This document shows positions 1 to 64,000 of a stretch of DNA of 64,000 bases, one piece after another. The first letter of the stretch is position 1; each line of letters starts with the position of its first letter. Both the position numbers and the translations under genes were made by a program. Source of the DNA: Neoroseomonas soli (GTDB lineage Bacteria; Pseudomonadota; Alphaproteobacteria; Acetobacterales; Acetobacteraceae); assembly GCF_018129065.1 (NCBI RefSeq), contig NZ_JAAEDM010000005.1:62001-126000 (forward strand), in the 5' to 3' direction. The notes beneath the pieces are model-generated. The model was not told the origin of the DNA, ran no database searches, and saw only the letters and a program-made list of their open reading frames with translations.

Positions 1-1
1 G

Positions 2-316
2 GTGGTCGACCCGCCGACCATGCCGACCGGCCCGGCAGGGCCGAACCGGCTGCTGCTGTCGGCGGGCGTGCTGCTTCTCGCACTCGGGGCCGGCGGTGCG
101 CTCGTCGTCCTGCTCGTGCAGTTCGACGGCTCCTTCTACACGCTCAAGGAACTCCGCCGGCTCGGGCTGCCGGTCATCGGCGGCTTCTCGACGCCGGCGC
201 CGCGCGTGCGGGCGAATGAGGCGATGCTGCTGGCCGGGAGCTTCGGGTTGCTGGTGATTGCCTTCCTCGCCGCCGCCTACGGCGGCCTGTCCATCATCGC
301 GAGGCTTCAGGCATGA
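2..316 (+). CDS. C-terminal part of XrtA-system polysaccharide chain-length determinant (Wzz/GumC-like)
   Basis: Only the last ~104 residues are inside the window; the start lies upstream. The fragment opens with a proline-rich stretch (P-P-T-M-P-T-G-P), followed by a hydrophobic helix at about residues 16-40. A second helix near the C-terminus (about 75-98) precedes the stop. This matches the periplasm-to-membrane end of Wzz/GumC co-polymerases, which set exopolysaccharide chain length in the inner membrane. The stop overlaps the ATG of the following BY-kinase-like gene by four bases (ATGA), so the two are translationally coupled. In PEP-CTERM/EpsH loci the chain-length protein and kinase are normally adjacent. 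The family call rests mainly on context, because the diagnostic N-terminal Wzz domain is outside the window. Confidence 0.7.
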   Translation: MVDPPTMPTGPAGPNRLLLSAGVLLLALGAGGALVVLLVQFDGSFYTLKELRRLGLPVIGGFSTPAPRVRANEAMLLAGSFGLLVIAFLAAAYGGLSIIARLQA

Positions 317-1212
317 GCAGCATCCGCCCGACCCGCCCTCATCTCGTCGAGCGGGCAATGCTGGCCGCGGCCGTGCCGGCAGCGGTCGCCCCCGAACCGC
401 CGCCGGCGCCCGTCGCACCGCCCGCCTTCGAGGACGTGCCGCCGGCGGGTCCTACGGAGGACCTCGCGCCGCGGCTGCGGCTCGAGGTCCTTCTGCGGGC
501 CGGCCTCGTGGGTCCCGCAGCGGCGCGTTCGCGCCTGGCGGAGGAGATCGCGCTGGTGCGCGAACAGGTCATGCGCAACGTCGCATCGGCGGCGACTGAG
601 GCAGGGCGCAGCGACCGCATCGTGCTGGTCACCAGCGCGCGGCCCGGGGAAGGCAAGTCCTTCGCCGCCCTGAACATCGCCGCGAGCATCGCGGCCGGCA
701 CGCAGCAGCGGGCGCTGCTGGTGGATACGGAAGGTGAGGCGGGGTCGCTGACGGGTCTGCTCGGACTTGCCGCCCATCCGGGGCTGGAGGCGCTGATGGC
801 GGAGCCGGACCTCGATGCCGGCACGCTGCTGGTGCCGACCGAACTGCCGCAGCTCGACCTGCTCCCACGGGGACGGCCGGCCGCGGACCGGGCCCGGGCA
901 CCGCAGGGCAGCGCGATGAACGCGGCGCTGCTTCGTATCGCGCAGGCGCTTCCCCGGCACATCATCGTGCTCGATGCCACGGCCTGCCTTTCCTCGAGCG
1001 ACCCGGGCCTGCTCGCCGCCGCGGCGGGCCAGGTGGTGATGGTCGTGGAGGCCGAGCGGACGCAGCGCGCGGAGCTCGAGGCCGCGCTCGACATCGTCGA
1101 TTCCTGCCCGAACCTGCAACTCCTGCTGAATCGGATCCGGCTGACGGTCAGTGACAGCTTTGGCGATCGTGGCACGGCAGGAGATCATGTTGGTGGCAGC
1201 GCGAGCGCGTGA
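313..1212 (+). CDS. XrtA-associated BY-kinase-like ATPase (CpsD/CapB family), no tyrosine residues
   Basis: A 299-residue P-loop protein of the CpsD/CapB/EpsG type, which normally drives cyclic phosphorylation of the exopolysaccharide co-polymerase. A proline/alanine-rich N-terminus (to ~55) precedes the ATPase core. The Walker A motif TSARPGEGKS lies near residues 108-118. The position of Walker A' reads LLVDTEGEAG, where family members usually have a DADLR-like sequence. A Walker B-like IIVLDAT follows near residue 217. The protein contains no tyrosine at all, and its C-terminus is Ser/Gly/Ala-rich where BY-kinases carry a tyrosine cluster, so tyrosine autophosphorylation looks impossible. 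It may act as a structural ATPase or a degenerate kinase. Its end overlaps the start of the outer-membrane gene. Confidence 0.8.
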   Translation: MSSIRPTRPHLVERAMLAAAVPAAVAPEPPPAPVAPPAFEDVPPAGPTEDLAPRLRLEVLLRAGLVGPAAARSRLAEEIALVREQVMRNVASAATEAGRSDRIVLVTSARPGEGKSFAALNIAASIAAGTQQRALLVDTEGEAGSLTGLLGLAAHPGLEALMAEPDLDAGTLLVPTELPQLDLLPRGRPAADRARAPQGSAMNAALLRIAQALPRHIIVLDATACLSSSDPGLLAAAAGQVVMVVEAERTQRAELEAALDIVDSCPNLQLLLNRIRLTVSDSFGDRGTAGDHVGGSASA

Positions 1213-2956
1213 TGCCGGCATCGCCGGAGGCGGCTTGCCCGCCGCGGTCGTGGCCGTGCTGTGGTTCGCGTGGCCACTCGCGGCCGAGGCGCAGCAAGGC
1301 AACGCCCCCGCCACCGGCAGTGTAGCGCCGACGGAGGGCGCAACGACGCAGGCCGGCGAGGCCCCCACGCAGAACGTGCCGGAGCGCCTGGTCTCCCCTG
1401 CGCTCGGCCCGCTTGCGGGCAGCGACAGGCCCATCACGCCGCGCGAAGGCCGGGACGTGCGCCTGGGCGGGTTCGGCGGGCTCGGCGGCCTCGGTGCCCC
1501 CTATGCGCCGGACCAGGCCGTGCCGCTGCTCGATCGCCCATGGTCGGTCCAGCCGCGCCTCACGCTGGAGGTGCTGGCGACCGACAACGTCTTCCTCTCC
1601 GCGAACGACACCCGATCCGACGTCATCACCTCGGTGACGCCGGGCATCACGCTGAATGTCAGCACGCCCCGCCTGCTCGGCACGATCAGCTACGACCCGA
1701 CGGCGCGGTTCTACGCGACCTATACGAACCAGAACCGCGTGGACCAGTACGGCTCGGGGCAACTCCTCGCCGCCGTCATCCCGGGCAGCTTCTACGTCGA
1801 CATGCGCGGCTCGGCCTCCGTCGTGCCCTCCGGCGGTGGCTTCTTCCCCGGTGCGGCGCAGCCCGTCTCCCGCGGCGACGACACGCAGCTCTACGCCTTC
1901 CAGGTGACGCCCTATCTGGTGCATCGCTTCGGCAGCGCCGCCACGGCGCAGATCGGCTACTCGTTCCAGTATTCCGAGCAGACCGGCAACGCGAACATCG
2001 CGACCGGCCAGCCGCTGCCGGAATTCGCCGCGCAGGACTACATGGCGCATCGCGGCTTCGCGATCCTGCGCTCCGGCGAGGATCTGGGCCGCCTCGCGCT
2101 GCAGGCCTCGGTGGATGGCACCGCCTTCGTCGGCACCGGCATCTACGACAACGCGCACCGCTTTCTCACCTCGGTGGAGGGGCGGTATTCGATCACCCCG
2201 ACCATCGCCGTGCTGCTGGAGGGCGGGTACGAGAACCTCGAATACGGCGGCACGGCTCCGGGCAAGATCGAGGGGCCAATCTGGTCGGTGGGCACGCGGC
2301 TCACGCCGAGCCCGGATTCCATCGTCATCCTCCGCTACGGGCGGCGCGACGGGTTCAATTCCCTCTCGGTGAATGCGGGCATTGCCCTCGGCGGGCGAAC
2401 GGACCTCTTCGCGAGCTACAACGAACGCCTCACCTCCTCCCTCGGCGATGCCCAGGACCTGCTGGCCAGCACGACGCTCGACGCGCTCGGCAATCCCGTC
2501 GACAGCCAGACGGGCGCTCCGGTGCTGCTCGTCAATCCGTTCTTTCCGGTACAGAACGCGCTCTTCCGCACGCGCACGGCGACGGTGACGCTTCGCCAGT
2601 CCTGGCCGCGCGACATCTTCACCCTGTCGGGCTCGTGGCAGGACAGGGATCCGGTCTCCGCGGCACCGGGCACGGTGGCGACGCCCGAGACGGGGGGCTA
2701 CGCGACCTTCAGCTGGGCCCATGACCTGAGCCCGCGGACGACGACCATCGCCACGGTGCAGTATGGCCGCATCAAGCAGGACATCCCCGCAGGCACCACC
2801 GACAACTACTACAGCGCCTCCGCGGCCGTGGTGCATTGGCTGAGCGAGACCCTGATCGCCTCCGTCCAGCTCGCATGGACACGCCGGGATTCGGATGATC
2901 CGCAGTCCGGATACACGGAAACGATCCTGCGCGCGGTGGTGAGGAAGACCTTCTAG
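1187..2956 (+). CDS. PEP-CTERM/XrtA-associated outer-membrane beta-barrel protein (TIGR03016-like)
   Basis: About 589 residues. I chose the ATG at 1187 over the in-frame GTG at 1151 because it follows an AGGAG and directly gives a signal peptide: Arg-rich N-region, hydrophobic core AAVVAVLWFAW, cleavage after A-E-A near residue 36. The mature protein alternates short aromatic/hydrophobic strands with polar turns, as in an outer-membrane barrel, and ends in V-V-R-K-T-F with a terminal Phe, the usual C-terminal signature for BAM insertion. Proteins of this kind sit in EpsH/XrtA exopolysaccharide loci and are thought to serve in export of the polymer. Its stop overlaps the GTG of the next gene. 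The order kinase, barrel, ATPase and deacetylase is the canonical arrangement. Confidence 0.82.
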   Translation: MLVAARARDAGIAGGGLPAAVVAVLWFAWPLAAEAQQGNAPATGSVAPTEGATTQAGEAPTQNVPERLVSPALGPLAGSDRPITPREGRDVRLGGFGGLGGLGAPYAPDQAVPLLDRPWSVQPRLTLEVLATDNVFLSANDTRSDVITSVTPGITLNVSTPRLLGTISYDPTARFYATYTNQNRVDQYGSGQLLAAVIPGSFYVDMRGSASVVPSGGGFFPGAAQPVSRGDDTQLYAFQVTPYLVHRFGSAATAQIGYSFQYSEQTGNANIATGQPLPEFAAQDYMAHRGFAILRSGEDLGRLALQASVDGTAFVGTGIYDNAHRFLTSVEGRYSITPTIAVLLEGGYENLEYGGTAPGKIEGPIWSVGTRLTPSPDSIVILRYGRRDGFNSLSVNAGIALGGRTDLFASYNERLTSSLGDAQDLLASTTLDALGNPVDSQTGAPVLLVNPFFPVQNALFRTRTATVTLRQSWPRDIFTLSGSWQDRDPVSAAPGTVATPETGGYATFSWAHDLSPRTTTIATVQYGRIKQDIPAGTTDNYYSASAAVVHWLSETLIASVQLAWTRRDSDDPQSGYTETILRAVVRKTF

Positions 2957-3993
2957 TGAGCGGCGCCCAGATGCAGATCGATGCCTACGGCTTTCGCAGC
3001 CCGCCCTTCCAGATGACGCCGGACGTCCGGCTCTATTTCCCGAGCACGGTGCACAGCCGCGCCTACGCCCACCTGCTGTTCGGCCTGGCGCAGCGGGAGG
3101 GCTTCGTCGTCGTCACCGGAGAGGTCGGCGCGGGCAAGACGACGCTGATCGAACGCCTCTGCGCCGAACTGGCGCCGACCGACCATGTCATCGCGCGCAT
3201 CATGACGACGCAGGTCGAGGCGGATGACCTTCTGCGCCTGGTGGCGACGGCGTTCGGCGCCCCGTCCCACGGCAGCAAGGCCGAGATCCTCCGAAGCCTG
3301 ATCGCCGTCCTCGGAGGCGGGGTGCATGACCTCGGGAAGCGCCCCGTGCTGATCGTGGACGAGGCCCAGGGCCTGCCCATCAGCGCCCTCGAGGAGTTGC
3401 GCATGCTCACCAATGTCACCGAGGGGGATCGCGCGCTTCTCCAGGTGATCCTGATGGGGCAGCCGCAACTCCGGCGCACCCTGGCGCGGCCGGACCTCGA
3501 CCAGCTGCGGCAGCGGATCCTTGCGGCCTATCACCTGGCCGGGCTGACGCGGGAGGAGACACATCTATATGTGCGCCACCGCATGTCAGCGGTCGGTTGG
3601 ACCGGACATCCGGCCTGGGACGAGGCGGCGCTCGACACCGTGCACCACCACACGGGCGGCATTCCGCGACGCATCAACCGGCTCTGCTCCCGCGTGCTGC
3701 TGGCCGGCTCGCTGGAGCACCAGGCATTGCTCTCCGCCGCGCTGGTGGAGGCGACGGCGGTCGAGCTGGAGCAGGACCTGAACGAGATCTGCGCCGATCC
3801 CTTGCCGTCTCCGCCGCTGACACTTCCCGAAGCGCCGGCTGCGGCACCGGCGTCGACGGCGCTCGAGGAAGCCATCCACGACCTCGGCGAGCGGGTCGGT
3901 GAACTGGAACGACTGACGACCAAGCGCGAGCGGGTCTTCCGGCGCCTGCAGGACCTTTTCGGAGACGTCAAGCCCGGAAGGACGCGGCGATGA
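2956..3993 (+). CDS. XrtA/PEP-CTERM-associated AAA ATPase (ExeA/TIGR03015-like)
   Basis: A 345-residue ATPase with GTG start overlapping the previous stop (TAGTG). The N-terminus contains Y-G-F-R-S-P-P-F followed by a start-of-domain pattern seen in ExeA/GspA-type ATPases. Walker A is TGEVGAGKTT near residues 55-64 and Walker B is VLIVDEAQG near residues 132-140. The MGQPQL-R box that follows is typical of ExeA proteins. A Pro/Ala linker (~285-305) leads to a C-terminal helical segment rich in Glu/Arg, a possible coiled coil. Members accompany XrtA exopolysaccharide loci; the exact role is not established, and energising secretion is an inference. The gene overlaps the deacetylase start by four bases. 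Confidence 0.85.
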   Translation: MSGAQMQIDAYGFRSPPFQMTPDVRLYFPSTVHSRAYAHLLFGLAQREGFVVVTGEVGAGKTTLIERLCAELAPTDHVIARIMTTQVEADDLLRLVATAFGAPSHGSKAEILRSLIAVLGGGVHDLGKRPVLIVDEAQGLPISALEELRMLTNVTEGDRALLQVILMGQPQLRRTLARPDLDQLRQRILAAYHLAGLTREETHLYVRHRMSAVGWTGHPAWDEAALDTVHHHTGGIPRRINRLCSRVLLAGSLEHQALLSAALVEATAVELEQDLNEICADPLPSPPLTLPEAPAAAPASTALEEAIHDLGERVGELERLTTKRERVFRRLQDLFGDVKPGRTRR

Positions 3994-4868
3994 GCGAAGA
4001 GCGCATCCGCAACGCCATGACCGTGGACGTCGAGGACTGGTTCCAGGTCCAGAACTTCGCCGGAGTGATTCCGCGTACGGCGTGGGACGGCCTGGAACGG
4101 CGTGTGGAGGCGAATACCGACCGCATCCTGCAGGACTTCGCGGACGCCGGCGTGCTCGCCACCTTCTTCACCCTCGGCTGGGTGGCGGAACGGCACGCGG
4201 CGCTGGTCCGGCGGATCGTCGCCGGCGGGCACGAACTCGCAAGCCACGGCTATGGCCACGAACTGGTCCACGCCATCGGCATGGCCGGCTTCCGCGAGGA
4301 CATCCGGCGCGCGCGGCTGGTGCTCGAGGACACGGGCGGCGTGCCGGTCCGCGGGTACCGCGCCCCGACCTTCTCGGTGTCCGCGGCCAGGACACCCTGG
4401 GCGCACCGGATCCTGGCGGAGGAGGGGTATCACTATTCCTCCTCCACCTTTCCCGTGCGTCACGACCGCTACGGCGAGCCCGGCGCGCCGCGGCATCCGC
4501 ACCGCCGAGACGCGGAGGGCGTGCCGGAAATCCCGCTCAGCACACTGCCGGCCTTCGGGCGCAACCTGCCCTGCGCCGGCGGCGGCTGGTTCCGGTTGCT
4601 CCCCTACGGCGTCACCCATGCCGGGCTGAACCGGGTCAACCGCGTCGAGGGGCGGCCTGGCGTATTCTACTTTCATCCGTGGGAGATCGACCCCGCGCAG
4701 CCGCGGGCGGAAGGTGCCGGCAGGCTGGCCCGCTTCCGGCACTATACCGGGCTCGGCAGCATGCGACGCCGTCTCGCTCGCCTCCTCACGGACTTCGCGT
4801 GGGGGCGGATGGACGAGGTCTTCGCCGATGCGATCGCGCCGGCGCAAGGCTGCGCCGCGGCGGCCTGA
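3990..4868 (+). CDS. XrtA-system polysaccharide deacetylase (DUF3473/TIGR03006)
   Basis: 292 residues, NodB-homology family. The first catalytic motif is MTVDVEDWF (Asp-Glu-Asp-Trp), with the metal-binding ASHGYGHE box near residue 84 and the downstream G-Y-R-A-P-T-F-S motif near 121. The C-terminal F-Y-F-H-P-W-E-I-D-P is the DUF3473 hallmark. The family removes N- or O-acetyl groups from surface polysaccharide and belongs to the XrtA exopolysaccharide gene set. ATG at 3990 overlaps the previous stop (ATGA). An internal Met directly before the first motif (4018) could also initiate, but would leave little N-terminal sequence. A four-base gap separates its stop from the FemAB gene. Confidence 0.9.
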   Translation: MSEERIRNAMTVDVEDWFQVQNFAGVIPRTAWDGLERRVEANTDRILQDFADAGVLATFFTLGWVAERHAALVRRIVAGGHELASHGYGHELVHAIGMAGFREDIRRARLVLEDTGGVPVRGYRAPTFSVSAARTPWAHRILAEEGYHYSSSTFPVRHDRYGEPGAPRHPHRRDAEGVPEIPLSTLPAFGRNLPCAGGGWFRLLPYGVTHAGLNRVNRVEGRPGVFYFHPWEIDPAQPRAEGAGRLARFRHYTGLGSMRRRLARLLTDFAWGRMDEVFADAIAPAQGCAAAA

Positions 4869-4872
4869 GCCG

Positions 4873-5916
4873 ATGGCCCCGCGCGTCCGCATGCTCGACG
4901 AACAGGCCGTCCCCGCCTGGGACGCCTTCGTCCGCCCGGCGCGGGAGGCCACCTTCTTCCACCTGGCCGCCTGGGAGCGCGTGATCCGCAAGGCCTTCGG
5001 CCATGCCACCCACTACGCCTATGCGGAACAGGATGGCTGTATCGTCGGTGTCCTGCCGCTCGCCAGGATGCGGACGCGCCTGTTCGGCGACGTCCTGGCT
5101 TCCACGCCCTTCTGCGTCTACGGCGGCAGTGTCGCGGCAACGCCCGAGGCAGCCGTGGCGCTCGAGGCGCATGCGATCGACCTGCAGCGTCGCCTCGGCG
5201 TGCCTTGCCTCGAGTTCCGCCGCGCCGGCACGCCTGATCCGGGCTGGCTGCCGCGGCCGCCCCTCTACTTCACTTTCCGCAAGCCGATCCTCGTCACCGG
5301 GGATGACGACCGCGACCTCGAGCGGAACATCCCGCGCAAGCAGCGTGCGGAAGTGCGCAAGGCGCTGCGGCGCGGGCTGACGGCGGTGACCGACGGCGAT
5401 GTCGACCGGCTGCACCGCGTCTATGCCGAGAGCGTGCGCAACCTCGGCAGCCCGGTCTTTCCCCGCCGCTATTTTCGCCTGCTGGCCGAGGCATTCCCGG
5501 AGGAGTCCGACGTCACGACGGTGCTGCACGAAGGCCGGCCCGTCGCGTCCGTGCTCAACTTCCATTTCCGCCAGGAGGTGCTGCCCTATTACGGCGGCGG
5601 CACGCGGGAAGCGCGCGGCCTGTCCGCGAATGACCTGATGTATTGGGAAGTGATGCGCGTCGCCGGCCGCGATCGCGGGGCGACCTCCTTCGATTTCGGC
5701 CGCAGCAAGCTCGGCACCGGCGCCTTCGACTTCAAGAAGAACTGGGGCTTCACGCCGCAGGAACTGCATTACTGCTATCGCCTCGCCCCTGGCGCGGCGG
5801 TGCCGGACAACAACCCGAACAACCCGAAGTACCGGTTGCTCATCGCCGCCTGGAAGCGCCTGCCGCTGCCCGTGGCGAACACGATCGGCCCGATGCTGGT
5901 GCGCGGCCTGGGGTGA
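4873..5916 (+). CDS. FemAB-like GNAT acyltransferase, XrtA/PEP-CTERM-associated (TIGR03019)
   Basis: I start the protein at ATG 4873 (M-A-P-R-V-R-M-L-D), four bases after the deacetylase stop, giving 347 residues. The reading frame stays open further upstream, but that part overlaps the deacetylase and has no family-like sequence. The core contains the FemAB/GNAT features: an N-terminal W-D-A-F-V-R-P segment, a central basic segment (I-P-R-K-Q-R-A-E-V-R-K) near residue 155, and the C-terminal F-D-F-G-R-S-K-x-G-T-G-x-F-x-F-K-K box followed by N-W-G-F. FemAB proteins transfer aminoacyl or acyl groups. In this locus the substrate is presumably a polysaccharide sugar, but that is unproven. Its TGA shares a base with the next ATG. 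Confidence 0.87.
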   Translation: MAPRVRMLDEQAVPAWDAFVRPAREATFFHLAAWERVIRKAFGHATHYAYAEQDGCIVGVLPLARMRTRLFGDVLASTPFCVYGGSVAATPEAAVALEAHAIDLQRRLGVPCLEFRRAGTPDPGWLPRPPLYFTFRKPILVTGDDDRDLERNIPRKQRAEVRKALRRGLTAVTDGDVDRLHRVYAESVRNLGSPVFPRRYFRLLAEAFPEESDVTTVLHEGRPVASVLNFHFRQEVLPYYGGGTREARGLSANDLMYWEVMRVAGRDRGATSFDFGRSKLGTGAFDFKKNWGFTPQELHYCYRLAPGAAVPDNNPNNPKYRLLIAAWKRLPLPVANTIGPMLVRGLG

Positions 5917-7163
5917 TGCGGCAGATGGCGCGCCGGCGGCTTCTCTTCCTCGCTCACCGGATCCCCTATCCGCCCGACAAGGGCGACAAGATCCGCGCCT
6001 GGCACATGCTCGACCACCTGGCCGAGACCTGGGAGGTGGATCTCGGCTGCCTGGTGGACGACCCGGCGGACCTCGCGCATCTGCCGGTTCTCGAGGCGCG
6101 ATGCGCGACGGTGCGGCATGCGCGGCTGACAGGCGCCGCGCGTCGCTTGCGCGCCATGGCGGCGTTGCGGCCGGGCCGGCCACTGAGCCTCGGCTGGTTC
6201 CACGAACCGGGCCTGTATCGTTGGGTCCGGGAAGGTCTCGCGAGCGGGCGCTACGACGCGGTGCTCGCCTATTCCTCGACGATGGCGGCCTATGTCGTGG
6301 GTGCGCCGAAAGGTGCCGCCCTCGTGCTCGACATGGTCGACGTGGATTCCGAGAAATGGCGTGCCTACGCCGCGACGACCGAGGGCCCCATGCGTCACGT
6401 CTGGGCGCGCGAGGCCCGCACCCTTCTCGCCTTCGAGCGCCGCGCCGCCCTCGCCTTCGATCGCACCATCCTGGTGTCGCCCGACGAGGCGGCGCATTTC
6501 GCGGCCCTCGCGCCCGGCGCGGCGGATCGCATCGACTGGGTCGAGAATGGCGTGGACCTGCGGCATTTCGATGCCGCGCTCGAACTTCCCAGCCCCTTCG
6601 AGGGCGGCAGGCCGGCCATCGTCTTCACGGGCACCATGGACTACCGGCCGAACGTCGAGGCGGTGCGCTTCTTCGCCGACCATGTGATGCCGAGGCTCGC
6701 CGGTCTCGACCCCGCTCCGGTGTTCCACGTCGTGGGCGCCAATCCGGCGCCGTCCGTGCGCGCCCTTGCCGCCCGGGGGGATGTGCGCGTGACCGGCCGG
6801 GTGCCGGACGTGCGCCCGTACCTCGCGCACGCGGCGGTGGCCGTCGCGCCGCTCGGCATTGCGCGCGGCATCCAGAACAAGGTGCTCGAGGCCATGGCGA
6901 TGGCGCGGCCGGTCGTCGCCTCTCCCCAGGCCTTCGAAGGCGTGCGAGCGGTGGCGGGCCGCGATCTTCTCGTCGCGGACGGTGCCGAGGCGATGGCAGC
7001 GGCAGTCGCGGCCGTGCTGCGTGGCGAGCATCCCGCCATGGGCAGTGTGGCGCGCGTCGCGGTGGCGCGTGGCCACGACTGGGGCGCGACGCTGTCGCGG
7101 CTCGATCGCATACTGGACGAGGCGATGCGCAAGCGGCTTCCCGAGACCGCACGGGTGGCCTGA
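5916..7163 (+). CDS. PEP-CTERM/XrtA-system glycosyltransferase, GT4-like (TIGR03087)
   Basis: 415 residues from the ATG at 5916, which overlaps the FemAB stop (TGATG); a second Met three codons later is possible. The N-terminal F-L-A-H-R-I-P-Y-P-P-D-K-G-D-K-I-R is the hallmark of this family. The C-terminal half is a GT-B Rossmann domain: F-T-G-T-M-D-Y-R-P-N near residue 237, then the donor-binding stretch around G-I-Q-N-K-V-L-E-A-M-A-M with the characteristic Glu. It probably adds a sugar during assembly of the repeat unit on the cytoplasmic face. It ends the + strand exopolysaccharide cluster, with only 15 bases to the end of the convergent cobW-like gene. Confidence 0.88.
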   Translation: MRQMARRRLLFLAHRIPYPPDKGDKIRAWHMLDHLAETWEVDLGCLVDDPADLAHLPVLEARCATVRHARLTGAARRLRAMAALRPGRPLSLGWFHEPGLYRWVREGLASGRYDAVLAYSSTMAAYVVGAPKGAALVLDMVDVDSEKWRAYAATTEGPMRHVWAREARTLLAFERRAALAFDRTILVSPDEAAHFAALAPGAADRIDWVENGVDLRHFDAALELPSPFEGGRPAIVFTGTMDYRPNVEAVRFFADHVMPRLAGLDPAPVFHVVGANPAPSVRALAARGDVRVTGRVPDVRPYLAHAAVAVAPLGIARGIQNKVLEAMAMARPVVASPQAFEGVRAVAGRDLLVADGAEAMAAAVAAVLRGEHPAMGSVARVAVARGHDWGATLSRLDRILDEAMRKRLPETARVA

Positions 7164-7178
7164 ACTTCCGGGCGACGG

Positions 7179-8378
7179 TCAGGGGGCCACCGAACCTGAT
7201 CCCTCGGGGTTTCCCCGCACCGCGCCGCCCGTCGACGCGGCCGGCGGCACGAGGCAGAGATCGAGCGCAGCCCGGATCCTCGCCTCCGACATCTCCTGGC
7301 CGATGAAGGCGATTTCCTGCCGTCGGTCTCCGAACGGCTCCTGCCATTGTGCCGCCAGCCAGCGGCGCCAGGCCTCCTGCTGCGGCCAGGCCTGGCGGGG
7401 GCGGGTCGCCCACCAGGGGCCGGCCACGGTCAGCCGCCGCTGGCCGCCGGCCAGGTGCCATTCCATCGCCAGGTCGTGGCGGTCCGCCAGCCATGCGACG
7501 CCCTTCGCCCGCAGCACGCCCGGCAGCGGCGTGCGCAGCAGGGTGGCGAAGCGCTGCGGGTCCAGCGGCCGCCGGGCCCGCCAGACGAAGGACCGGATGC
7601 CGAACTCCTCGCTCTCCGGCACATGTTCCCCGGCCAGGGCGCGCGCCCAGCCCGGCGAGGCGCGCGCGCGCAGCGGATCGAAGCGGGCCGTGCCGATGAG
7701 TGTCGAGGGCGGGACTTCGCCCTCGACGCAGGGAATGACCTCCGCCGAGGGGTTCATGGCGCGCAGCAGGCCCACGAGCTGGCGCAGCTTCGCCGGCGAC
7801 AGCAGGTCCGCCTTGTTCAGCAGGATGACGTCGGCGAACTCGACCTGGTCCGCCAGGAGTTCGACCAGCTGGCGCGCATCCTCGCCACTGGCCGCGAGCC
7901 CACGGTCGGCCAGCCGGTCCCTGCTGCAGTAGTCGGCAAGGAAGGACGGGCCGTCCACCACCGTGACCATGGTGTCGAGCCGCGCGACCTGGCTGAGGAC
8001 GAGGCCGCCGGGACCCGGCAGGTCGAAGCCTGCGGCGACGGGCATGGGTTCGCTGATGCCGGTGCTTTCGATGACGAGCGCGTCGAAGCGGCCCGCGCGG
8101 GCGAGGCCGGCGACCTCGGTGATCAGTTCCTCGCGCAGCGTGCAGCAGATGCAGCCGTTCGAGAGTTCGACCAGCCGGTCATGGCCGCGGGGCAGGATCC
8201 CGATGGCATCCAGCAGCCCCGCGTCGAGGTTGGTCTCCGCCATGTCGTTGACGATGACGGCAAGGCGCAGGCCGGTGGGGGCGGCAAGCAACCGGCGCAG
8301 GACCGTCGTCTTCCCCGAGCCCAGGAAGCCGGACAGCACCGTGACCGGCAGGCGCGCCTCGGCTGCTGCCGCGGTCAT
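7179..8378 (-). CDS. CobW/ZNG1-family GTP-dependent metallochaperone
   Basis: 399 residues. The reading frame is open to 8654, but the start at 8378 puts the Met just before the conserved L-P-V-T-V-L-S-G-F-L-G-S-G-K-T-T P-loop (residues 11-25), as in family members. Further motifs are V-N-D-M-A-E near 44 and the metal-binding C-I-C-C (Cys76, 78, 79) within N-G-C-I-C-C-T-L-R. Also present are N-K-A-D-L near 180 for guanine recognition and a C-terminal CobW_C domain. These GTPases deliver zinc (or cobalt) to client metalloenzymes. The gene is divergent from the type I secretion operon across an AT-richer spacer. No convincing Zur-box palindrome was found there by eye, so regulation is open. Confidence 0.88.
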   Translation of the reverse strand: MTAAAAEARLPVTVLSGFLGSGKTTVLRRLLAAPTGLRLAVIVNDMAETNLDAGLLDAIGILPRGHDRLVELSNGCICCTLREELITEVAGLARAGRFDALVIESTGISEPMPVAAGFDLPGPGGLVLSQVARLDTMVTVVDGPSFLADYCSRDRLADRGLAASGEDARQLVELLADQVEFADVILLNKADLLSPAKLRQLVGLLRAMNPSAEVIPCVEGEVPPSTLIGTARFDPLRARASPGWARALAGEHVPESEEFGIRSFVWRARRPLDPQRFATLLRTPLPGVLRAKGVAWLADRHDLAMEWHLAGGQRRLTVAGPWWATRPRQAWPQQEAWRRWLAAQWQEPFGDRRQEIAFIGQEMSEARIRAALDLCLVPPAASTGGAVRGNPEGSGSVAP

Positions 8379-8551
8379 GCCCGTACCGTTCCACGGCGGG
8401 CCTGGCCGGCGGACGACGCCATCGTGAACGAAAACCGGCAATGGGCGTTCGCGAGCATGCTGAATCAATTGCACGTCTCTCGAAACGATATCAATATCCA
8501 TCCTACGAACATTTCGTTCCCCGGAAATGCGTGGCGAGAAGCATTCTGTAG
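8379..8551. other. Divergent intergenic region between cobW-like gene and type I secretion operon
   Basis: About 170 bases with clearly higher A+T than the coding flanks, especially 8455-8525. On the + strand TTGCAC (8469-8474) and CAATAT (8492-8497) are 17 bases apart and could be a weak promoter for the ABC exporter. The match to a -10 box is poor. No tRNA, obvious operator palindrome or terminator was recognised. Confidence 0.35.
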
Positions 8552-10714
8552 ATGCCTGGATCATTACGTGAAACGTCACTTGTTGCTCTTGTGGACGTTG
8601 CGCGTTGTCTGGGAATACATCTTTCGGTTGAGCGAATTCGGCACGACTACGCACTAAACGGGGCAGAACCGCCGTTGGCGCTACTCCTTCGTATCGGCCG
8701 CGAGGCCGGGCTTCGCGTCGAGCGCGCCACGCTCCGATGGGACGACCTGAAGGGCGTGGATCCCAACCATCCGGTCATGGCCCGTCTCGAAAACGGCAAC
8801 TGGGTGGTCGTTCTGGGAGCGCAGGAGACGGGCGGGCAGGACGGCAGCGAGGCCCTGGTCCGCGACCCGCTGGCGCCGGCCGACGGCACTCTGCGCATCC
8901 CGCGCGCCCGCTTCTGTGAATCCTGGCAGGGAGAGACGCTTCTCCTGGCGCGCGGCGGCGAGGCCGGCGCCGGGCAGGACGCGGCGTCAAGCTTCGGCCT
9001 CGGCTGGTTCCTGCCTGAATTGTACCGCGAGCGCCGCCTGTTCGGCGAGGTTGCCATCGCGGCCTTGTTCCTCTGCCTGCTCGGCCTCGCCGTGCCGGTG
9101 TTCTTCCAGATCGTGATCGACAAGGTGCTGGTGCACCAGAGCATCGCCACGCTGCAGGTGCTGTTGGTGGGCGTCATGCTGGCGCTCGTCTTCGACGGGC
9201 TCTTCGGCTTCCTGCGCCGCTATCTGCTGATCTATGCGACGAACCGCGTCGATATCCGGGTGGCCACCAGGACCTTCGGCCACCTTCTCCGCCTGCCGAT
9301 GGACTTCTTCGAGCGCATGCCCGCCGGGGTGGTCGTGCGCCACCTGCAGCAGGCGTCCCGCGTGCGGGAATTCCTGACGGGACGGATGTTCCTCACGCTG
9401 CTCGACAGCATGACGCTGTTCGTCTTCCTGCCCATCCTCTTCCTGTACAGCGCGCGGCTGGCCCTGGTGGTGCTCGGCTTCGCCTTCGTCGCGGCACTGG
9501 TCGTGGCCGGGTTGTCGGCTCCCTTCCGCCGCCGCCTCGCCGCGCTGCACAAGGCCGAGGGCGAGCGCCAGGCGCATCTCGTCGAGAGCGTGCACGGCAT
9601 GCGCACGCTGAAGTCGCTGGCGATGGAACCGCGCCAGCGCAGCGCCTGGGACGAGCGCTCCGCCGAGGCGGTGCGCATGCGCCATGAGGTCGAGAAGGTT
9701 TCGGCCGTCGCTCTTTCGCTCACCGGGCTGCTCGAGAAGACGATGCTGGTCGCCATCGTCGGTCTCGGCGCGCTGCTGGTGTTCGAAGGCCATATGACGG
9801 TCGGCGCTCTGGTGGCCTTCAACATGCTCGCCGGGCGCGTGTCGGGGCCGCTCATGCAGCTCGTGGCCATGGCGCATGAGTACCAGGACGTCGCGATGTC
9901 CGTGCGCATGCTGGGCGAGGTGATGGGGGCGGAGGCGGAGCGCGGCGGGCGCGGGCAGGGCATCACCCCGCCGATCGAGGGCGCGGTCGAGTTCGACGAG
10001 GTCACGTTCCGCTACGCCGGTGCCGCCGCGCCGGCTCTCGCCGGTGTCTCCTTCCGGGTGCCGGCCGGAGGGGTGCTCGGTGTCGTCGGGCGGAGCGGGT
10101 CCGGCAAGACGACCATCACGCGCCTGTTGCAGGGCCTGCACACGGCGGAGGAAGGCGTGCTGCGGCTCGACGGGCACGACATCCGCGAATTCGACCTGGC
10201 GCACCTGCGTGCTTCCATCGGCGTGGTGCTGCAGGAGAACTTCCTGTTCCGCGGCACGGTGCGCCACAACATCGCGGCGCCGCGCCCCTCCGCGAGCCTC
10301 GAGGAGATCGCCGAGGCCGCGCGCCTCGCGGGCGCGGACGAGTTCATCGAGCGCCTGCCGCGCGGCTTCGATACGCCCATCGAGGAAGGCGGCCAGAACC
10401 TTTCCGGCGGCCAGCGCCAGCGGCTGGCCATCGCACGGGCGCTGATCATCCGGCCGCGGCTTCTCATCCTGGACGAGGCGACGAGCGCGCTCGACCCCGA
10501 GAGCGAGGCGATCGTCCGCCGCAACCTGCGGCGCATCGCGGAGGGTCGGACGGTGATCATCGTCTCCCACCGCCTCGCGACCCTGACCGACGCCAATTCG
10601 ATCCTCGTCATGGATCGCGGGCGGGTGCTCGACATGGGGCGCCATGCGGAACTGCTGCAGCGCTGCACCGATTATCGGAGCCTGTGGAACCAGCAGATGA
10701 GGCAGGTGGCATGA
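8552..10714 (+). CDS. Type I secretion ABC exporter (HlyB-like) with degenerate C39-like N-domain
   Basis: 720 residues with three parts. Residues 1-~135 form a C39-like domain. The usual catalytic Cys context (D-C-G) is absent and the region reads V-A-L-V-D-V-A-R-C-L-G, so it is probably a non-proteolytic CLD, as in HlyB, that recognises substrate. Residues ~160-450 hold six predicted membrane helices. The nucleotide-binding domain follows: Walker A G-R-S-G-S-G-K-T-T near 514, signature L-S-G-G-Q-R-Q-R near 617, Walker B L-L-I-L-D-E-A-T-S near 640, and a switch His. It would form the inner-membrane ATPase of a type I secretion system together with the following HlyD adaptor (ATGA overlap). 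The likely cargo is the giant protein just downstream. No TolC-like gene is nearby. Confidence 0.92.
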   Translation: MPGSLRETSLVALVDVARCLGIHLSVERIRHDYALNGAEPPLALLLRIGREAGLRVERATLRWDDLKGVDPNHPVMARLENGNWVVVLGAQETGGQDGSEALVRDPLAPADGTLRIPRARFCESWQGETLLLARGGEAGAGQDAASSFGLGWFLPELYRERRLFGEVAIAALFLCLLGLAVPVFFQIVIDKVLVHQSIATLQVLLVGVMLALVFDGLFGFLRRYLLIYATNRVDIRVATRTFGHLLRLPMDFFERMPAGVVVRHLQQASRVREFLTGRMFLTLLDSMTLFVFLPILFLYSARLALVVLGFAFVAALVVAGLSAPFRRRLAALHKAEGERQAHLVESVHGMRTLKSLAMEPRQRSAWDERSAEAVRMRHEVEKVSAVALSLTGLLEKTMLVAIVGLGALLVFEGHMTVGALVAFNMLAGRVSGPLMQLVAMAHEYQDVAMSVRMLGEVMGAEAERGGRGQGITPPIEGAVEFDEVTFRYAGAAAPALAGVSFRVPAGGVLGVVGRSGSGKTTITRLLQGLHTAEEGVLRLDGHDIREFDLAHLRASIGVVLQENFLFRGTVRHNIAAPRPSASLEEIAEAARLAGADEFIERLPRGFDTPIEEGGQNLSGGQRQRLAIARALIIRPRLLILDEATSALDPESEAIVRRNLRRIAEGRTVIIVSHRLATLTDANSILVMDRGRVLDMGRHAELLQRCTDYRSLWNQQMRQVA

Positions 10715-12114
10715 CGGCACCGGCCATCCGCAGCGTCGAGGGGAAGAGCGGGCCGCAACCGCAGGAGCGCCGGCCCCCGGAGGTCGTGCCGCTGCGGCCG
10801 CGGGCGCCCGGGCCGCTGGCAGCCTTTCGCCCGCCGGCGATCGCGCTGGAGGAGCGGCCCCCGCGCATCCTGGCGCGACTGGTCCTTTACACCGCCGCCG
10901 CCCTGATGGCCGCGGCGCTGGCCTGGGCCTCGCTATCCTATGTGGATCGCGTCATCGTGGCGCCCGGGCGGCTGGTGGCGACGACGCCCAACCTCGTCGT
11001 GCAGCCGCTCGAGACCTCGGTGATCCGCACTCTCGAGGTCGCACCCGGGGACGTCGTGCGGGCTGGTGCGACCCTGGCCACGCTCGATCCCACTTTCGCT
11101 GCCGCTGATCTCGCGCAGCTCCGCGCGCGCGTTGCGGCGCGCGCGGCGCATGTGGCGAGGCTGGAGGCCGAGCTGTCCGGGGCGGCATATGCCGCCGGCC
11201 CCCTTGCGGACGAGGAGGTCCGGCTGCAGGCGGCGAGCTTCGCGCAGCGCCGTGCCTTCCGCGAGGCACGCTTCTCCGAGTTCGACGCGCGCATCGCCTC
11301 GACCGAAGCTTCCATCGCGACCAGCCTCCGCGACCAGCAGGTGCTGGCGGCGCGGCTCGACGTGGTGCGCGAGCTCGAGGCGATGCGGGCCCAGCTGCTG
11401 TCCTCGCAGGTCGGCTCCCGCGTCGCCCTTCTGGAAACGCGGAACGTGCGCCTGGAACTCGAGGGGCGGCTCGAACACCAGCGAGCCAATCTCGATGAAC
11501 TGGCGCAGGACGTCCTGCGCAACCGGGCCGAGCGCCGGTCCTTCGCCGAGGAGCAGCGGCAGCAGATGCTGGACGACCTGGTCCGCGTCCGGGCGGAACG
11601 TGACGCGGCGCACGAGGAACTCGCAAAGGCCGAACTGCGCCGGAACATGGTGGTGTTGACCGCGCCGGCCGACGCCGTGGTGCTCGAGATTGCCGCGCGA
11701 TCCGTCGGTTCCGTGGTGCGGGAGGCAGAGACGCTCTTCACGCTGGTTCCCCTCGATGCGGTGCTGGAGGCGGAACTCGCGATCGAGCCCTCTGATGTCG
11801 GGCGCCTGGCAGTGAGCCAGCGCGTCAGGATCAAGTTCGACGCCTTCCCCTACCAGGAGCACGGCACGGTCGACGGCGAACTGCGCACCATCAGCGAGGG
11901 TGCCTTCCCGCGCGGGCGTGAGAACAGCGGCGAGACGGCCTATCGCGGCCGGGCCACGCTGGGCGCGATCGCACTCCGCGGCGTTCCGGATGGAACGCGC
12001 CTCATGCCAGGCATGACGGTCGTGGGCGAAGTCCAGGTCGGCCGCCGCAACCTGCTCGCCTATTTCGCCTATCCCCTTCTCCGCGGGCTCGACGAGAGCC
12101 TGCGGGAGCCCTGA
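10711..12114 (+). CDS. HlyD-family type I secretion periplasmic adaptor
   Basis: 467 residues starting at ATG 10711, which overlaps the exporter stop by four bases; the frame is open slightly upstream but without an independent start signal. A cytoplasmic Pro/Arg-rich N-terminus (1-~52) is followed by one membrane helix (~53-74). The first half of a split lipoyl/barrel domain comes next (V-I-V-A-P-G-R-L near 83). A long alpha-helical hairpin of Glu/Arg/Ala-rich coiled coil spans ~135-310. The second barrel half has A-P-A-D-A-V-V-L, and the conserved C-terminal M-P-G-M-T-V-V-G-E-V box lies near 431. It bridges the ABC exporter and an outer-membrane TolC channel. Confidence 0.92.
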   Translation: MTAPAIRSVEGKSGPQPQERRPPEVVPLRPRAPGPLAAFRPPAIALEERPPRILARLVLYTAAALMAAALAWASLSYVDRVIVAPGRLVATTPNLVVQPLETSVIRTLEVAPGDVVRAGATLATLDPTFAAADLAQLRARVAARAAHVARLEAELSGAAYAAGPLADEEVRLQAASFAQRRAFREARFSEFDARIASTEASIATSLRDQQVLAARLDVVRELEAMRAQLLSSQVGSRVALLETRNVRLELEGRLEHQRANLDELAQDVLRNRAERRSFAEEQRQQMLDDLVRVRAERDAAHEELAKAELRRNMVVLTAPADAVVLEIAARSVGSVVREAETLFTLVPLDAVLEAELAIEPSDVGRLAVSQRVRIKFDAFPYQEHGTVDGELRTISEGAFPRGRENSGETAYRGRATLGAIALRGVPDGTRLMPGMTVVGEVQVGRRNLLAYFAYPLLRGLDESLREP

Positions 12115-12139
12115 TCTCGGTCGCCGGAGGATCCCCCCC

Positions 12140-15100
12140 ATGTCCGCCACCACCACGGCCACCCTGCAGCCGCTGCTGACGAAGTTCGAGTTCGTCTCGT
12201 TCGAGGATCCGACGATGGCAACGTCGGATGACATTCTTGTGCTGGGCGTCGGCGGCGAAGGCAGCACGTCGACCTTCACGGTCACGAGCACATCCACGAC
12301 GTCGACCGCGACGGACTCCACAGCGAGCTTCTCCGCCGCCGGCACCACCACGAGCGCGTCGACCTTCCAGGCGACGGCCGCGAACCGGATCGTGCAGGAG
12401 AACATGCTGCCCGGCACGCCGCAGAGCGTGTGGGACCTGATGCAGGGCGCGTCGTCCAGCATCGAGGGCTTCACGACCGATATCAGCTACGACCTCGGCC
12501 AGGCTGTCAGCTTCAAGATCAACACGGATTCCAGCAACTACCGCATCGACGTCTACCGCCTCGGCTACTACGGCGGCGACGGCGCGCGCCTGGTGGGCTC
12601 GATCAACCACCAGGCGTCCCAGGCGATCCTGCAGCCGGATGCGCTGCGCGATCCGTCGACCGGCCTCGTCGACGCCGGCAACTGGTCCGTGACGGACATG
12701 TGGAACATTCCCGTCGATGCCGTCTCGGGCATCTACATCGCCAAGCTGGTGCGCCAGGATGGAACCTTCGGCGAAAACCACGTCCCCTTCATCGTGCGCA
12801 ACGACGCGGCATCCAGCGACATCGTGTTCCAGACCTCGGACACGACCTGGCAGGCCTACAACGGATGGGGCGGGGCGAACCTCTATGGCGGCAACGGGCC
12901 GGGCGGCGACAGCGCGCCGGGGCGCGCCTATGCGGTCAGCTATAATCGTCCGATCACGACGCGCTATCCGGGTGGCGGCTACCTGGCCGGCCCCCAGGAC
13001 TTCATCTTCGGCGTCGAGCATTCCGCCGTGCGCTGGCTGGAGATGAATGGCTACGACGTCTCCTACATCGCGGGCGTGGACACGGCGCGCAACGGCGCGG
13101 GCCTGCTCGACCACAAGATCTTCCTGTCGGTCGGGCACGATGAGTACTGGTCGGGCGACCAGCGCGCCAATGTGGAAGCGGCGCGCAACGCCGGCGTCAA
13201 CCTCGCCTTCCTCAGCGGCAACGCGATGTACTGGAAGACCCGCTGGGAAGGGAGCATCGACGGCAGCAACACCGACTACCGGACGCTCGTCTCCTACAAG
13301 GAGACGCGCGCCGGCGCGAAGATCGACCCGAGCGGCGAGTGGACCGGCACTTGGCGCGACCTGTCCTACGATCCGTCGCTCGGCGGGCAGACGCCGGAGA
13401 ACGCGCTGCAGGGCACGATGTTCCAGGTGGACAGCTACCGCCTGGACTCGATCACCATTCCCTACGCAATGACGCAACTGCGCTTCTGGCGGAACACGGC
13501 GGTCGCCGAGACGGCGCCCGGCGAAACCGCCGAGTTGGTGAAGAACCTCCTCGGGTACGAATGGGATGTCGCTCCGGACACGCCTTTCACCCCCGATGGG
13601 ATGATCCGGCTGTCGAGCACGACGCTCGACGTCAACACCTTGCTCGCCGACTACGGGACCGCGGTGGGTCCGGGCACCGCGACGCACAACCTGACGCTCT
13701 ACCGCGCGCCGAACGGCGCCTTGGTCTTCGGCGCGGGCACGGTCTACTGGTCGTGGGGGCTGGATTCCAACCATGACCTCGAGGGCACGCCGACGGACGT
13801 CAATGTCCAGCAGGCGATGGTCAACCTCTTCGCCGACATGGGCGTGCAGGCGACGACGCTGCAGTCCGACCTCATGCCGGCTACCGCATCCATCGACTTT
13901 TCCGCGCCCACCTCGCAGGTCTCGACGCCCGGCGGTGGGCTGACGGTGACGGAGGGTCAGCGCGTGCTGCTGACCGGCACCGCAGCGGATGTGGGCGGAC
14001 GTGTCGCTGCGGTCGAGGTGTCGACCGATGGCGGCCAGAACTGGCGGGCGGCGACGCTCACCGGCAACACCTGGAGCTACACCTGGGTGGCGCCGCTGGC
14101 GGGCGCCTACAGCATCATGTCGCGGGCCGTCGATGACAGCCTGAACATGGGCTTCTCGAGCAGTCCCGTGCAGATGACGGTCACGCCGGCGACGCAGGTC
14201 ACGTTGTTCAGCCCGGACGACACGCCCCCGCCGCTTCCCGGCACCTGGGATCCGTCGACCGTGCCCGTATGCTGCAATGTCTGCGTCGTGCACGTCTTCG
14301 GCCCGACGGAACTCGGCGTGAAGTTCACATCCGAGCGCAGCGGAACGATCTCCGGCATTCGCTTCTACAAGGACGACCAGAACACCGGACCGCACGTCGG
14401 CAACTTCTGGACTGCCAACGGGACGTTGCTGGCAACCGCGACCTTCACGAACGAAAGCGGCAGTGGCTGGCAGCAGGTGAACTTCTCGCAGCCGGTGTCG
14501 ATCGCCGCAGGCACGGTCTACGTCGCCTCCTACCACACGACGACAGGCCTCTACCTGGCGACGCCGGGCGTGTACTTCGCCGAGAGCCATACCAGCGGCC
14601 CGCTGACCGCGCTGGCAAGCGATTGGCAGACCGGCCCGAATGGCCTCATCGCCTACGGCGCGGCTGGGACGTTCCCGACGGGGCCTGTCCAGAACGCAAC
14701 CAATTACTGGGTCGACGTGGTTTTCAACCCCGCGTCGACGGTGGGCAACAGCGCGCCAGCCGCGACCGCCGATACCGGCATCGCGGGCGACAAGAATACG
14801 CGCATGGTGATCTCGGCCGCGACGCTGCTTGCCAACGATACCGACCCGAATGGCGATCCATTGGCTATCAGCGGCGTGTCGGGGGCATTGCATGGCACGG
14901 CGGTGTGGGATGCCTATCGCCAGACCGTCACCTTCACGCCCGATGCGGGATATACGGGGGAAGCCGGCTTCACCTACGCCATTACGGACGGCCGTGGCGG
15001 CACTGCGACGGCAGGGGTGACGTTGACGGTGAAGGAGCCACCGTACCGCGTCAGCCTTTTCACGGCGACCGACACGCCGACCTTCGCCAATGTCGCGGAC

Positions 15101-17857
15101 ACCAGTCCCGTCGAACTCGGCGTTCGCTTCGTGTCCTCGACGACCGGCAGCATCACCGGCATCCGCTTCTACAAGGGTGGGATGAACACCGGGACCCATA
15201 CGGCCCACTTGTGGAAGGCCGACGGGACGCTGCTCGCCTCGGCGACCTTTGCCAATGAGACGGCGAGCGGCTGGCAGCAGGTGGACTTCGCGACGCCGGT
15301 GGCCATTACGGCGGGTCAGGCCTATGTCGCGGGCTACCACACGACGTCGGGCCTCTACTCGGCCTCGCCCAACTACTTCAGCCAGAACTACGTCAACGGA
15401 CCGCTTTCGGTGGACGGCGGCACCAGCGGCCTGTTCGCCTATGGCGCGGCCGGCACCTTCCCGAACCAGACCTACAATGCCACCAACTACTGGGTGGACG
15501 TGGTGTTGCAGCCGGCGAGCCAGGTCAACGAGCCACCGGTGGCAGCCGCCGATACCGGCTTCGTCGCTTCGCGCAACACGCCGATCTACATCGCGGCCTC
15601 CTCGCTGCTGTCGAACGACACCGATCCCAATGGGGACGTGTTGAGCATCACCGGTGTTTCCGGCGCGCAGCACGGCACGGTCAGCTACGATGCCCAGGCC
15701 CGCGTGGTCACCTTCACGCCGGAGGCCGACTACGCCGGACCCGCCTCGTTCACATACGGTGTCTCCGATGGGCGCGGCGGCACTTCCTCGGCGGGCGTCG
15801 TTCTGCAGGTGCAGGACAGCGGCGCGATCGTCACGCTCTTCCAGCCGGCCGCGACGCCGACCACCGCATCCGTGAACGACGCCAGTTCCATCGAAGTCGG
15901 GATGCGCTTCCAGGTCACGCAGGCGGGCAGCATCACCGGCATCCGCTTCTACAAGGGTTCGCTGAACACCGGCACGCACACCGCCAACCTGTGGGCGGCT
16001 GACGGCACGCGGATCGCCACGGCGACCTTCGTGAACGAGACGGCGAGCGGCTGGCAGCAGGTGAACTTCGCCGAGCCGGTCACTATCGCCACGGGGCAGA
16101 CCTATGTCGCCTCCTACCACACGAATACGGGATACTATTCGGCGACGCCGGGCTTTTTCTCGAGCAGCTATACCAACGGCGCCATCGTCGCCGAGGGCGG
16201 CGCGAACGGCGTCTTCCGCTACGGGAACTCGGCCTTCCCGACCCAGAGCTACAACTCCACCAACTACTGGGTGGACGCGGTCTTCTCGCCGGGCAACAGC
16301 CAGCCTGTGGCAGGGGACGATACCGGCATCGTGGCCTATGCCGGTACGCCGCTGGTGATCCCGATGTCCGCCCTGCTGGCGAACGACCGGGATCCGAATG
16401 GGGAGCTACTCACCATCACCGCCGTGGCGAATGCGACCAGCGGGACAGCGGCGCTGGACGCCAGCGCCGGCACCGTGATCTTCACGCCGGATCCTGGCTA
16501 CGCGGGGCTGGCCGCCTTCGACTACACCGTGTCCGACCCTGAGGGTGGCACCGATGCCGCGCATGTCGGCATCGACGTGATGGCGCCCGGCCAGGGTGAG
16601 CGGCTCTTCTCTGCCTGGGACACGCCTGCGGTGGCCTCCGCCCAGGATCCTTCGCCGGTGGAAGTCGGCGTGCGGTTCTCCGCCAGCGTCGGCGGGCAGA
16701 TCACCGGCATTCGCTTCTACAAGGGGGCTTTGAATACCGGGGCGCATGATGGCCGTCTGTGGGCAGCCGACGGCACCCTTTTGGCGTCCGCCACTTTCAC
16801 CAATGAGACAGGGAGCGGCTGGCAGCAGGTCGACTTCGCCGCACCCGTCAACATCAGCGCGGGCCAGACCTACGTCGCCTCCTACCGGACGAGTTCCGGC
16901 TACTATTCGGTGACGCCAGGCTTCTTCGCGAGTGCGTATCAGAACGGCGTGCTGACGGCGCAGGGCGGGGCGAACGGGGTCTTCGCCTACGGCAGTTCCG
17001 GCGGTCTTCCGAACCAGTCCTGGAACTCGACCAACTACTGGGTGGACGTCGTGATGGATGCGCGCAACCGCGGCCCCACCGCCAATGCGGATTCCGGTTT
17101 CGCGGTTGCCGGCACGACTCCGCTCGTGATCCCCTTCTCCGCGCTGCTCGGCAATGACACGGACCCGGACGGGGATGCGCTGACGATCACCGGCGTTTCC
17201 GGCGCAACACACGGCAATGCGGTCCTGGACAGCCAGGCGCGCACCGTCACCTTCACGGCGGAGCAGGGCTATGCCGGGTCGGCCTCCTTCGACTACGCCG
17301 TCTCGGACGGGCGGGGCGGGTCGTCGCAGGCCGGCGTGGCGCTCGACGTCTCGCAGCCCGTCGTCACGAGCAGCCTGTTCGCGGCGTCGGATACACCTGC
17401 GACAGCGTCGGTCAACGATCCCGGCTCCATCGAACTGGGCATGCGTTTCCAGGCGACGGTCGCCGGCAGCGTGACGGGGGTGCGCTTCTACAAGGGCGAT
17501 CTGAACACCGGGACGCACACGGGCAGCCTGTGGACAGCGACCGGCAGCCTGCTCGGTTCGGTGACCTTCGCCAACGAGACCGCAAACGGCTGGCAGCAGG
17601 CGAAGTTCGCGACGCCGGTCAGCATCACCGCCGGTACGGACTACGTGGTCTCGTACCACACGAATGCGGGCTACTACTCCGCGACCCCGAACTACTTCTC
17701 GAATGCGAAGGAGAGCGGTCCCCTCCTCGCGCCGTCTTCGGCCTCGAGCGGCGGGAACGGCCTCTACGCCTATGGTAGCGGCGGTTTCCCGTCCAACAGC
17801 TACAATGCGACGAACTACTGGGTGGACGTGCTCTTCCAGGGCCAGCTCGCCGCATGA
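12140..17857 (+). CDS. Giant probable type I secreted protein: DMFase-beta-like domain + 5 DUF4082 / 4 cadherin-like repeats
   Basis: 1905 residues, ATG preceded at nine bases by CCGGAGG. A Ser/Thr-rich leader (1-75, no Sec signal) precedes a domain resembling the C-terminal part of N,N-dimethylformamidase beta subunit (~85-575). This contains the family's S-V-G-H-D-E-Y-W-S signature near residue 332. An Ig-like module (~590-680) follows. Five DUF4082 units, each with G-I/V-R-F-Y-K and a terminal T-N-Y-W-V-D-V, begin near residues 686, 968, 1229, 1486 and 1741. Four cadherin-like units with N-D-x-D-P-(N/D)-G and D-G-R-G-G-type ends lie between them, giving a repeat period of about 255-280 residues. 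No RTX nonapeptides and no PEP-CTERM sorting motif were seen. The lack of a Sec signal and its place directly after an HlyB/HlyD pair make type I export likely. The function (adhesin, matrix protein or enzyme) is unknown. Confidence 0.85.
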   Translation: MSATTTATLQPLLTKFEFVSFEDPTMATSDDILVLGVGGEGSTSTFTVTSTSTTSTATDSTASFSAAGTTTSASTFQATAANRIVQENMLPGTPQSVWDLMQGASSSIEGFTTDISYDLGQAVSFKINTDSSNYRIDVYRLGYYGGDGARLVGSINHQASQAILQPDALRDPSTGLVDAGNWSVTDMWNIPVDAVSGIYIAKLVRQDGTFGENHVPFIVRNDAASSDIVFQTSDTTWQAYNGWGGANLYGGNGPGGDSAPGRAYAVSYNRPITTRYPGGGYLAGPQDFIFGVEHSAVRWLEMNGYDVSYIAGVDTARNGAGLLDHKIFLSVGHDEYWSGDQRANVEAARNAGVNLAFLSGNAMYWKTRWEGSIDGSNTDYRTLVSYKETRAGAKIDPSGEWTGTWRDLSYDPSLGGQTPENALQGTMFQVDSYRLDSITIPYAMTQLRFWRNTAVAETAPGETAELVKNLLGYEWDVAPDTPFTPDGMIRLSSTTLDVNTLLADYGTAVGPGTATHNLTLYRAPNGALVFGAGTVYWSWGLDSNHDLEGTPTDVNVQQAMVNLFADMGVQATTLQSDLMPATASIDFSAPTSQVSTPGGGLTVTEGQRVLLTGTAADVGGRVAAVEVSTDGGQNWRAATLTGNTWSYTWVAPLAGAYSIMSRAVDDSLNMGFSSSPVQMTVTPATQVTLFSPDDTPPPLPGTWDPSTVPVCCNVCVVHVFGPTELGVKFTSERSGTISGIRFYKDDQNTGPHVGNFWTANGTLLATATFTNESGSGWQQVNFSQPVSIAAGTVYVASYHTTTGLYLATPGVYFAESHTSGPLTALASDWQTGPNGLIAYGAAGTFPTGPVQNATNYWVDVVFNPASTVGNSAPAATADTGIAGDKNTRMVISAATLLANDTDPNGDPLAISGVSGALHGTAVWDAYRQTVTFTPDAGYTGEAGFTYAITDGRGGTATAGVTLTVKEPPYRVSLFTATDTPTFANVADTSPVELGVRFVSSTTGSITGIRFYKGGMNTGTHTAHLWKADGTLLASATFANETASGWQQVDFATPVAITAGQAYVAGYHTTSGLYSASPNYFSQNYVNGPLSVDGGTSGLFAYGAAGTFPNQTYNATNYWVDVVLQPASQVNEPPVAAADTGFVASRNTPIYIAASSLLSNDTDPNGDVLSITGVSGAQHGTVSYDAQARVVTFTPEADYAGPASFTYGVSDGRGGTSSAGVVLQVQDSGAIVTLFQPAATPTTASVNDASSIEVGMRFQVTQAGSITGIRFYKGSLNTGTHTANLWAADGTRIATATFVNETASGWQQVNFAEPVTIATGQTYVASYHTNTGYYSATPGFFSSSYTNGAIVAEGGANGVFRYGNSAFPTQSYNSTNYWVDAVFSPGNSQPVAGDDTGIVAYAGTPLVIPMSALLANDRDPNGELLTITAVANATSGTAALDASAGTVIFTPDPGYAGLAAFDYTVSDPEGGTDAAHVGIDVMAPGQGERLFSAWDTPAVASAQDPSPVEVGVRFSASVGGQITGIRFYKGALNTGAHDGRLWAADGTLLASATFTNETGSGWQQVDFAAPVNISAGQTYVASYRTSSGYYSVTPGFFASAYQNGVLTAQGGANGVFAYGSSGGLPNQSWNSTNYWVDVVMDARNRGPTANADSGFAVAGTTPLVIPFSALLGNDTDPDGDALTITGVSGATHGNAVLDSQARTVTFTAEQGYAGSASFDYAVSDGRGGSSQAGVALDVSQPVVTSSLFAASDTPATASVNDPGSIELGMRFQATVAGSVTGVRFYKGDLNTGTHTGSLWTATGSLLGSVTFANETANGWQQAKFATPVSITAGTDYVVSYHTNAGYYSATPNYFSNAKESGPLLAPSSASSGGNGLYAYGSGGFPSNSYNATNYWVDVLFQGQLAA

Positions 17858-17989
17858 CGCGGCTGCGTCGCGGCTCGCTCGCCCTGCGGGGTGTGCGCGG
17901 CCGCGGCGCAGGCTGGACCCGGGCCGCGCGATGGCGGAAGATTCGCTGAACGACGACCCCAAAGCGGGGCGCAGTCATGGGAGAAGTGA

Positions 17990-18271
17990 ATGCACTCTGA
18001 ACTTTTTACGGACGGCATCGGCGAGATCACCGTCAGCGGCTCCATCGTCCGCGTGGACCTGGTCAGCCTCTCGCCGACCGAGCGCGATGCGGACAACAAG
18101 CCGAAGCCCGTGCTGCGCCAGCGGCTGATCTTCTCGGTCGAAGGCTTCGCCAATTCCGTGGATGTCATGCAGAAGGCCCTGCAGGGTTTGATCGATGCCG
18201 GCGTGGTGCGCCGGACGCCCGGGGCGCAACCCGCGGAGCAGAAGCCGCAGGGTTCACCGAATTTCCGCTGA
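17990..18271 (+). CDS. Small conserved-looking hypothetical protein
   Basis: 93 residues with start ATG 17990 preceded by GGGAGAAGTGA. The sequence is soluble and mixed alpha/beta: a beta-rich N-terminus (I-T-V-S-G-S-I-V-R-V-D-L), a charged middle, then an amphipathic helix (V-D-V-M-Q-K-A-L-Q-G-L-I-D) and a Pro/Gln tail. No family was recognised. It lies 132 bases after the giant secreted protein on the same strand and overlaps the convergent ABC exporter by 18 bases. Position suggests it may belong to the type I secretion unit, for instance as an accessory or chaperone-like protein, but nothing in the sequence proves this. Confidence 0.6.
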   Translation: MHSELFTDGIGEITVSGSIVRVDLVSLSPTERDADNKPKPVLRQRLIFSVEGFANSVDVMQKALQGLIDAGVVRRTPGAQPAEQKPQGSPNFR

Positions 18272-20116
18272 CGCGGTCCCTGGCCGCCGGCGGTCGCTGA
18301 AGGAAGGACGCCGCATGGCGGCCAGGTCCGGCAGGCTGGCCGGGGGGCCGGCCTCGACGATCCTCCCGGCCGAGATGTGCACGACATGGTCGGCGACCAG
18401 TGCCGTGTCGAGCCTGTGCGTGACCAGCACGAGCGTCCGCCCGGCGAAGGCGCGCCGCATCCTGTCGCGCACCTCCTCCTCGAGCGTCGCGTCGAGCGCG
18501 TTGGTGGCCTCGTCGAGGATGAGCATGTCCGGATCGTTCAGCACGGCGCGGGCGATGCCGATTCGTTGCCGCTGACCGCCGGAAAAGTTCAGGCCCTGCT
18601 GGCCGACCCAGCTATCGAAGCCCTCCGGCAGGGCCACGATGAAGTCCAGGGCCCCGGCCATCTCGGCCGCGGCGCGCAATTCTACCTCGGTCGCGTCGGG
18701 GCGCGCGAGGCGGATGTTGTCCGCCACCGTGCCCTCGACAAGTTCCACATCCTGCCCCGCGACGGCGAGGCGCGAGAGCCAGGCCTCCCGCGAAATCGCC
18801 TCCAGCGGCGTACCGTCCACCAGGATCGCACCGCTGCCCGGATGATAGAGACGCAGCAGGAGGTTCACGATCGTCGTCTTGCCCGCGCCGCTTTCCCCGA
18901 TGATGGCCGTGACCGCGCCGGCCGGGATCTCGAAGCTCGTGTCAGCCAGGGCCGCACGGCTTGCGCCCGGGTGCGTGAAGCCTACGCCCTCGAAGCGGAT
19001 CCTCTCGCGCGTGCCCGTGAATGGCAGGTTGCCGGACGGCTCCGCGGGCATGCGCGCATCGCCCAGCATCGCGAGCACCGTGCGCATGGCGGGCTCGGAC
19101 TGCGCGACCGCCAGCAGATTCGCCTCGAGTTCGCGCAGATGCGGCTGCAGGCGATAGAGCAGGGCGACGCAGGCGAGCGTGATGGCGAAGGGCGTGTCGC
19201 TGGCCTGCGCGACCACCACCACGGCGCAGAGAAGTATGAAATACCCCACCTCGGTGGCGGGCGGAATGAGCGCGTGCAGGTGCTCGACCGCCATCCCGGT
19301 GGTCCGGGCGCGGCCGGAGGCGCGTTCGAATTCCTCCTGGAAGCGCCGTTCCTGGCCGAAGGCCCGGATCGTTCGAAGCCCCTGCAGGACAACGAGCGAT
19401 CCCAGGGCGAGGCCATGGTTCACCTGCCGCATTTCCTCCCCCAGCCGGCGGGCGCGGCGCGAAAGCAGGTGCAGGCTGGCGAACAGCGCGATCGAGCCGG
19501 CCGCCGCGATCAGGGTGATCCGCCAGGACAACCCGAACAGGACGGCGCCGAACACCATGATCGAACAGGCGCTGATGACCATCCGCGCGACGGCCATCGC
19601 GGCATCGGCAAGCGCCCAGGATGAGGTGGCGAGCGCATCGAGAAGCTCGCCCTGGTCGTAGCCGCGGACCTCCGCATAGGGCATCGTGAGGTAGCGGCCG
19701 TGAAGGCGGTTCCGGACGCGCTCGCTCAGCGCCGTGCGGATGTTCGAGGCCAGCAGGGAATAGGCGAGGCCGAGCCCCGCCTTTGCGGCAATGAGGCCGA
19801 CGATCGCCGCCATGAGCGCGAGATCGGCATGCTCCGTCCCCAGGAACCTCCGTGCCGTGGAGAACACCATCTCGAGGAGCCCGCCCACGACGGGAAGCGG
19901 TTCGCCCGGCGCCATGGCGAGCTGCAGGAACACGACCACCAGGGTGATGCCAAGCGTCTCGGCGAGCGATGCCGCGAGGCCGAGGAGCACCAGTGACGGC
20001 AGGGCGCGCAGCTGGGGCCCGGCAAGTTGCAGGAGCTTCCCGATCTCGCGGCGGGTCAGGGCGCCGCTTCGACGCCCTCCGTCGTCACCGGGGCTCCCCT
20101 GCGGCGCCGGGGTCAT
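18254..20116 (-). CDS. ABC exporter (fused permease-ATPase) of a surface-glycan operon
   Basis: 620 residues. I start at 20116, where the ATG overlaps the upstream glycosyltransferase stop (ATGA); an in-frame Met nine codons earlier is less likely. The N-terminal half is a six-helix exporter membrane domain. The C-terminal half is an ATPase with Walker A G-E-S-G-A-G-K-T-T near 404, signature F-S-G-G-Q-R-Q-R and Walker B M-L-I-L-D-E-A-T-N-A-L-D. The permease/ATPase fusion resembles MsbA/PglK-type flippases. As the last gene of a four-gene operon with three glycosyltransferase-containing proteins, it most probably flips a lipid-linked glycan or exports a glycoconjugate, although a peptide or lipid substrate is possible. 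Confidence 0.85.
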   Translation of the reverse strand: MTPAPQGSPGDDGGRRSGALTRREIGKLLQLAGPQLRALPSLVLLGLAASLAETLGITLVVVFLQLAMAPGEPLPVVGGLLEMVFSTARRFLGTEHADLALMAAIVGLIAAKAGLGLAYSLLASNIRTALSERVRNRLHGRYLTMPYAEVRGYDQGELLDALATSSWALADAAMAVARMVISACSIMVFGAVLFGLSWRITLIAAAGSIALFASLHLLSRRARRLGEEMRQVNHGLALGSLVVLQGLRTIRAFGQERRFQEEFERASGRARTTGMAVEHLHALIPPATEVGYFILLCAVVVVAQASDTPFAITLACVALLYRLQPHLRELEANLLAVAQSEPAMRTVLAMLGDARMPAEPSGNLPFTGTRERIRFEGVGFTHPGASRAALADTSFEIPAGAVTAIIGESGAGKTTIVNLLLRLYHPGSGAILVDGTPLEAISREAWLSRLAVAGQDVELVEGTVADNIRLARPDATEVELRAAAEMAGALDFIVALPEGFDSWVGQQGLNFSGGQRQRIGIARAVLNDPDMLILDEATNALDATLEEEVRDRMRRAFAGRTLVLVTHRLDTALVADHVVHISAGRIVEAGPPASLPDLAAMRRPSFSDRRRPGTASAEIR

Positions 20117-21141
20117 GGCGCGGGAAATGCCTCCTCGACGCATCCGATCGGGAAGCGCGGCGGCGCGGGTGATTGCCGGGGGGGCTCACGGCCCGGCATG
20201 CGCTGCGTCAGCGAAGCGTGGCGGCGGCGCAGCATGTCCCCTGCGACGCTTCGGCATTCGGAGATGATGTGGGACACCGATCCGCACTCGCCCATCCGCA
20301 GCAGCGCCCAGGCGATGATCCAGGCCTCCCCGAACTTCCAGGCATGCAGGGCGCGGCTGAGCAGCCATCGCGCGGCGTGCAACTCGCCGTGGTCGATGTT
20401 CGCGCGCTCCGTCGGGAACATCTCCCGCAGGTTCGCCGCGACGATCTGCCAGGACCGGAACATCTGCAGGGCGTCGCGCGACATGGTGGCGGAGCCCTGG
20501 CGATAGCCGGTCAAGGGTTCGGGCAGGACCGCGACGTGGTGCCTGGCCGCGATGCGGCAGTAGAGCAGCAGGTCCTCGCAGCCCTGGGCGCGGCGGGCGC
20601 GCAGCGTCTCGTCGTAGCCGCCCGCCTCGAGAACGGCGGATCGCAGCATCAGTGCCGCGCTGCCATTGCCGACCACGTTGCCCCGGCACATGCGGGAGAG
20701 CACCTCGCCCTCGTCCCGCGGCCGGTCCCCGAAGCCGACAACGCGGCTCTCCTGGTCGATCAGCGCCGACCAAGTGTAGACGAGGCCGACGCGCTCGCCC
20801 CCTTCGCGGAACAGGGCGAGCTGGCGCGCGATCTTGGTCGGCTCCCAGAGGTCGTCGGCATCGATGGGCGCGATGTAGGGCGCGGCGGACTCCGCGATCC
20901 CGCGATTGCGCGCGGCCGCGACACCGCCATTGGCCTGCCGGACCAGGCGCAAGCGGGGATCGGCCGCCGCGTGGGCGAGCACGATCTCCGCAGTGCGGTC
21001 GCGGGAGCCATCATCGACCACGACGATCTCCAGGTCGCGATGCGTCTGGGACCTGATGCTGCGCAGCGTCTCGTCGATCGTCCGTTCGGCGTTGAAAGCC
21101 GGCACGATCGCGGCGACCGTTTCCTCGTGGGCGGTGGCCAT
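20113..21141 (-). CDS. Family 2 glycosyltransferase
   Basis: 342 residues from ATG 21141 (a GTG one codon upstream is also possible); the start overlaps the stop of the upstream trifunctional gene by one base. The GT-A fold shows V-A-A-I-V-P-A-F-N-A-E at the N-terminus, V-V-V-D-D-G-S-R-D near 40, and the metal/nucleotide-sugar D-A-D-D motif (I-D-A-D-D-L-W) near 93. The C-terminal third carries helices without a predicted membrane span, ending in a basic Pro-rich tail. It is inferred to transfer a sugar to a growing surface glycan. The acceptor and donor cannot be read from sequence. Confidence 0.85.
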   Translation of the reverse strand: MATAHEETVAAIVPAFNAERTIDETLRSIRSQTHRDLEIVVVDDGSRDRTAEIVLAHAAADPRLRLVRQANGGVAAARNRGIAESAAPYIAPIDADDLWEPTKIARQLALFREGGERVGLVYTWSALIDQESRVVGFGDRPRDEGEVLSRMCRGNVVGNGSAALMLRSAVLEAGGYDETLRARRAQGCEDLLLYCRIAARHHVAVLPEPLTGYRQGSATMSRDALQMFRSWQIVAANLREMFPTERANIDHGELHAARWLLSRALHAWKFGEAWIIAWALLRMGECGSVSHIISECRSVAGDMLRRRHASLTQRMPGREPPRQSPAPPRFPIGCVEEAFPAP

Positions 21142-24140
21142 CACTGCGGCCTTTCCACGGCGGCGGCGAAGTCGTCGAGATCCCAGGCGCCGAAGACCTC
21201 GAGGCGCGGCAACGCGAGCAGCGGATCGCCGATCCGCGCCCAGGCAGGCCGGACCGAGAAGCCGATCTCATAGCCGCAGGCCGCGGTGAGGTGCAGGAAG
21301 CGCGCGTCGAGCGTGCCGTAGGGCGCCGCGAGCGCCGTCGCCCGGCGCCCCAGGCGCGCCTCCAGCGTCGCGCGCGACCGTGCCAGCTCCTCCGCCAGTT
21401 CGGCGGTGGAGAGACTGTCGCCATGGACATGATGCGCCAGGTGGCTACCGAAGCCCACGCCCTCGCGTGACAGCGCGACGATGTCGTCCCAGTCGAGCAG
21501 CGGAGCCGGCGGGCCATGGCCACTGTCCCAGGCCGCGGTGCCGCCGACGGTGTCGGTGGCGACGAACACCTCGGCGGTGAAATCGTTTGCCTGCAGCATG
21601 GGCCACGCCGTCTCCCGGAAATCGCGATAGCCGTCGTCGAAGGTGATCAGCACGGGCCGGCCCGGCAGGGGGCGGCGCGTGGCGAGGGACCAATGCAGTT
21701 CGGCAGCGTCGATCGCGTGGAAGCCGCGCCGGCGGAGGTGGCGGAGCTGCGCCTCGAACATCGCGGGAGCGACGCGGTAGCGCGCGAGGGAAGGGGGGCC
21801 GTCCTCGGCGATCCGGTGGTACATGAGCACCGGCACGCGATCCGCCGCGACCCGTGTGCGGAGGTCGCGCCGGCGCGCCTCCGCCCCGCCCCAGACGATC
21901 TGGCGGGCGACTGCCGGCGGCAGGGTGCAGCCGATCGGCGCATGCTCGGTCATGGGAAGCGGCGGCGGCCCGTCGTCGCGGCGGAAGCGGTCGATGCGAT
22001 AGAGGTCGGTAACGATCGACCGTTCGCGCACGAGCCCGGTCGTCTCGGAAAAGACGCGAGCGATGGTCTCCCCGCCGAAGGCGTGGTGCCAGTCGAATCC
22101 CGTGCGGGTGTCGCCGTCGTCCAGAACGAAGGCATGCGCCGTCACGACATGGCCTCCCATGGAGAGCGCGTCGCGGATCTTCCCGGCCACGGCGCGCAGC
22201 TCGTCCACTCCCGGTAGATAATAGAGGACTTCCGTGCATACGACGAGATCGCATCCGGGGGGGAGCGGGTCCTTGGCGAGGTCGAGCTTCCGAAAGGAGA
22301 GGTTGGGGTGCGCCGCGCAACGCGCTGCGGCGCGCTCCAGCGCCCGGGGGGAGATGTCGGTGGAGATGAGCCGCCCCACGCGCGGCGCCAGCATCTCGGT
22401 GAAATGACCTTCGGCACAGGCGAGTTCCAGCGCCTGGCCGATCGGCCCCTCCGGCAGAATGGACAGCGTGCGGCGATATTTCACCGTCTCGTAGTCCGAA
22501 CCGTAGTTCCAGGGGTCGGGCTGCGCGAACACGGCGTCCCAATCGCTCTGGAGCGGCTCGGTCCCGACCGTGCCCCCGGCGGCCATTGGCGGAGGCGGCG
22601 CGGGTGGCGGCTTCGGAAGCCGTGCCGCTTCCTCTGCGGCCCGCACCCGGATCGCGTCGAGCAGCGCCCCGCTTTCGTCCGGCCGCGGCGGCGGGCCGAC
22701 CCCGGCAAGGATTGCGCGCCCGAGGGCGGCGAGGGAGACCGCGCGAAGGCTTGGGGCGTGACGCCGCCGACCGGCCATCCTCGCGGCCGCGTCCCAGGCC
22801 AGGGAGGGCGCGGAGCGCAGCACCTTTATCCAGAAGGCGGGACGGCGGATGACGCCGGTTCTCTGCAGCGTGCCGAGATGTCCGAACTCATCGAGGCAGG
22901 CAGCGGCGATCTGCCGCGCGCCGAGGGGGCCAAGCAGTGGCAGTTCCAGGCGCCGCAGCCGCCGGCCGCCCTGGCAGATGTGAACCACGGCAAGGTCCAC
23001 GCCGGGTGGCGGCCGGATCGCCTGCAGGTGCCGTAACTCCATCCGGACACCCATGGTGACGCCGAGCGCACAGGGTACCGCGAGGTCGGGCGCATCGAGC
23101 AGCGCGCCTTCGATGGCGTAGGTCAGGCGCCGCGCCAGCCCCGGCTGCGCGAGCGACTCCTCGAGCCATCGCAGCACGGCATCGACCCGCCCGGCCATTT
23201 CGGGCCAGGCCGCGACGATCTGCGAACGGGCAAGCGCCCCGCCGACTTCGAGGCCCTCGATGACCGTGTTCCGCAGGGAGTCCACGTCCTCGTTCCAGGC
23301 GGCGCGCGGCGCAGCGGCTTCGAGCAGGGGCAGCCCCTCACGCCCGGCACCGATCTCCGCCGCTGCGCACCAGGCAGCGAGATAGGTCGCGGGCAGCAGC
23401 CAGGCATCCTCCGGCGCGCCGATCGCAGCACCGCCGCGCTGCAACACCTGCATGCCGTCCGTCAGCAACTGTCGATGCGCGTGGGAGAGCGAGCCGGGCC
23501 GCGTGCGGTAGAAGCACAAAGCATCGGGGGTGCCGGCAAAGCGCGCGCCGCGCATGGCGAGGCGCTGCCACAGATCCCAGTCCTCGCAGGTCCGCAGCGT
23601 CGGATCGAAGCCGCCTGCGGCCGTGACCGCGGCGCGGTCCACCAGGACGGCGTGGATCGCGGTGCCGGGGCGTTGGGCGAAGGCCTCTCGAGGAGCTTCG
23701 GCGATATCCGCGCGCCAGATCGCCGGCCAGGATGCGCCATCCGGCCCGACGCGGTGGAAGCCGCAATACGCGGCCGTCGCGCCGGGGTTCGCGGCAAGCA
23801 CCCCGATGAGACGTTCGAGGTGCTGCGGCGCGATCCAGTCATCGGCATCGAGAAACAGCAGGCGCCGCCCGCGCGCCATGGCGATGCCGGTGTTGCGCGC
23901 GGCGGCCGCGCTGCCGGCGCGAACCGTCACGGCGCGGATGCGCGGGTCGCGGGCCGCATGGGCCTGCACGACCTCCACCGTCCCATCGCTGGAGGAGTCG
24001 TCCACCACGATGGCTTCCCAGCGCGGCATCGTCTGGGCCTGAAGGCTGTCGAGTGCCTCGCCGAGCGTCGCCGCCGCGTCCTTCGCGGGGAGGATGACCG
24101 AAACCTCGATCTCCATTGACGCAGCCCGCTGCGGGGTCAT
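21141..24140 (-). CDS. Trifunctional GT2 glycosyltransferase / SAM methyltransferase / polysaccharide deacetylase
   Basis: 999 residues. The start at 24140 overlaps the upstream GT2 stop (ATGA); the longer open frame upstream is out-of-frame shadow of that gene. Domain 1 (~8-250) is GT2: V-S-V-I-L-P-A-K-D-A, V-V-D-D-S-S-S-D, F-L-D-A-D-D-W. Residues ~260-515 are an unassigned helical linker. Domain 2 (~520-715) is a NodS-like class I methyltransferase with L-E-L-A-C-A-E-G-H-F-T near 569. Domain 3 (~765-999) is a NodB-homology deacetylase with L-M-Y-H-R-I near 770, T-F-D-D-G-Y near 832 and S-H-L-A-H-H-V-H. The three activities together could build, methylate and de-acetylate an amino-sugar glycan. 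Fusions of this architecture exist in other proteobacteria. Confidence 0.87.
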   Translation of the reverse strand: MTPQRAASMEIEVSVILPAKDAAATLGEALDSLQAQTMPRWEAIVVDDSSSDGTVEVVQAHAARDPRIRAVTVRAGSAAAARNTGIAMARGRRLLFLDADDWIAPQHLERLIGVLAANPGATAAYCGFHRVGPDGASWPAIWRADIAEAPREAFAQRPGTAIHAVLVDRAAVTAAGGFDPTLRTCEDWDLWQRLAMRGARFAGTPDALCFYRTRPGSLSHAHRQLLTDGMQVLQRGGAAIGAPEDAWLLPATYLAAWCAAAEIGAGREGLPLLEAAAPRAAWNEDVDSLRNTVIEGLEVGGALARSQIVAAWPEMAGRVDAVLRWLEESLAQPGLARRLTYAIEGALLDAPDLAVPCALGVTMGVRMELRHLQAIRPPPGVDLAVVHICQGGRRLRRLELPLLGPLGARQIAAACLDEFGHLGTLQRTGVIRRPAFWIKVLRSAPSLAWDAAARMAGRRRHAPSLRAVSLAALGRAILAGVGPPPRPDESGALLDAIRVRAAEEAARLPKPPPAPPPPMAAGGTVGTEPLQSDWDAVFAQPDPWNYGSDYETVKYRRTLSILPEGPIGQALELACAEGHFTEMLAPRVGRLISTDISPRALERAAARCAAHPNLSFRKLDLAKDPLPPGCDLVVCTEVLYYLPGVDELRAVAGKIRDALSMGGHVVTAHAFVLDDGDTRTGFDWHHAFGGETIARVFSETTGLVRERSIVTDLYRIDRFRRDDGPPPLPMTEHAPIGCTLPPAVARQIVWGGAEARRRDLRTRVAADRVPVLMYHRIAEDGPPSLARYRVAPAMFEAQLRHLRRRGFHAIDAAELHWSLATRRPLPGRPVLITFDDGYRDFRETAWPMLQANDFTAEVFVATDTVGGTAAWDSGHGPPAPLLDWDDIVALSREGVGFGSHLAHHVHGDSLSTAELAEELARSRATLEARLGRRATALAAPYGTLDARFLHLTAACGYEIGFSVRPAWARIGDPLLALPRLEVFGAWDLDDFAAAVERPQ

Positions 24141-25333
24141 CCGCCGCGAGACCCGCCTTCGGGTCGTGGCGTGCGCCAGTAGAACAGCAGGCCGGAAGCG
24201 AAGCCGCCGATCTCCTGCCACAGCAGGCGGTCGCGCTCGGAGGCGCCTTGCGTGAAGCGCCGCAGCAGGCGGCCGGCATACCAGGCCGGCATGGTGAGCA
24301 GCGCGCGACGGCGATTGCCGGCATTGCCGCTGCGCTCGTACTGGACCATCAGCGCGGCGGCATGGCCGCGCATGTAGGCGCGGATCTGCCGCGCCAGCCC
24401 CGGGAAGTCGCGCCGATGATGATGGAAGGCGACCGCGGCGGGCTCGTAGCGGCAAGTGCCGCCGTGGGTCAGCACGCGGTGCCAGAACTCCGAATCGCCC
24501 GAACATCCGGCCGCACCGACATCCAGGCGTTCATCGAAGAGGCCGATGCGATCGAAGACCTGGCGGCGGAAGGCCATGCTTGCGCCAGCCCCTATCTCCC
24601 AAGCCGGGCAGCCCTCAGCCACGTCGGAGGCGAAGAAGTCAGGGCCGAAGTCGATCCGGTCGAAGCCGCGCGCGAAACTCCAATGCGCTTCGAAGTGGCA
24701 TTGCGCGGCCGTCTCCAGTTCGGCCGGCAGGACGAGGCCCGTCACCGCCAGGATGTGCTCCTCGTCGAAGGCTGCTGCCAGGCGCTCTAGCCAGCGCGGA
24801 TGCAGCCGCACGTCGTCGTCGGTGAAGGCGATGATATCGCCCCTGGAAGCAGCCACGCCCCGGTTGCGCGCGATGTCGAGGCCCGGACGATCCTCGCGCA
24901 CGTAGTCGGCGCCCGCCGCCGTCACCACCTCGCGCACCCGGGCGCCGTCGCGCGATGCGTTGTCCACCACGACGACCTGGTCCGGCGCGCGGCTCTGCCG
25001 CGGCAGGCAGGCAAGGCAACGGGCGAGGTCCTCCGGCCGATCGCGCGTGCAGATCACGACGCTCAGCGCGCGTCCGTCGTGCGGGCGGCCGGCGGCTTCG
25101 ATGGCGAGGCCCGCGGCCGCCCGCCGGGCGGGCGCGACGCAGCGCCCGGCGATTTCCGTCATGCCGGCGGGAACGTCGTCGGGGCCGCGAAGGAATGCCG
25201 CCCCAACCGGCCAGTCCCCCAGCCAGAAGACGAGGAACTGCCCCGGCGCAGCCGGATCGGCGTCCGCCAGGGATCCGAGGTCGAGGTGGCGGATCCGGCA
25301 GGCTGGACCCTCGGCATCACCGGCGTCCGGCAT
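24137..25333 (-). CDS. Family 2 glycosyltransferase with N-terminal accessory region
   Basis: 398 residues from ATG 25333, which has a GGAGGG five bases upstream; a Met at 25432 extends the frame but lacks such a site and adds a low-complexity Gly/Ala/Arg segment. Residues 1-~90 form an accessory region (F-L-V-F-W-L-G-D-W-P-V). The GT-A domain then begins with S-V-V-I-C-T-R-D-R-P near 96. It includes V-V-D-N-A-S-R-D and the D-D-D metal motif in F-T-D-D-D-V near 178, and later G-A-G-A-S-M-A-F-R-R. The product is cytosolic or membrane-associated. This is the first gene of the - strand glycan operon, so transcription probably starts in the spacer at 25334-25540. Confidence 0.85.
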   Translation of the reverse strand: MPDAGDAEGPACRIRHLDLGSLADADPAAPGQFLVFWLGDWPVGAAFLRGPDDVPAGMTEIAGRCVAPARRAAAGLAIEAAGRPHDGRALSVVICTRDRPEDLARCLACLPRQSRAPDQVVVVDNASRDGARVREVVTAAGADYVREDRPGLDIARNRGVAASRGDIIAFTDDDVRLHPRWLERLAAAFDEEHILAVTGLVLPAELETAAQCHFEAHWSFARGFDRIDFGPDFFASDVAEGCPAWEIGAGASMAFRRQVFDRIGLFDERLDVGAAGCSGDSEFWHRVLTHGGTCRYEPAAVAFHHHRRDFPGLARQIRAYMRGHAAALMVQYERSGNAGNRRRALLTMPAWYAGRLLRRFTQGASERDRLLWQEIGGFASGLLFYWRTPRPEGGSRGG

Positions 25334-25472
25334 GCCGGCCCTCCGCGCCGGGGCGATGGGGCCATCGCGCTGTCCCGCACCCGGCGCACCGGCTCCCGCG
25401 GTATGCCTGCCGTGGCGGCAGGGCCCATCCATGATCGGGGGCCGTGCGGCGGTTCTCGGAACGATCCATCCG

Positions 25473-25517
25473 GAATACTCCTGATGAATACTCCCGCGGC
25501 AACTTGAACAACGTCAA
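25473..25517 (-). promoter_or_regulatory. Candidate promoter with 9-bp direct repeats upstream of the glycan operon
   Basis: On the - strand a TTGACG box (25512-25517) is followed 18 bases on by GAGTAT (25488-25493), a weak -10 match. Two identical 9-bp direct repeats (GGAGTATTC on the - strand, 25473-25481 and 25486-25494, period 13) overlap the -10 region and the predicted start, as an operator might. The spacer is AT-rich relative to the neighbours. The evidence is by eye only. Confidence 0.3.
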
Positions 25518-25539
25518 TTCTCAAGACGATCGCGCGGGT

Positions 25540-25728
25540 TCACCACCTGCATAGCCGCCGCCCCGCCAGGTTGTGCGCAAGGATGGAACGCGCCGTCGCC
25601 TCGCCCAGCACGTCGCCAGGGCCGATCAGGATCGGCCGCCAGGGGCCGCAGGCGTCACGGGCGGCGCCAGTCCCGCCGCAACTCGCCAGCAGGATCGCCA
25701 GCGCGATCCACGTCGCGGTCCACCTCAT
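25540..25728 (-). CDS. Rz1-like outer-membrane spanin lipoprotein
   Basis: 62 residues. The N-terminus is a short lipoprotein signal with lipobox L-A-S-C (W-I-A-L-A-I-L-L-A-S-C-G-G), so Cys17 would be acylated and the protein anchored in the outer membrane. The mature part is small and Pro/Gly-containing. Its start lies inside the preceding Rz-like gene in another frame, overlapping it by 74 bases. That nested, out-of-frame lipoprotein arrangement is diagnostic of Rz/Rz1 two-component spanins, which fuse inner and outer membranes in the last step of phage lysis. Spanins diverge too fast for a similarity call, so the identification rests on architecture. Confidence 0.68.
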   Translation of the reverse strand: MRWTATWIALAILLASCGGTGAARDACGPWRPILIGPGDVLGEATARSILAHNLAGRRLCRW

Positions 25729-25906
25729 CGCGCATCTCCCGTGCGCGCAGGGCGCGCCGCAGCGTCTCGGTTTCGGAAAGCGACCGCCCGTCGCGCCGGC
25801 CGGCGGCGTAGGTGGCGGCGAGCAACGCCAGCGCTGCCCCCATGGCTGCAAGCCAGCCGGAAGCGCGCCCCCAGGCTGCGGAAAGCAGGCCTGCCAGCGC
25901 CGTCAT
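25655..25906 (-). CDS. Rz-like inner-membrane spanin
   Basis: 83 residues; the ATG at 25906 overlaps the endolysin stop (ATGA), while an earlier in-frame Met at 25939 lies inside that gene. An N-terminal membrane anchor (residues ~15-33, G-A-A-L-A-L-L-A-A-T-Y-A-A-G) is followed by a charged helix with heptad-like spacing (S-E-T-E-T-L-R-R-A-L-R-A-R-E-M-R-D-E-V), the expected periplasmic coiled coil of i-spanins. The Rz1-like lipoprotein gene begins within it in a different frame. Gene order endolysin, Rz, Rz1 is the standard phage lysis order. No separate holin gene is visible. Confidence 0.68.
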   Translation of the reverse strand: MTALAGLLSAAWGRASGWLAAMGAALALLAATYAAGRRDGRSLSETETLRRALRAREMRDEVDRDVDRAGDPAGELRRDWRRP

Positions 25907-26574
25907 TCCGGCCGCCTGGCGCGCTGCCAGACGAACCAACCCGCGACGGCGAGGATGAACGCTGCCGCCAGCCAGGGGCCGAGCGCGCGGGCGAGTTCCG
26001 CCGCCGCGCCGAGATGCGGCGCCAACTCCGCTGCCGCCTGCGCGACGGCGACGCCACCGACGCCTGCCGCCGCCGTGCCGGCCGCCGCGCGCGCGGTGCC
26101 TGTCCGGGCGACCGTCGCCCGCCCTTCCGGCACCACGCCCGCGAGCCGCAACCCTGCGTCGATCGTCGCTCGATCATAGGGATTGCCGCCGAGTTCGTGA
26201 GCGATGATCGCCTCGACCAGCGGCCGCAGGTCCGCATGGGAGTGCAGATTCAGCCCCTCCCGCGGGTGGCGGTCCATCCACCGCGCGACGGCGGCGATAT
26301 AGGCCTCGGTGTCGTTCTCCTGGCCGGGCGCCCAGCGCGAGACGATGCCGCGGATGGTGCGAAGCCCATGGCGGTCCTGGTAGGTCGTCAGCAGCAGCGC
26401 GAGGGCGCGGATGCCGTATTCGTGGCTGGTGAACCGCGCGAAGCGGGCGCGCCCGCCGCCCGGCGGGGGCGGCTCGAGCGACGGTTCGGCCAGGCCCTGC
26501 CAGCGATTCGCCGGCACGTGCTCGATATTGCCTGGGTTGCGGTTGCGGAAGCCGCGGGTCTGGCGCGGGTCCAT
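25903..26574 (-). CDS. Phage structural-protein-P5/endolysin-like protein with C-terminal membrane anchor
   Basis: 223 residues from ATG 26574, preceded by AAGGA. The N-terminal R-G-F-R-N-R-N-P-G-N-I motif followed by W-Q-G-L and then F-x-x-x-x-x-G-I-R-A-L is typical of phage virion-associated muramidase-like proteins annotated as structural protein P5. The domain spans about 1-130. An Ala/Gly-rich linker leads to a C-terminal transmembrane helix (~195-213, P-W-L-A-A-A-F-I-L-A-V-A-G-W-F). With the overlapping spanin pair directly downstream, it is most likely the peptidoglycan-degrading component of a phage lysis cassette. The anchor might replace a holin or retain the enzyme in the inner membrane. 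The catalytic residue is not assigned. Confidence 0.72.
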   Translation of the reverse strand: MDPRQTRGFRNRNPGNIEHVPANRWQGLAEPSLEPPPPGGGRARFARFTSHEYGIRALALLLTTYQDRHGLRTIRGIVSRWAPGQENDTEAYIAAVARWMDRHPREGLNLHSHADLRPLVEAIIAHELGGNPYDRATIDAGLRLAGVVPEGRATVARTGTARAAAGTAAAGVGGVAVAQAAAELAPHLGAAAELARALGPWLAAAFILAVAGWFVWQRARRPE

Positions 26575-26664
26575 GGCGGTGTCCTTCTGTGCTGGGATGC
26601 CGGGCGCTGGCCCGGGCATGGCGTTCCGGGGCATCCTTCGGCCGCGCGGGCGAGGGAGGCTTCG

Positions 26665-27057
26665 GTGCGATCGGCGATCTGCGGGGCGGTGGCGGTGGCG
26701 GCTGTGCTGGGCGCGGATCCGGCCGCGGCCGCCTGCGTCCAGGTCGGCCGCCACAACGAGGCGCGCAACGACGCCGTCGCCTTCGCCGCCGGCGTGCAGC
26801 GCGAGGCGCGCATGCCGGTCGGCTACAGCGACGCCTGCGGGCCGGAGGTGCTGGTCAGCTTCATGGTGGTGGAACTTGCCGTCATCGCCGGGCGGGCGGG
26901 GCGGGGCTACCTCGTCACCTACGCCGTTACGGATGTGCGGGAGGGTGACTTCCGCCCGGAGATGGGCGCCACCTGGGGCATGGACCGCACCCAGGCGTTG
27001 CTGGATGCGGGCCGTTCGGCCGGGGCGGGGATCCGCGCGCGGACGCCCCGGGATTAG
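26665..27057 (+). CDS. Small secreted hypothetical protein on the strand opposite the phage module
   Basis: 130 residues from GTG 26665, preceded at five bases by GAGGGAGG. A signal peptide is visible (A-I-C-G-A-V-A-V-A-A-V-L-G-A-D-P-A-A-A-A with cleavage near residue 23). The mature part begins C-V-Q-V-G-R-H-N-E and keeps one further Cys. Third-codon positions are almost entirely G or C, as in real genes of this genome. The frame stays open far upstream, but that section is antisense to the endolysin/spanin genes. No family was recognised. It sits between the endolysin and tail genes but runs against them, so it may be a later insertion or a host-expressed extra gene. Confidence 0.6.
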   Translation: MRSAICGAVAVAAVLGADPAAAACVQVGRHNEARNDAVAFAAGVQREARMPVGYSDACGPEVLVSFMVVELAVIAGRAGRGYLVTYAVTDVREGDFRPEMGATWGMDRTQALLDAGRSAGAGIRARTPRD

Positions 27058-27063
27058 CCAGTC

Positions 27064-27441
27064 TCAGTCCGCGACGATCGACAGGCTTTCCGCCGGCACG
27101 GTGACGGAACCGGGGGCGTTCAGCGTGGCGGGCGTGCCAAGCGCACCCCAGGCCAGCGCATTGCCGCCCGCGACGGCATCGAACAGGCCGAGATGGGTGA
27201 GCGTGCCGACGCCGGCGGTGAAGGCGAAGCGCACCGGCGCCGCATTGCGCTGCGTGCCGCTGCCGGTGAAGGCGACCGGCTGGCGGGCATAGCCTGTGGC
27301 GGCGGCCGGCTCGCCGGTCAGGCCGGCGGCATCGGTGCCGCCGGTGCCGAGGGCGGCCCAGGCTGCCACCGGCAGGCTGGGCTGGCGGCCGACGAGGGCG
27401 CGGGCGAGCAGGTTCTTGGCGTAGTCGGTCAGGGCGGTCAT
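27064..27441 (-). CDS. Putative phage tail-type small protein
   Basis: 125 residues. It opens T-A-L-T-D-Y-A-K-N-L-L-A-R-A-L and continues with Gly/Ala/Thr-rich short strands such as F-A-F-T-A-G-V-G-T-L-T-H-L-G-L-F-D-A. This composition is typical of phage tail-fibre or tail-associated proteins, where the T-H-L-G-L-F-D-A pattern recurs. No transmembrane or signal segment is predicted. It lies 31 bases downstream of the tailspike gene on the same strand and ends just after the convergent small secreted gene. It is inferred to be part of the tail module; a precise role cannot be given. Confidence 0.65.
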   Translation of the reverse strand: MTALTDYAKNLLARALVGRQPSLPVAAWAALGTGGTDAAGLTGEPAAATGYARQPVAFTGSGTQRNAAPVRFAFTAGVGTLTHLGLFDAVAGGNALAWGALGTPATLNAPGSVTVPAESLSIVAD

Positions 27442-27472
27442 GGCTGTCGGTTCCTTCGCTGCGTGTGCCGGG

Positions 27473-29410
27473 TCAGCTCACCACCGCGCCGTCCGGCCAG
27501 CGCCAGTAGGTGCCGTCGCTGATCGCGAAGCGCTTGTTCGCCGTGCCGTCCGAGACATGGACGACGCAGCGCACGAAGGTCGATGCCGAGGGCAGCGCCG
27601 CCACCGTGTAGGACGGCAACTGGAACGGCGCCGTGCTCTGCACCGGCGCCGTGCCCTTCGGCGCGAGCTGCAGGGTGATGTTCGTGTCGCTGCCCTGCGC
27701 CGCGAGCTGCGGCTGTCCGCCCGAGGCTGTGCCGGTGGCGCGCAGGTAGTTCACCGGCGTGGCGGAGGCGCTGACCTCGAAGGCGGTGCCGGATCGCGCC
27801 TGCAGCCGCAGCGTGCCGGTGCCCTTCGCCGCGACGGAGAGCGGGATGTTCGCGTCGGCCCCGTTCGCCGCCAGGCTGACGATGCCGCCCGCCGCCGCGC
27901 CCGAGGCGAGGACCCGGTTCACCGAATTCGCCGGCGTGTTCACCTGGAAGCCGTGCGCGCCGTTCGCCGCGCCGAGGGTGACGGTGCCGGCGGCGTCGGC
28001 GCGCAGCACCTCCGTCCCCGCCGCGGCGGCGGCGAGCGCATTGGCCGCCGGCGCGAAGAGGCCGGTGTCCTCGGTGCCGAGCATCACGCCGGGCCGGTCC
28101 ACGCGCCCCGCCGGCCCGGCCAGCGCGACATGGCCATTGGTGCCGGCATTCGCCGCCGGTCCGCCATTGCCGTTGCCGAGCAGCGCGGGGCTGCCCAGGA
28201 ACACCTTGTTCGGCGTGCCGGAGGCGACGTTGGCGACATGGACCGCCGCCGAGCCGTCATTGAGCTGGTTGTAGCGCTCGGCGCGGAAGGAGAAGACGTC
28301 GATCCGGTTGCCCGTGCCGTTGATGCGGACGGCGTTGCTCTCCACGGCGTCCACGCGGAGGTTGCCGACCTGGATCTTCGCGTTGTTGCCGTCGATGCGG
28401 ATGCCGGCCGCGCCGGTGAGCGCCGCGCCACCGGAATTCCACAGCTCGCCCTGCGTGGTGGCGTTGGCGATCTGGCCTTCCACGCCATTGCCGTCCACCC
28501 AGATGCCGACCTGCGCGAAGTCCGTGTAGAGGCTGCCGACGTAGAACTTGGTCGTCACGCCGTTCGCTGAGGAAGCGAAGCGCAGCACCGATCGCGCGCC
28601 GAGGACGAAGATGTCGTCGAGGAAGACGCCGTCCACCCGCCGGAACACCAGCGCATCCTGGTTCTGCTGCTGCCAGCGCACGACGAAGTCGTTCGCGGTG
28701 ACGAAGGTCCAGAGGTGCAGGTGATGGATGCGACCGATGTCGAGCGCGCGGTCGATCTCGATGCCGGTGGCATAGACCTGGCCGCGCATTCGCTGGACGT
28801 TGAAGCGGCCGGAATTGTCGCACCAGATGCCGCGGTTCACGCCGCAGAGGAAGACGTTCTCGAAATCCACCGCGCCCAGGCAGTCCTGCACGCGGAAGAC
28901 GAAGTCGTAATTGGTGGGCGCCCAGCTCGCATTGAGCGCTGCCGAATGCTGCTGCCGCACCGCGAGGTCGCGCACCGCCGAGCCGCGCGCGGCGATGCCT
29001 GTGAAGGTGAAGGGGGTGAAGCCGGTCTGGTCGATGGTCAGCCAGGTGCCCGCGGCGACGTTCGGCCCCTCGGTGAAGCCGGCGCCCTGGAAGACGACGG
29101 CGACGCCGGAGACGACGATCGGGCTCGCGATCCGATAGGCGCGCGGGCCGAAGAGCAGCACGCCGCCGCCGGTCGCCGCCAGCGCGTCCACCGCGGCCTG
29201 GATGGCGGGCGCGTCGTTGGTCACGCCGTCGCCGACGGCGCCGTATTCGCGCACATGCACCGGGCGGTCGGCGAGCAACCCGGCGCGCAACTGCGCGAGC
29301 GAGGCGCGCCGCGTCGTGGCGGCGGCGCCACTGCCCTGCACCAGCGGCAGGGTGTCGGCGTCGGCTGCGGAGGCGATGACGGGCAGGGCGCTGATCTTGG
29401 TGTCGGACAT
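27473..29410 (-). CDS. Tailspike-like protein with pectate-lyase/GH28-type beta-helix
   Basis: 645 residues. The N-terminal M-S-D-T-K-I-S-A-L-P segment resembles phage tail head-binding starts. Near residue 55 the motif V-R-E-Y-G-A-V-G-D-G-V-T-N-D-A-P-A-I-Q-A-A marks the start of a pectate_lyase_3-type right-handed beta-helix (~50-400), the fold of phage tailspike depolymerases. The C-terminal part (~400-645) is built of Ala/Gly-rich repeats. These carry recurrent A-x-G-x-x-x-I-x-L-x-x-x-A-K-G-T-G/A strands (three copies between ~500 and 610), like trimeric fibre shafts. Such proteins bind and often cleave host capsule or exopolysaccharide. The residues needed to prove enzyme activity cannot be assigned by eye. 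Confidence 0.78.
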   Translation of the reverse strand: MSDTKISALPVIASAADADTLPLVQGSGAAATTRRASLAQLRAGLLADRPVHVREYGAVGDGVTNDAPAIQAAVDALAATGGGVLLFGPRAYRIASPIVVSGVAVVFQGAGFTEGPNVAAGTWLTIDQTGFTPFTFTGIAARGSAVRDLAVRQQHSAALNASWAPTNYDFVFRVQDCLGAVDFENVFLCGVNRGIWCDNSGRFNVQRMRGQVYATGIEIDRALDIGRIHHLHLWTFVTANDFVVRWQQQNQDALVFRRVDGVFLDDIFVLGARSVLRFASSANGVTTKFYVGSLYTDFAQVGIWVDGNGVEGQIANATTQGELWNSGGAALTGAAGIRIDGNNAKIQVGNLRVDAVESNAVRINGTGNRIDVFSFRAERYNQLNDGSAAVHVANVASGTPNKVFLGSPALLGNGNGGPAANAGTNGHVALAGPAGRVDRPGVMLGTEDTGLFAPAANALAAAAAGTEVLRADAAGTVTLGAANGAHGFQVNTPANSVNRVLASGAAAGGIVSLAANGADANIPLSVAAKGTGTLRLQARSGTAFEVSASATPVNYLRATGTASGGQPQLAAQGSDTNITLQLAPKGTAPVQSTAPFQLPSYTVAALPSASTFVRCVVHVSDGTANKRFAISDGTYWRWPDGAVVS

Positions 29411-29452
29411 GGGGTCTCTCTCTCGCTGTGGGGCGGGATGGGGCGGGGCGGG

Positions 29453-30103
29453 CTAGAGGAGGAGAAGGGCGCCGTTCTCGAGCAGCAGCGACCCGCCCGC
29501 CTCGATGAGCAGGCGCGGCGGCTGGGCCACGGCGAAGGGAGGGGAAAACGTGGCGAGCGTCGGATCCCCCGTCTCGATCACGCGGATGCGGTAGCCGCCT
29601 GCCGGCGGCGGCGCGATGAAGGTCGTGCTGGCGCGGCCGCCGGCGACGGCGACGGTCTTCGCCGGCACGACATCGACGCCGGCCGAGTTGCGCAGGCTGA
29701 ACGTCACCTGCGTGACGGGCCCCGTGATGGTGGCGCCGACCGGCAGCGGGTCGTTCGCGAACAGGAGCGCCGGCAGCGCATCGAGTTGGATCGCCCGCGC
29801 GGCCGCGGCGGCGGAGAGCATCACGTCCACCCGCAGCGTCGCCGAGCGCAGCAGGGCCGGCGTGCTGCCCGACCCGTCCACCGTCACGCCCGAGCCAGGC
29901 AGCGTGCCGCCGCGGATCGGCACCATGGCGGTGGCGTCCGCTGCCTGCACGATGACGATGTCGCCAGGCAGAAGGTACGTGGCCGCCGCCGCGAAGTAGC
30001 CGGGCGCGAGTACCGTGGCGCGGTCGTCCGCCGTCCGGTAGTGCCAGAGGGTGAAGCCGTTGGCGGAGGTCAGGGCCGAGAGTTCGCTGACGGAAAAGGA
30101 CAT
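29453..30103 (-). CDS. Hypothetical phage-tail-module protein
   Basis: 216 residues from ATG 30103, which has GAGGAG seven bases upstream; an in-frame Met 16 codons earlier lacks such a site. The first ~90 residues (F-S-V-S-E-L-S-A-L-T-S-A-N-G-F-T-L-W-H-Y-R-T) look like a compact beta-domain found at the end of phage tail genes. The rest is a beta-rich Ig-like region (V-T-F-S-L-R-N-S-A-G-V-D-V), ending in a Leu-rich tail G-A-L-L-L-L. It is the promoter-proximal gene of the - strand phage module, 42 bases before the tailspike. I do not recognise a named family, so tail association is by context and composition. Confidence 0.6.
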   Translation of the reverse strand: MSFSVSELSALTSANGFTLWHYRTADDRATVLAPGYFAAAATYLLPGDIVIVQAADATAMVPIRGGTLPGSGVTVDGSGSTPALLRSATLRVDVMLSAAAAARAIQLDALPALLFANDPLPVGATITGPVTQVTFSLRNSAGVDVVPAKTVAVAGGRASTTFIAPPPAGGYRIRVIETGDPTLATFSPPFAVAQPPRLLIEAGGSLLLENGALLLL

Positions 30104-30244
30104 GCGGGGCTCCTCGGCCGCCCCCCAGGCGACGGGCGCGCGCAGGCGCACCGCCGCCGGGGGCGGGGTGTTCGGGGGGATTGGGCTGTTGGGATGGCCG
30201 GAAGGGGAGCGCGCCGGACGCAGTTCACCCCTTGGTGCGGCGTG

Positions 30245-30272
30245 ACTACAGGAACATTACCCCAGACGTCAA
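30245..30272 (-). promoter_or_regulatory. Candidate sigma-70-type promoter for the phage tail/lysis module
   Basis: On the - strand TTGACG (30267-30272) and TGTAGT (30245-30250) are separated by 16 bases. The -35 box matches the consensus at five of six positions and the -10 box at four of six. It lies in a locally AT-rich patch about 140 bases upstream of the first - strand phage gene. No operator was recognised. Confidence 0.4.
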
Positions 30273-30376
30273 GGGAAAAATTCCTAGTTGCCGCCGCGCG
30301 CGCGGGGGATGGCAGCCGCGTCGCGCGTGGCTACTCTGCGCGCCATCCGCCGAACGCTGCCCGAGGGACCGCGCCG

Positions 30377-31471
30377 ATGCTCCGACGCCTCTTGCCGCTG
30401 CTCGCCCTGCTGCTTTCTGCCCTGCCGGCAGCGGCGCAGGAGCGCGTGCTGAACGTCTACAACTGGTCCGACTACATCGACCCCTACGCGGTCGCACGCT
30501 TCACGCGGGAGACCGGCATCCGCGTCCGCTACGACGTGTACGACAGCCTCGAGACGCTGGAGGGCAAGCTCTCGGCGGGCCGCTCCGGCTACGACATCGT
30601 GGTGCCGACCAGCGAACCGACCTTCGCCCGCCTGGTGCGCGCCGGCGCTCTGCGGCCGCTCGACCGGGCGGCGATCCCGAACTGGCGCAACCTCGACCCC
30701 GTGCTGATGGAGCGCGTTGCCGCCATCGACCCGGGCAACCGGCACGGGGCGATCTATCTCTGGGGCACGGTCGGGCTCGGCATACGCACCGACCGCGTGC
30801 GCGCGGCGCTGGGGCCGGACGTGGCGCTCGACAGCCTCGATATCCTGCTGAAGCCGGAGAACGCGGCGCGCCTTGCCCGCTGCGGCATCATGGTGATGGA
30901 CAGCCCGACGGACGTGCTGCCCTCCGTGCTGCGCTGGCTCGGACGCGACCCGAACGGCAGCACGGCGGAAGACTACCGCGCCGCCGAGCAGGCGCTGATG
31001 GGCATCCGCCGGCATGTGCGCACCATCATCGCCTCCGGCTCCATCCTCGATGCGCTGGCGACCGGGGAAGCCTGCGTCGCGCTGACCTATTCCGGCGATG
31101 TCATCCAGGCCCAGGCCCGCGCACGCGAGGCCAGCCGCGGCGTCGAGATCGGCTACGTCATGCCGCGCGAGGGCGCGCAGCTCTGGTTCGACATGCTCGC
31201 CATCCCAGCCGATGCGCCGAACCCGGAGGCCGCGCAGGCCTTCATCGACTTCCTGCTGCGGCCCGACGTCATGGCCGGGATCACCAGCCACGTGCGGTAC
31301 CCGAATGCCGTACCGGCCAGCCGCCCGCTGGTGGCCGAGGCGGTGCGCAGCGACCCCAACGTCTTCCCTTCCGCCGAGGCGCTGTCGCGCACCTTCGTCG
31401 CCGGCACCCCGCCGCGGGACGCCGAGCGCGCCCGCACCCGCCTGTGGTCGCGCTTCAAGGCGGGGCGTTGA
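30377..31471 (+). CDS. potF: Polyamine ABC transporter substrate-binding protein (PotF-like)
   Basis: 364 residues from ATG 30377 with GAGGGA upstream. A Sec signal peptide (L-L-P-L-L-A-L-L-L-S-A-L-P-A-A-A) is cleaved before Q-E-R-V. The mature N-terminus L-N-V-Y-N-W-S-D-Y-I-D-P is the spermidine/putrescine-binding signature. It is followed by V-R-Y-D-V-Y-D-S-L-E-T-L-E-G-K-L and V-P-T-S-E-P-T-F. As the periplasmic receptor it would deliver putrescine or a related polyamine to the permeases encoded downstream. It is translationally coupled to the ATPase gene (TTGA overlap). Assignment to putrescine rather than spermidine is by overall likeness only. A longer frame extends upstream across the divergent spacer but has no gene-like content. 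Confidence 0.87.
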   Translation: MLRRLLPLLALLLSALPAAAQERVLNVYNWSDYIDPYAVARFTRETGIRVRYDVYDSLETLEGKLSAGRSGYDIVVPTSEPTFARLVRAGALRPLDRAAIPNWRNLDPVLMERVAAIDPGNRHGAIYLWGTVGLGIRTDRVRAALGPDVALDSLDILLKPENAARLARCGIMVMDSPTDVLPSVLRWLGRDPNGSTAEDYRAAEQALMGIRRHVRTIIASGSILDALATGEACVALTYSGDVIQAQARAREASRGVEIGYVMPREGAQLWFDMLAIPADAPNPEAAQAFIDFLLRPDVMAGITSHVRYPNAVPASRPLVAEAVRSDPNVFPSAEALSRTFVAGTPPRDAERARTRLWSRFKAGR

Positions 31472-32511
31472 AGCCGCTGCTCCGCGCCGAGGCGCTGACC
31501 AAGCGCTTTGGCGGCACCCTCGCGCTGGACGCGCTCGACCTTGAGATCGCCGAGGGCGAGTTCTTCGCGCTTCTCGGCGGATCGGGTTCCGGCAAATCCA
31601 CCCTGCTGCGCATCATCGCCGGCTTCGAGACACCGGATTCCGGCCGCCTCCTGCTCGACGGCCACGACATCGCCGCCACGCCGCCCTGGGCGCGGCCGGT
31701 GAACATGATGTTCCAGTCCTACGCGCTGTTCCCGCACATGAATGTGGCGGACAACGTCGCCTATGGGCTTCGGCGCGCCGGCGTCGCGCGCGCCGACGTC
31801 ACGGGCCGCGTGGCATCGGCGCTCGCCATGGTCGGCCTCTCGGGCTTCGAGCGACGCAAGCCGCACCAGCTCTCCGGCGGGCAGCGGCAGCGCGTGGCGC
31901 TCGCACGTTCCCTGGTGATGCGTCCCCGCCTGCTGCTGCTAGACGAACCGCTCGGCGCCCTCGACGCCGGGCTGCGCGAACGCACCGGCTTCGAACTCCG
32001 TGCCCTTCAGCGCGAGACCGGCGCCGCCTTCGTCATGGTGACTCACGACCAGGAGGAGGCGCTCGCGCTCGCCGACCGCGTCGCCCTGCTGGACGGCGGG
32101 CGCATCGCCCAGGTCGGCGCGCCGCGCGCCATCTACGAGCGTCCGGCCTCCCGCTTCGTGGCGCGCTTCCTTGGCGCGGCCAACGTGCTGGAAGGCCGCG
32201 CGATGGAAGGGCGCTTCGACAGCGCCGAAGCCGGCGCGACCTTCGCCGGTGACATTCCGGCCCACACTGCGGCCATCGCGCTGCGGCCCGAACGCATTCG
32301 CGTCGCCGTCGCCGCCGAGGGAGCCAATACCGCCCGTGGCGTGGTGGAGGACGTCGCCTTCCGCGGCGACGACTCCCTGGTGCTGGTGCGCCTGACCGGA
32401 GGCGCCACCCTGCGCGTCGCCCATGCCGAGGAAGACGGGGCGCCGCCGATGCGCGGTGCAGACGTCTACCTCGCCTGGGACGCGGAAGCCGTGGTGGCGC
32501 TGCCGGCATGA
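31468..32511 (+). CDS. potG: Polyamine ABC transporter ATP-binding protein (PotG/PotA-like)
   Basis: 347 residues; the TTG at 31468 overlaps the potF stop by four bases and starts directly before [13 protein letters not shown]. Walker [10 protein letters not shown] near 40, Q-loop with [12 protein letters not shown], signature L-S-G-G-Q-R-Q-R, Walker [13 protein letters not shown] and the switch His in V-T-H-D-Q-E-E-A are all intact. The C-terminal ~100 residues form a TOBE-type regulatory domain ([10 protein letters not shown]). It powers uptake through the two membrane proteins encoded next. A 139-base spacer with a double hairpin separates it from potH. Confidence 0.9.
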
Positions 32512-32560
32512 GCGGCGACGGACAGGCACGGGAGGGACGCCGCGCCCTCCACACCCAAGG

Positions 32561-32624
32561 GCTCGATCGGGGAGGGCTCCACCCTCCCCGAACCCCTCGG
32601 GCCAAAGGCCGAAAGGCCTTTGGG
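32561..32624. repeat. Double-hairpin intergenic element between potG and potH
   Basis: Two adjacent perfect hairpins. Arms GGGGAGGG (32569-32576) and CCCTCCCC (32582-32589) enclose a 5-base loop. Arms CCAAAGGCC (32602-32610) and GGCCTTTGG (32615-32623) enclose a GAAA tetraloop (GNRA type). The element sits inside the transporter operon, so it could tune relative expression of the ATPase and permease genes or stabilise mRNA. It looks like a dispersed REP-type unit, but a second copy was not found in this window. Confidence 0.55.
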
Positions 32625-32650
32625 AACCAACACCCGGGGAGCACCGGGCC

Positions 32651-33481
32651 GTGAGGGGGCGACTGCTCCTTCTCGCGCCCGCATGGGGTTGGCTGCTGCT
32701 GTTCGTCGCGGCGCCGGCAGCCATCCTGGCGGCCATTGCCCTGGCGGAATCCGACCCCGGTGTGCCGCCCTTCCGCCTGGCGCTATCGGCCACGGGCTTC
32801 GCGACGCTGACGGAGGACACCTACTACCTCGACGCCCTCCTGACGGCCCTGCGCGTCGCGGCCACGACGGCGGCGCTCTGCCTGCTCATCGCCTATCCCA
32901 TGGCCATGGGCATCGCCCGCGCGGCGCCGCGGCGGCGCGTGATCCTGCTCGCCCTGCTGATGCTGCCGTTCTGGACCGGCTTCCTGCTGCGCGTCGGCGC
33001 CTGGATCGGCCTGCTGCGCGACGAGGGCTGGATCAACGGCATGCTCCAGGCCGCCGGCCTGACCGACGCCCCGCTGACGCTGCTCTACACTGAGGGCGCC
33101 ATGATCGCGGGCATGGTCCACGCCTACCTGCCCTTCGCGGTGCTGCCGCTCTTCGCTGCCTTCCTGCGCCTTGATCCGTCACTGGGAGAGGCGGCGGCGG
33201 ATCTCGGCGCGCGACCGGCAATCGCCTTCCTGACGGTGACCCTGCCGGTTACGGCGCCGGCGGCGGCGGCGGCCTTCCTGCTCGTCTTCATCCCGGCGGC
33301 GGGGGAATACGTCATCCCCGAACTGATGGGGCCGCCCGAGGCGCAGCTCGTCGGCCGCGTCCTCTGGCAGGAATTCTTCCAGAACCGGGACTGGCCGGTC
33401 GCGGCGGCACTCGCCCTCGCGCTGCTGGTCCTGCTTCTGGTCCCGATCCGGCTCTTCCAGCGGCTCGAGGCGCGCACATGA
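32651..33481 (+). CDS. potH: Polyamine ABC transporter permease (PotH/PotB-like)
   Basis: 276 residues from GTG 32651; the frame is open further upstream, but that part crosses the double-hairpin spacer and the end of potG. An N-terminal membrane helix (L-L-L-L-A-P-A-W-G-W-L-L-L-F-V-A-A-P) is followed by five more. The permease EAA loop reads L-G-E-A-A-A-D-L-G-A-R-P-A-I-A-F near 181, the site that docks on the ATPase. The sequence F-I-P-A-A-G-E-Y-V-I-P-E-L-M-G is characteristic of PotB/PotH proteins. It forms the inner-membrane channel with PotI. Stop and next start overlap (ATGA). Confidence 0.88.
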   Translation: MRGRLLLLAPAWGWLLLFVAAPAAILAAIALAESDPGVPPFRLALSATGFATLTEDTYYLDALLTALRVAATTAALCLLIAYPMAMGIARAAPRRRVILLALLMLPFWTGFLLRVGAWIGLLRDEGWINGMLQAAGLTDAPLTLLYTEGAMIAGMVHAYLPFAVLPLFAAFLRLDPSLGEAAADLGARPAIAFLTVTLPVTAPAAAAAFLLVFIPAAGEYVIPELMGPPEAQLVGRVLWQEFFQNRDWPVAAALALALLVLLLVPIRLFQRLEART

Positions 33482-34272
33482 GCCACCATCGCCTGGTGAA
33501 GGCTGCGATGGTCGCCGGCTTTGCCTTCCTCTGGCTGCCGATCCTGCTGCTCGTCATCTATGCCTTCAGCGCGGACCGCATTCCCTTCCAGTGGGGCGGC
33601 TTCTCGCTGCGCTGGTTCCAGGCCCTGGCGGCGAACGAGCGCCTGGTGGAATCCGCGCTGCTCTCCCTGCGCGTCGCGGCCGGGGCGGCGACGCTGGCGG
33701 TGCTGCTGGGCGGCGCGGCCGGCTGGGCCCTGGCGCGCTTCGGCCCCTTTCGCGGCCGTGCCCTGTTCGGCGCGCTGATCGGCGCGCCGCTGGTGCTGCC
33801 GGAGGTGGTGACGGGCCTTTCCCTGCTGCTGCTCTTTGTCGCGCTGGACGCGCTGACCGGCTGGCCCGCCGGGCGCGGGGCGACCACGGTGCTGCTCGCC
33901 CATGCGACCCTCGGCGCTGCCTTCGTGGCCGTGGTGGTGCAGGCGAGGCTCGCCGAGTCCGACCGCAGCCTCGAGGAAGCGGCCATGGATCTCGGCGCCA
34001 CGCCCTTCACCGCGTTCCGCACCGTGACCCTGCCGCTGATCGCCCCGGCGCTCGCGGCGGGGTGGCTGCTGGCCTTCACCCTGTCCCTCGACGATGTGGT
34101 CATCGCCTCCTTCGTCTCGGGGCCGGCGGGGACGACGCTGCCCATGGCGCTGTTTTCCATGTTGCGACTGGGGCTGACGCCGGAGGTCAATGCCCTCGGC
34201 GCGGTCGTCGTGATCGCGGTGGGGGGCATGCTGGCCCTGGCGGCGCTGCTGCTCCGCCCCCGCAGGGGCTGA
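33478..34272 (+). CDS. potI: Polyamine ABC transporter permease (PotI/PotC-like)
   Basis: 264 residues with about six membrane helices; start overlaps the potH stop. The N-terminal segment ends with P-I-L-L-L-V-I-Y-A-F-S, then F-Q-W-G-G-F-S-L-R-W-F, both typical of PotC/PotI. The EAA loop is L-E-E-A-A-M-D-L-G-A-T-P near 163. The late motif F-T-L-S-L-D-D-V-V-I-A-S-F-V-S-G-P-G-type is present (S-L-D-D-V-V-I-A-S-F near 203). It completes a four-gene uptake system for polyamines with the receptor, ATPase and partner permease. The nearby downstream genes are unrelated, and no clear terminator was seen in the 55-base gap. Confidence 0.9.
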   Translation: MSHHRLVKAAMVAGFAFLWLPILLLVIYAFSADRIPFQWGGFSLRWFQALAANERLVESALLSLRVAAGAATLAVLLGGAAGWALARFGPFRGRALFGALIGAPLVLPEVVTGLSLLLLFVALDALTGWPAGRGATTVLLAHATLGAAFVAVVVQARLAESDRSLEEAAMDLGATPFTAFRTVTLPLIAPALAAGWLLAFTLSLDDVVIASFVSGPAGTTLPMALFSMLRLGLTPEVNALGAVVVIAVGGMLALAALLLRPRRG

Positions 34273-34327
34273 CCCGCATCCCGGCCGGGCCATGGTTTCG
34301 CCGCTATGTCGTGCCAAATTTTAGACT

Positions 34328-34687
34328 ATGCGACGATTCCTCCCGCTCCTCCTCCTGCTGGCAGGCTGCGCCGAGAACTGGGAACGGCCCGGCGCCACCG
34401 AGGCCGAGGCCGAGGCCGCCCAGGCCGAATGCACCGCCTGGGCGGCGCAGCAGGTGCCGCCCGCCCTGGTCTGGACCCAGACGGCGCCCGGCTACTGGGA
34501 ACGCCCGGAGCGCCGCTGCTTCAGCCGCCGGGGCCAGACCGAATGCGTCGTCCGCCCGGCGCGCTACCAGCCGCCCCAGTATGGCTGGGTGGATGCCAAT
34601 ACGGGCCCGCGCCGGGCCGCCCGCGCCGCCTGCCTGCAGGAGGGCGGGTGGACCTACCAGGGGCTGCGGCCGTTGCGGCTCTGGTAG
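34328..34687 (+). CDS. Small putative lipoprotein
   Basis: 119 residues. The N-terminus M-R-R-F-L-P-L-L-L-L-L-A-G-C is a lipoprotein signal with lipobox L-A-G-C (acylated Cys14). The mature chain is Ala/Glu-rich at first, then contains W, P and four further Cys residues (A-E-C-T-A-W, R-R-C-F, T-E-C-V-V, A-A-C-L), which could form two disulfides in the periplasm. It ends with an aromatic stretch G-G-W-T-Y-Q-G-L-R-P-L-R-L-W. No family was recognised. It is separated from potI by 55 bases that are locally AT-richer and could hold its own promoter. Confidence 0.7.
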   Translation: MRRFLPLLLLLAGCAENWERPGATEAEAEAAQAECTAWAAQQVPPALVWTQTAPGYWERPERRCFSRRGQTECVVRPARYQPPQYGWVDANTGPRRAARAACLQEGGWTYQGLRPLRLW

Positions 34688-34698
34688 GCACGGGTTGA

Positions 34699-36407
<1,709 letters not shown>

Positions 36408-36458
36408 GATCGGCAATCGGGCGCGTAGCGTGACCTTTTTCCGAGACCGGGCATCGCG

Positions 36459-38216
36459 GTGCGGCAGACGATGACGGCAGAAGTCACGAGGCCCCCGGCA
36501 AGCGGTGGCGTTTGGATCATCCTTGTTGCTGCTGTCCTGCTGGGCGCACCAATCCTGCTGCTGGGAGCCCCGGCGACCGATAATGCTCATTACAATCTGA
36601 ACTGGGCCGAGCAGTTCGCGGCGCTGCTCGCCAGCGGCGTTGCCGTGCCGCGGTGGTTGCCAGATGCATTCGGTGGACTTGGAAGTCCGACATTCGTCTT
36701 CTACGCGCCGCTCCCCTTCTACGCTACGGCACCGCTTCTATGGCTCTTCGGCAATGTGCTGGACGGCGGGCGGATCATGGGTCTCGTGCAGGTCGCGATG
36801 CTGGCGGGCTCGGGCCTGATGATGCGGCGCTGGCTCCTGCAGTGCGGCGCGGCGCGACATGCGACGGTGGGCTCGCTGATTTACATGGCTGCTCCCTATC
36901 ATCTCTTCGACATCTACGTGCGTGGCTCGTTCGGAGAGATCGCCGCCTATGCGGCGCTGCCGCTTCTCGTTGCAGCGCTTGACCGTTGCCTGCGCGGGCA
37001 TTGCAGACACGTGCTCTGGCTGGCCTTCGCGACGGCCCTCCTGCTTCTGAGTCATTTGCCATCGGCGATGCTCGCCGCTGTCTTCGTGGCCATTCCATAT
37101 GCCTTCCTGCGACTGGCCAGCGCGGCGCGCCCCATGGCCGCCCGCATGCGGGGCGGCGCCGCGGTTCTGGCGGGCGCGACCGGCGGTATCGTGCTGGCGG
37201 CGTTCCAGGTGGTGCCGGCATTGGCGATGCTCAGCGCCAATTCCTTCGAGCATATGACGACCGGCCGGTACGATTCGGCGGGGTGGCTACTGCTCCGGCC
37301 AGACGCCTGGCTCAGCGCTGGCTACATGACCTTTGTCGCAACGGCCGCATTCGGCGTGGCGGCGCTCGCGATTGCGGGTCTGGCTTTCACGCGTGGTGGC
37401 GTCGGCGGCGAGCCACGCATCTGGGCCGTACTGACGTTGCTCGGGGGCGCATTCATGGCCGGCATTCTGCCGGCACTCTGGTCGGATGGATCGCCGTTGA
37501 CCCGCGTGCAGTTTCCGTGGCGCATGTTGCTGGTCCTGGATTTTACCTCTGTCACGGCTCTCGTGCTCGCCGCCGAACACAGCGGCCGGCCGCGCCGCGC
37601 GACCCTAGCCGTGTGGTTCCTTACGGTCCTTCCGGCCCTTTTCGTGCTGGCCGCTGCCGCCTATCCGATCCTGCGCACGACCACGACCAACGCCTGGCGT
37701 GAGACGTATCGAACGGTGGTGGCCTATCGTCCCGATCCGGGCGAGTACCTTCCAGCGGGGCACTGGCTGGGGCCTTCCGCGGCGGGGGTCGCGAGCATCG
37801 ACCATGTCCTGCAATTGCTCGCTTCCATCGGCCCCGGCAGTCGCGCCTGGGGAGAGCCCGAGGCGGAGGTCGGCGTGCGTGTCGTCGAGTCGGGTCCGCT
37901 TGGAGAGCGCCTGGCGGTCGCAGCACCGTACGGCGGCCGGGTCGTCCTGCGGCGGTTCGACTTCCCAGCGTGGCACCTCGTCGGGCCAGGCGCCGAGCTG
38001 GGGTTGCCGAGGGAGCCGCATGGGCCAGATCGTCTGCTCTCCTTCCGCGTGCCGCCAGGCGAGCACACTCTCGAACTCGTCTGGATCATGCCGCTCTCGG
38101 CACGGATCGCGGCACTTGCCTCCGTGCTGGGCTGGTTCGCGTGGGGCCTCGCAGCCCTATCATGGCGGTTCCTACCATCGGCCGGGCCCATTGGCGTGCC
38201 GGTTCGCTCGCCGTAG
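36459..38216 (+). CDS. Large polytopic membrane protein, 6-pyruvoyl-tetrahydropterin-synthase-related (GT-C-like)
   Basis: 585 residues from GTG 36459 (ATG 36471 is an equally plausible start; neither has a strong ribosome-binding site). About ten hydrophobic helices occupy residues 18-400, with the loop motif P-D-A-F-G-G-L-G-S-P-T-F-V-F-Y-A-P-L-P-F-Y near 68. This loop, after an acidic N-H-Y-N-x-N-W region, resembles GT-C glycosyltransferases and the PTPS-related membrane family (PF10131-like). Residues ~430-560 form a soluble extracytoplasmic beta-rich domain, and a last helix ends the protein. It could transfer a lipid-linked sugar on the periplasmic side; the substrate is unknown. Codon use is somewhat less GC-extreme than in neighbours. 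Confidence 0.68.
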   Translation: MRQTMTAEVTRPPASGGVWIILVAAVLLGAPILLLGAPATDNAHYNLNWAEQFAALLASGVAVPRWLPDAFGGLGSPTFVFYAPLPFYATAPLLWLFGNVLDGGRIMGLVQVAMLAGSGLMMRRWLLQCGAARHATVGSLIYMAAPYHLFDIYVRGSFGEIAAYAALPLLVAALDRCLRGHCRHVLWLAFATALLLLSHLPSAMLAAVFVAIPYAFLRLASAARPMAARMRGGAAVLAGATGGIVLAAFQVVPALAMLSANSFEHMTTGRYDSAGWLLLRPDAWLSAGYMTFVATAAFGVAALAIAGLAFTRGGVGGEPRIWAVLTLLGGAFMAGILPALWSDGSPLTRVQFPWRMLLVLDFTSVTALVLAAEHSGRPRRATLAVWFLTVLPALFVLAAAAYPILRTTTTNAWRETYRTVVAYRPDPGEYLPAGHWLGPSAAGVASIDHVLQLLASIGPGSRAWGEPEAEVGVRVVESGPLGERLAVAAPYGGRVVLRRFDFPAWHLVGPGAELGLPREPHGPDRLLSFRVPPGEHTLELVWIMPLSARIAALASVLGWFAWGLAALSWRFLPSAGPIGVPVRSP

Positions 38217-38248
38217 ATTGCTTTGCCCAAGGAGGGATCCCTGCCGAC

Positions 38249-39451
38249 ATGCCGTCACTCGCCCAACGCCTGAACGACGTCTCCATCTCCGCCTCCGTCG
38301 TTATGACGATGAAGGGGCGCGAACTCGCGGCGAAGGGGATCAAGGTGATCAGCCTTGCCTCCGGCGAGCCCGACTTCCCGACGCCGATGCATGCCATCGA
38401 GGCCGCGCACAAGGCCGCGCTCGCCGGCGACACCAAGTACCCCCCGCAGGACGGCACCAGGGAACTGAAGGAAGCCATCCAGCGCAAGTTCAAGCGCGAC
38501 AACAACATCGACTACGCGCTCGACGAGGTCATGGTCGCCAATGGCGGCAAGCAGTGCATCTACAACGCCTTCATGGCGACAGTGGATCCGGGCGACGAGG
38601 TGGTGATCCCCGCGCCCTACTGGATCTCCTACGCCGACATGGCGAAGGTCGCTGGCGGCAAGCCGGTGCTGGTCTCCTGCCCGCAGAACAACGGCTTCAA
38701 GCTGCGCCCCGAGGACCTCGACGCCGCCATCACCCCCAAGACCAAGTGGGTGATGCTGAACTTCCCGAACAACCCGACCGGTGCGGCCTGCTCGCGCGAG
38801 GAGATGAAGGCGATCGCCGAGGTGCTGAAGAAGCACCCGCATGTCTGGGTCATGACCGACGACATGTATGAGCACCTCGTCTATGACGGCTTCGAGTTCT
38901 GCACCATCGCCGAGGTCGCGCCGGAACTGAAGAACCGCACCCTGACTGTCAACGGTGCCTCCAAGACCTACGCCATGACCGGCTGGCGCGTCGGCTTCTG
39001 CGGCGGGCCGAAGGAGTTGATCAAGGCGATGGTCAACATGCAGGGCCAGGCGACCTCCGGCATCTCCACCGTCGGCCAGGCCGCCGCCGCTGCCGCCCTG
39101 GACGGCCCGCAGGACCTGGTGCGCGAGCGCGCCGAGGAATACCGCCGCCGTCGCGACCTGGTGGTGGACATGCTGAACGCTGCGCCGGGCATCGCATGCC
39201 ACAAGCCCGAAGGCGCCTTCTACGTCTTCCCGAACATCGCCGGCTGCCTCGGCAAGACCACCAAGGCGGGCAGGAAGATCGACACCGACACCGACTTCGC
39301 CCTCGCCCTGCTCGAGGAAAAGCACGTCGCCGCCGTGCAGGGCGCGGCCTACGGCATGTCGCCGTATCTGCGCATCTCCTACGCGACGGACACCGAGAGC
39401 CTGCGCGAGGCCTGCGCCCGCATCCAGGAGTTCTGCAAGGAACTCGCGTGA
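38249..39451 (+). CDS. Class I PLP-dependent aminotransferase (aspartate aminotransferase type), paralogue
   Basis: 400 residues from ATG 38249, with AAGGAGGG upstream; the open frame reaches far into the preceding gene, but that part is shadow. It carries the same I-gamma AAT signatures as the gene at 34756: L-A-S-G-E-P-D-F-P-T-P, N-F-P-N-N-P-T-G and the PLP lysine in N-G-A-S-K-T-Y-A-M-T-G-W-R-V-G. The C-terminal L-R-I-S-Y-A contains the carboxylate-binding Arg. The two proteins are equal in length and align without gaps over long stretches by eye. Different substrate preferences are plausible. A tandem repeat begins four bases after its stop. Confidence 0.9.
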   Translation: MPSLAQRLNDVSISASVVMTMKGRELAAKGIKVISLASGEPDFPTPMHAIEAAHKAALAGDTKYPPQDGTRELKEAIQRKFKRDNNIDYALDEVMVANGGKQCIYNAFMATVDPGDEVVIPAPYWISYADMAKVAGGKPVLVSCPQNNGFKLRPEDLDAAITPKTKWVMLNFPNNPTGAACSREEMKAIAEVLKKHPHVWVMTDDMYEHLVYDGFEFCTIAEVAPELKNRTLTVNGASKTYAMTGWRVGFCGGPKELIKAMVNMQGQATSGISTVGQAAAAAALDGPQDLVRERAEEYRRRRDLVVDMLNAAPGIACHKPEGAFYVFPNIAGCLGKTTKAGRKIDTDTDFALALLEEKHVAAVQGAAYGMSPYLRISYATDTESLREACARIQEFCKELA

Positions 39452-39454
39452 GCG

Positions 39455-39605
39455 TGCATCCGATGACCGCAGGGCGCAGGCGCCGAGGGCGCCGAGCACC
39501 GGAGGTCTGAATCGGATGCACCATCATGCGATGCATCCGATGACCGCAGGGCGCAGGCGCCGAGGGCGCCGAGCGCCGGAGGTCTGAATCGGATGCACCA
39601 TCATG
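39455..39605 (+). repeat. Tandem 77-bp direct repeat with inverted ends, overlapping a gene start
   Basis: Two copies of a 74-base unit (39455-39528 and 39532-39605, period 77) differ at one visible position (A/G in GAGC-A/G-CCGG). Each unit starts TGCATCCGAT and carries the inverse complement ATCGGATGCA near its end, so it can fold into a long hairpin with a further GACC/GGTC pairing inside. Each copy also carries GGAGGT nine bases before an ATG. The second ATG (39593) starts the double-GNAT gene, so the duplication copied its translation start. Confidence 0.8.
39516..39587 (+). CDS. Possible 23-codon Arg-rich leader ORF upstream of the double-GNAT gene
   Basis: Starts at the ATG of the first repeat copy (GGAGGT nine bases upstream), reads M-H-H-H-A-M-H-P-M-T-A-G and then an Arg-rich run, and stops at 39585-39587, five bases before the start of the double-GNAT gene. 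Its first four codons are identical to the start of that gene. It may be translated and couple to the gene downstream, or it may simply be the by-product of the duplication. Confidence 0.3.
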   Translation: MHHHAMHPMTAGRRRRGRRAPEV

Positions 39606-40591
39606 AAATCCGGGCGGGCAAGGACAGCGACGCCGAGGGCTTCATCGCCCTCATCGGCGGCTGCTGGGCTGAGTATCCCGGCTGCATCCTCGACGTGGAT
39701 GGCGAGGTGCCCGAACTGCGGGCCCTCGCCACCTGGTTCCGCGGCCAGGGCGGCACGCTCTGGGCCGCGGAGCGGGAAGGGCGCCTGATCGGCATGATCG
39801 GCACCCGCCCGCTGAAGGAAGACGGTGCCTGGGAGATCTGCCGCATGTATGTCGATGCCGGCGCGCGCGGCGCCGGCCTCGCCGCCGACCTCCTGCGCAC
39901 GGCCGAAACCCATGCGCGTGACGCCGGGGCGGAGCGGATGGTCCTCTGGACCGACACCCGCTTCACCCGCGCGCACGGCTTCTACGAGAAGCACGGCTAT
40001 GTCCGGCAGGGTTCCATCCGGATCCTCGACGACATCTCCCACTCGCTCGAATTCCGTTACGCGAAGCCGGCGAAGGGCCTGGTGGTGGAGGCGCTGGACG
40101 CCGCCGCGGCCGCCAGCGCGGAACGCCGCCTTGCCGAGATCCTGATCGCCTGCGTGGCGGAGGGAGCCTCGCTGGAATTCCTCCCGCCGCTCTCGCGCGA
40201 CCGCGCGCTGGCCTTCTGGAAGGGTGCTTCGGCCGCCGTGGCCGCCGGGCAGCGCGTGCTGCTCGCGGCCTGGCTCGATGGCCGGCTGGCGGGGACGGCG
40301 ACGCTCGAACTCGTCACGTCCGAGAACCAGCCGCATGTCGTCGGCATCCAGAAGCTGATGGTCGATCCGCCGGCGCGGCGCGCGGGCATCGGCCGCGCGC
40401 TGCTGCGCCGGGCGGAGCAGGCCGCCCGCGCACATGGCCGCCGGCTGGCGATGCTCGACACGCGCCGGGGCAGCGCCGCCGAGGCCCTGTACCGCGAGCA
40501 GGGCTGGACCGAACTCGGGTGCATCCCCGGCTTCGAACTGGACGCCGCCCGCACGCCGCAGGACACCGTCTTTTTCTACAAGGCGGTGTGA
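39593..40591 (+). CDS. Double-domain GNAT N-acetyltransferase
   Basis: 332 residues with two tandem GNAT domains. Domain 1 (~3-160) has the acetyl-CoA loop A-R-G-A-G-L-A-A-D-L-L near 91 and Y-E-K-H-G-Y-V near 127. Domain 2 (~163-332) has A-R-R-A-G-I-G-R-A-L-L near 262 and Y-R-E-Q-G-W-T near 301. Both pyrophosphate-binding loops look intact, so both halves may bind acetyl-CoA. The substrate is unknown. The start codon and ribosome-binding site lie in the second copy of the 77-bp repeat. No operon partner is evident upstream; the PhyH gene follows after 28 bases with its own AAGGAG. Confidence 0.87.
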   Translation: MHHHEIRAGKDSDAEGFIALIGGCWAEYPGCILDVDGEVPELRALATWFRGQGGTLWAAEREGRLIGMIGTRPLKEDGAWEICRMYVDAGARGAGLAADLLRTAETHARDAGAERMVLWTDTRFTRAHGFYEKHGYVRQGSIRILDDISHSLEFRYAKPAKGLVVEALDAAAAASAERRLAEILIACVAEGASLEFLPPLSRDRALAFWKGASAAVAAGQRVLLAAWLDGRLAGTATLELVTSENQPHVVGIQKLMVDPPARRAGIGRALLRRAEQAARAHGRRLAMLDTRRGSAAEALYREQGWTELGCIPGFELDAARTPQDTVFFYKAV

Positions 40592-40619
40592 TACATCCGG
40601 GGGCAGAAGGAGCCCCGTG

Positions 40620-41681
40620 ATGGCCGTCGCTTCTGCCGCGCGTTCCGTTCTTCTTGCTCCCTGGTGGGTCGCCTCGCTCGCCACCGGCGCGCAGTCCTTC
40701 ATCGACAACCCACTCCTCGGCAGCGAGGCGCTGAATCGGCGCGGTCTGCACGCCCGCCGCGTCGCCATTGCCGCCCGCATGGCGGACCGGCGCCGCGCCC
40801 GCCTCTCTGCCGCGCTTTCGCCCGAGGATGCCGCCGCCTTCGCCCGGGACGGCTTCGTGCTGAAGCGGGACTTCCTGCCGACCGAGGCCTTCCGCGCCCT
40901 CAGCGAGGAGGTGGAGGGCCTCGTCACCACGGTGCGGGAGATGGTGCAGGGCGACACCATCACGCGCCGGATCGCGCTCGGCGATTCCCTGCTCGCGCGG
41001 CTGCCGGCGGCGCGTGCCCTGGTGGAAAGCCCGGAATGGCGGAACCTGCTCGCCCATGTCGCGGGGCACGGCGCGCGGCCGTCGCAATTCATCCAGACCA
41101 TCCTCTCCGGCGTGCGCCCGGCCGAGCCCGACCCGCAGACGGTGCTGCACTCGGACGCCTTCCACCCGACCATGAAGGCCTGGCTGTTCATGCGGGATGT
41201 GCCGGCGGACGAAGGACCCTTCACCTACGTCCCGGGCTCCCACGTCATGACGAAGCGGCGCCTCGCCTGGGAAAGGCGCATGAGCATCGAGGCCTCGCAC
41301 GGCCTCGACCATCTCTCGCGTCGGGGATCGCTGCGCATCACTGCGGATCGCCTGCGGCGCCTCGGCTTGCCGCAACCCGTCGCTTTCGCGGTGCCGGCGA
41401 ACACGCTCGTGGTCGCCGACACCCACGGCTTCCATGCGCGCGGGCCGAGCCTGCGCCCCTCCATCCGCGTCGAGATCTGGGCCATGGAACGGCGCAACCC
41501 CTTCCTCCCCTGGACGGGGCTGGACCTCTGGGCCATTCCTGGCCTGCGCGGGCGGCGGGAGGCGCTGCAGTGGCGCGCGCTCGACCTGATGGAGCGGATG
41601 GGCCTGGGGCGCAGCCCCTGGCGCCGCCTTTCGCCGCGCCATCCGGGCGACCCCGCCGGCCCGCTCGAGGAACATGCATGA
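40620..41681 (+). CDS. Phytanoyl-CoA dioxygenase (PhyH)-family Fe(II)/2-oxoglutarate oxygenase
   Basis: 353 residues from ATG 40620 with AAGGAG seven bases upstream; the frame extends upstream only as shadow. The double-stranded beta-helix core has L-H-S-D-A-F-H near residue 177, the H-x-D pair of the iron-binding facial triad. The distal His is in D-T-H-G-F-H-A-R-G near 265, followed by an Arg suited to 2-oxoglutarate. Such enzymes hydroxylate acyl-CoA or small metabolites; the substrate here is unknown. The stop overlaps the DinB gene start (ATGA), so the two may act together. Confidence 0.82.
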   Translation: MAVASAARSVLLAPWWVASLATGAQSFIDNPLLGSEALNRRGLHARRVAIAARMADRRRARLSAALSPEDAAAFARDGFVLKRDFLPTEAFRALSEEVEGLVTTVREMVQGDTITRRIALGDSLLARLPAARALVESPEWRNLLAHVAGHGARPSQFIQTILSGVRPAEPDPQTVLHSDAFHPTMKAWLFMRDVPADEGPFTYVPGSHVMTKRRLAWERRMSIEASHGLDHLSRRGSLRITADRLRRLGLPQPVAFAVPANTLVVADTHGFHARGPSLRPSIRVEIWAMERRNPFLPWTGLDLWAIPGLRGRREALQWRALDLMERMGLGRSPWRRLSPRHPGDPAGPLEEHA

Positions 41682-42202
41682 TCGGTCCTGCCTGGTGCCG
41701 CATGATGGCGGCCTACAATGCGGAGATGAACCGTCGGCTCTACGCCGCGGCCGACACCCTGACGGACGATGCCCGCCGCGCCGATGGCGGCGTCTTCTGG
41801 GGCTCCGTGCACGGCACGCTGAGCCATCTGCTGTGGGGTGACACCACCTGGATGAGCCGCTTCGACGGCTGGGAGAAGCCGCCCGTCGCCCAGAAGGACA
41901 GCGCCCGCATGATCGAGGACTGGGCCGCGCTCAAGTCGGCGCGGGCGGTGGCCGACGAGCGCATTGCGGCCTGGGCCGGACGCCTGACGGAGGACTGCCT
42001 CGCCGCCCCGCTCACCTGGTTTTCCGGCGCCTCGCAGCGGGAGATGTCGCTGCCGCTCTGGGTCGCCGTGGCGCATTTCTTCAACCACCAGACCCATCAC
42101 CGCGGCCAGGCGCATGCGCTGCTGACCCGCGCCGGCGCCGCCACGGGCGACACCGACCTGCCATGGGTGGTGGACCTGCCCGCCCTCGGGATCGCCATGT
42201 GA
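41678..42202 (+). CDS. DinB-family metal-binding four-helix protein
   Basis: 174 residues from ATG 41678. Four long helices are predicted. The putative metal-binding histidines are in S-V-H-G-T-L-S-H-L-L-W-G-D near 44-52 and in F-N-H-Q-T-H-H-R-G-Q-A-H near 134-143, matching the H..(~90)..H-x-x-x-H triad of DinB/YfiT proteins. Members are thiol-dependent S-transferases or hydrolases using bacillithiol, mycothiol or glutathione; which one applies is unknown. The next gene starts with GTG inside its stop region (GTGA), forming one transcription unit with the PhyH gene and the phosphatase. Confidence 0.87.
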   Translation: MIGPAWCRMMAAYNAEMNRRLYAAADTLTDDARRADGGVFWGSVHGTLSHLLWGDTTWMSRFDGWEKPPVAQKDSARMIEDWAALKSARAVADERIAAWAGRLTEDCLAAPLTWFSGASQREMSLPLWVAVAHFFNHQTHHRGQAHALLTRAGAATGDTDLPWVVDLPALGIAM

Positions 42203-43341
42203 CCGACGACGCGACCGAACGCCACCCGCCGGAGTCCGAGCGCACCATGGTGCGCCGCGCGGCCCCCACCGCCGTCGAGCCGGATCCGGTGCTGCACGTG
42301 CTCGACCTCGAACCCGCGGAGGGCATCGCCGCGCGCCGGATAGGGCTGGACGCGACCCCATTGACCATCGGCCGCACGCCGCAGAACGGGTTGGCGCTGC
42401 CCTCGCCCGATGTCTCCCGCAGCCACTGCATTCTGGCGCTGGAAGGCGAGGCGGTGGTGGTGAGCGACCTCGGCTCCACCAACGGCACCATCGTGGACGG
42501 GCGTGCCGCGCAGGGACCGACCCGCCTCGCGCCCGGCAGCCGGCTGCGTCTCGGGCCCTTCACCCTGGTCTATCGCAGCGGCCGCGCCTCCGACCTCGCG
42601 CGGGCGGAGGAGGTGGAGCGCGACCTCGCCCGCGCGGGGCGCTACGTCGCCGCGCTGCTGCCGCCGCCGGTGGCGGAAGGCCCGGTGCGGGCCGATTGGC
42701 GCTTCGTCCCCTCGGCCAGGATCGGCGGCGACGGCTTCGGCTATGGCTGGCTCGACGAGCGGCGCTTCGCGGCATGGCTGCTCGACGTCTCGGGCCACGG
42801 GGCGGGGTCCGCGCTGCTTGCCGCCTCGGCCATGAACATCCTTCGCGAGCACAGCCTGCCCGGCGTCGATTTCGCCGATCCGGTGGCGGTCCTCTCGGCG
42901 GCCAATGCGCGCTTCCAGATGGACCGCCATGGCGGGCTCTACTTCTCGATCTGGTACGGGGTGCTCGACATCGGGAGCCGGGTGCTGACCTTCGGCTGCG
43001 CGGGGCAGCACCCGGCTTTCCTCGTGGCACCCGGCGAGGCGGCGCCGCAGCCGCTCTGGGTCAAGAGCCCGGCGATCGGCCTCGCGCCCGACTGGCCCTA
43101 TCGCCGCGCCGAGGTGGCGGTCCCGCCCGGTGCGCGCCTGCACCTCTTCAGCGACGGCGCCTTTGAGATCACGGCCGCGGATGGCGCGCAACTCGGCATC
43201 CGCGACTTCCTGCCACTGCTCTCGGCGCCCGCCGTGCCGGGACTGGCCGAGCCCGAGCGCCTGTGGCGCGCCGTGCGGGGCCGTGCCCGCCCCGGCCCGC
43301 TGGACGACGACGTCTCGCTGGTGACGCTGGACATCCCGTAA
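42199..43341 (+). CDS. FHA-domain PP2C/SpoIIE-type serine phosphatase
   Basis: 380 residues from GTG 42199. Residues ~30-125 form an FHA phosphopeptide-binding domain: L-T-I-G-R-T-P-Q-N, S-R-S-H-C and D-L-G-S-T-N-G-T. Residues ~150-378 form an RsbU/SpoIIE-type PPM phosphatase: I-G-G-D-G-F-G near 176, L-D-V-S-G-H-G-A-G-S-A-L near 195, and the late D-D-D-V-S-L metal-binding segment near 370. Together with the following STAS and HATPase genes it makes a partner-switch module. The phosphatase would dephosphorylate the STAS protein in response to a signal read by the FHA domain. Confidence 0.87.
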   Translation: MTDDATERHPPESERTMVRRAAPTAVEPDPVLHVLDLEPAEGIAARRIGLDATPLTIGRTPQNGLALPSPDVSRSHCILALEGEAVVVSDLGSTNGTIVDGRAAQGPTRLAPGSRLRLGPFTLVYRSGRASDLARAEEVERDLARAGRYVAALLPPPVAEGPVRADWRFVPSARIGGDGFGYGWLDERRFAAWLLDVSGHGAGSALLAASAMNILREHSLPGVDFADPVAVLSAANARFQMDRHGGLYFSIWYGVLDIGSRVLTFGCAGQHPAFLVAPGEAAPQPLWVKSPAIGLAPDWPYRRAEVAVPPGARLHLFSDGAFEITAADGAQLGIRDFLPLLSAPAVPGLAEPERLWRAVRGRARPGPLDDDVSLVTLDIP

Positions 43342-43409
43342 GCAGCGCGCCATGCCTCCTGCGCATGGCAGCGCGGGTCGTTCCAGGCTGGCGTGAGGGA
43401 GAGGACGCA

Positions 43410-43751
43410 ATGGAACTGGCGGTGGTGGGTTCGGGAACGGCGCTGCTGCGCCTGGTGCTGGCCGGGCGGCTCGACGCGGCCGGGACCGAGAAGGTGGAAG
43501 GCAGGTTTTCCGCCGCCATCGGCAACTCGAAGGCCGATGTTGCCGTCGACCTGACGGGTGTCTCCTTCGTTGGCTCCCTCGGTATCCGCATGCTGATCGC
43601 CGCCGCGCGCCAAGCTGACCGCGCACGCCGCCGCTTCGTGATCTTCGGCGCGCAGTCGGCGGTCGCCGAGGTCTTCGAAACCGTGTCGCTCGACGATCTG
43701 ATCCCGGTCGTGGCGGACGAAGACGCCGCGCTCGCTCGCCTCAAGGCATGA
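43410..43751 (+). CDS. STAS-domain anti-sigma-factor antagonist (RsbV-like)
   Basis: 113 residues from ATG 43410, with GGGAGAGGA upstream. A single STAS domain: L-A-G-R-L-D-A-A-G near 18, V-D-L-T-G-V-S-F-V-G-S-L-G-I-R near 47-61, where the Ser in V-G-S-L-G is the expected phosphorylation site. It would be phosphorylated by the HATPase encoded next and dephosphorylated by the upstream PP2C protein. Its stop overlaps the kinase start (ATGA). What the released kinase partner controls is not encoded nearby; no sigma factor follows. Confidence 0.9.
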   Translation: MELAVVGSGTALLRLVLAGRLDAAGTEKVEGRFSAAIGNSKADVAVDLTGVSFVGSLGIRMLIAAARQADRARRRFVIFGAQSAVAEVFETVSLDDLIPVVADEDAALARLKA

Positions 43752-44206
43752 CCGCGACCCCTCCTCCGGGCGGGGAGGTGCTGAGGCTGGCGCTGCGCGG
43801 GGCAGCGGCAAGCGAGGTGGTGCGGGCCCAGGCGGCGGTCGTCGAATTCCTCGCCGCGCACGGCGCGCGCCCGCGCAGCGTCGCGCGGGCCGAACTGCTG
43901 ATCGAGGAAGTGGCACTGAACACCCTTCGCCACGGCTACCCGGAGGGCCAGGAGCCAGCGCTCGACATCGTCGCCTCCATCGAGGGCGGCCGCTGTGTGC
44001 TGCAGTTCGAGGATCGCGGCATCGCCTTCGATCCCACGGCCGCCCCCTTGCCGGCACCGGCTGCGGGGCTCGCGGAGGCGCGGATCGGTGGCCTCGGCAT
44101 CACGCTCATCCGCCGGACCGCGGCGGAACTGAGCTACGAGCGCATGGCGGACGGCCGGAACCGGCTGCGCATGGTGCTGCCGGCGGATGAGGCCGGGACC
44201 GGCTGA
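43748..44206 (+). CDS. HATPase anti-sigma/serine kinase (RsbW-like)
   Basis: 152 residues of GHKL ATPase type. The N-box reads E-L-L-I-E-E-V-A-L-N-T-L-R-H-G-Y near 53-67, the G1 box F-E-D-R-G-I-A-F-D-P near 92, and the G2 box G-G-L-G-I-T-L-I near 115. A C-terminal strand pair (N-R-L-R-M-V-L-P) completes the fold. By family, such proteins phosphorylate a STAS partner and sequester a sigma factor or other client. This is the last gene of the phosphatase-STAS-kinase unit. The ~340-base spacer that follows carries inverted repeats. Confidence 0.9.
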   Translation: MTATPPPGGEVLRLALRGAAASEVVRAQAAVVEFLAAHGARPRSVARAELLIEEVALNTLRHGYPEGQEPALDIVASIEGGRCVLQFEDRGIAFDPTAAPLPAPAAGLAEARIGGLGITLIRRTAAELSYERMADGRNRLRMVLPADEAGTG

Positions 44207-44303
44207 GGGCCGGGCGGCGTGCTGGTGACCTGATTCCGAAATCCTGCGGACTTCGTTCTCAGGCCACTAGCCTTTGTTTTCAGTAGCCTGCTTGCTCGCT
44301 TCG

Positions 44304-44323
44304 TTCGCTGGAAATCCAGCGAA
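44304..44323. repeat. Perfect 8-bp hairpin with 4-base loop
   Basis: Arms TTCGCTGG (44304-44311) and CCAGCGAA (44316-44323) flank an AAAT loop. It lies about 100 bases after the HATPase stop and is not followed by a T-run. It is more likely part of a palindromic repeat element than a typical terminator, although a terminator role cannot be excluded. Confidence 0.5.
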
Positions 44324-44409
44324 CTTCACGGGCAGGACACTGGAGCGGTTTCCGTTCGCCTCTGCTCACGAACACCGCTTCAGGCCTTTGTTCTTGCGAG
44401 CATCTTCAC

Positions 44410-44435
44410 CCGATCAGATGAGTCCACCTGATCGG
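44410..44435. repeat. Palindromic repeat element (CCGATCAG/CTGATCGG)
   Basis: Arms CCGATCAG (44410-44417) and CTGATCGG (44428-44435) enclose a 10-base loop. The following GATCTGCTCTAA resembles the flank of short palindromic repeats known to be scattered through alphaproteobacterial chromosomes. Only one copy lies in this window, so repetitiveness is inferred from general knowledge of such elements. Confidence 0.5.
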
Positions 44436-44548
44436 GATCTGCTCTAACACCGGGTCAGACATTTCGTAGTTGAAATGGAAGGCCCGGCTCGCCACCATGC
44501 GGCGAGCCGCGCGTGCCTGCGTGGCACGACGCGGCGAGGAGCATGGCC

Positions 44549-45421
44549 ATGGCGATCCTGTTCCGCATCATCCGCAACGGCGACGATTTCTCGGCCTCCG
44601 CCGACGGCGGCAGCCCGTTCTTCGTCGGCCGGCGCGTTCCCTTCCAGGGCAATATCGGCCTCTTCAACATCTTCCGGGGCACGAAGCTGGAGCGGCTCGA
44701 CTACGCGGCCTCCGACTTCACCGGAGCCTTCGGCTTCTGGGCCGAGTTCGTGGAACCGACGGCAGCCTGCGAGGGGCGCAACTTCCTCACCCTGAACACG
44801 TACGACCGCGCGGCCTTCACATTCGGCTTCGCGCAGTTCGCGGCGCATGTGCCGAACGGGGACTTCGTCCGCTACTTCAGGATGCTGCTCGGGCGGCCGG
44901 AGGCGGCGGACTATTTTCCCAACCTCGCCCTGGTGAACGGACGGATCTGCCGGGATGAGGGCGGGCCCGTGCCGAAGCCGCTGGAGGACGACGCCTCGAC
45001 CGAGGCGCTGATGGACTACCTCAACCCCGACCTGTCCGAAGTGCAGGACGCCGAGGTCATCGCCGCGGCGAAGCTGATCCACTGGACCAGCAATGTTGTC
45101 GAGGCGCGCGAGGCGCAGGTGCAGGTGATGACCGACGCCTATCGCGGCTTTGTGCGCCGGGCCGATGCGCGCGTCGGCATCGATGGCCGGAGCGCCGAAC
45201 TGTGCTGCGTCATCGCCGACATCCTCCATCACGGGCGCGGCGGCCGCATGACCTGGCCGCTCGTCGACCAGGCCCTGAAGGGACCGCGGCCGTTCGACGA
45301 CCTGATCGAGATCGGCGCCCCGAACTGGGGGGAGCGCCGGAAGACGCTGAAGGCCGAGATCCGCAAGCGCCCGGATTTCGCGACGAAGACCTGGAGCCGG
45401 GCGGCGGCGGATTTCGTCTGA
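44549..45421 (+). CDS. Hypothetical protein of unrecognised family
   Basis: 290 residues from ATG 44549, eight bases after GAGGAG; in-frame Mets at 44513 and 44543 are less well placed. No signal peptide or membrane helix. The N-terminus is beta-like (I-L-F-R-I-I-R-N-G-D-D-F-S-A-S-A-D). An aromatic-rich centre follows (F-T-F-G-F-A-Q-F-A-A-H-V-P-N-G-D-F-V-R-Y-F). The last 120 residues are helical, ending W-S-R-A-A-A-D-F-V. The central G-F-A-Q-F-x-x-H-x-P segment loosely recalls lysozyme-like active-site regions, but I would not assign a function. It is monocistronic as far as can be seen. Confidence 0.72.
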   Translation: MAILFRIIRNGDDFSASADGGSPFFVGRRVPFQGNIGLFNIFRGTKLERLDYAASDFTGAFGFWAEFVEPTAACEGRNFLTLNTYDRAAFTFGFAQFAAHVPNGDFVRYFRMLLGRPEAADYFPNLALVNGRICRDEGGPVPKPLEDDASTEALMDYLNPDLSEVQDAEVIAAAKLIHWTSNVVEAREAQVQVMTDAYRGFVRRADARVGIDGRSAELCCVIADILHHGRGGRMTWPLVDQALKGPRPFDDLIEIGAPNWGERRKTLKAEIRKRPDFATKTWSRAAADFV

Positions 45422-45789
45422 CGCCCGCATCGCCGGGGATCGACGTGAGCGTGTTCGGGTCCATGGTGCCGTGGATCCTGATGCCCGCGTCGCAGGGGAC
45501 CGACCCTGGCGGCGCGGAAGCCGGCCCCGTCGATGTCGCGCGCGGCCGCCCGGTCAGCCTTGGGTGAAGCCTTTGCCGGGCGGGCGCGAAGCGCATCCCC
45601 TGCCGGGCGGGATGACCTGCTCGCGCGCGGGCGCCCCGACGGCGGGGGCTACGCCTACACGGTCAACCGCGGATGACCTGCTCGCGCGCGCGCCCCTCGT
45701 TTCGGGCGGGAGCGGCGAGCCCGCCCGATGCACCCCCCGCCGGCATCACGCCGGTCCGTGCCCGTCGCCCGGACCTGGCCGTGCGCCGC
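45422..45789. other. Gene-free spacer with a 20-bp direct repeat
   Basis: About 370 bases between convergently oriented genes. A 20-base sequence starting GGATGACCTGCTCGC occurs at 45610-45629 and again at 45671-45690. Short open frames cross the region but have neither ribosome-binding sites nor recognisable sequence. No terminator with a T-run was seen. Confidence 0.4.
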
Positions 45790-46674
45790 CTATCGGCTGA
45801 GGAAGCCGTCGAGCCGCGCCAGCACCTCCGCCGGTGCCTCCTCCGCCAGGTAGTGGCCGGAGGCGATGGCCCCGGTCTCGAGCGGCCCGGCCGCGTAGCG
45901 CCGCCAGATCTCCGGCGCGTCGTACCATTTCGGGATGCTGCCCTTGGCGCCCCAGAGCGCGAGCATCGGGCAGCGCACCTTCTCCCCCGCGGCGCGGGCG
46001 GCGCGGTCGTGCTCGAGGTCGATGGTCGTCGCCGCGCGGTAGTCCTCGCAGATCGCCTCGATCGTGCCGGGCGTGTGCAGCGCGTCGAGATAGTCCGCGC
46101 GCGCCTCCGGGTGGAAGAAATCCGCGGGCTTCGGCTCGCGCGAGGTGTGGAAGTCGAACCACGGCTCGATGTCGGCGCGGATCATGTTCTCCGGGCCCGG
46201 ATGGCGCTGGGCGAGGAAGAACCAGTGCCAGTAGCCCATGGCGAATTTCATGTCCGTGTGCTCGAAATGCTCGAGCGTCGGGATGATGTCCATGGTGCAG
46301 AGCCGCTCGACGGCGGCGGCGTGGTCGAGCGCCATGCGATGCGCGACGCGCGCCCCGCGGTCATGCGCCACGACCTGGAATCGCTCATGGCCGAGCGCCT
46401 GCATCAGCGCGACCATGTCCGCGGCCATGGCGCGCTTCGAATAGGGCGCATGGTCCGCGCTGACCGGCGGCTTGTCGGAGAAGCCGTAGCCGGTGATGTC
46501 CGGGCAGATGACGGTGAAGCGCCGCGCCAGTTCCGGCGCGACCCGGTGCCACATGGCATGCGTCTGCGGGTTGCCGTGCAGAAGAAGCAGGGGAGGGCCT
46601 TCGCCGCCGCGCCGCAGGCGGAAACGGCGGCCCTGCGCCTCTCGGAATTCCAGGTTGAACCCATCGAAAAACAT
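45790..46674 (-). CDS. Haloacetate dehalogenase (fluoroacetate-dehalogenase-type alpha/beta hydrolase)
   Basis: 294 residues. The alpha/beta-hydrolase oxyanion segment is H-G-N-P-Q-T-H near 33. The nucleophile elbow is A-H-D-R-G-A-R-V with Asp105 and Arg106/Arg109, the pair that holds the carboxylate in fluoroacetate dehalogenases. Asp129 (T-M-D-I) and His274 (S-G-H-Y) complete the triad. W-H-W (149-151) and Tyr212 match the halide-binding His/Trp/Tyr set. All residues known to matter for hydrolytic defluorination or dechlorination of haloacetates are therefore in place (cytosolic enzyme). The gene is divergent from the CMD operon, 87 bases apart. Natural substrates could also be other 2-halo acids or epoxides. 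Confidence 0.87.
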   Translation of the reverse strand: MFFDGFNLEFREAQGRRFRLRRGGEGPPLLLLHGNPQTHAMWHRVAPELARRFTVICPDITGYGFSDKPPVSADHAPYSKRAMAADMVALMQALGHERFQVVAHDRGARVAHRMALDHAAAVERLCTMDIIPTLEHFEHTDMKFAMGYWHWFFLAQRHPGPENMIRADIEPWFDFHTSREPKPADFFHPEARADYLDALHTPGTIEAICEDYRAATTIDLEHDRAARAAGEKVRCPMLALWGAKGSIPKWYDAPEIWRRYAAGPLETGAIASGHYLAEEAPAEVLARLDGFLSR

Positions 46675-46761
46675 GGCTGCCTCCTCCGCCGCGCCCGGTT
46701 GACCGCCCCGCGGGTCCGCGCAAGCCTGCGCGCCTCAATCTTCCCGAGGGAGTGACGCAAC

Positions 46762-47160
46762 ATGTCCGACGATCAGGCGCTGTTCGACAAGGGCCTGCCC
46801 ATCCGCCGCGCGGTGCTGGGCCCCGACTACGTGGATTCGTCCATGGCGAAGGCCGACGAGTTCATGATGTCCTTCCAGCGCGCCACCACCGCCTGGGCCT
46901 GGGGCTGGGCCTGGGGCGACCCGACGCTGGATCGCAAGACACGCTCGCTGCTGAACCTCGCGATGCTGACCGCGCTGGGCAAGATTCCGGAGGTGAAGCT
47001 GCACGTGAAGGGTGCGCTCAACAACGGCATCACGGTGGACGAGATCAAGGCGACGCTGCTGCACGCGACGGCTTATTGCGGCATCCCGGCCGGCCTCGAC
47101 GCCTTCAAGGCGGCGCATGAGGTGCTGATCGCCGAAGGCGCCATCCCGGGGAAGAAGTAA
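46762..47160 (+). CDS. Carboxymuconolactone decarboxylase-family protein
   Basis: 132 residues resembling gamma-carboxymuconolactone decarboxylase. It has W-A-W-G-W-A-W-G-D-P-T-L-D-R-K-T-R-S-L near 49-66, then N-L-A-M-L-T-A-L-G-K, H-V-K-G-A-L-N-N-G-I-T near 86, and A-T-A-Y-C-G-I-P near 107. The redox C-x-x-C of peroxidase-type AhpD proteins is absent, which favours the lactone-decarboxylase branch. It is the first gene of a three-gene + strand unit with a hydroxyacid dehydrogenase (four-base gap) and a lactonase, suggesting a small catabolic route through a lactone intermediate. The exact substrate is unknown. Confidence 0.87.
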   Translation: MSDDQALFDKGLPIRRAVLGPDYVDSSMAKADEFMMSFQRATTAWAWGWAWGDPTLDRKTRSLLNLAMLTALGKIPEVKLHVKGALNNGITVDEIKATLLHATAYCGIPAGLDAFKAAHEVLIAEGAIPGKK

Positions 47161-47164
47161 GACC

Positions 47165-48070
47165 ATGGCCGCCATCCGGAAGATCGCGTTTGCCGGCATC
47201 GGCAACATGGGCTGGCCGATGGCGGCCAACCTGGTGAAGGCCGGCTTCGACGTCACCGTCTGCGACGTCGTGCCCGGCCGCGCCGATGCCTTCGCCGCCG
47301 AGACCGGCGGCAAGGCCGCCGCCTCGCCGGCCGAAGCCGCCAAGGGCGCCGATTGCGTCGTCATCATCGTCCCCACCAGCAAGCAGGTGGCCGAGGCGGT
47401 GGAGGCGATGGGCGCCTCGCTGGCGAAGGACATGCTGGTCATCGACATGACCTCCGGCCAGCCGGGTCGCACGCGGGAGATCGCGGCGGGCCTCGCGGAG
47501 AAGGGCGTGGCGATGATCGACTGCCCGGTCTCGGGCGGCGTGCCGCGCGCCAAGACGGGGCAACTCGCCATCATGGCGGGCGGCGAGGAGGCCGACCTCG
47601 ACCGCGCCGATCCGGTGCTGAAGGCGATGGGCACCTCCATCCACCGCTGCGGGCCGATCGGCGCCGGGCAGGCGATGAAGGCGCTGAACAACCTGGTCTC
47701 CGCCGGCGGCTACCTGATCGGCATCGAGGCGCTGCTGATCGGCCAGCGCTTCGGGCTCGACCCGGCGAAGATGGTGGACGTGCTGAACGCCAGCACGGGG
47801 ATGAACAACTCGACGCAGAAGAAGTTCAAGGAATACGTGCTGTCGCGGCGCTTCGACGCGGGGTTCGGCCTCGACCTGATGGTCAAGGACCTGTCGATCG
47901 CGCTGGAAGTGGGCCGCGAGACGACGACGCCGACGCCCTTCGCCGCGCTGTGCCGCGAGATGTGGGCCTCGGCTGCTGCGCTGCTCGGGCCGGGGGCCGA
48001 CCACACGGCCGTCGCCAAGCTGAGCGAGCAGATGTCGGGCACCATCCTCGGCGGGAACAAGTCGCCATGA
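47165..48070 (+). CDS. NAD(P)-dependent beta-hydroxyacid dehydrogenase (3-hydroxyisobutyrate dehydrogenase family)
   Basis: 301 residues. The N-terminal dinucleotide site is F-A-G-I-G-N-M-G-W-P-M-A (~9-19). The substrate-binding segment D-C-P-V-S-G-G-V-P-R-A lies near 120. The catalytic Lys is in M-K-A-L-N-N-L-V-S-A near 171. The C-terminal domain is helical with L-D-L-M-V-K-D-L near 238. It oxidises a 2- or 3-hydroxy acid to the semialdehyde or oxoacid, or works in reverse, with NAD or NADP. The stop overlaps the lactonase start (ATGA), so the two are co-translated. Which hydroxyacid is used cannot be read from sequence. Confidence 0.9.
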   Translation: MAAIRKIAFAGIGNMGWPMAANLVKAGFDVTVCDVVPGRADAFAAETGGKAAASPAEAAKGADCVVIIVPTSKQVAEAVEAMGASLAKDMLVIDMTSGQPGRTREIAAGLAEKGVAMIDCPVSGGVPRAKTGQLAIMAGGEEADLDRADPVLKAMGTSIHRCGPIGAGQAMKALNNLVSAGGYLIGIEALLIGQRFGLDPAKMVDVLNASTGMNNSTQKKFKEYVLSRRFDAGFGLDLMVKDLSIALEVGRETTTPTPFAALCREMWASAAALLGPGADHTAVAKLSEQMSGTILGGNKSP

Positions 48071-48861
48071 CCTGGGAAGTCTATGCCATCCGCTACGGGC
48101 GGCATGAGCGGACGGCGCAGACCAACCACCTGCTGCCGCTGCCCGACCCGCACGAGGCGATGCCGCTCGACTACTTCGTCTGGCTGCTGCGCGGGCCGGG
48201 CGGGCGGGAGATCGTGGTGGATACCGGCTTCGACCACGAACTGGCCGCGAAGCGTGGGCGCAAGCTGTCGCGCTCGGTCGCCGAGTGCCTGGCCTCGATG
48301 GGCACCGACCCGGCCAAGGTGCAGGACGTCATCATCACCCACCTGCACTACGACCATGCGGGCTCGCTCGGCATCTTCCCCGCCGCGCGCTTCCACCTGC
48401 AGGAACGCGAGATGCACTTCGCCGTCGGCCGGCACATGTGCGTCCACGCCATCCGCATGCCCTTCGAGGCCGACCACGTCGTCGCCATGGTCCGCGCCGT
48501 CTATGCCGACCGCGTGGAGTTCCACGATGGCGATGCCGAGGTCGCGCCCGGCGTCACCGTCCACCGCGTCGGCGGCCATTCGGACGGGTTGCAGATGGTC
48601 CGCGTCGAGACGGCGCGCGGGCCGGTGGTGCTCGCCTCCGACGCCATGCACTTCTATGCCAATGCGCTGAGCGGGAACCCGTTCCCGATCATCTTCGACC
48701 TCGGCGCCATGGCGGCGGGCTGGCGCACGGCGAAGAAGCTCGCGGGCGGCGACGACAGCCGGGTCATCCCCGGCCACGACCCCGAAGTGCGCAACCGCTT
48801 CCCGGCCGTGGCCGGCCAGAACGGTGAGGTCGTCGCACTGCACCTGCCGCCCGTCGCCTGA
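48067..48861 (+). CDS. Metallo-beta-lactamase-fold lactonase (N-acyl homoserine lactonase family)
   Basis: 264 residues from ATG 48067, coupled to the dehydrogenase. The dinuclear metal motif H-L-H-Y-D-H is at residues 92-97 (T-H-L-H-Y-D-H-A-G). Further ligands are expected in V-G-G-H-S-D-G near 177, D-A-M-H and P-G-H-D-P near 238. The family includes AHL lactonases (AiiA-like) and other lactone hydrolases. The surroundings (CMD protein and hydroxyacid dehydrogenase) fit a catabolic lactone hydrolase at least as well as quorum quenching. No LuxI/LuxR genes are nearby. Confidence 0.85.
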   Translation: MTWEVYAIRYGRHERTAQTNHLLPLPDPHEAMPLDYFVWLLRGPGGREIVVDTGFDHELAAKRGRKLSRSVAECLASMGTDPAKVQDVIITHLHYDHAGSLGIFPAARFHLQEREMHFAVGRHMCVHAIRMPFEADHVVAMVRAVYADRVEFHDGDAEVAPGVTVHRVGGHSDGLQMVRVETARGPVVLASDAMHFYANALSGNPFPIIFDLGAMAAGWRTAKKLAGGDDSRVIPGHDPEVRNRFPAVAGQNGEVVALHLPPVA

Positions 48862-48879
48862 CGGGCGGCGGGGCCAAGG

Positions 48880-49206
48880 TCAGCGCAGGATGGTCGCGAG
48901 GCCGGACAACAGCCCGGCCACGCAGAACACCATCGACAGGCCCGGCCAGGTCCGCATCGGGCCGCGCAAGCCGATCAATGCGTTCACCCCGAGCGAGGCC
49001 AGCACCGCCGCGACCGGCTGCGACCAGTGCATCGTCACGAACCCCCAGACGGCGAGGCCGATCCAACTCCAGAAGGCGGCTCTCGCCACCCAGCCCCAGA
49101 CCATGTCCGAGGCGGCCGAGGCCGGGCGCATTTCCGGCGCGGCCGAGCGCGTCCGGATGAAACTGCCCGCCGAGAGCAGCATCATGGCCATGAGATAGGT
49201 GGGCAT
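48880..49206 (-). CDS. Small hypothetical membrane protein
   Basis: 108 residues from ATG 49206 (an in-frame Met at 49254 is an alternative). Three to four hydrophobic segments are evident: Y-L-M-A-M-M-L-L-S-A-G near 4-14, A-A-F-W-S-W-I-G-L-A-V-W-G-F near 43-57, V-A-A-V-L-A-S-L-G-V-N-A near 66-77 and L-S-M-V-F-C-V-A-G-L-L near 90-102. The connecting loops are short. No family was recognised. It is convergent with the lactonase gene and divergent from the GT4 gene, so it has no apparent operon partner. Confidence 0.6.
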   Translation of the reverse strand: MPTYLMAMMLLSAGSFIRTRSAAPEMRPASAASDMVWGWVARAAFWSWIGLAVWGFVTMHWSQPVAAVLASLGVNALIGLRGPMRTWPGLSMVFCVAGLLSGLATILR

Positions 49207-49301
49207 CCCCGCTACTTGCGCGGGCATCCGCTTCGGCGCAAGACCCGATGCCACCGGGACGGGACGCCGCCCCCTCGCATCATGAAACCGTTCATAGGAC
49301 C

Positions 49302-50438
49302 GTGACCCCCCGCACCACGACGCCCGCCGTGCTGCAGATCGTGCCCTCGCTCGTCTCGGGCGGCGTGGAACGCGGCACGCTCGAGATCGCGGAGGCGCAG
49401 GTCGCCGCCGGGATGCGCGCCTTCGTGGCTTCGGCCGGCGGGCCGCTGGTGCCGGCGCTCGAGGCGCTCGGCGCGCGCCATGTCACGCTGCCGCTCGACA
49501 CCAAGTCGCCGCCCGGCATCTGGCGCAATGCCGCCGCGCTCGCGGAACTGGTCCGCGCCGAGGCGATCGGCGTGCTCCACGCCAGGTCCCGTGCCCCCGC
49601 CTGGTCGGCGCTGCTCGCGGCGCGGCGCACCGGCGCGCGCTTCGTCACCACCTACCACGGCACCTACAACGAAGGCTTTCCGGGCAAGCGGCTCTACAAC
49701 TCGGTCATGGCGCGGGGCGACCGGGTGATCGCCATCAGCCGCTTCATCGCGGACCTGGTCCGGCAGCGGCATGGCGTGGGCGAGGATCGACTGCGGATCA
49801 TTCCGCGCGGCGTGGACGAGCGGGTCTTCGACCCTTCGCGCGTCTTCCCGGCCCGCGTGGCGGCGTTGCGCGCCGCCTGGGGCGCGCCGGAGGGCAGGCC
49901 GGTGGTGATGCTGCCCGGCCGCGTCACGCGCTGGAAAGGGCAGGGCGTGCTGGTGGAGGCGATGGCGCGGCTGCCAGGTGAGGCGATCGCGCTGCTGGTC
50001 GGCGATGCCGGCGCCAAGGCGGCATTCCGGGAGGAACTCGTCGCGCGCATCGCGGCGCTCGGGCTCGGGGACCGCGTGCGCCTGGTCGGCCATGCCGAGG
50101 ACGTGCCCGCCGCGCTGCTGCTGGCGGATGTGGTGGTCCACGCCTCGACCGATGCCGAGGCCTTCGGCCGCACGGTGATCGAGGCCCAGGCAATGGAACG
50201 CTGCGTGGTGGCGAGCGACCTCGGCGGCCCGACGGAGACCGTGGAGCACGGCGTGACCGGCTGGCGCGTACGGCCCGGCGACCCGATGGCGCTCGCCGCG
50301 GCGATCGGCCGCGTGCTGGCCATGCCGGCCGAGGCGAGGGCCGCCATCGGCGCGCAGGCGCGGGCGGCGGTGCTGGCGGGCTACACCACGGCGCGGATGC
50401 AGGCGGCGACGCTCGCGGTCTATCGGGAAGTGCTGTGA
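49302..50438 (+). CDS. Family 4 glycosyltransferase (LPS/surface glycan)
   Basis: 378 residues from GTG 49302. The GT-B fold is clear: N-terminal L-Q-I-V-P-S-L-V-S-G-G-V-E-R-G-T near 11, Y-H-G-T-Y-N near 114, L-P-G-R-V-T-R-W-K-G near 204, and the C-terminal donor site A-S-T-D-A-E-A-F-G-R-T-V-I-E-A near 284. It uses a nucleotide sugar to extend a glycan, probably on the cytoplasmic face. It is directly coupled to a GT9 heptosyltransferase-like gene, which suggests lipopolysaccharide core synthesis. It is separate from the exopolysaccharide clusters in the first half of the window. Confidence 0.88.
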   Translation: MTPRTTTPAVLQIVPSLVSGGVERGTLEIAEAQVAAGMRAFVASAGGPLVPALEALGARHVTLPLDTKSPPGIWRNAAALAELVRAEAIGVLHARSRAPAWSALLAARRTGARFVTTYHGTYNEGFPGKRLYNSVMARGDRVIAISRFIADLVRQRHGVGEDRLRIIPRGVDERVFDPSRVFPARVAALRAAWGAPEGRPVVMLPGRVTRWKGQGVLVEAMARLPGEAIALLVGDAGAKAAFREELVARIAALGLGDRVRLVGHAEDVPAALLLADVVVHASTDAEAFGRTVIEAQAMERCVVASDLGGPTETVEHGVTGWRVRPGDPMALAAAIGRVLAMPAEARAAIGAQARAAVLAGYTTARMQAATLAVYREVL

Positions 50439-51355
50439 TGCGCGTGCTGGTCATCAAGCTCGCCGCGCTCGGGGATTTCGCCCAGGCCTTCGGGCCCTTC
50501 GCCGCGATCCGCGCCCACCACCCCGGCGCGCGCGTCACACTTCTGACGACGAAGCCCTATGCGCCGTTGGCCCGCATGTCGCCCTGGTTCGACGAGGTGT
50601 GGGAGGACGGACGCCCCGATTGGACGGATATCCCCGCTGTGCTTCGCCTGGCGCGACGGCTGCGGGCGGCGCGTTTCGACCGGGTCTATGACCTGCAGAC
50701 TTCCTCGCGATCCTCCCGCTATCGCTGGTTCGTCGGCCGCCGCGCGGAATGGTCGGGCATCGCGCCCGGCTGCTCCCACCCCCATGCGAATCCGCGCCGG
50801 GACTTCATGCACACCGCCGAGCGGCAGCGGGAGCAGCTCGAGATGGCCGGCATCCGGGAATTCCCCGACCCGGACGTGTCCTGGCTCGATGCCGACCTCT
50901 CGCGCTTCGGCTTGCCGGGGCGCTTCGCGCTGCTGGTGCCCGGCGCCTCGCCGGGCCGGCCGGCCAAGCGCTGGCCGGCGGAGCGATTCGCGGCGCTCGC
51001 CGCGCTGCTCGATCTGCCGGCGGTGGTGATCGGCGGGCCGGCGGAGGCGCCGCTTGCCGCGACCATCCGCGCCGCCGCTCCGGCGACGGTGGACCTGACC
51101 GGGAAGACCGGCTTCGCCGATATCGCGGCCCTGGCCCGGCGGGCGGCGGCCTGCGTCGGCAACGACACCGGGCCGACGCACCTCGTCGCCGCCTGCGGCT
51201 GCCCGACGCTGGCTCTCTTTGGGGAGGACAGCGACCCGGCGCTCTGCGCGCCGCGCGGGGCCTCGGTGGTCGTATTGCGCAGCAGGACGCTCGGCACGCT
51301 CGATGTCGCAGAGGTCCTCGAGGCCGTCGCGGCGCTGCGGAACGGTGGGGGTTAG
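50438..51355 (+). CDS. Family 9 glycosyltransferase (ADP-heptose:LPS heptosyltransferase-like)
   Basis: 305 residues from ATG 50438, which shares a base with the preceding stop (a GTG one codon earlier would give GTGA overlap). It starts M-R-V-L-V-I-K-L-A-A-L-G-D-F, typical of WaaC/WaaF/RfaQ proteins. The donor-domain motif V-P-G-A-S-P-G-R-P-A-K-R-W-P is near 166. The conserved N-D-T-G-P-T-H-L-V-A-A box is near 243. It transfers heptose or a related sugar to lipopolysaccharide core from an ADP-sugar. Which position of the core is modified cannot be told. Confidence 0.88.
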   Translation: MRVLVIKLAALGDFAQAFGPFAAIRAHHPGARVTLLTTKPYAPLARMSPWFDEVWEDGRPDWTDIPAVLRLARRLRAARFDRVYDLQTSSRSSRYRWFVGRRAEWSGIAPGCSHPHANPRRDFMHTAERQREQLEMAGIREFPDPDVSWLDADLSRFGLPGRFALLVPGASPGRPAKRWPAERFAALAALLDLPAVVIGGPAEAPLAATIRAAAPATVDLTGKTGFADIAALARRAAACVGNDTGPTHLVAACGCPTLALFGEDSDPALCAPRGASVVVLRSRTLGTLDVAEVLEAVAALRNGGG

Positions 51356-51491
51356 GACGACGGGGCGCACGCGCGGCGGCAGGCACGCGGCGGCGGAAGC
51401 CGTGGTCTGCATGCTCTCGCCTTGACGCGCCGGGCCCCCAACCGCAATTTCCGGCCCCCCAACCTCCTGCCGCACCGAGGATCAGCCCGCG

Positions 51492-53432
51492 ATGCCCGCG
51501 ATTACCCTGCCTGATGGTTCCGTCCGGTCCTTCGACGGACCGGTGACGGGCACGCAGGTCGCGGCCGCGATCGGCCCCGGCCTGGCCAAGGCCGCGCTGG
51601 CCATGCAGGTGGATGGCGCCATCCAGGACCTGGCGCGGACCATCGAGTCCGACGCGTCGGTGCGCTTCATCACGCGCAAGGATCCCGAGGCGCTGGAACT
51701 GATCCGCCACGACGCCGCCCATGTGCTGGCGGAGGCGGTGCAGGACCTCTACCCCGGCACCCAGGTCACGATCGGCCCGTCGATCGAGAACGGCTTCTAT
51801 TACGACTTCGCCCGCAACGAGCCCTTCACCCCGGAGGACTTCGCCGCCATCGAGGCGAAGATGCGCGAGATCGTGGCCCGCAACGCGGGCTTCGAGCGCA
51901 TCGTCACCACCCGGCATGAGGCCATCGCGCTCTTCTCGGACAAGGGCGAGCGCTACAAGGTCGAGCTGATCGAGGCGCTGCCGAAGGGCGAGACCATCAC
52001 GCTCTACAGGCAGGGCGACTGGGTGGACCTCTGCCGTGGCCCGCACATGCGCGGCACGGGCGATGTCGGCACCGCCTTCAAGCTCATGAAGGTGGCCGGT
52101 GCCTACTGGCGCGGCGACCACCGCAACGCGATGCTGAGCCGCATCTACGGCACGGCCTGGCGCGACCAGAAGGAACTCGACGCCTACCTCCACCAGTTGG
52201 AGGAGGCGGAGAAGCGCGACCACCGCAAGATCGGCAAGGAGATGGGGTTGTTCCACCTCCAGGAGGAGGCGGTCGGCTCGGTCTTCTGGCACCCGAAGGG
52301 CTGGCGGCTCTACCGCACGGTCGAGGGCTACGTGCGCCGACGCCTCGACATCGCCGACTACCAGGAGGTGAAGACCCCGCAGCTGGTGGACCGCAAGCTC
52401 TGGGAGGCCTCCGGCCACTGGGAGAAGTTCCGCGAGAACATGTTCATCGCGACGGTGGAGGACGAGGGCGAGAAGGACCGCATCCTCGCGCTGAAGCCGA
52501 TGAACTGCCCCTGCCACGTGCAGATCTTCAACCAGGGGCTGCGGTCGTATCGCGAGCTGCCGCTGCGCATGGCGGAATTCGGGTCGTGCCACCGCTATGA
52601 ACCGAGCGGCGCGCTGCACGGCATCATGCGCGTGCGCGCCTTCACCCAGGACGACGCGCACATCTTCTGCTCGGAAGACCAGATTGCCGACGAGACGGTG
52701 CGCTTCGTCGAACTGCTGTCGTCGATCTACCGCGACTTCGGCTTCACCGAGTTCCGCGTGAAGTTCTCCGACCGCCCGGCGCGGCGCGCCGGCACCGACG
52801 AGGTCTGGGACCAGGCGGAGGGCGCGCTCAAGGAAGCCTGCCGGATCGCCGGCGTGGAATACGAGCTGAACCCGGGGGAGGGCGCCTTCTACGGCCCGAA
52901 GCTGGAATTCGTCCTGCGCGATGCCATAGGCCGCGACTGGCAGTGCGGCACCTTGCAGGTGGACTTCGTGCTGCCGGAGCGGCTCGACGCCGAATACGTG
53001 GCCGAGGACGGGTCCCGGAAGCGGCCGGTCATGCTGCACCGGGCCATCCTGGGGTCCTTCGAGCGCTTCCTCGGTATCCTGATCGAGCAGCATGCCGGGC
53101 GTTTCCCGCTCTGGCTCGCGCCGGTGCAGGTGGTGGTGGCGACCATCGTGGACGAGGCGGCCGGGTTCGCGCGCGAGGCGGCAGCCGCCTTGCAGAAGGC
53201 CGGGGTCGCGGTTTCGCTGGATCTGCGGAATGAGAAGATCAACCGCAAGGTGGTGGACCACATCGACCAGCGCGTGCCGGTGCTGGCCGTGGTCGGGCGG
53301 CGGGAGGCGGAGGAGCGCAGCCTTGTGCTGCGCCGCCTGCCGGGGCGGGAGCAGGAAACCCTGCCGCTCGCCGAGGCCATCGCCCGGCTTGTGGCGGAGG
53401 GGACGGCACCCGATCTCAGGGCTTCGGCGTGA
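51492..53432 (+). CDS. thrS: Threonyl-tRNA synthetase
   Basis: 646 residues, the usual length. Order: TGS domain (1-62), editing/SAD domain (~70-225) with H-D-A-A-H-V-L near 77 and the R-G-P-H box near 185, class II catalytic core (~250-540) and anticodon-binding domain (~545-640). The zinc-binding Cys is in M-N-C-P-C-H-V near 336. Motif 2 is [10 protein letters not shown], followed by the [10 protein letters not shown] segment. The enzyme charges tRNA-Thr in the cytosol and edits Ser-tRNA. It is followed by infC, an order common in bacteria. Confidence 0.96.
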
Positions 53433-53550
53433 CGGCGGCGCATCTCCCGGTCCTTTGAGGGGCGCGGGAGGCGTCTATCCAGTTGCGGTGATGTGACCGC
53501 CGCCGCATAAAGCGCGTCACGCTGCTCTGAAACTTTGACAGGAGACGACA

Positions 53551-54090
53551 ATAGCCCGAGGTCCCATGCCCGCCACGCCGCCCACCAAGGACGGCCCGCG
53601 CATCAATGATGAAATCCGCGTTCCCCAGGTGCGCCTGATCGACCAGCACGGCGAGATGCAGGGCGTGATGACGGCGCGCGAGGCGCTGATCCGCGCCTAT
53701 GACGTCGGCCTCGACCTGGTGGAGATTTCGCCGAACGCGGTGCCGCCTGTCTGCAAGATTCTCGACTACGGCAAGTACAAGTACGAGCAGCAGAAGAAGG
53801 CGAACGAGGCGCGGAAGAAGCAGAAGGTCGTCGAGATCAAGGAAATCAAGGTCCGTCCGAACATCGACGACCACGACTACGATGTGAAGATGCGCCAGAT
53901 GAAGACCTTCATCTCGGAAGGCGACAAGGTGAAGGTGACGCTGCGGTTCCGTGGCCGCGAGATGGCGCACCAGGATCTTGGCGCGAAGGTGCTGGAGCGA
54001 ATCCGCAACGAGCTGATCGAAACCACCAAGGTCGAGCAGTTCCCGCGGATGGAGAACCGGCAGATGATCATGGTGCTGGCGCCGAAGTAG
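53551..54090 (+). CDS. infC: Translation initiation factor IF-3, probable AUA start
   Basis: 174 residues from the ATG at 53566, or 179 from an in-frame ATA at 53551. AGGAG at 53540-53544 is six bases before the ATA but 21 before the ATG, and translation from ATA gives A-R-G-P-M-P, like IF-3 starts in relatives. Non-AUG starts are how infC is autoregulated in Escherichia coli (AUU). Domains: N-terminal (G-P-R-I-N-D-E-I-R near 15-24, L-V-E-I-S-P), lysine-rich linker helix and C-terminal domain ([17 protein letters not shown]). It binds the 30S subunit and checks the start codon. Confidence 0.93.
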
Positions 54091-54097
54091 GCCCGGA

Positions 54098-54451
54098 ATG
54101 GCTGACGCTCGAGGTTCTGAACCCAATCAGGCCGAAGGCGTCGCCCCTGCCAAGTCTGGCCCGGTCATGGTCGATGCGGCTGCGTGGGGCGCAGGCGACG
54201 AGGCTGCGCTCCGCGACGATCTTGCTGTCCGCCGCAGCAAATTGCTGGTGCCGATGGGGTTGGCAGGCCTGTTTGCTCTGTTTGGCCCGATGGCCGGGTG
54301 CGGCCAATTGGCCCGCGGCGACTGGCTTGAGGGTCTTGGAACCCTCGCTCTCTCCGCAGTCGCCATTCCGGCCTTCTTCTGGTTCCGAAGCGGCCGGGAG
54401 AGGTTGAAGGAAGAGCGCTCGAAGCCTGATCCTATGCCGCCGGCGGCCTGA
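54098..54451 (+). CDS. Hypothetical membrane protein
   Basis: 117 residues. A polar, acidic N-terminus (~1-45) is followed by two hydrophobic segments (L-L-V-P-M-G-L-A-G-L-F-A-L-F-G near 48-63 and L-G-T-L-A-L-S-A-V-A-I-P-A-F-F-W-F near 79-96). The tail is basic (R-S-G-R-E-R-L-K-E-E-R). No family was recognised. It starts seven bases after infC and its G+C is lower than that of infC or ffh. It is the first of three unassigned genes placed between thrS-infC and the ffh ribosomal operon. Confidence 0.65.
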   Translation: MADARGSEPNQAEGVAPAKSGPVMVDAAAWGAGDEAALRDDLAVRRSKLLVPMGLAGLFALFGPMAGCGQLARGDWLEGLGTLALSAVAIPAFFWFRSGRERLKEERSKPDPMPPAA

Positions 54452-54491
54452 GCGCCCCGCCTCCGGTTCGGGTTGGACCGCCGGCCAATCC

Positions 54492-54520
54492 TTGTCAGGA
54501 CTGCTGCCTTCCACCATACT
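54492..54520 (+). promoter_or_regulatory. Candidate promoter for the 54.5-55.9 kb gene pair
   Basis: TTGTCA (54492-54497) and CATACT (54515-54520) are spaced by 17 bases in an AT-richer stretch 27 bases before the ATG at 54547. The matches are five of six to the -35 and four of six to the -10 consensus. Confidence 0.4.
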
Positions 54521-54546
54521 TCGTGAGGTAACGGTGCAGTCGGGCC

Positions 54547-55239
54547 ATGTATTTGCGTGACGTGCGGATCGGCGCCGAATTCGGCGAAGCCTATGTCGCC
54601 GGCACAATTTCGGTCGCGCGATCTTCACGATTTGACGAACCGCAGCTTGTCTTGCCGCCGCATGACACGCTCGCGGTTAACTTCGATGATCGTGGCTATC
54701 TCGACATCCATCCGGTCGCTGACCCGCGACAACTCGATGACGGCCTCTTTTCGGCAGCCGATCTTGCGCCCCGTCTTCGCATTTGGGCGATTACCCGCGA
54801 GACGCTGGAAGAGTTGCCGACATTCACCGATGAGCCCTTTCTTTCGCTACGCCAGCCGGCTGGCGCCATGTGGAATCGGTTCTGCGCAGAATGGGACTCG
54901 TGGCAACCTCCGAAGGTGCCGCCCCCGCGCGGGCCGGGATGGCTGCCACTGGACGGCTGGGGGCCGCAGGAGCCCGGACCGATCTCGCAGCTCGTCGAGT
55001 CGCTTGAAGTCTCCGGCGGGACGGCTTCGGAAGGGCTTTGGCTCGTGATGTCGGGAACGCTTGGAGAGGTGATCGGGAACACCGTCGGACCGTTTGAAGG
55101 TAGCCTGCCACCGACCGGCCGGTTGACGGCGAAGCTCTGCATCCCGGTCGCCGCAGCAATGGCAAAAGGGTGGTTCGGGCTCATCCGTGCCCGCCGTTGG
55201 TGGCAAGTCGCAACACCGCCAAGGAAATGGGAAGCGTGA
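54547..55239 (+). CDS. Hypothetical protein (orphan, atypical composition)
   Basis: 230 residues, soluble, beta-rich and Trp-rich: I-S-V-A-R-S-S-R-F-D near 22, D-D-R-G-Y-L-D-I near 49, W-N-R-F-C-A-E-W-D-S-W near 110, then a Pro-rich linker with P-P-P-R-G-P-G-W-L-P. The C-terminus has a short hydrophobic stretch (I-P-V-A-A-A-M-A-K-G-W-F-G-L). No catalytic motif or family was recognised. Base composition is less GC-rich than the housekeeping genes around it. The following gene overlaps its end by four bases (GTGA), so the two are probably co-expressed and functionally linked, for instance as partner proteins. Confidence 0.6.
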   Translation: MYLRDVRIGAEFGEAYVAGTISVARSSRFDEPQLVLPPHDTLAVNFDDRGYLDIHPVADPRQLDDGLFSAADLAPRLRIWAITRETLEELPTFTDEPFLSLRQPAGAMWNRFCAEWDSWQPPKVPPPRGPGWLPLDGWGPQEPGPISQLVESLEVSGGTASEGLWLVMSGTLGEVIGNTVGPFEGSLPPTGRLTAKLCIPVAAAMAKGWFGLIRARRWWQVATPPRKWEA

Positions 55240-55862
55240 GAGGCGGAGGTCTTCAGATCACCGACCACGGTTACTTGGTGGTGCGGGGGCACATGGGCCT
55301 GACCGCAGGATCGGAAGCGGTTTTTACGCCCCGGCGCTCGCCGATCGCGACCTCTGAGGCTGAAATATTCCTGCTGTCATTGAGCAAGTATTCTTTGGGG
55401 TGCAGGCCAGGAAGCAGAGTCATTCGTGATCGGGATGGCTTCTTTCGTGAGCCACGCGATACTCGACTGAGAGACGTGCCGGAATTCTTCTTTAATGTTA
55501 TTGGGTCATATTTGATAAAGTCATTATTGAGGCGCGTCAGTTATGTTGATGTGGCGTGGGATGCGGCCTTCGTTGGCGAAGTTATAGTGGTTGGATACGA
55601 TATATTCGATACGAGGACGCTATTGTCGTTGAGATTGCGGGCCTCGCTCGGGAACGATGGGTTGGAATTGGAGCTATCTGGACGGATGGCGCCTCCACGC
55701 GAGATCCATCAATACACACCAGCGCCGAATGCTGACGGGTATCTGGTTACGTTATCGCTGCCTTGGAACGTTGTGATATTGCGAGATTTATCGAGTGGCA
55801 TCCGCCGACGTCGGATCGCCGACTGTAGCTTTGGCCCGAGCTTGACCTCCGGGGGAGCATAA
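55236..55862 (+). CDS. Hypothetical protein in AT-rich DNA (probable acquired gene)
   Basis: 208 residues if started at GTG 55236, which overlaps the previous stop by four bases and has AAGGA ten bases upstream; in-frame Mets at 55170 and 55227 are less well placed. The sequence is beta-rich with a central hydrophobic F-F-F-N-V-I-G-S-Y-L-I near 89 and I-V-V-G-Y-D-I-F-D near 125. No family was recognised. The DNA from 55480 to 55640 is strikingly AT-rich for this chromosome (for example TTTAATGTTATTGGG and TTTGATAAAGTCATTATTG), pointing to horizontal transfer. It ends about 145 bases before ffh. Confidence 0.6.
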   Translation: MRGGGLQITDHGYLVVRGHMGLTAGSEAVFTPRRSPIATSEAEIFLLSLSKYSLGCRPGSRVIRDRDGFFREPRDTRLRDVPEFFFNVIGSYLIKSLLRRVSYVDVAWDAAFVGEVIVVGYDIFDTRTLLSLRLRASLGNDGLELELSGRMAPPREIHQYTPAPNADGYLVTLSLPWNVVILRDLSSGIRRRRIADCSFGPSLTSGGA

Positions 55863-56007
55863 GCCTAAACGCCTGCTCCTCGGTTCGCCCTGAACCGTTG
55901 GTCCGGCCACTCATGGGCTGGGCTCCGCCGCTCCGCGAAGACTCGCGCAGCGGCGCAAAGCCTTTTGGGGCAACCGCAACGCTTTGAAGGACTGAACTGG
56001 CCGCCCG

Positions 56008-57393
56008 ATGTTCGAGGCATTGTCCAGCAAGCTGAACGGGGTCTTCGATCGGCTGCGCCGCCGCGGCGCGCTGTCGGAGGCCGACGTCACCGAGGCGCTG
56101 CGCGAGGTCCGCGTCGCGCTGCTGGAGGCCGACGTCGCGCTCCCGGTGGTCCGCGACCTGGTCAACAAGGTCCGCGAGCGCGCGGTGGGGCAGGAGGTGC
56201 TGCGCTCCGTCTCCCCCGCGCAGCAGGTCGTCAAGATCGTCAACGATGCGCTCGTCGAAGCGCTCGGCGGCGGCGAGGGCGATGACGGCAAGCGCGGCAT
56301 CGACCTGAACGCGCCGTCCCCGGTGCCGATCCTGATGGTCGGCCTGCAGGGCTCGGGCAAGACGACCACCTCGGGCAAGATCGCGCTGCGGCTGCGGACC
56401 AAGGACCGCAAGAAGGTCCTGCTCGCCTCGCTCGACGTGCATCGCCCGGCGGCGCAGTTGCAGTTGCAGACCCTGGCGCAGCAGGCGGAAGTCACCTCCC
56501 TGCCGATCGTGCCGGGCCAGACGCCGATCCAGATCGCCGCCCGCGCGATGGATGTCGGCCGGCGCGAACTCTACGACGTCGTCATCCTCGACACCGCCGG
56601 CCGCCTCGCCATCGACGAGGCGCTGATGGAGGAGGTGGCGCAGGTCAAGCTCGCCACCAACCCGCACGAGACGCTGCTGGTCGTGGACGCCATGACCGGC
56701 CAGGACGCGGTGAACACGGCCCGCGCCTTCCAGGACAAGGTCGGCGTCACCGGCATCGTCATGACGCGCATCGACGGCGATGCGCGCGGCGGTGCCGCGC
56801 TGTCCATGCGCGCGGTCACCGGCGCGCCGATCAAGCTGCTGGGCGCGGGCGAGAAGCTCGACGCGCTCGAGGACTTCCATCCGGACCGCATCGCCTCGCG
56901 CATCCTCGGCATGGGCGACATCGTCTCCCTGGTCGAGAAGGCCGCGGCGACGATCGACCAGGCCGAGGCCGAGAAGCTCGCGGCCCGGATGCAGAAGGGC
57001 AAGTTCACGCTGGAAGACTACGCGGCCCAGCTCAAGCAGATCGGCAAGATGGGCAGCCTGCAGGGCATCCTCGGGATGCTGCCGGGTGTCGGCAAGATCA
57101 AGCAGCAGTTGAACGACGCGAACCTGGATACCTCGATCCTGAAGCGTCAGGCCGCGATCATCGGCTCGATGACGGCGAAGGAGCGGCGTTTCCCGGATGT
57201 GATCAAGGCGTCGCGCAAGAAGCGCATCGCCGCCGGGTCCGGGACTTCGGTTCAGGAAGTGAACAAGCTGCTCAAGCAGTTCGACGACATGTCCGCGATG
57301 ATGAAGCGGATGAACAAGCTCGGCCAGAAGGGGCTGATGCGTGGCGGGCTCGCCGCGTTGCTCCCCGGGGCCGGAAACAAGCGACCATTCTAG
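56008..57393 (+). CDS. ffh: Signal recognition particle protein Ffh
   Basis: 461 residues with the N, G and M domains in order. The G domain (~100-295) shows G-L-Q-G-S-G-K-T-T near 113, D-V-H-R-P-A-A near 152, D-T-A-G-R near 194, and T-R-I-D-G-D-A-R-G-G-A-A near 251. The C-terminal methionine-rich M domain (~325-440) includes L-G-M-L-P-G-V-G-K. Ffh binds signal peptides of nascent membrane proteins together with 4.5S RNA and docks at FtsY. It heads the ffh-rpsP-rimM-trmD-rplS cluster, a conserved bacterial arrangement. Confidence 0.96.
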   Translation: MFEALSSKLNGVFDRLRRRGALSEADVTEALREVRVALLEADVALPVVRDLVNKVRERAVGQEVLRSVSPAQQVVKIVNDALVEALGGGEGDDGKRGIDLNAPSPVPILMVGLQGSGKTTTSGKIALRLRTKDRKKVLLASLDVHRPAAQLQLQTLAQQAEVTSLPIVPGQTPIQIAARAMDVGRRELYDVVILDTAGRLAIDEALMEEVAQVKLATNPHETLLVVDAMTGQDAVNTARAFQDKVGVTGIVMTRIDGDARGGAALSMRAVTGAPIKLLGAGEKLDALEDFHPDRIASRILGMGDIVSLVEKAAATIDQAEAEKLAARMQKGKFTLEDYAAQLKQIGKMGSLQGILGMLPGVGKIKQQLNDANLDTSILKRQAAIIGSMTAKERRFPDVIKASRKKRIAAGSGTSVQEVNKLLKQFDDMSAMMKRMNKLGQKGLMRGGLAALLPGAGNKRPF

Positions 57394-57417
57394 AGACGAA
57401 AGACGAAAGGAAGCCTC

Positions 57418-57753
57418 ATGGGCCTCAAGATCCGCCTCGCCCGCGCCGGTGCGAAGAAGCGCCCCTACTACCACATCGTGGTGGCCGACAGCCGTTCGCC
57501 GCGCGACGGCCGCTTCATCGAGGCCGTGGGCTCCTACAACCCGATGCTGCCGGCCGAGCACGCCGAGCGCATCCGCCTGAAGAACGAGCGCATCACCCAC
57601 TGGCTCAGCCAGGGCGCGGTGGCGACCGATCGCGTGGCGAAGTTCCTCGGCAAGGCCGGCCTCGCGCCGATGCCGGTGTTCGCCGAGCAGCCGAAGCAGT
57701 CCGCGCCGAAGAAGAAGGCGCAGGAGCGCGCCGCGGCCGCCGCGGCGGGCTGA
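57418..57753 (+). CDS. rpsP: 30S ribosomal protein S16
   Basis: 111 residues with the family start [20 protein letters not shown] and the second signature [14 protein letters not shown]. The last ~25 residues are an Ala/Lys-rich extension common in alphaproteobacterial S16. A good AAAGGAAG precedes the ATG. It lies 24 bases after ffh and 27 bases before rimM, so it is part of one operon. Confidence 0.96.
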
Positions 57754-57780
57754 AGCATTCCGCGAACCGGGTGACGTGAC

Positions 57781-58350
57781 GTGGCGGTGAAGCGCGTATT
57801 GGTGGGCGAGATCGGCAGGCCGCATGGCGTGCGCGGCCTCGTGCGCCTGCGTGCCTTCACCGAGGATCCGGCCGCCATCGCCGCCTTTTCCCCGCTGACC
57901 GACGAATCCGGCACGCGGCGCTTCGCGATCACGCTCAAGGGTGGCGACATCGCCGCCGTTGAGGGTGTCGCCGACCGCGACGCGGCGCAGCGCCTGACCG
58001 GGACGAAGCTCTATGTCGAGCGCGACCGGCTGCCGGCGGCGGAGGAGGAGGAGTTCTACCTGACCGACCTGATCGGCCTCGCGGCCGTGACGGAGGGCGG
58101 GGAGAGCCTCGGCACGGTCCGCGCGGTGGAGGACCACGGCGCCGGCGCCTTCCTGATCGTGCATGGCGGGGCGCGCGAGCACCTGCTGCCCTTCACGAAG
58201 GCCGTGGTGCCGGTGGTGGACATCGCCGGCGGCCGCATCACCGTGGTGCCTCCGGGGGAGATCGTCGCGGCCCCGCCGCGCGGGACGAGCACGGCCCCGC
58301 CGCACGGGACGAACGTCGCCCCGCAGCCTGGGGAGGAGGACGCCGCATGA
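57781..58350 (+). CDS. rimM: Ribosome maturation factor RimM
   Basis: 189 residues, GTG start. The N-terminal half is the RimM beta-barrel ([13 protein letters not shown] near 9-21). The C-terminal half is a PRC-barrel (F-Y-L-T-D-L-I-G-L near 91, [12 protein letters not shown] near 137). The last 25 residues are a Pro/Gly/Thr-rich tail containing two similar A-P-P-x-G-T units, which is unusual but probably unstructured. RimM binds S19 and assists maturation of the 30S head. Its stop overlaps trmD (ATGA). Confidence 0.94.
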
Positions 58351-59087
58351 CTTGGCGCGCCTCCGTTCTCACGCTTTTCCCGGAGATGTTTCCTGGCCCA
58401 CTCGGCCTGTCGCTCGCGGGGCGTGCGCTGCGCGACGGCCGGTGGTCCATCGACACGCACGACATCCGGTCCTTCGCCACCGACCGCCACCGCACGGTGG
58501 ACGACACGCCGGCCGGCGGCGGGGCAGGGATGGTGATGCGCCCGGACGTGCTCGACACGGCCATCGGGGGCGTGATGCCGGAAGGCGACGCCCGTCCGCT
58601 GGTCTACCTGACGCCGCGCGGGCGGCTGCTGGACCAGGCCATGGTCCGGTCGCTGGCCGAGGGACCGGGCTGCGTCCTGCTCTGCGGCCGCTACGAAGGC
58701 ATCGACCAGCGCGTCATCGAGGCGCGCGGCATGGTCGAGGTCTCGATCGGCGACTACGTGCTGAGCGGGGGCGAGACGGCGGCGCTGGTGCTGCTCGATG
58801 CCTGCGTGCGGCTGCTGCCGGGCGTCATGGGTGCCGCGGACAGCGCCGCGGAGGAAAGCCACGGCGCCGAAGGGCTGCTGGAATACCCGCACTACACCCG
58901 CCCGGCCGAATGGAAGGGCCGAGCCATCCCGGACGTACTGCTCTCCGGTCACCACGCCGAGATCGCGCGCTGGCGGCGGGCGGAGAGCGAGCGGATCACG
59001 AAGGAGCGCCGGCCCGACCTCTGGGCGCGGCACGAAGCGAAACAATGCGGGGCTGGGGGCATGGACGGCCACCCCGCCGCCGCCTAA
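58347..59087 (+). CDS. trmD: tRNA (guanine-N1)-methyltransferase TrmD
   Basis: 246 residues. The SPOUT trefoil-knot signatures are present: G-G-G-A-G-M-V-M near 56, [11 protein letters not shown] near 112, [10 protein letters not shown] near 135, and Y-T-R-P-A-E-W near 186. TrmD methylates G37 of tRNAs next to the anticodon and so prevents +1 frameshifting. The C-terminus carries a short Gly/Ala tail. It is translationally coupled to rimM and followed at 24 bases by rplS. Confidence 0.96.
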
Positions 59088-59111
59088 AGGACTCAAGGAA
59101 AGGACATTGTC

Positions 59112-59513
59112 ATGAACCTTCTGGAGCAGTTCGAGGCCGAGCAGCTGTCTCGCCTCACCGCCGCCCGCGCCACGCCGGACTTCGCCCCGGGCGACACCGT
59201 CCGCGTGATGGTGAAGGTGCAGGAAGGCGAGCGCGTCCGCACCCAGGCCTATGAGGGCGTGGTGATCGCGCGCAGCAACAAGGGCGTGCAGAGCAACTTC
59301 ACGGTGCGCAAGCTCTCCTACGGCGAGGGCGTGGAGCGCGTCTTCCCGCTCTATTCCCCGAACGTGGCCGAGATCCAGGTGGTCCGCCGCGGCAAGGTGC
59401 GCCGCGCGAAGCTGTACTACCTGCGTGGCCGCACCGGTAAGTCGGCGCGCATCGCCGAGAAGCTGGGCGTGAAGGCGGAAGCGGCGAAGCCTGCCGCCAC
59501 GACCGAAGGCTAA
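59112..59513 (+). CDS. rplS: 50S ribosomal protein L19
   Basis: 133 residues. Family signatures: F-A-P-G-D-T-V-R-V near 25, [12 protein letters not shown] near 43-54, then [21 protein letters not shown], and the C-terminal [10 protein letters not shown]19 sits at the 30S-50S interface. A GC-rich hairpin follows nine bases after the stop and probably ends the operon. Confidence 0.96.
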
Positions 59514-59522
59514 CCATATAAG

Positions 59523-59547
59523 GGGCGCCGCGGACCGCGCGGCGCCC
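59523..59547 (+). terminator. GC-rich hairpin after rplS, possible terminator
   Basis: Arms GGGCGCCGC (59523-59531) and GCGGCGCCC (59539-59547) are exactly complementary over nine bases with a 7-base loop. No T-run follows, so intrinsic termination would be weak, but the position right after the ribosomal operon and before leuC fits a partial terminator or attenuator. Confidence 0.5.
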
Positions 59548-59572
59548 TGGACTGATCTACCGGGAGAAAGCG

Positions 59573-61003
59573 ATGTCAGCGCAGAAGCCGCGCACTTTGT
59601 TCGACAAGATCTGGGATGCCCACGTCGTCGAGACGCTCCCGGACGGCACGGCGCTGCTCTACATCGACCTCCATCTCACCCATGAAGTGACGACGCCGCA
59701 GGCCTTCGACGGCCTGCGGGCGGCTGGCCGCAAGATCCGCCGCCCCGAGGCGACGCTCGGCGTGATCGACCACAACATCGCGACCGACGCTTCCCGCTAC
59801 ACGGGCATCGTCGATCCCGAGAGCCGGCTGCAGGTCGAGACGCTCGAGAAGAACGCCGCCGAGTTCGGCATGCCGCTGATCCCGCTGCTCGATGAGCGGC
59901 AGGGCATCGTGCACGTGATCGGTCCGGAACTCGGCCGGTCTCTGCCGGGCATGACGATCGTCTGCGGCGACAGCCACACCTCGACGCATGGCGCGATGGG
60001 CGCGCTGGCCTTCGGCATCGGCACGTCGGAGGTCGAGCACGTGCTCGCCACCCAGACGCTGCTGCAGAAGCCGGCCAAGAACATGCGCATCAGCGTGGAC
60101 GGCAACCTGGCCTTCGGTTGCAGCGCGAAGGACATCGTGCTGGCCATCATCGGCAGGATCGGCACGGCGGGCGGCACGGGCCACGTCATCGAATATGCGG
60201 GCGATGCGATCCGTGCCCTCGACATGGCCGGCCGCATGACGGTCTGCAACATGTCGATCGAGGGCGGCGCGCGCGCCGGCATGGTGGCCCCCGACCAGAC
60301 CACCTACGACTATATCGCGAAGACGCCGAATGGGCCGAAGGGTGCCGCGCTGGCGCGCGCAATGGAGTGGTGGAAGACGCTGCCGTCCGACGCCGCGGCG
60401 CATTTCGACACTGAACTGCGCCTCGATGCCCATGCCATCGCCCCGCAGGTCACCTGGGGCACGAACCCCGAGGCCGTGCTGCCGATCACCGGCGTGGTGC
60501 CGAACCCCGCGGACGTGGCCGACGAGGCGAAGCGCACGCAGATGGAGCGCATGGTCCAGTACATGGGCCTGACGCCGGGCCAGCGGCTGCAGGACCTGAA
60601 GGTGGACGTCGTCTTCATCGGCTCCTGCACCAATTCGCGCATCGAGGACATCCGCGCCGCCGCGGCCATCGCCAAGGGCCGCAAGGTCGCCGACGGCGTG
60701 CGCGCCATGGTCGTGCCTGGCTCGGGCCTGGTGAAGAAGCAGGCGGAGGCCGAAGGCCTTGACCGCGTCCTGCGCGAAGCGGGCTTCGAGTGGCGCGAGG
60801 CCGGGTGCTCCATGTGCCTCGGCATGAACCCGGACAAGCTCACGCCGGGCCAGCGTTCGGCCAGCACGTCCAACCGCAACTTCGAAGGCCGCCAGGGCCC
60901 CGGCGGGCGCACCCATCTGCTGTCCCCGGCCATGGCCGCCGCCGCCGCGGTGGCGGGCCACCTCGCCGATGTCCGCGACTATCAGCCGAAGGAGACCGTG
61001 TGA
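59573..61003 (+). CDS. leuC: 3-isopropylmalate dehydratase large subunit
   Basis: 476 residues, the usual length. Aconitase-type Fe-S enzyme: N-terminal [10 protein letters not shown], then [10 protein letters not shown] near 133. The cluster ligands are in G-S-C-T-N-S-R near 350 and C-S-M-C-L-G-M-N-P near 411-421. With LeuD it isomerises 2-isopropylmalate to 3-isopropylmalate in leucine biosynthesis. GGGAGAAAG precedes the ATG. Its stop shares one base with the leuD ATG. Confidence 0.95.
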
Positions 61004-61614
61004 TGCAGGCCTTCACGACGCTGACCGGCATCGCCGCGCCGCTTCCGAAGGCGAATGTCGACACGGACCAGATCATCCCGGCGCGCTTCCTGAAGTCGAT
61101 CTCGCGCCTCGGCTTCGGGAAGAACCTCTTCGCCAACTTCCGCTACAAGGAAGACGGCTCGGAGAACCCGGATTTCGTCCTGAACCAGGAACCCTACCGC
61201 AAGGCCGAGGTCCTCATCGCCTTCGAGAATTTCGGCTGCGGCTCCTCGCGTGAGCACGCGCCCTGGGCGCTGCTCGACTTCGGCATCCGCTGCGTCATCG
61301 CGCCGGACTTCGCCGACATCTTCCACAACAACTGCTTCAAGAACGGCGTCCTGCCGGTGCGGCTTCCGAAGGAAGTCTGCGCGCAACTGATGGAAGACGC
61401 GAAGCTCGGCGCCAATGCCCGTATCACCGTCGACCTCGAGCGCGAAGTGGTGGTGCGCCCGAACGGGCAGGAGATCGCCTTCAAGATCGACCCGCTGCGT
61501 CGGCACCTGCTGCTGAACGGCCTCGACGACATCGGCCAGACGATGCAGCACGCGCCCGCCATCGATTCCTTCGAGGCGAAGCAGAAGGCCGCCCAGCCCT
61601 GGCTCTACGCCTGA
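61003..61614 (+). CDS. leuD: 3-isopropylmalate dehydratase small subunit
   Basis: 203 residues from ATG 61003, with AAGGAG eight bases upstream; the frame is open earlier only as shadow of leuC. Signatures: [14 protein letters not shown] near 19-32 and [16 protein letters not shown] near 70-85. It completes the active site of LeuC. The leuB gene follows after 67 bases. Confidence 0.95.
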
Positions 61615-61681
61615 CCTGACTCACCCCCGGGTGGTGCCCTCCCGGGGCGCCTCCCCTGACTTCCAGGAGACGTCCCGAGAG

Positions 61682-62797
61682 ATGCCGTCCAACAAGAAAC
61701 TTCTCATCCTGCCCGGCGACGGGATCGGCCCCGAGGTGGTGCGCGAAGTCCGTCGTGTCATCGACTGGATGGACCGCCGCCGCGCCGTGACCTTCGAGAT
61801 CGATGAAGGCCTGGTCGGCGGCTCGGCGATCGACGTCGAGGGCACGCCCTGCTCCGATGCGACCGTCGCCAAGGCGAAGTCGGCTGATGCGGTGCTGTTC
61901 GGCTCCGTCGGCGGCCCGAAGTGGGACAGCCTGCCCTTCGAGCAGCGTCCCGAGCTCGGCATCCTGCGCCTGCGCAAGGACCTCGGCCTCTTCGCGAACC
62001 TGCGCCCGGCGCTGGTGATGGACCCGCTGGTGGACGCTTCCTCGCTGAAGCCGGACATCGTGCGCGGCGTGGACATCATGGTCGTCCGCGAATCGACGGG
62101 CGGCGTCTATTTCGGTGAGCCGCGCGGCGTCGAGACGCTGCCCGACGGCAAGCGCCGCGGCTTCGACACCGACGTCTACCATGAGGACGAGATCGCCCGC
62201 GTCGCACGCGTCGCCTTCGACCTGGCGCGCAAGCGCCGCGGCAAGGTGACATCCGTCGAGAAGGCGAACGTCATGCAGTCCGGCCGCCTGTGGCGCGCCG
62301 TCGTCGGCGAGATCCACAAGGCCGAATACGCGGACGTGCAGCTCGAGAACATGTACGCCGACAACTGCGCGATGCAGCTTTGCAGCCGCCCGAAGCAGTT
62401 CGACGTCATCCTCGGCAACAACCTGTTCGGCGACGTGCTGTCGGACCTGGCGGCGGCGCTGACGGGCTCGCTCGGCATGCTGCCCTCCGCGACGCTCGGC
62501 GCGGTGGACCCCACCACCGGCAAGCGCCACGCGCTCTACGAGCCGATCCACGGCTCCGCGCCCGACATCGCGGGCAAGGGAATCGCGAACCCGCTCGCGC
62601 AGATCCTCTCCTTCGCCATGCTGCTGCGCTGGTCCTTCGGCATGGAGGAAGACGCGGCCCTGGTCGAGCAGGCGGTGGGCAAGGTGCTCGCCGGCGGCCT
62701 GCGCACGGCGGACATCATGCAGCCCGGCATGGCCCGCGTCGGCACGACCGTGATGGGCGAGGCCGTGGTGCGCGAACTCGACAAGCTCTCCGCCTGA
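61682..62797 (+). CDS. leuB: 3-isopropylmalate dehydrogenase
   Basis: 371 residues from ATG 61682, which gives the usual start [15 protein letters not shown]. The active site shows [10 protein letters not shown] near 137 and the Lys in K-A-N-V-M near 195. The Asp cluster lies in Y-A-D-N-C-A near 223, and the NAD-binding [11 protein letters not shown] near 285. It oxidises and decarboxylates 3-isopropylmalate to 2-oxoisocaproate. leuC, leuD and leuB form one leucine operon. Confidence 0.95.
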
Positions 62798-63106
62798 ACC
62801 CTGGAGGGGGCGCATAGTCGCCCCTTCCCGACCGGCGGCCCCGACGGCATTCCCGCTCGGGGCGCGTCCGGTGTCCGCTTTGTTGATGCGCCCCGGCGCC
62901 CATTTCACCGAGGGGTAGGGTCCGCGCCGATCGGCCAGCGCGCGCGTCGGATTCCGCGTGACAGCCGGACGTGTCGGCATCAAATTGAATCAACGCCGTT
63001 CTTCCGGTCCCGTTTTGCGTCGCGTGGTTCGACGCCAGGCACTTGCGAGCAATTTGCCGTCGGCCCATCGCCCCAGGGCGTGGCCGTGCCAGAGGGAGGG
63101 AGCACC
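62798..63106. other. Spacer after leuB with a hairpin
   Basis: About 310 bases. Near its start GGGGCG (62807-62812) and CGCCCC (62819-62824) form a 6-bp hairpin followed by TT, a weak terminator for leuB. The remainder is GC-rich with no convincing ORF. The last 20 bases contain GAGGGAGGGAG, the ribosome-binding site of the next gene. Confidence 0.5.
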
Positions 63107-63709
63107 ATGGGCTACAGTCTCAAGGGTGAACTGCTCGAGGTCTGCGACTGCAACACCCTTTGCCCCTGCTGGATCGGCGAGGACCCGGACAACGGGACCT
63201 GTCGTTCCTCGCTCGCCTACCACATCGAGAAGGGCGAGATCGACGGCGTGGACGTCTCGGGTCTCAACTTCGGGCTTGCGGTCTTCATTCCGGGGAATGT
63301 CCTCGCCGGGAAGTGGCGGGTGGTCCGCTATGTGGACGATCGCGCGAACGGCGCCCAGGAAGCGGCCCTGCTCAAGGTCTTCAGGGGCGAGGCGGGCGGC
63401 CCGATAGCGGACCTCGCCGGCCTGGTGGGCGAGGAGGTCGGTGCCCGCCGCGCGAAGTTCACCTTCGACGTGAAGGAAGGGAAGGGGACGCTGAAGATCG
63501 GCGACGCCGTGCATGCGGAAATGGAGCCCTATCGCGGCCCGACCGGCGAACCGACCCGCCTTGTCGAGAGCATCTTCTCGACCATTCCCGGTTCGCCGGC
63601 CTTCGTCGGCAAGGCGTCGGAATTCCGGCTGAAGCAGCCCGAGCTCGGCATCGACCTCGACCTGCGGGGGCACAATGCCATCCAGGGCTTTTTCGAGATG
63701 CGGCACTGA
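63107..63709 (+). CDS. DUF1326 domain-containing protein
   Basis: 200 residues from ATG 63107, with a strong GAGGGAGGG site; the earlier in-frame ATG at 63080 is poorly placed. The family hallmark is an N-terminal Cys-rich segment, here V-C-D-C-N-T-L-C-P-C-W near 13-23, and a further Cys in T-C-R-S-S near 33. The rest is beta-rich. DUF1326 genes are frequently found next to DUF2182 membrane proteins, as here, and a role in metal handling has been suggested from the cysteines; the function is not established. Confidence 0.87.
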   Translation: MGYSLKGELLEVCDCNTLCPCWIGEDPDNGTCRSSLAYHIEKGEIDGVDVSGLNFGLAVFIPGNVLAGKWRVVRYVDDRANGAQEAALLKVFRGEAGGPIADLAGLVGEEVGARRAKFTFDVKEGKGTLKIGDAVHAEMEPYRGPTGEPTRLVESIFSTIPGSPAFVGKASEFRLKQPELGIDLDLRGHNAIQGFFEMRH

Positions 63710-63730
63710 CCGCGCGATGGCGGGCGGGCG

Positions 63731-64000
63731 ATGCCGCATGCCGGTGCATCGGGCGGGCTGACGCCGCACGACCGATGGTTCGTGCCGCTCTTCGGCGGCA
63801 CGGTCCTGCTGGCCTGGGTGGCCCTGGGCGCCTGGGATCTGTCGCCCTTCGCGGAGTATCTGCGCCACGACTGGACCCGGCTTGGTCTCGCCGCAGGCCT
63901 GTGCAGCGCCCTGCCGGCCGGGGAGGTCATCGGCCCTGCGCTGCTCTATGCCGGCGGGTGGGTGCTGATGACGGCGGCGATGATGCTGCCGACGACACTG
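63731..64000 (+). CDS. DUF2182 predicted metal-binding membrane protein (N-terminal part)
   Basis: Truncated by the window end after 90 residues. The frame from ATG 63731 (22 bases after the DUF1326 stop) gives a first membrane helix (V-P-L-F-G-G-T-V-L-L-A-W-V-A-L-G-A-W) near 18-35. A second starts around Y-A-G-G-W-V-L-M-T-A-A-M-M-L-P-T-T-L, the M-x-x-A-M-M-L-P pattern that defines DUF2182. It probably acts together with the DUF1326 protein. The rest of the gene lies outside the window. Confidence 0.8.
   Translation, partial: MPHAGASGGLTPHDRWFVPLFGGTVLLAWVALGAWDLSPFAEYLRHDWTRLGLAAGLCSALPAGEVIGPALLYAGGWVLMTAAMMLPTTL

Follow-up and report, generated by a model that had tools for sequence, protein, structure and literature searches.

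Head-to-tail copies of a dispersed palindromic element at an aminotransferase–acetyltransferase gene junction in the Acetobacteraceae

Integron attC sites are hairpins with bulges, an unpaired spacer and a variable apex that lie behind the stop codon of a gene, and the terminal inverted repeats that are read by DDE transposases have conserved ends. Lichenicola cladoniae is presumably a member of the Acetobacteraceae, the family to which the locus described here belongs. Its palindromes have been counted mechanically, according to passages of the RepRanger paper (PMC12306157), which also cite a study in which E. coli REPs less than 16 nt from a stop codon act on translation. REPs of the GTAG and CGTC superfamilies are short dispersed palindromes with varied stems, some of them clustered; those of the CGTC type are described, in sections of PMC3733652, as having no dedicated transposase, and the same sections name the Acetobacteraceae among the families that have no CGTC repeats. 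A search of open-licence papers found none on the Acetobacteraceae repeat that is the subject of this work.

The repeat lies between the genes for a class I/II aminotransferase and a double-GNAT acetyltransferase in a 64,000-nt window, the whole stretch of DNA that was analysed (Table 1). Comparison with named relatives puts the window within the Acetobacteraceae, in Neoroseomonas or close to it. The initial annotation had described it as a tandem 77-bp repeat of two nearly identical units that share inverted ends, a ribosome-binding site and a start codon, the first unit opening a leader open reading frame (ORF) that ends five bases before the true gene, and re-analysis bears all of this out. 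The two 74-nt units start 77 nt apart and differ at a single position; TRF gives them a period of 77 and a score of 295, the top one of its 28 rows for the window. Both have perfect 10-nt inverted ends (TGCATCCGAT/ATCGGATGCA), and the 10-mer has four exact matches in the 64 kb, all within the repeat. Each unit also carries GGAGGT with an ATG 9 nt after it and is a near-perfect palindrome: folded alone, the copies reach −40.2 (z = −4.9) and −45.1 kcal/mol (z = −5.6), with 0 of 200 shuffles as good for either. They are 97% identical over the model columns (see below) and 98–99% identical over the whole unit. The leader ORF has 23 codons (MHHHAMHPMTAGRRRRGRRAPEV) and its TGA ends 5 bases before the ATG of the GNAT gene, which is the only start in frame downstream of the last in-frame stop and ahead of the conserved GNAT block.

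Table 1. Features of the aminotransferase–GNAT junction, in window coordinates.
Feature	Position	Strand	Basis
Aminotransferase class I/II (upstream gene), stop TGA 39449–39451; start ATG 38249 is our choice	38249–39451	+	Translation; Pfam PF00155
Element copy 1: hairpin with P1 of 10 bp, 3-nt bulge TGA, P2 of 4 bp, GNA/GNA 3×3 loop, variable apex	39455–39520	+	Covariance models R1 (94 bits) and R2 (80.9 bits); fold
Element copy 2: anatomy as copy 1; GNAT start codon in 3′ arm	39532–39597	+	R1 (94.9 bits) and R2 (78.6 bits); fold
Direct-repeat unit 1, 74 nt, followed by 3-nt spacer CGA	39455–39528	+	Self-comparison; TRF
Direct-repeat unit 2, 74 nt	39532–39605	+	Self-comparison; TRF
SD-like GGAGGT, copy 1	39501–39506	+	Sequence
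SD-like GGAGGT, copy 2, presumed SD of GNAT	39578–39583	+	Sequence; GGAGGT precedes the GNAT ATG also in G010, G016 and G018
Leader ORF, 23 codons, created by doubling; judged a by-product	39516–39587	+	ORF translation; family-wide element counts
Double-GNAT acetyltransferase gene, ATG in element 3′ arm	39593–40591	+	Pfam PF00583, two stretches; in-frame start check

Judged by sequence comparison, the doubled unit is a pair of head-to-tail copies of a dispersed hairpin element, not a duplicated gene start. The statement that the repeat duplicates a translation start is thus correct locally, but the unit belongs to a dispersed family that brought the start along. A blastn search of the repeat region against the genome from which the window comes (hereafter the host genome) returned diverged relatives, one of which is also a tandem pair. 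A covariance model built from 7 copies (R1) found at least 14 copies in the host genome (E < 0.01) and copies in 19 of 23 genus genomes. A second model (R2), built from 134 copies in a set that comprised 97 of 98 loci at a stricter E, found at least 20 copies in the host genome (E ≤ 0.001) and one or more in 34 of the 35 genus genomes. At the level of the order, at least 52 of 200 genomes were positive with R2, all of them in the Acetobacteraceae and distributed over 20 of 51 genera, and at the level of the class, under strict filters, the only positive among 289 genomes was the host genome itself. Ten Acetobacteraceae genomes had at least 25 to 27 matches each among the best 27 candidates scored; these and the other copy numbers from the genome searches are lower bounds, with the best 19–150 candidates scored per genome. 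Unselected 400-kb samples held 15 copies in one genome (G170) and 5 in another (G099). Outside the family, one genome of the class (G036) matched R1 weakly (E = 0.059) and R2 not at all, and a weak R2 match at position 56242 of the window (E = 0.046), in what its motifs suggest is an SRP54/ffh gene, was dismissed as chance. The single genus genome without a detectable copy (G004), whose close relatives have 7–20 copies, provides a useful empty-site reference.

The element is about 48–92 nt long and arrays of up to five copies occur: 26 of 99 clusters are arrays, a count in which two sites appear twice (L066/L134 and L075/L145), so that the clusters represent 97 sites, and from which six antisense duplicate matches were dropped. 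In a stricter set of 24 arrays with 36 adjacent copy pairs, in both of which L075/L145 is again counted twice, adjacent copies have a mean identity of 93%, versus 54% between random loci. The 99% identity of the two copies at the GNAT junction, together with the frequency of arrays in the family, points to a recent duplication. A blastn search of a plasmid collection for distant matches returned none; Rfam gave six matches around the site, all far below the gathering score, and none over nine further loci.

The anatomy of the hairpin was read from 123 distinct copies. The outer half of the 10-bp P1 stem is variable and the inner half is fixed as CCGAT/ATCGG; the 3-nt bulge on the 3′ side reads TGA in 96 of the 123 copies; the 4-bp P2 stem takes forms such as GACC/GGTC, CGCC/GGCG and CGTC/GACG; and the 3×3 internal loop is GNA/GNA in 105, beneath an apex that varies in length and sequence. 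Paired cells make up 92.0% of 2534, a percentage inflated by an alignment that was fitted to the structure, as against 74.7% in shuffled and 26–43% in slid controls; 19 of the 24 stem pairs have changes on both sides, and 0 of 500 shuffles match any of five measures. By our reading the bulge lacks the following tandem G-A pairs of a K-turn, and that assignment was rejected. At one conserved junction, where the upstream protein ends in ...LPKLEV or similar, three genomes (L113, L115 and L130) have an apex extended by about 40 nt that contains an extra inner hairpin, with the base of the element unchanged. Beside another copy in the host genome (L003, contig C93, about 8263–8362) lie the palindromic stretches GGGAGGCGGCGCCTCCC and CAGGAAACTGAGTTTCCTG, which possibly represent a second repeat family or a terminator.

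Judged by our own codon-usage frame score rather than by annotation, the upstream gene and the element have the same orientation in 88 of the 99 clusters; both neighbours share it in 72 and both lie on the opposite strand in 5. In most copies the 5′ side of the element faces the stop codon, which ends exactly at the element in 30 of 88 cases, between −5 and +3 nt from it in 65 and between −5 and +14 nt in 79. In the unselected samples a sense stop lay at −3 to 0 in 11 of 15 clusters and both neighbours were on the other strand in 3; one cluster gave no clear reading. A specific insertion into TGA is not supported, as TGA makes up 74 of 84 element-adjacent stops versus a baseline of 64 of 80 at the same loci; in G170, six of the seven element-adjacent stops are TAG or TAA, though TGA ends 164 of 211 training ORFs. 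A selenocysteine element behind UGA was likewise rejected, since relatives whose site is empty end the gene at this same TGA. Stop adjacency in a mostly sense orientation is equally expected of an RNA or translational function, and maintenance at the DNA level alone does not account for it.

Comparison of copy number at the GNAT junction, which had been proposed as a check, found 0, 1 or 2 copies or remnants among the relatives. Of the 29 genus genomes with GNAT, 28 were read (in G043 the gene is cut by contig ends), and the in-frame start of GNAT was checked in 12 of these. Three genomes (G003, G004 and G011) have no element, and in them the start of GNAT and the stop of the aminotransferase overlap as GTGA; G014 has a GTGA start with about 20 extra bases and no recognisable element, and in a more distant low-GC clade of 14 genomes a few bases separate the two genes. 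The model found one copy in G010 and G018, two copies that are 84% identical to each other in G016, and in the oryzicola record (L177, taken as G021) a degenerate copy of 25.8 bits that has lost its 5′ arm. Among 80 named loci, the four with model matches at E ≤ 0.01 (L188, L183, L180 and L177) all lie at this junction. Remnants in G020, G006 and G044 were read by eye only, and the model search of the named records taken as G020 and G044 (L179 and L184) gave no match at E ≤ 1. G001 (L154) and G012 (L159) have another, longer insertion at this junction, one that brings inverted repeats of its own (e.g. GAGGGGC...GCCCCTC), as if this place were tolerant of, or attractive to, insertions.

In all eight carriers, three of them judged by eye, GNAT has an in-frame ATG or GTG at the place of the 3′ arm of the element. 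In the host genome, G016, G020 and G006 the region from the last stop to the conserved block has no other in-frame start; a further, more distant one exists in G010, G018 and G021, and a nearer second ATG in G044. The 5′ half of the element has been lost or has decayed in G021 and, as read by eye, also in G020 and G006, with a G-rich stretch and the start retained; no other observation speaks as strongly for donation of the GNAT start by the element. In the protein tree, in which the row of G010 lacks the aminotransferase part and is 46% filled, carriers fall in three places, with moderate support around the host genome (82–93 bootstrap), and the patchy presence fits one old insertion with clean losses and several insertions at one spot alike. 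Four empty sites in G004, read by eye, are stop/start overlaps (GTGA, ATGA, GTGA and TGATG). The empty-site table for this genome has 14 rows, of which five represent a single junction of low identity (67–72%) that was not used and four the GNAT junction; L043, L117 and L141 were read as further empty sites, and L083 and L144 are not simple empty sites. A search for target-site duplication gave suggestive TGA repeats at the GNAT site and no consistent rule over the empty sites.

We infer that the insertion turned an overlapping and presumably coupled gene pair into genes 141 bases apart, with the GNAT start in a stable stem. In a 280-nt fold that includes the flanks, the second ribosome-binding site and the start sit in the hairpin of their own copy, with computed unpaired probabilities of 0.437 for the SD and 0.000 for the ATG, the same with one copy or two; with a ribosome modelled on the upstream stop, the ATG is still unpaired to no more than 0.21 with two copies and 0.27 with one. 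The suggestion that alternative hairpins hide the second ribosome-binding site calls for correction: a long hairpin between copy 1 and copy 2 does appear in a flankless 146-nt fold, but such predicted alternatives are not favoured in the longer context. As the ATG is buried in the stem, translational coupling to GNAT is probably weakened, and the hairpin may act locally on how GNAT is translated. In one screen described in parts of PMC12548453, coupling was weaker where structure was predicted directly after the upstream stop. GNAT would be expected to be weakly translated and less dependent on the aminotransferase, with little difference between one copy and two.

The repeat had been read as either a leader that regulates translation of the acetyltransferase or a very recent slippage event. 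Plain replication slippage, in which a gene-start region present only once was doubled and no element took part, would agree with two units that stand in perfect tandem at such high identity, but it is refuted as the whole account by the diverged relatives of the unit elsewhere in the genome and family-wide and by relatives that have a single copy or an empty site at this junction; we therefore think it very improbable in that form, and slippage likely remains the mechanism of the doubling. A regulatory leader, in which the tandem hairpins and the 23-codon ORF would control GNAT by attenuation or by a termination–reinitiation relay from the aminotransferase stop, can draw on the ATG computed as fully paired and the SD as about half paired, on the stop-adjacent, sense position of most copies and on the unfolding and reinitiation models of coupling described in sections of PMC12548453. 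Moreover, at both junctions with two copies (the host genome and G016) the frame of copy 1, which starts with ATG in the host genome and, by our reading, with GTG in G016, reaches the TGA 5 nt before the GNAT ATG, but two cases of two are weak evidence. We nevertheless regard such a leader as unlikely. Its parts are unconserved, the SD (GGAGG) being present in 51, the ATG of the 3′ arm in 35 and an open mini-ORF in 47 of the 123 distinct copies (71 have an ATG at the top of the 5′ arm); the spacing that the leader frame needs, 2 modulo 3, is found in only 9 of the 24 arrays, with 0 in 11 and 1 in 4, or at 8 of 23 sites when the doubly counted one is removed; predicted accessibility of the SD and the ATG is equal with one copy or two; and the stems lack the sense-strand signature of RNA discussed below. 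A leader peptide or attenuator with a conserved ORF and frame is likewise at odds with these counts, which show no clear frame preference in the arrays. Since copy 1 carries GGAGGT...ATG and 77 is 2 modulo 3, the leader ORF arises automatically from the doubling, and the sequences suggest that it is probably a by-product.

A more serious rival concerns the upstream gene. An RNA-level hairpin module behind stop codons, selected in many operons for ribosome stalling or mRNA stability, would explain why 79 of the 88 scored stops lie so close to the element, has a precedent in the REP effect cited in the passages of PMC12306157 mentioned above and agrees with the pairing kept where several genomes share a junction (groups of up to five genomes occupy the same one; a group of seven lumps two junctions). 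In 83 non-independent species pairs compared at the same junction, 1367 cells are the same, 68 changed on both sides and 93 on one side, 201 are broken in one partner and 17 in both. If a sense-strand stem is kept as RNA, however, G-U cells should outnumber A-C cells, and they do not: the ratio of G-T to A-C is 60:52 when distinct copies are counted and 46:44 when each locus contributes a single copy, a set in which 103 other mismatches represent noise; it is 20:25, with 16 others, in the well-aligned inner P1 and P2; and in the same-junction comparisons 93 one-sided changes that keep the pair stand against 88 A-C breaks and 113 other breaks. By comparison, 35 tRNAs from three of these genomes, all of them used, gave 26:0 (Fisher test against 46:44, 5e-7) and a cruder parse that used 27 of the 35 gave 26:8 (Fisher 0.014), a contrast that is somewhat inflated, as the tRNA finder should favour G-U over A-C and the acceptor register was chosen for most Watson–Crick pairs. 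(Another set, 15 aragorn predictions over all loci, was dropped as a control; one that was read closely is doubtful.) Because there is no excess of G-U over A-C in the stems, we favour maintenance at the DNA level, and an action on the upstream gene, serious as it is, seems to us possible but doubtful. That the pairing is kept at the DNA level and not as regulatory RNA is itself a weaker inference than the identity of the element. It may be preserved through a single-stranded hairpin and template switching, which passages of PMC8794818 propose as a route to two-sided stem changes at inverted repeats, or by some unknown enzyme.

Our preferred reading, to which we give a probability of roughly 0.78, slightly reduced because three carriers were read by eye, is that the locus consists of two head-to-tail dispersed palindromic DNA elements whose entry split a gene pair and donated the GNAT start, with a later doubling and the leader ORF as a by-product. 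The element would have entered the overlapping stop/start junction of the aminotransferase and GNAT genes and separated them; its 3′ half (GGAGGT-CTGAATCGG-ATG) would then have been taken over as the new GNAT start, and the unit would later have been doubled locally by slippage or unequal crossing-over. A recent slippage, as noted originally, may thus describe the doubling but not the whole, as the unit is a dispersed element. More tentatively, and against the odds as we see them, the elements might form an unlisted class of small mobile or formerly mobile hairpins that settle behind stop codons, often in NTGA overlaps, without RAYT or IS200, uncouple operon genes, donate an SD and ATG that outlast the decay of the hairpin, and so rewire coupling family-wide. 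If our reading is right, a large family of bacteria contains a family of repeats that had escaped listing, and a route is shown by which selfish-looking repeats create start codons. It would also provide a natural experiment: the same gene pair occurs with overlapping ends, separated by one hairpin or by two, and with what appears to be the donated start alone, so that the effect of a stop/start overlap on translation can be tested directly. The count of G-T against A-C, for its part, is a simple test of the level, RNA or DNA, at which covarying palindromes are maintained.

With many dispersed extragenic palindromic copies behind stop codons, we rate the element as a REP-like dispersed palindrome in the broad sense, with putative mobility and function. 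It shares with the GTAG and CGTC superfamilies the short dispersed palindromes, the varied stems and some clustering, but REPs measure 20–40 nt and form mainly head-head dimers according to portions of PMC3733652, whereas the element is longer, at about 48–92 nt, forms head-to-tail arrays and is marked by a GNA/GNA inner loop and a TGA bulge, both conserved; by eye, the profiles of its 5′ and 3′ flanks show neither a GTAG nor a CGTC tag. The RAYT/Y1 (IS200) transposase domain PF01797 is absent from the host genome and from all 11 high-copy Acetobacteraceae genomes searched, and it was found in 1 of 29 genus genomes (0 of the 23 good ones), with the control search positive in 5 of 14 known genomes. 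MITEs resemble the element in being small, non-coding and dispersed with inverted ends; in the element conservation lies in the inner CCGAT/ATCGG and the outermost arms are the more variable part, opposite to the pattern of DDE-read terminal repeats, and there is no clear target duplication. Integron attC sites offer the likeness of a bulged hairpin with a variable apex placed behind a stop codon, but no GTTRRRY/RYYYAAC ends were seen by eye in the element and there are no cassettes between its units. E. coli REPs near stops share with it a hairpin close behind a stop codon. About 11% of the E. coli REPs counted in the RepRanger paper lie within 15 nt of a stop, as given in excerpts of PMC12306157, as compared with the 79 of 88 scored stops of the element, whose 3′ arm can, in addition, donate a start codon and whose action on translation would be putative.
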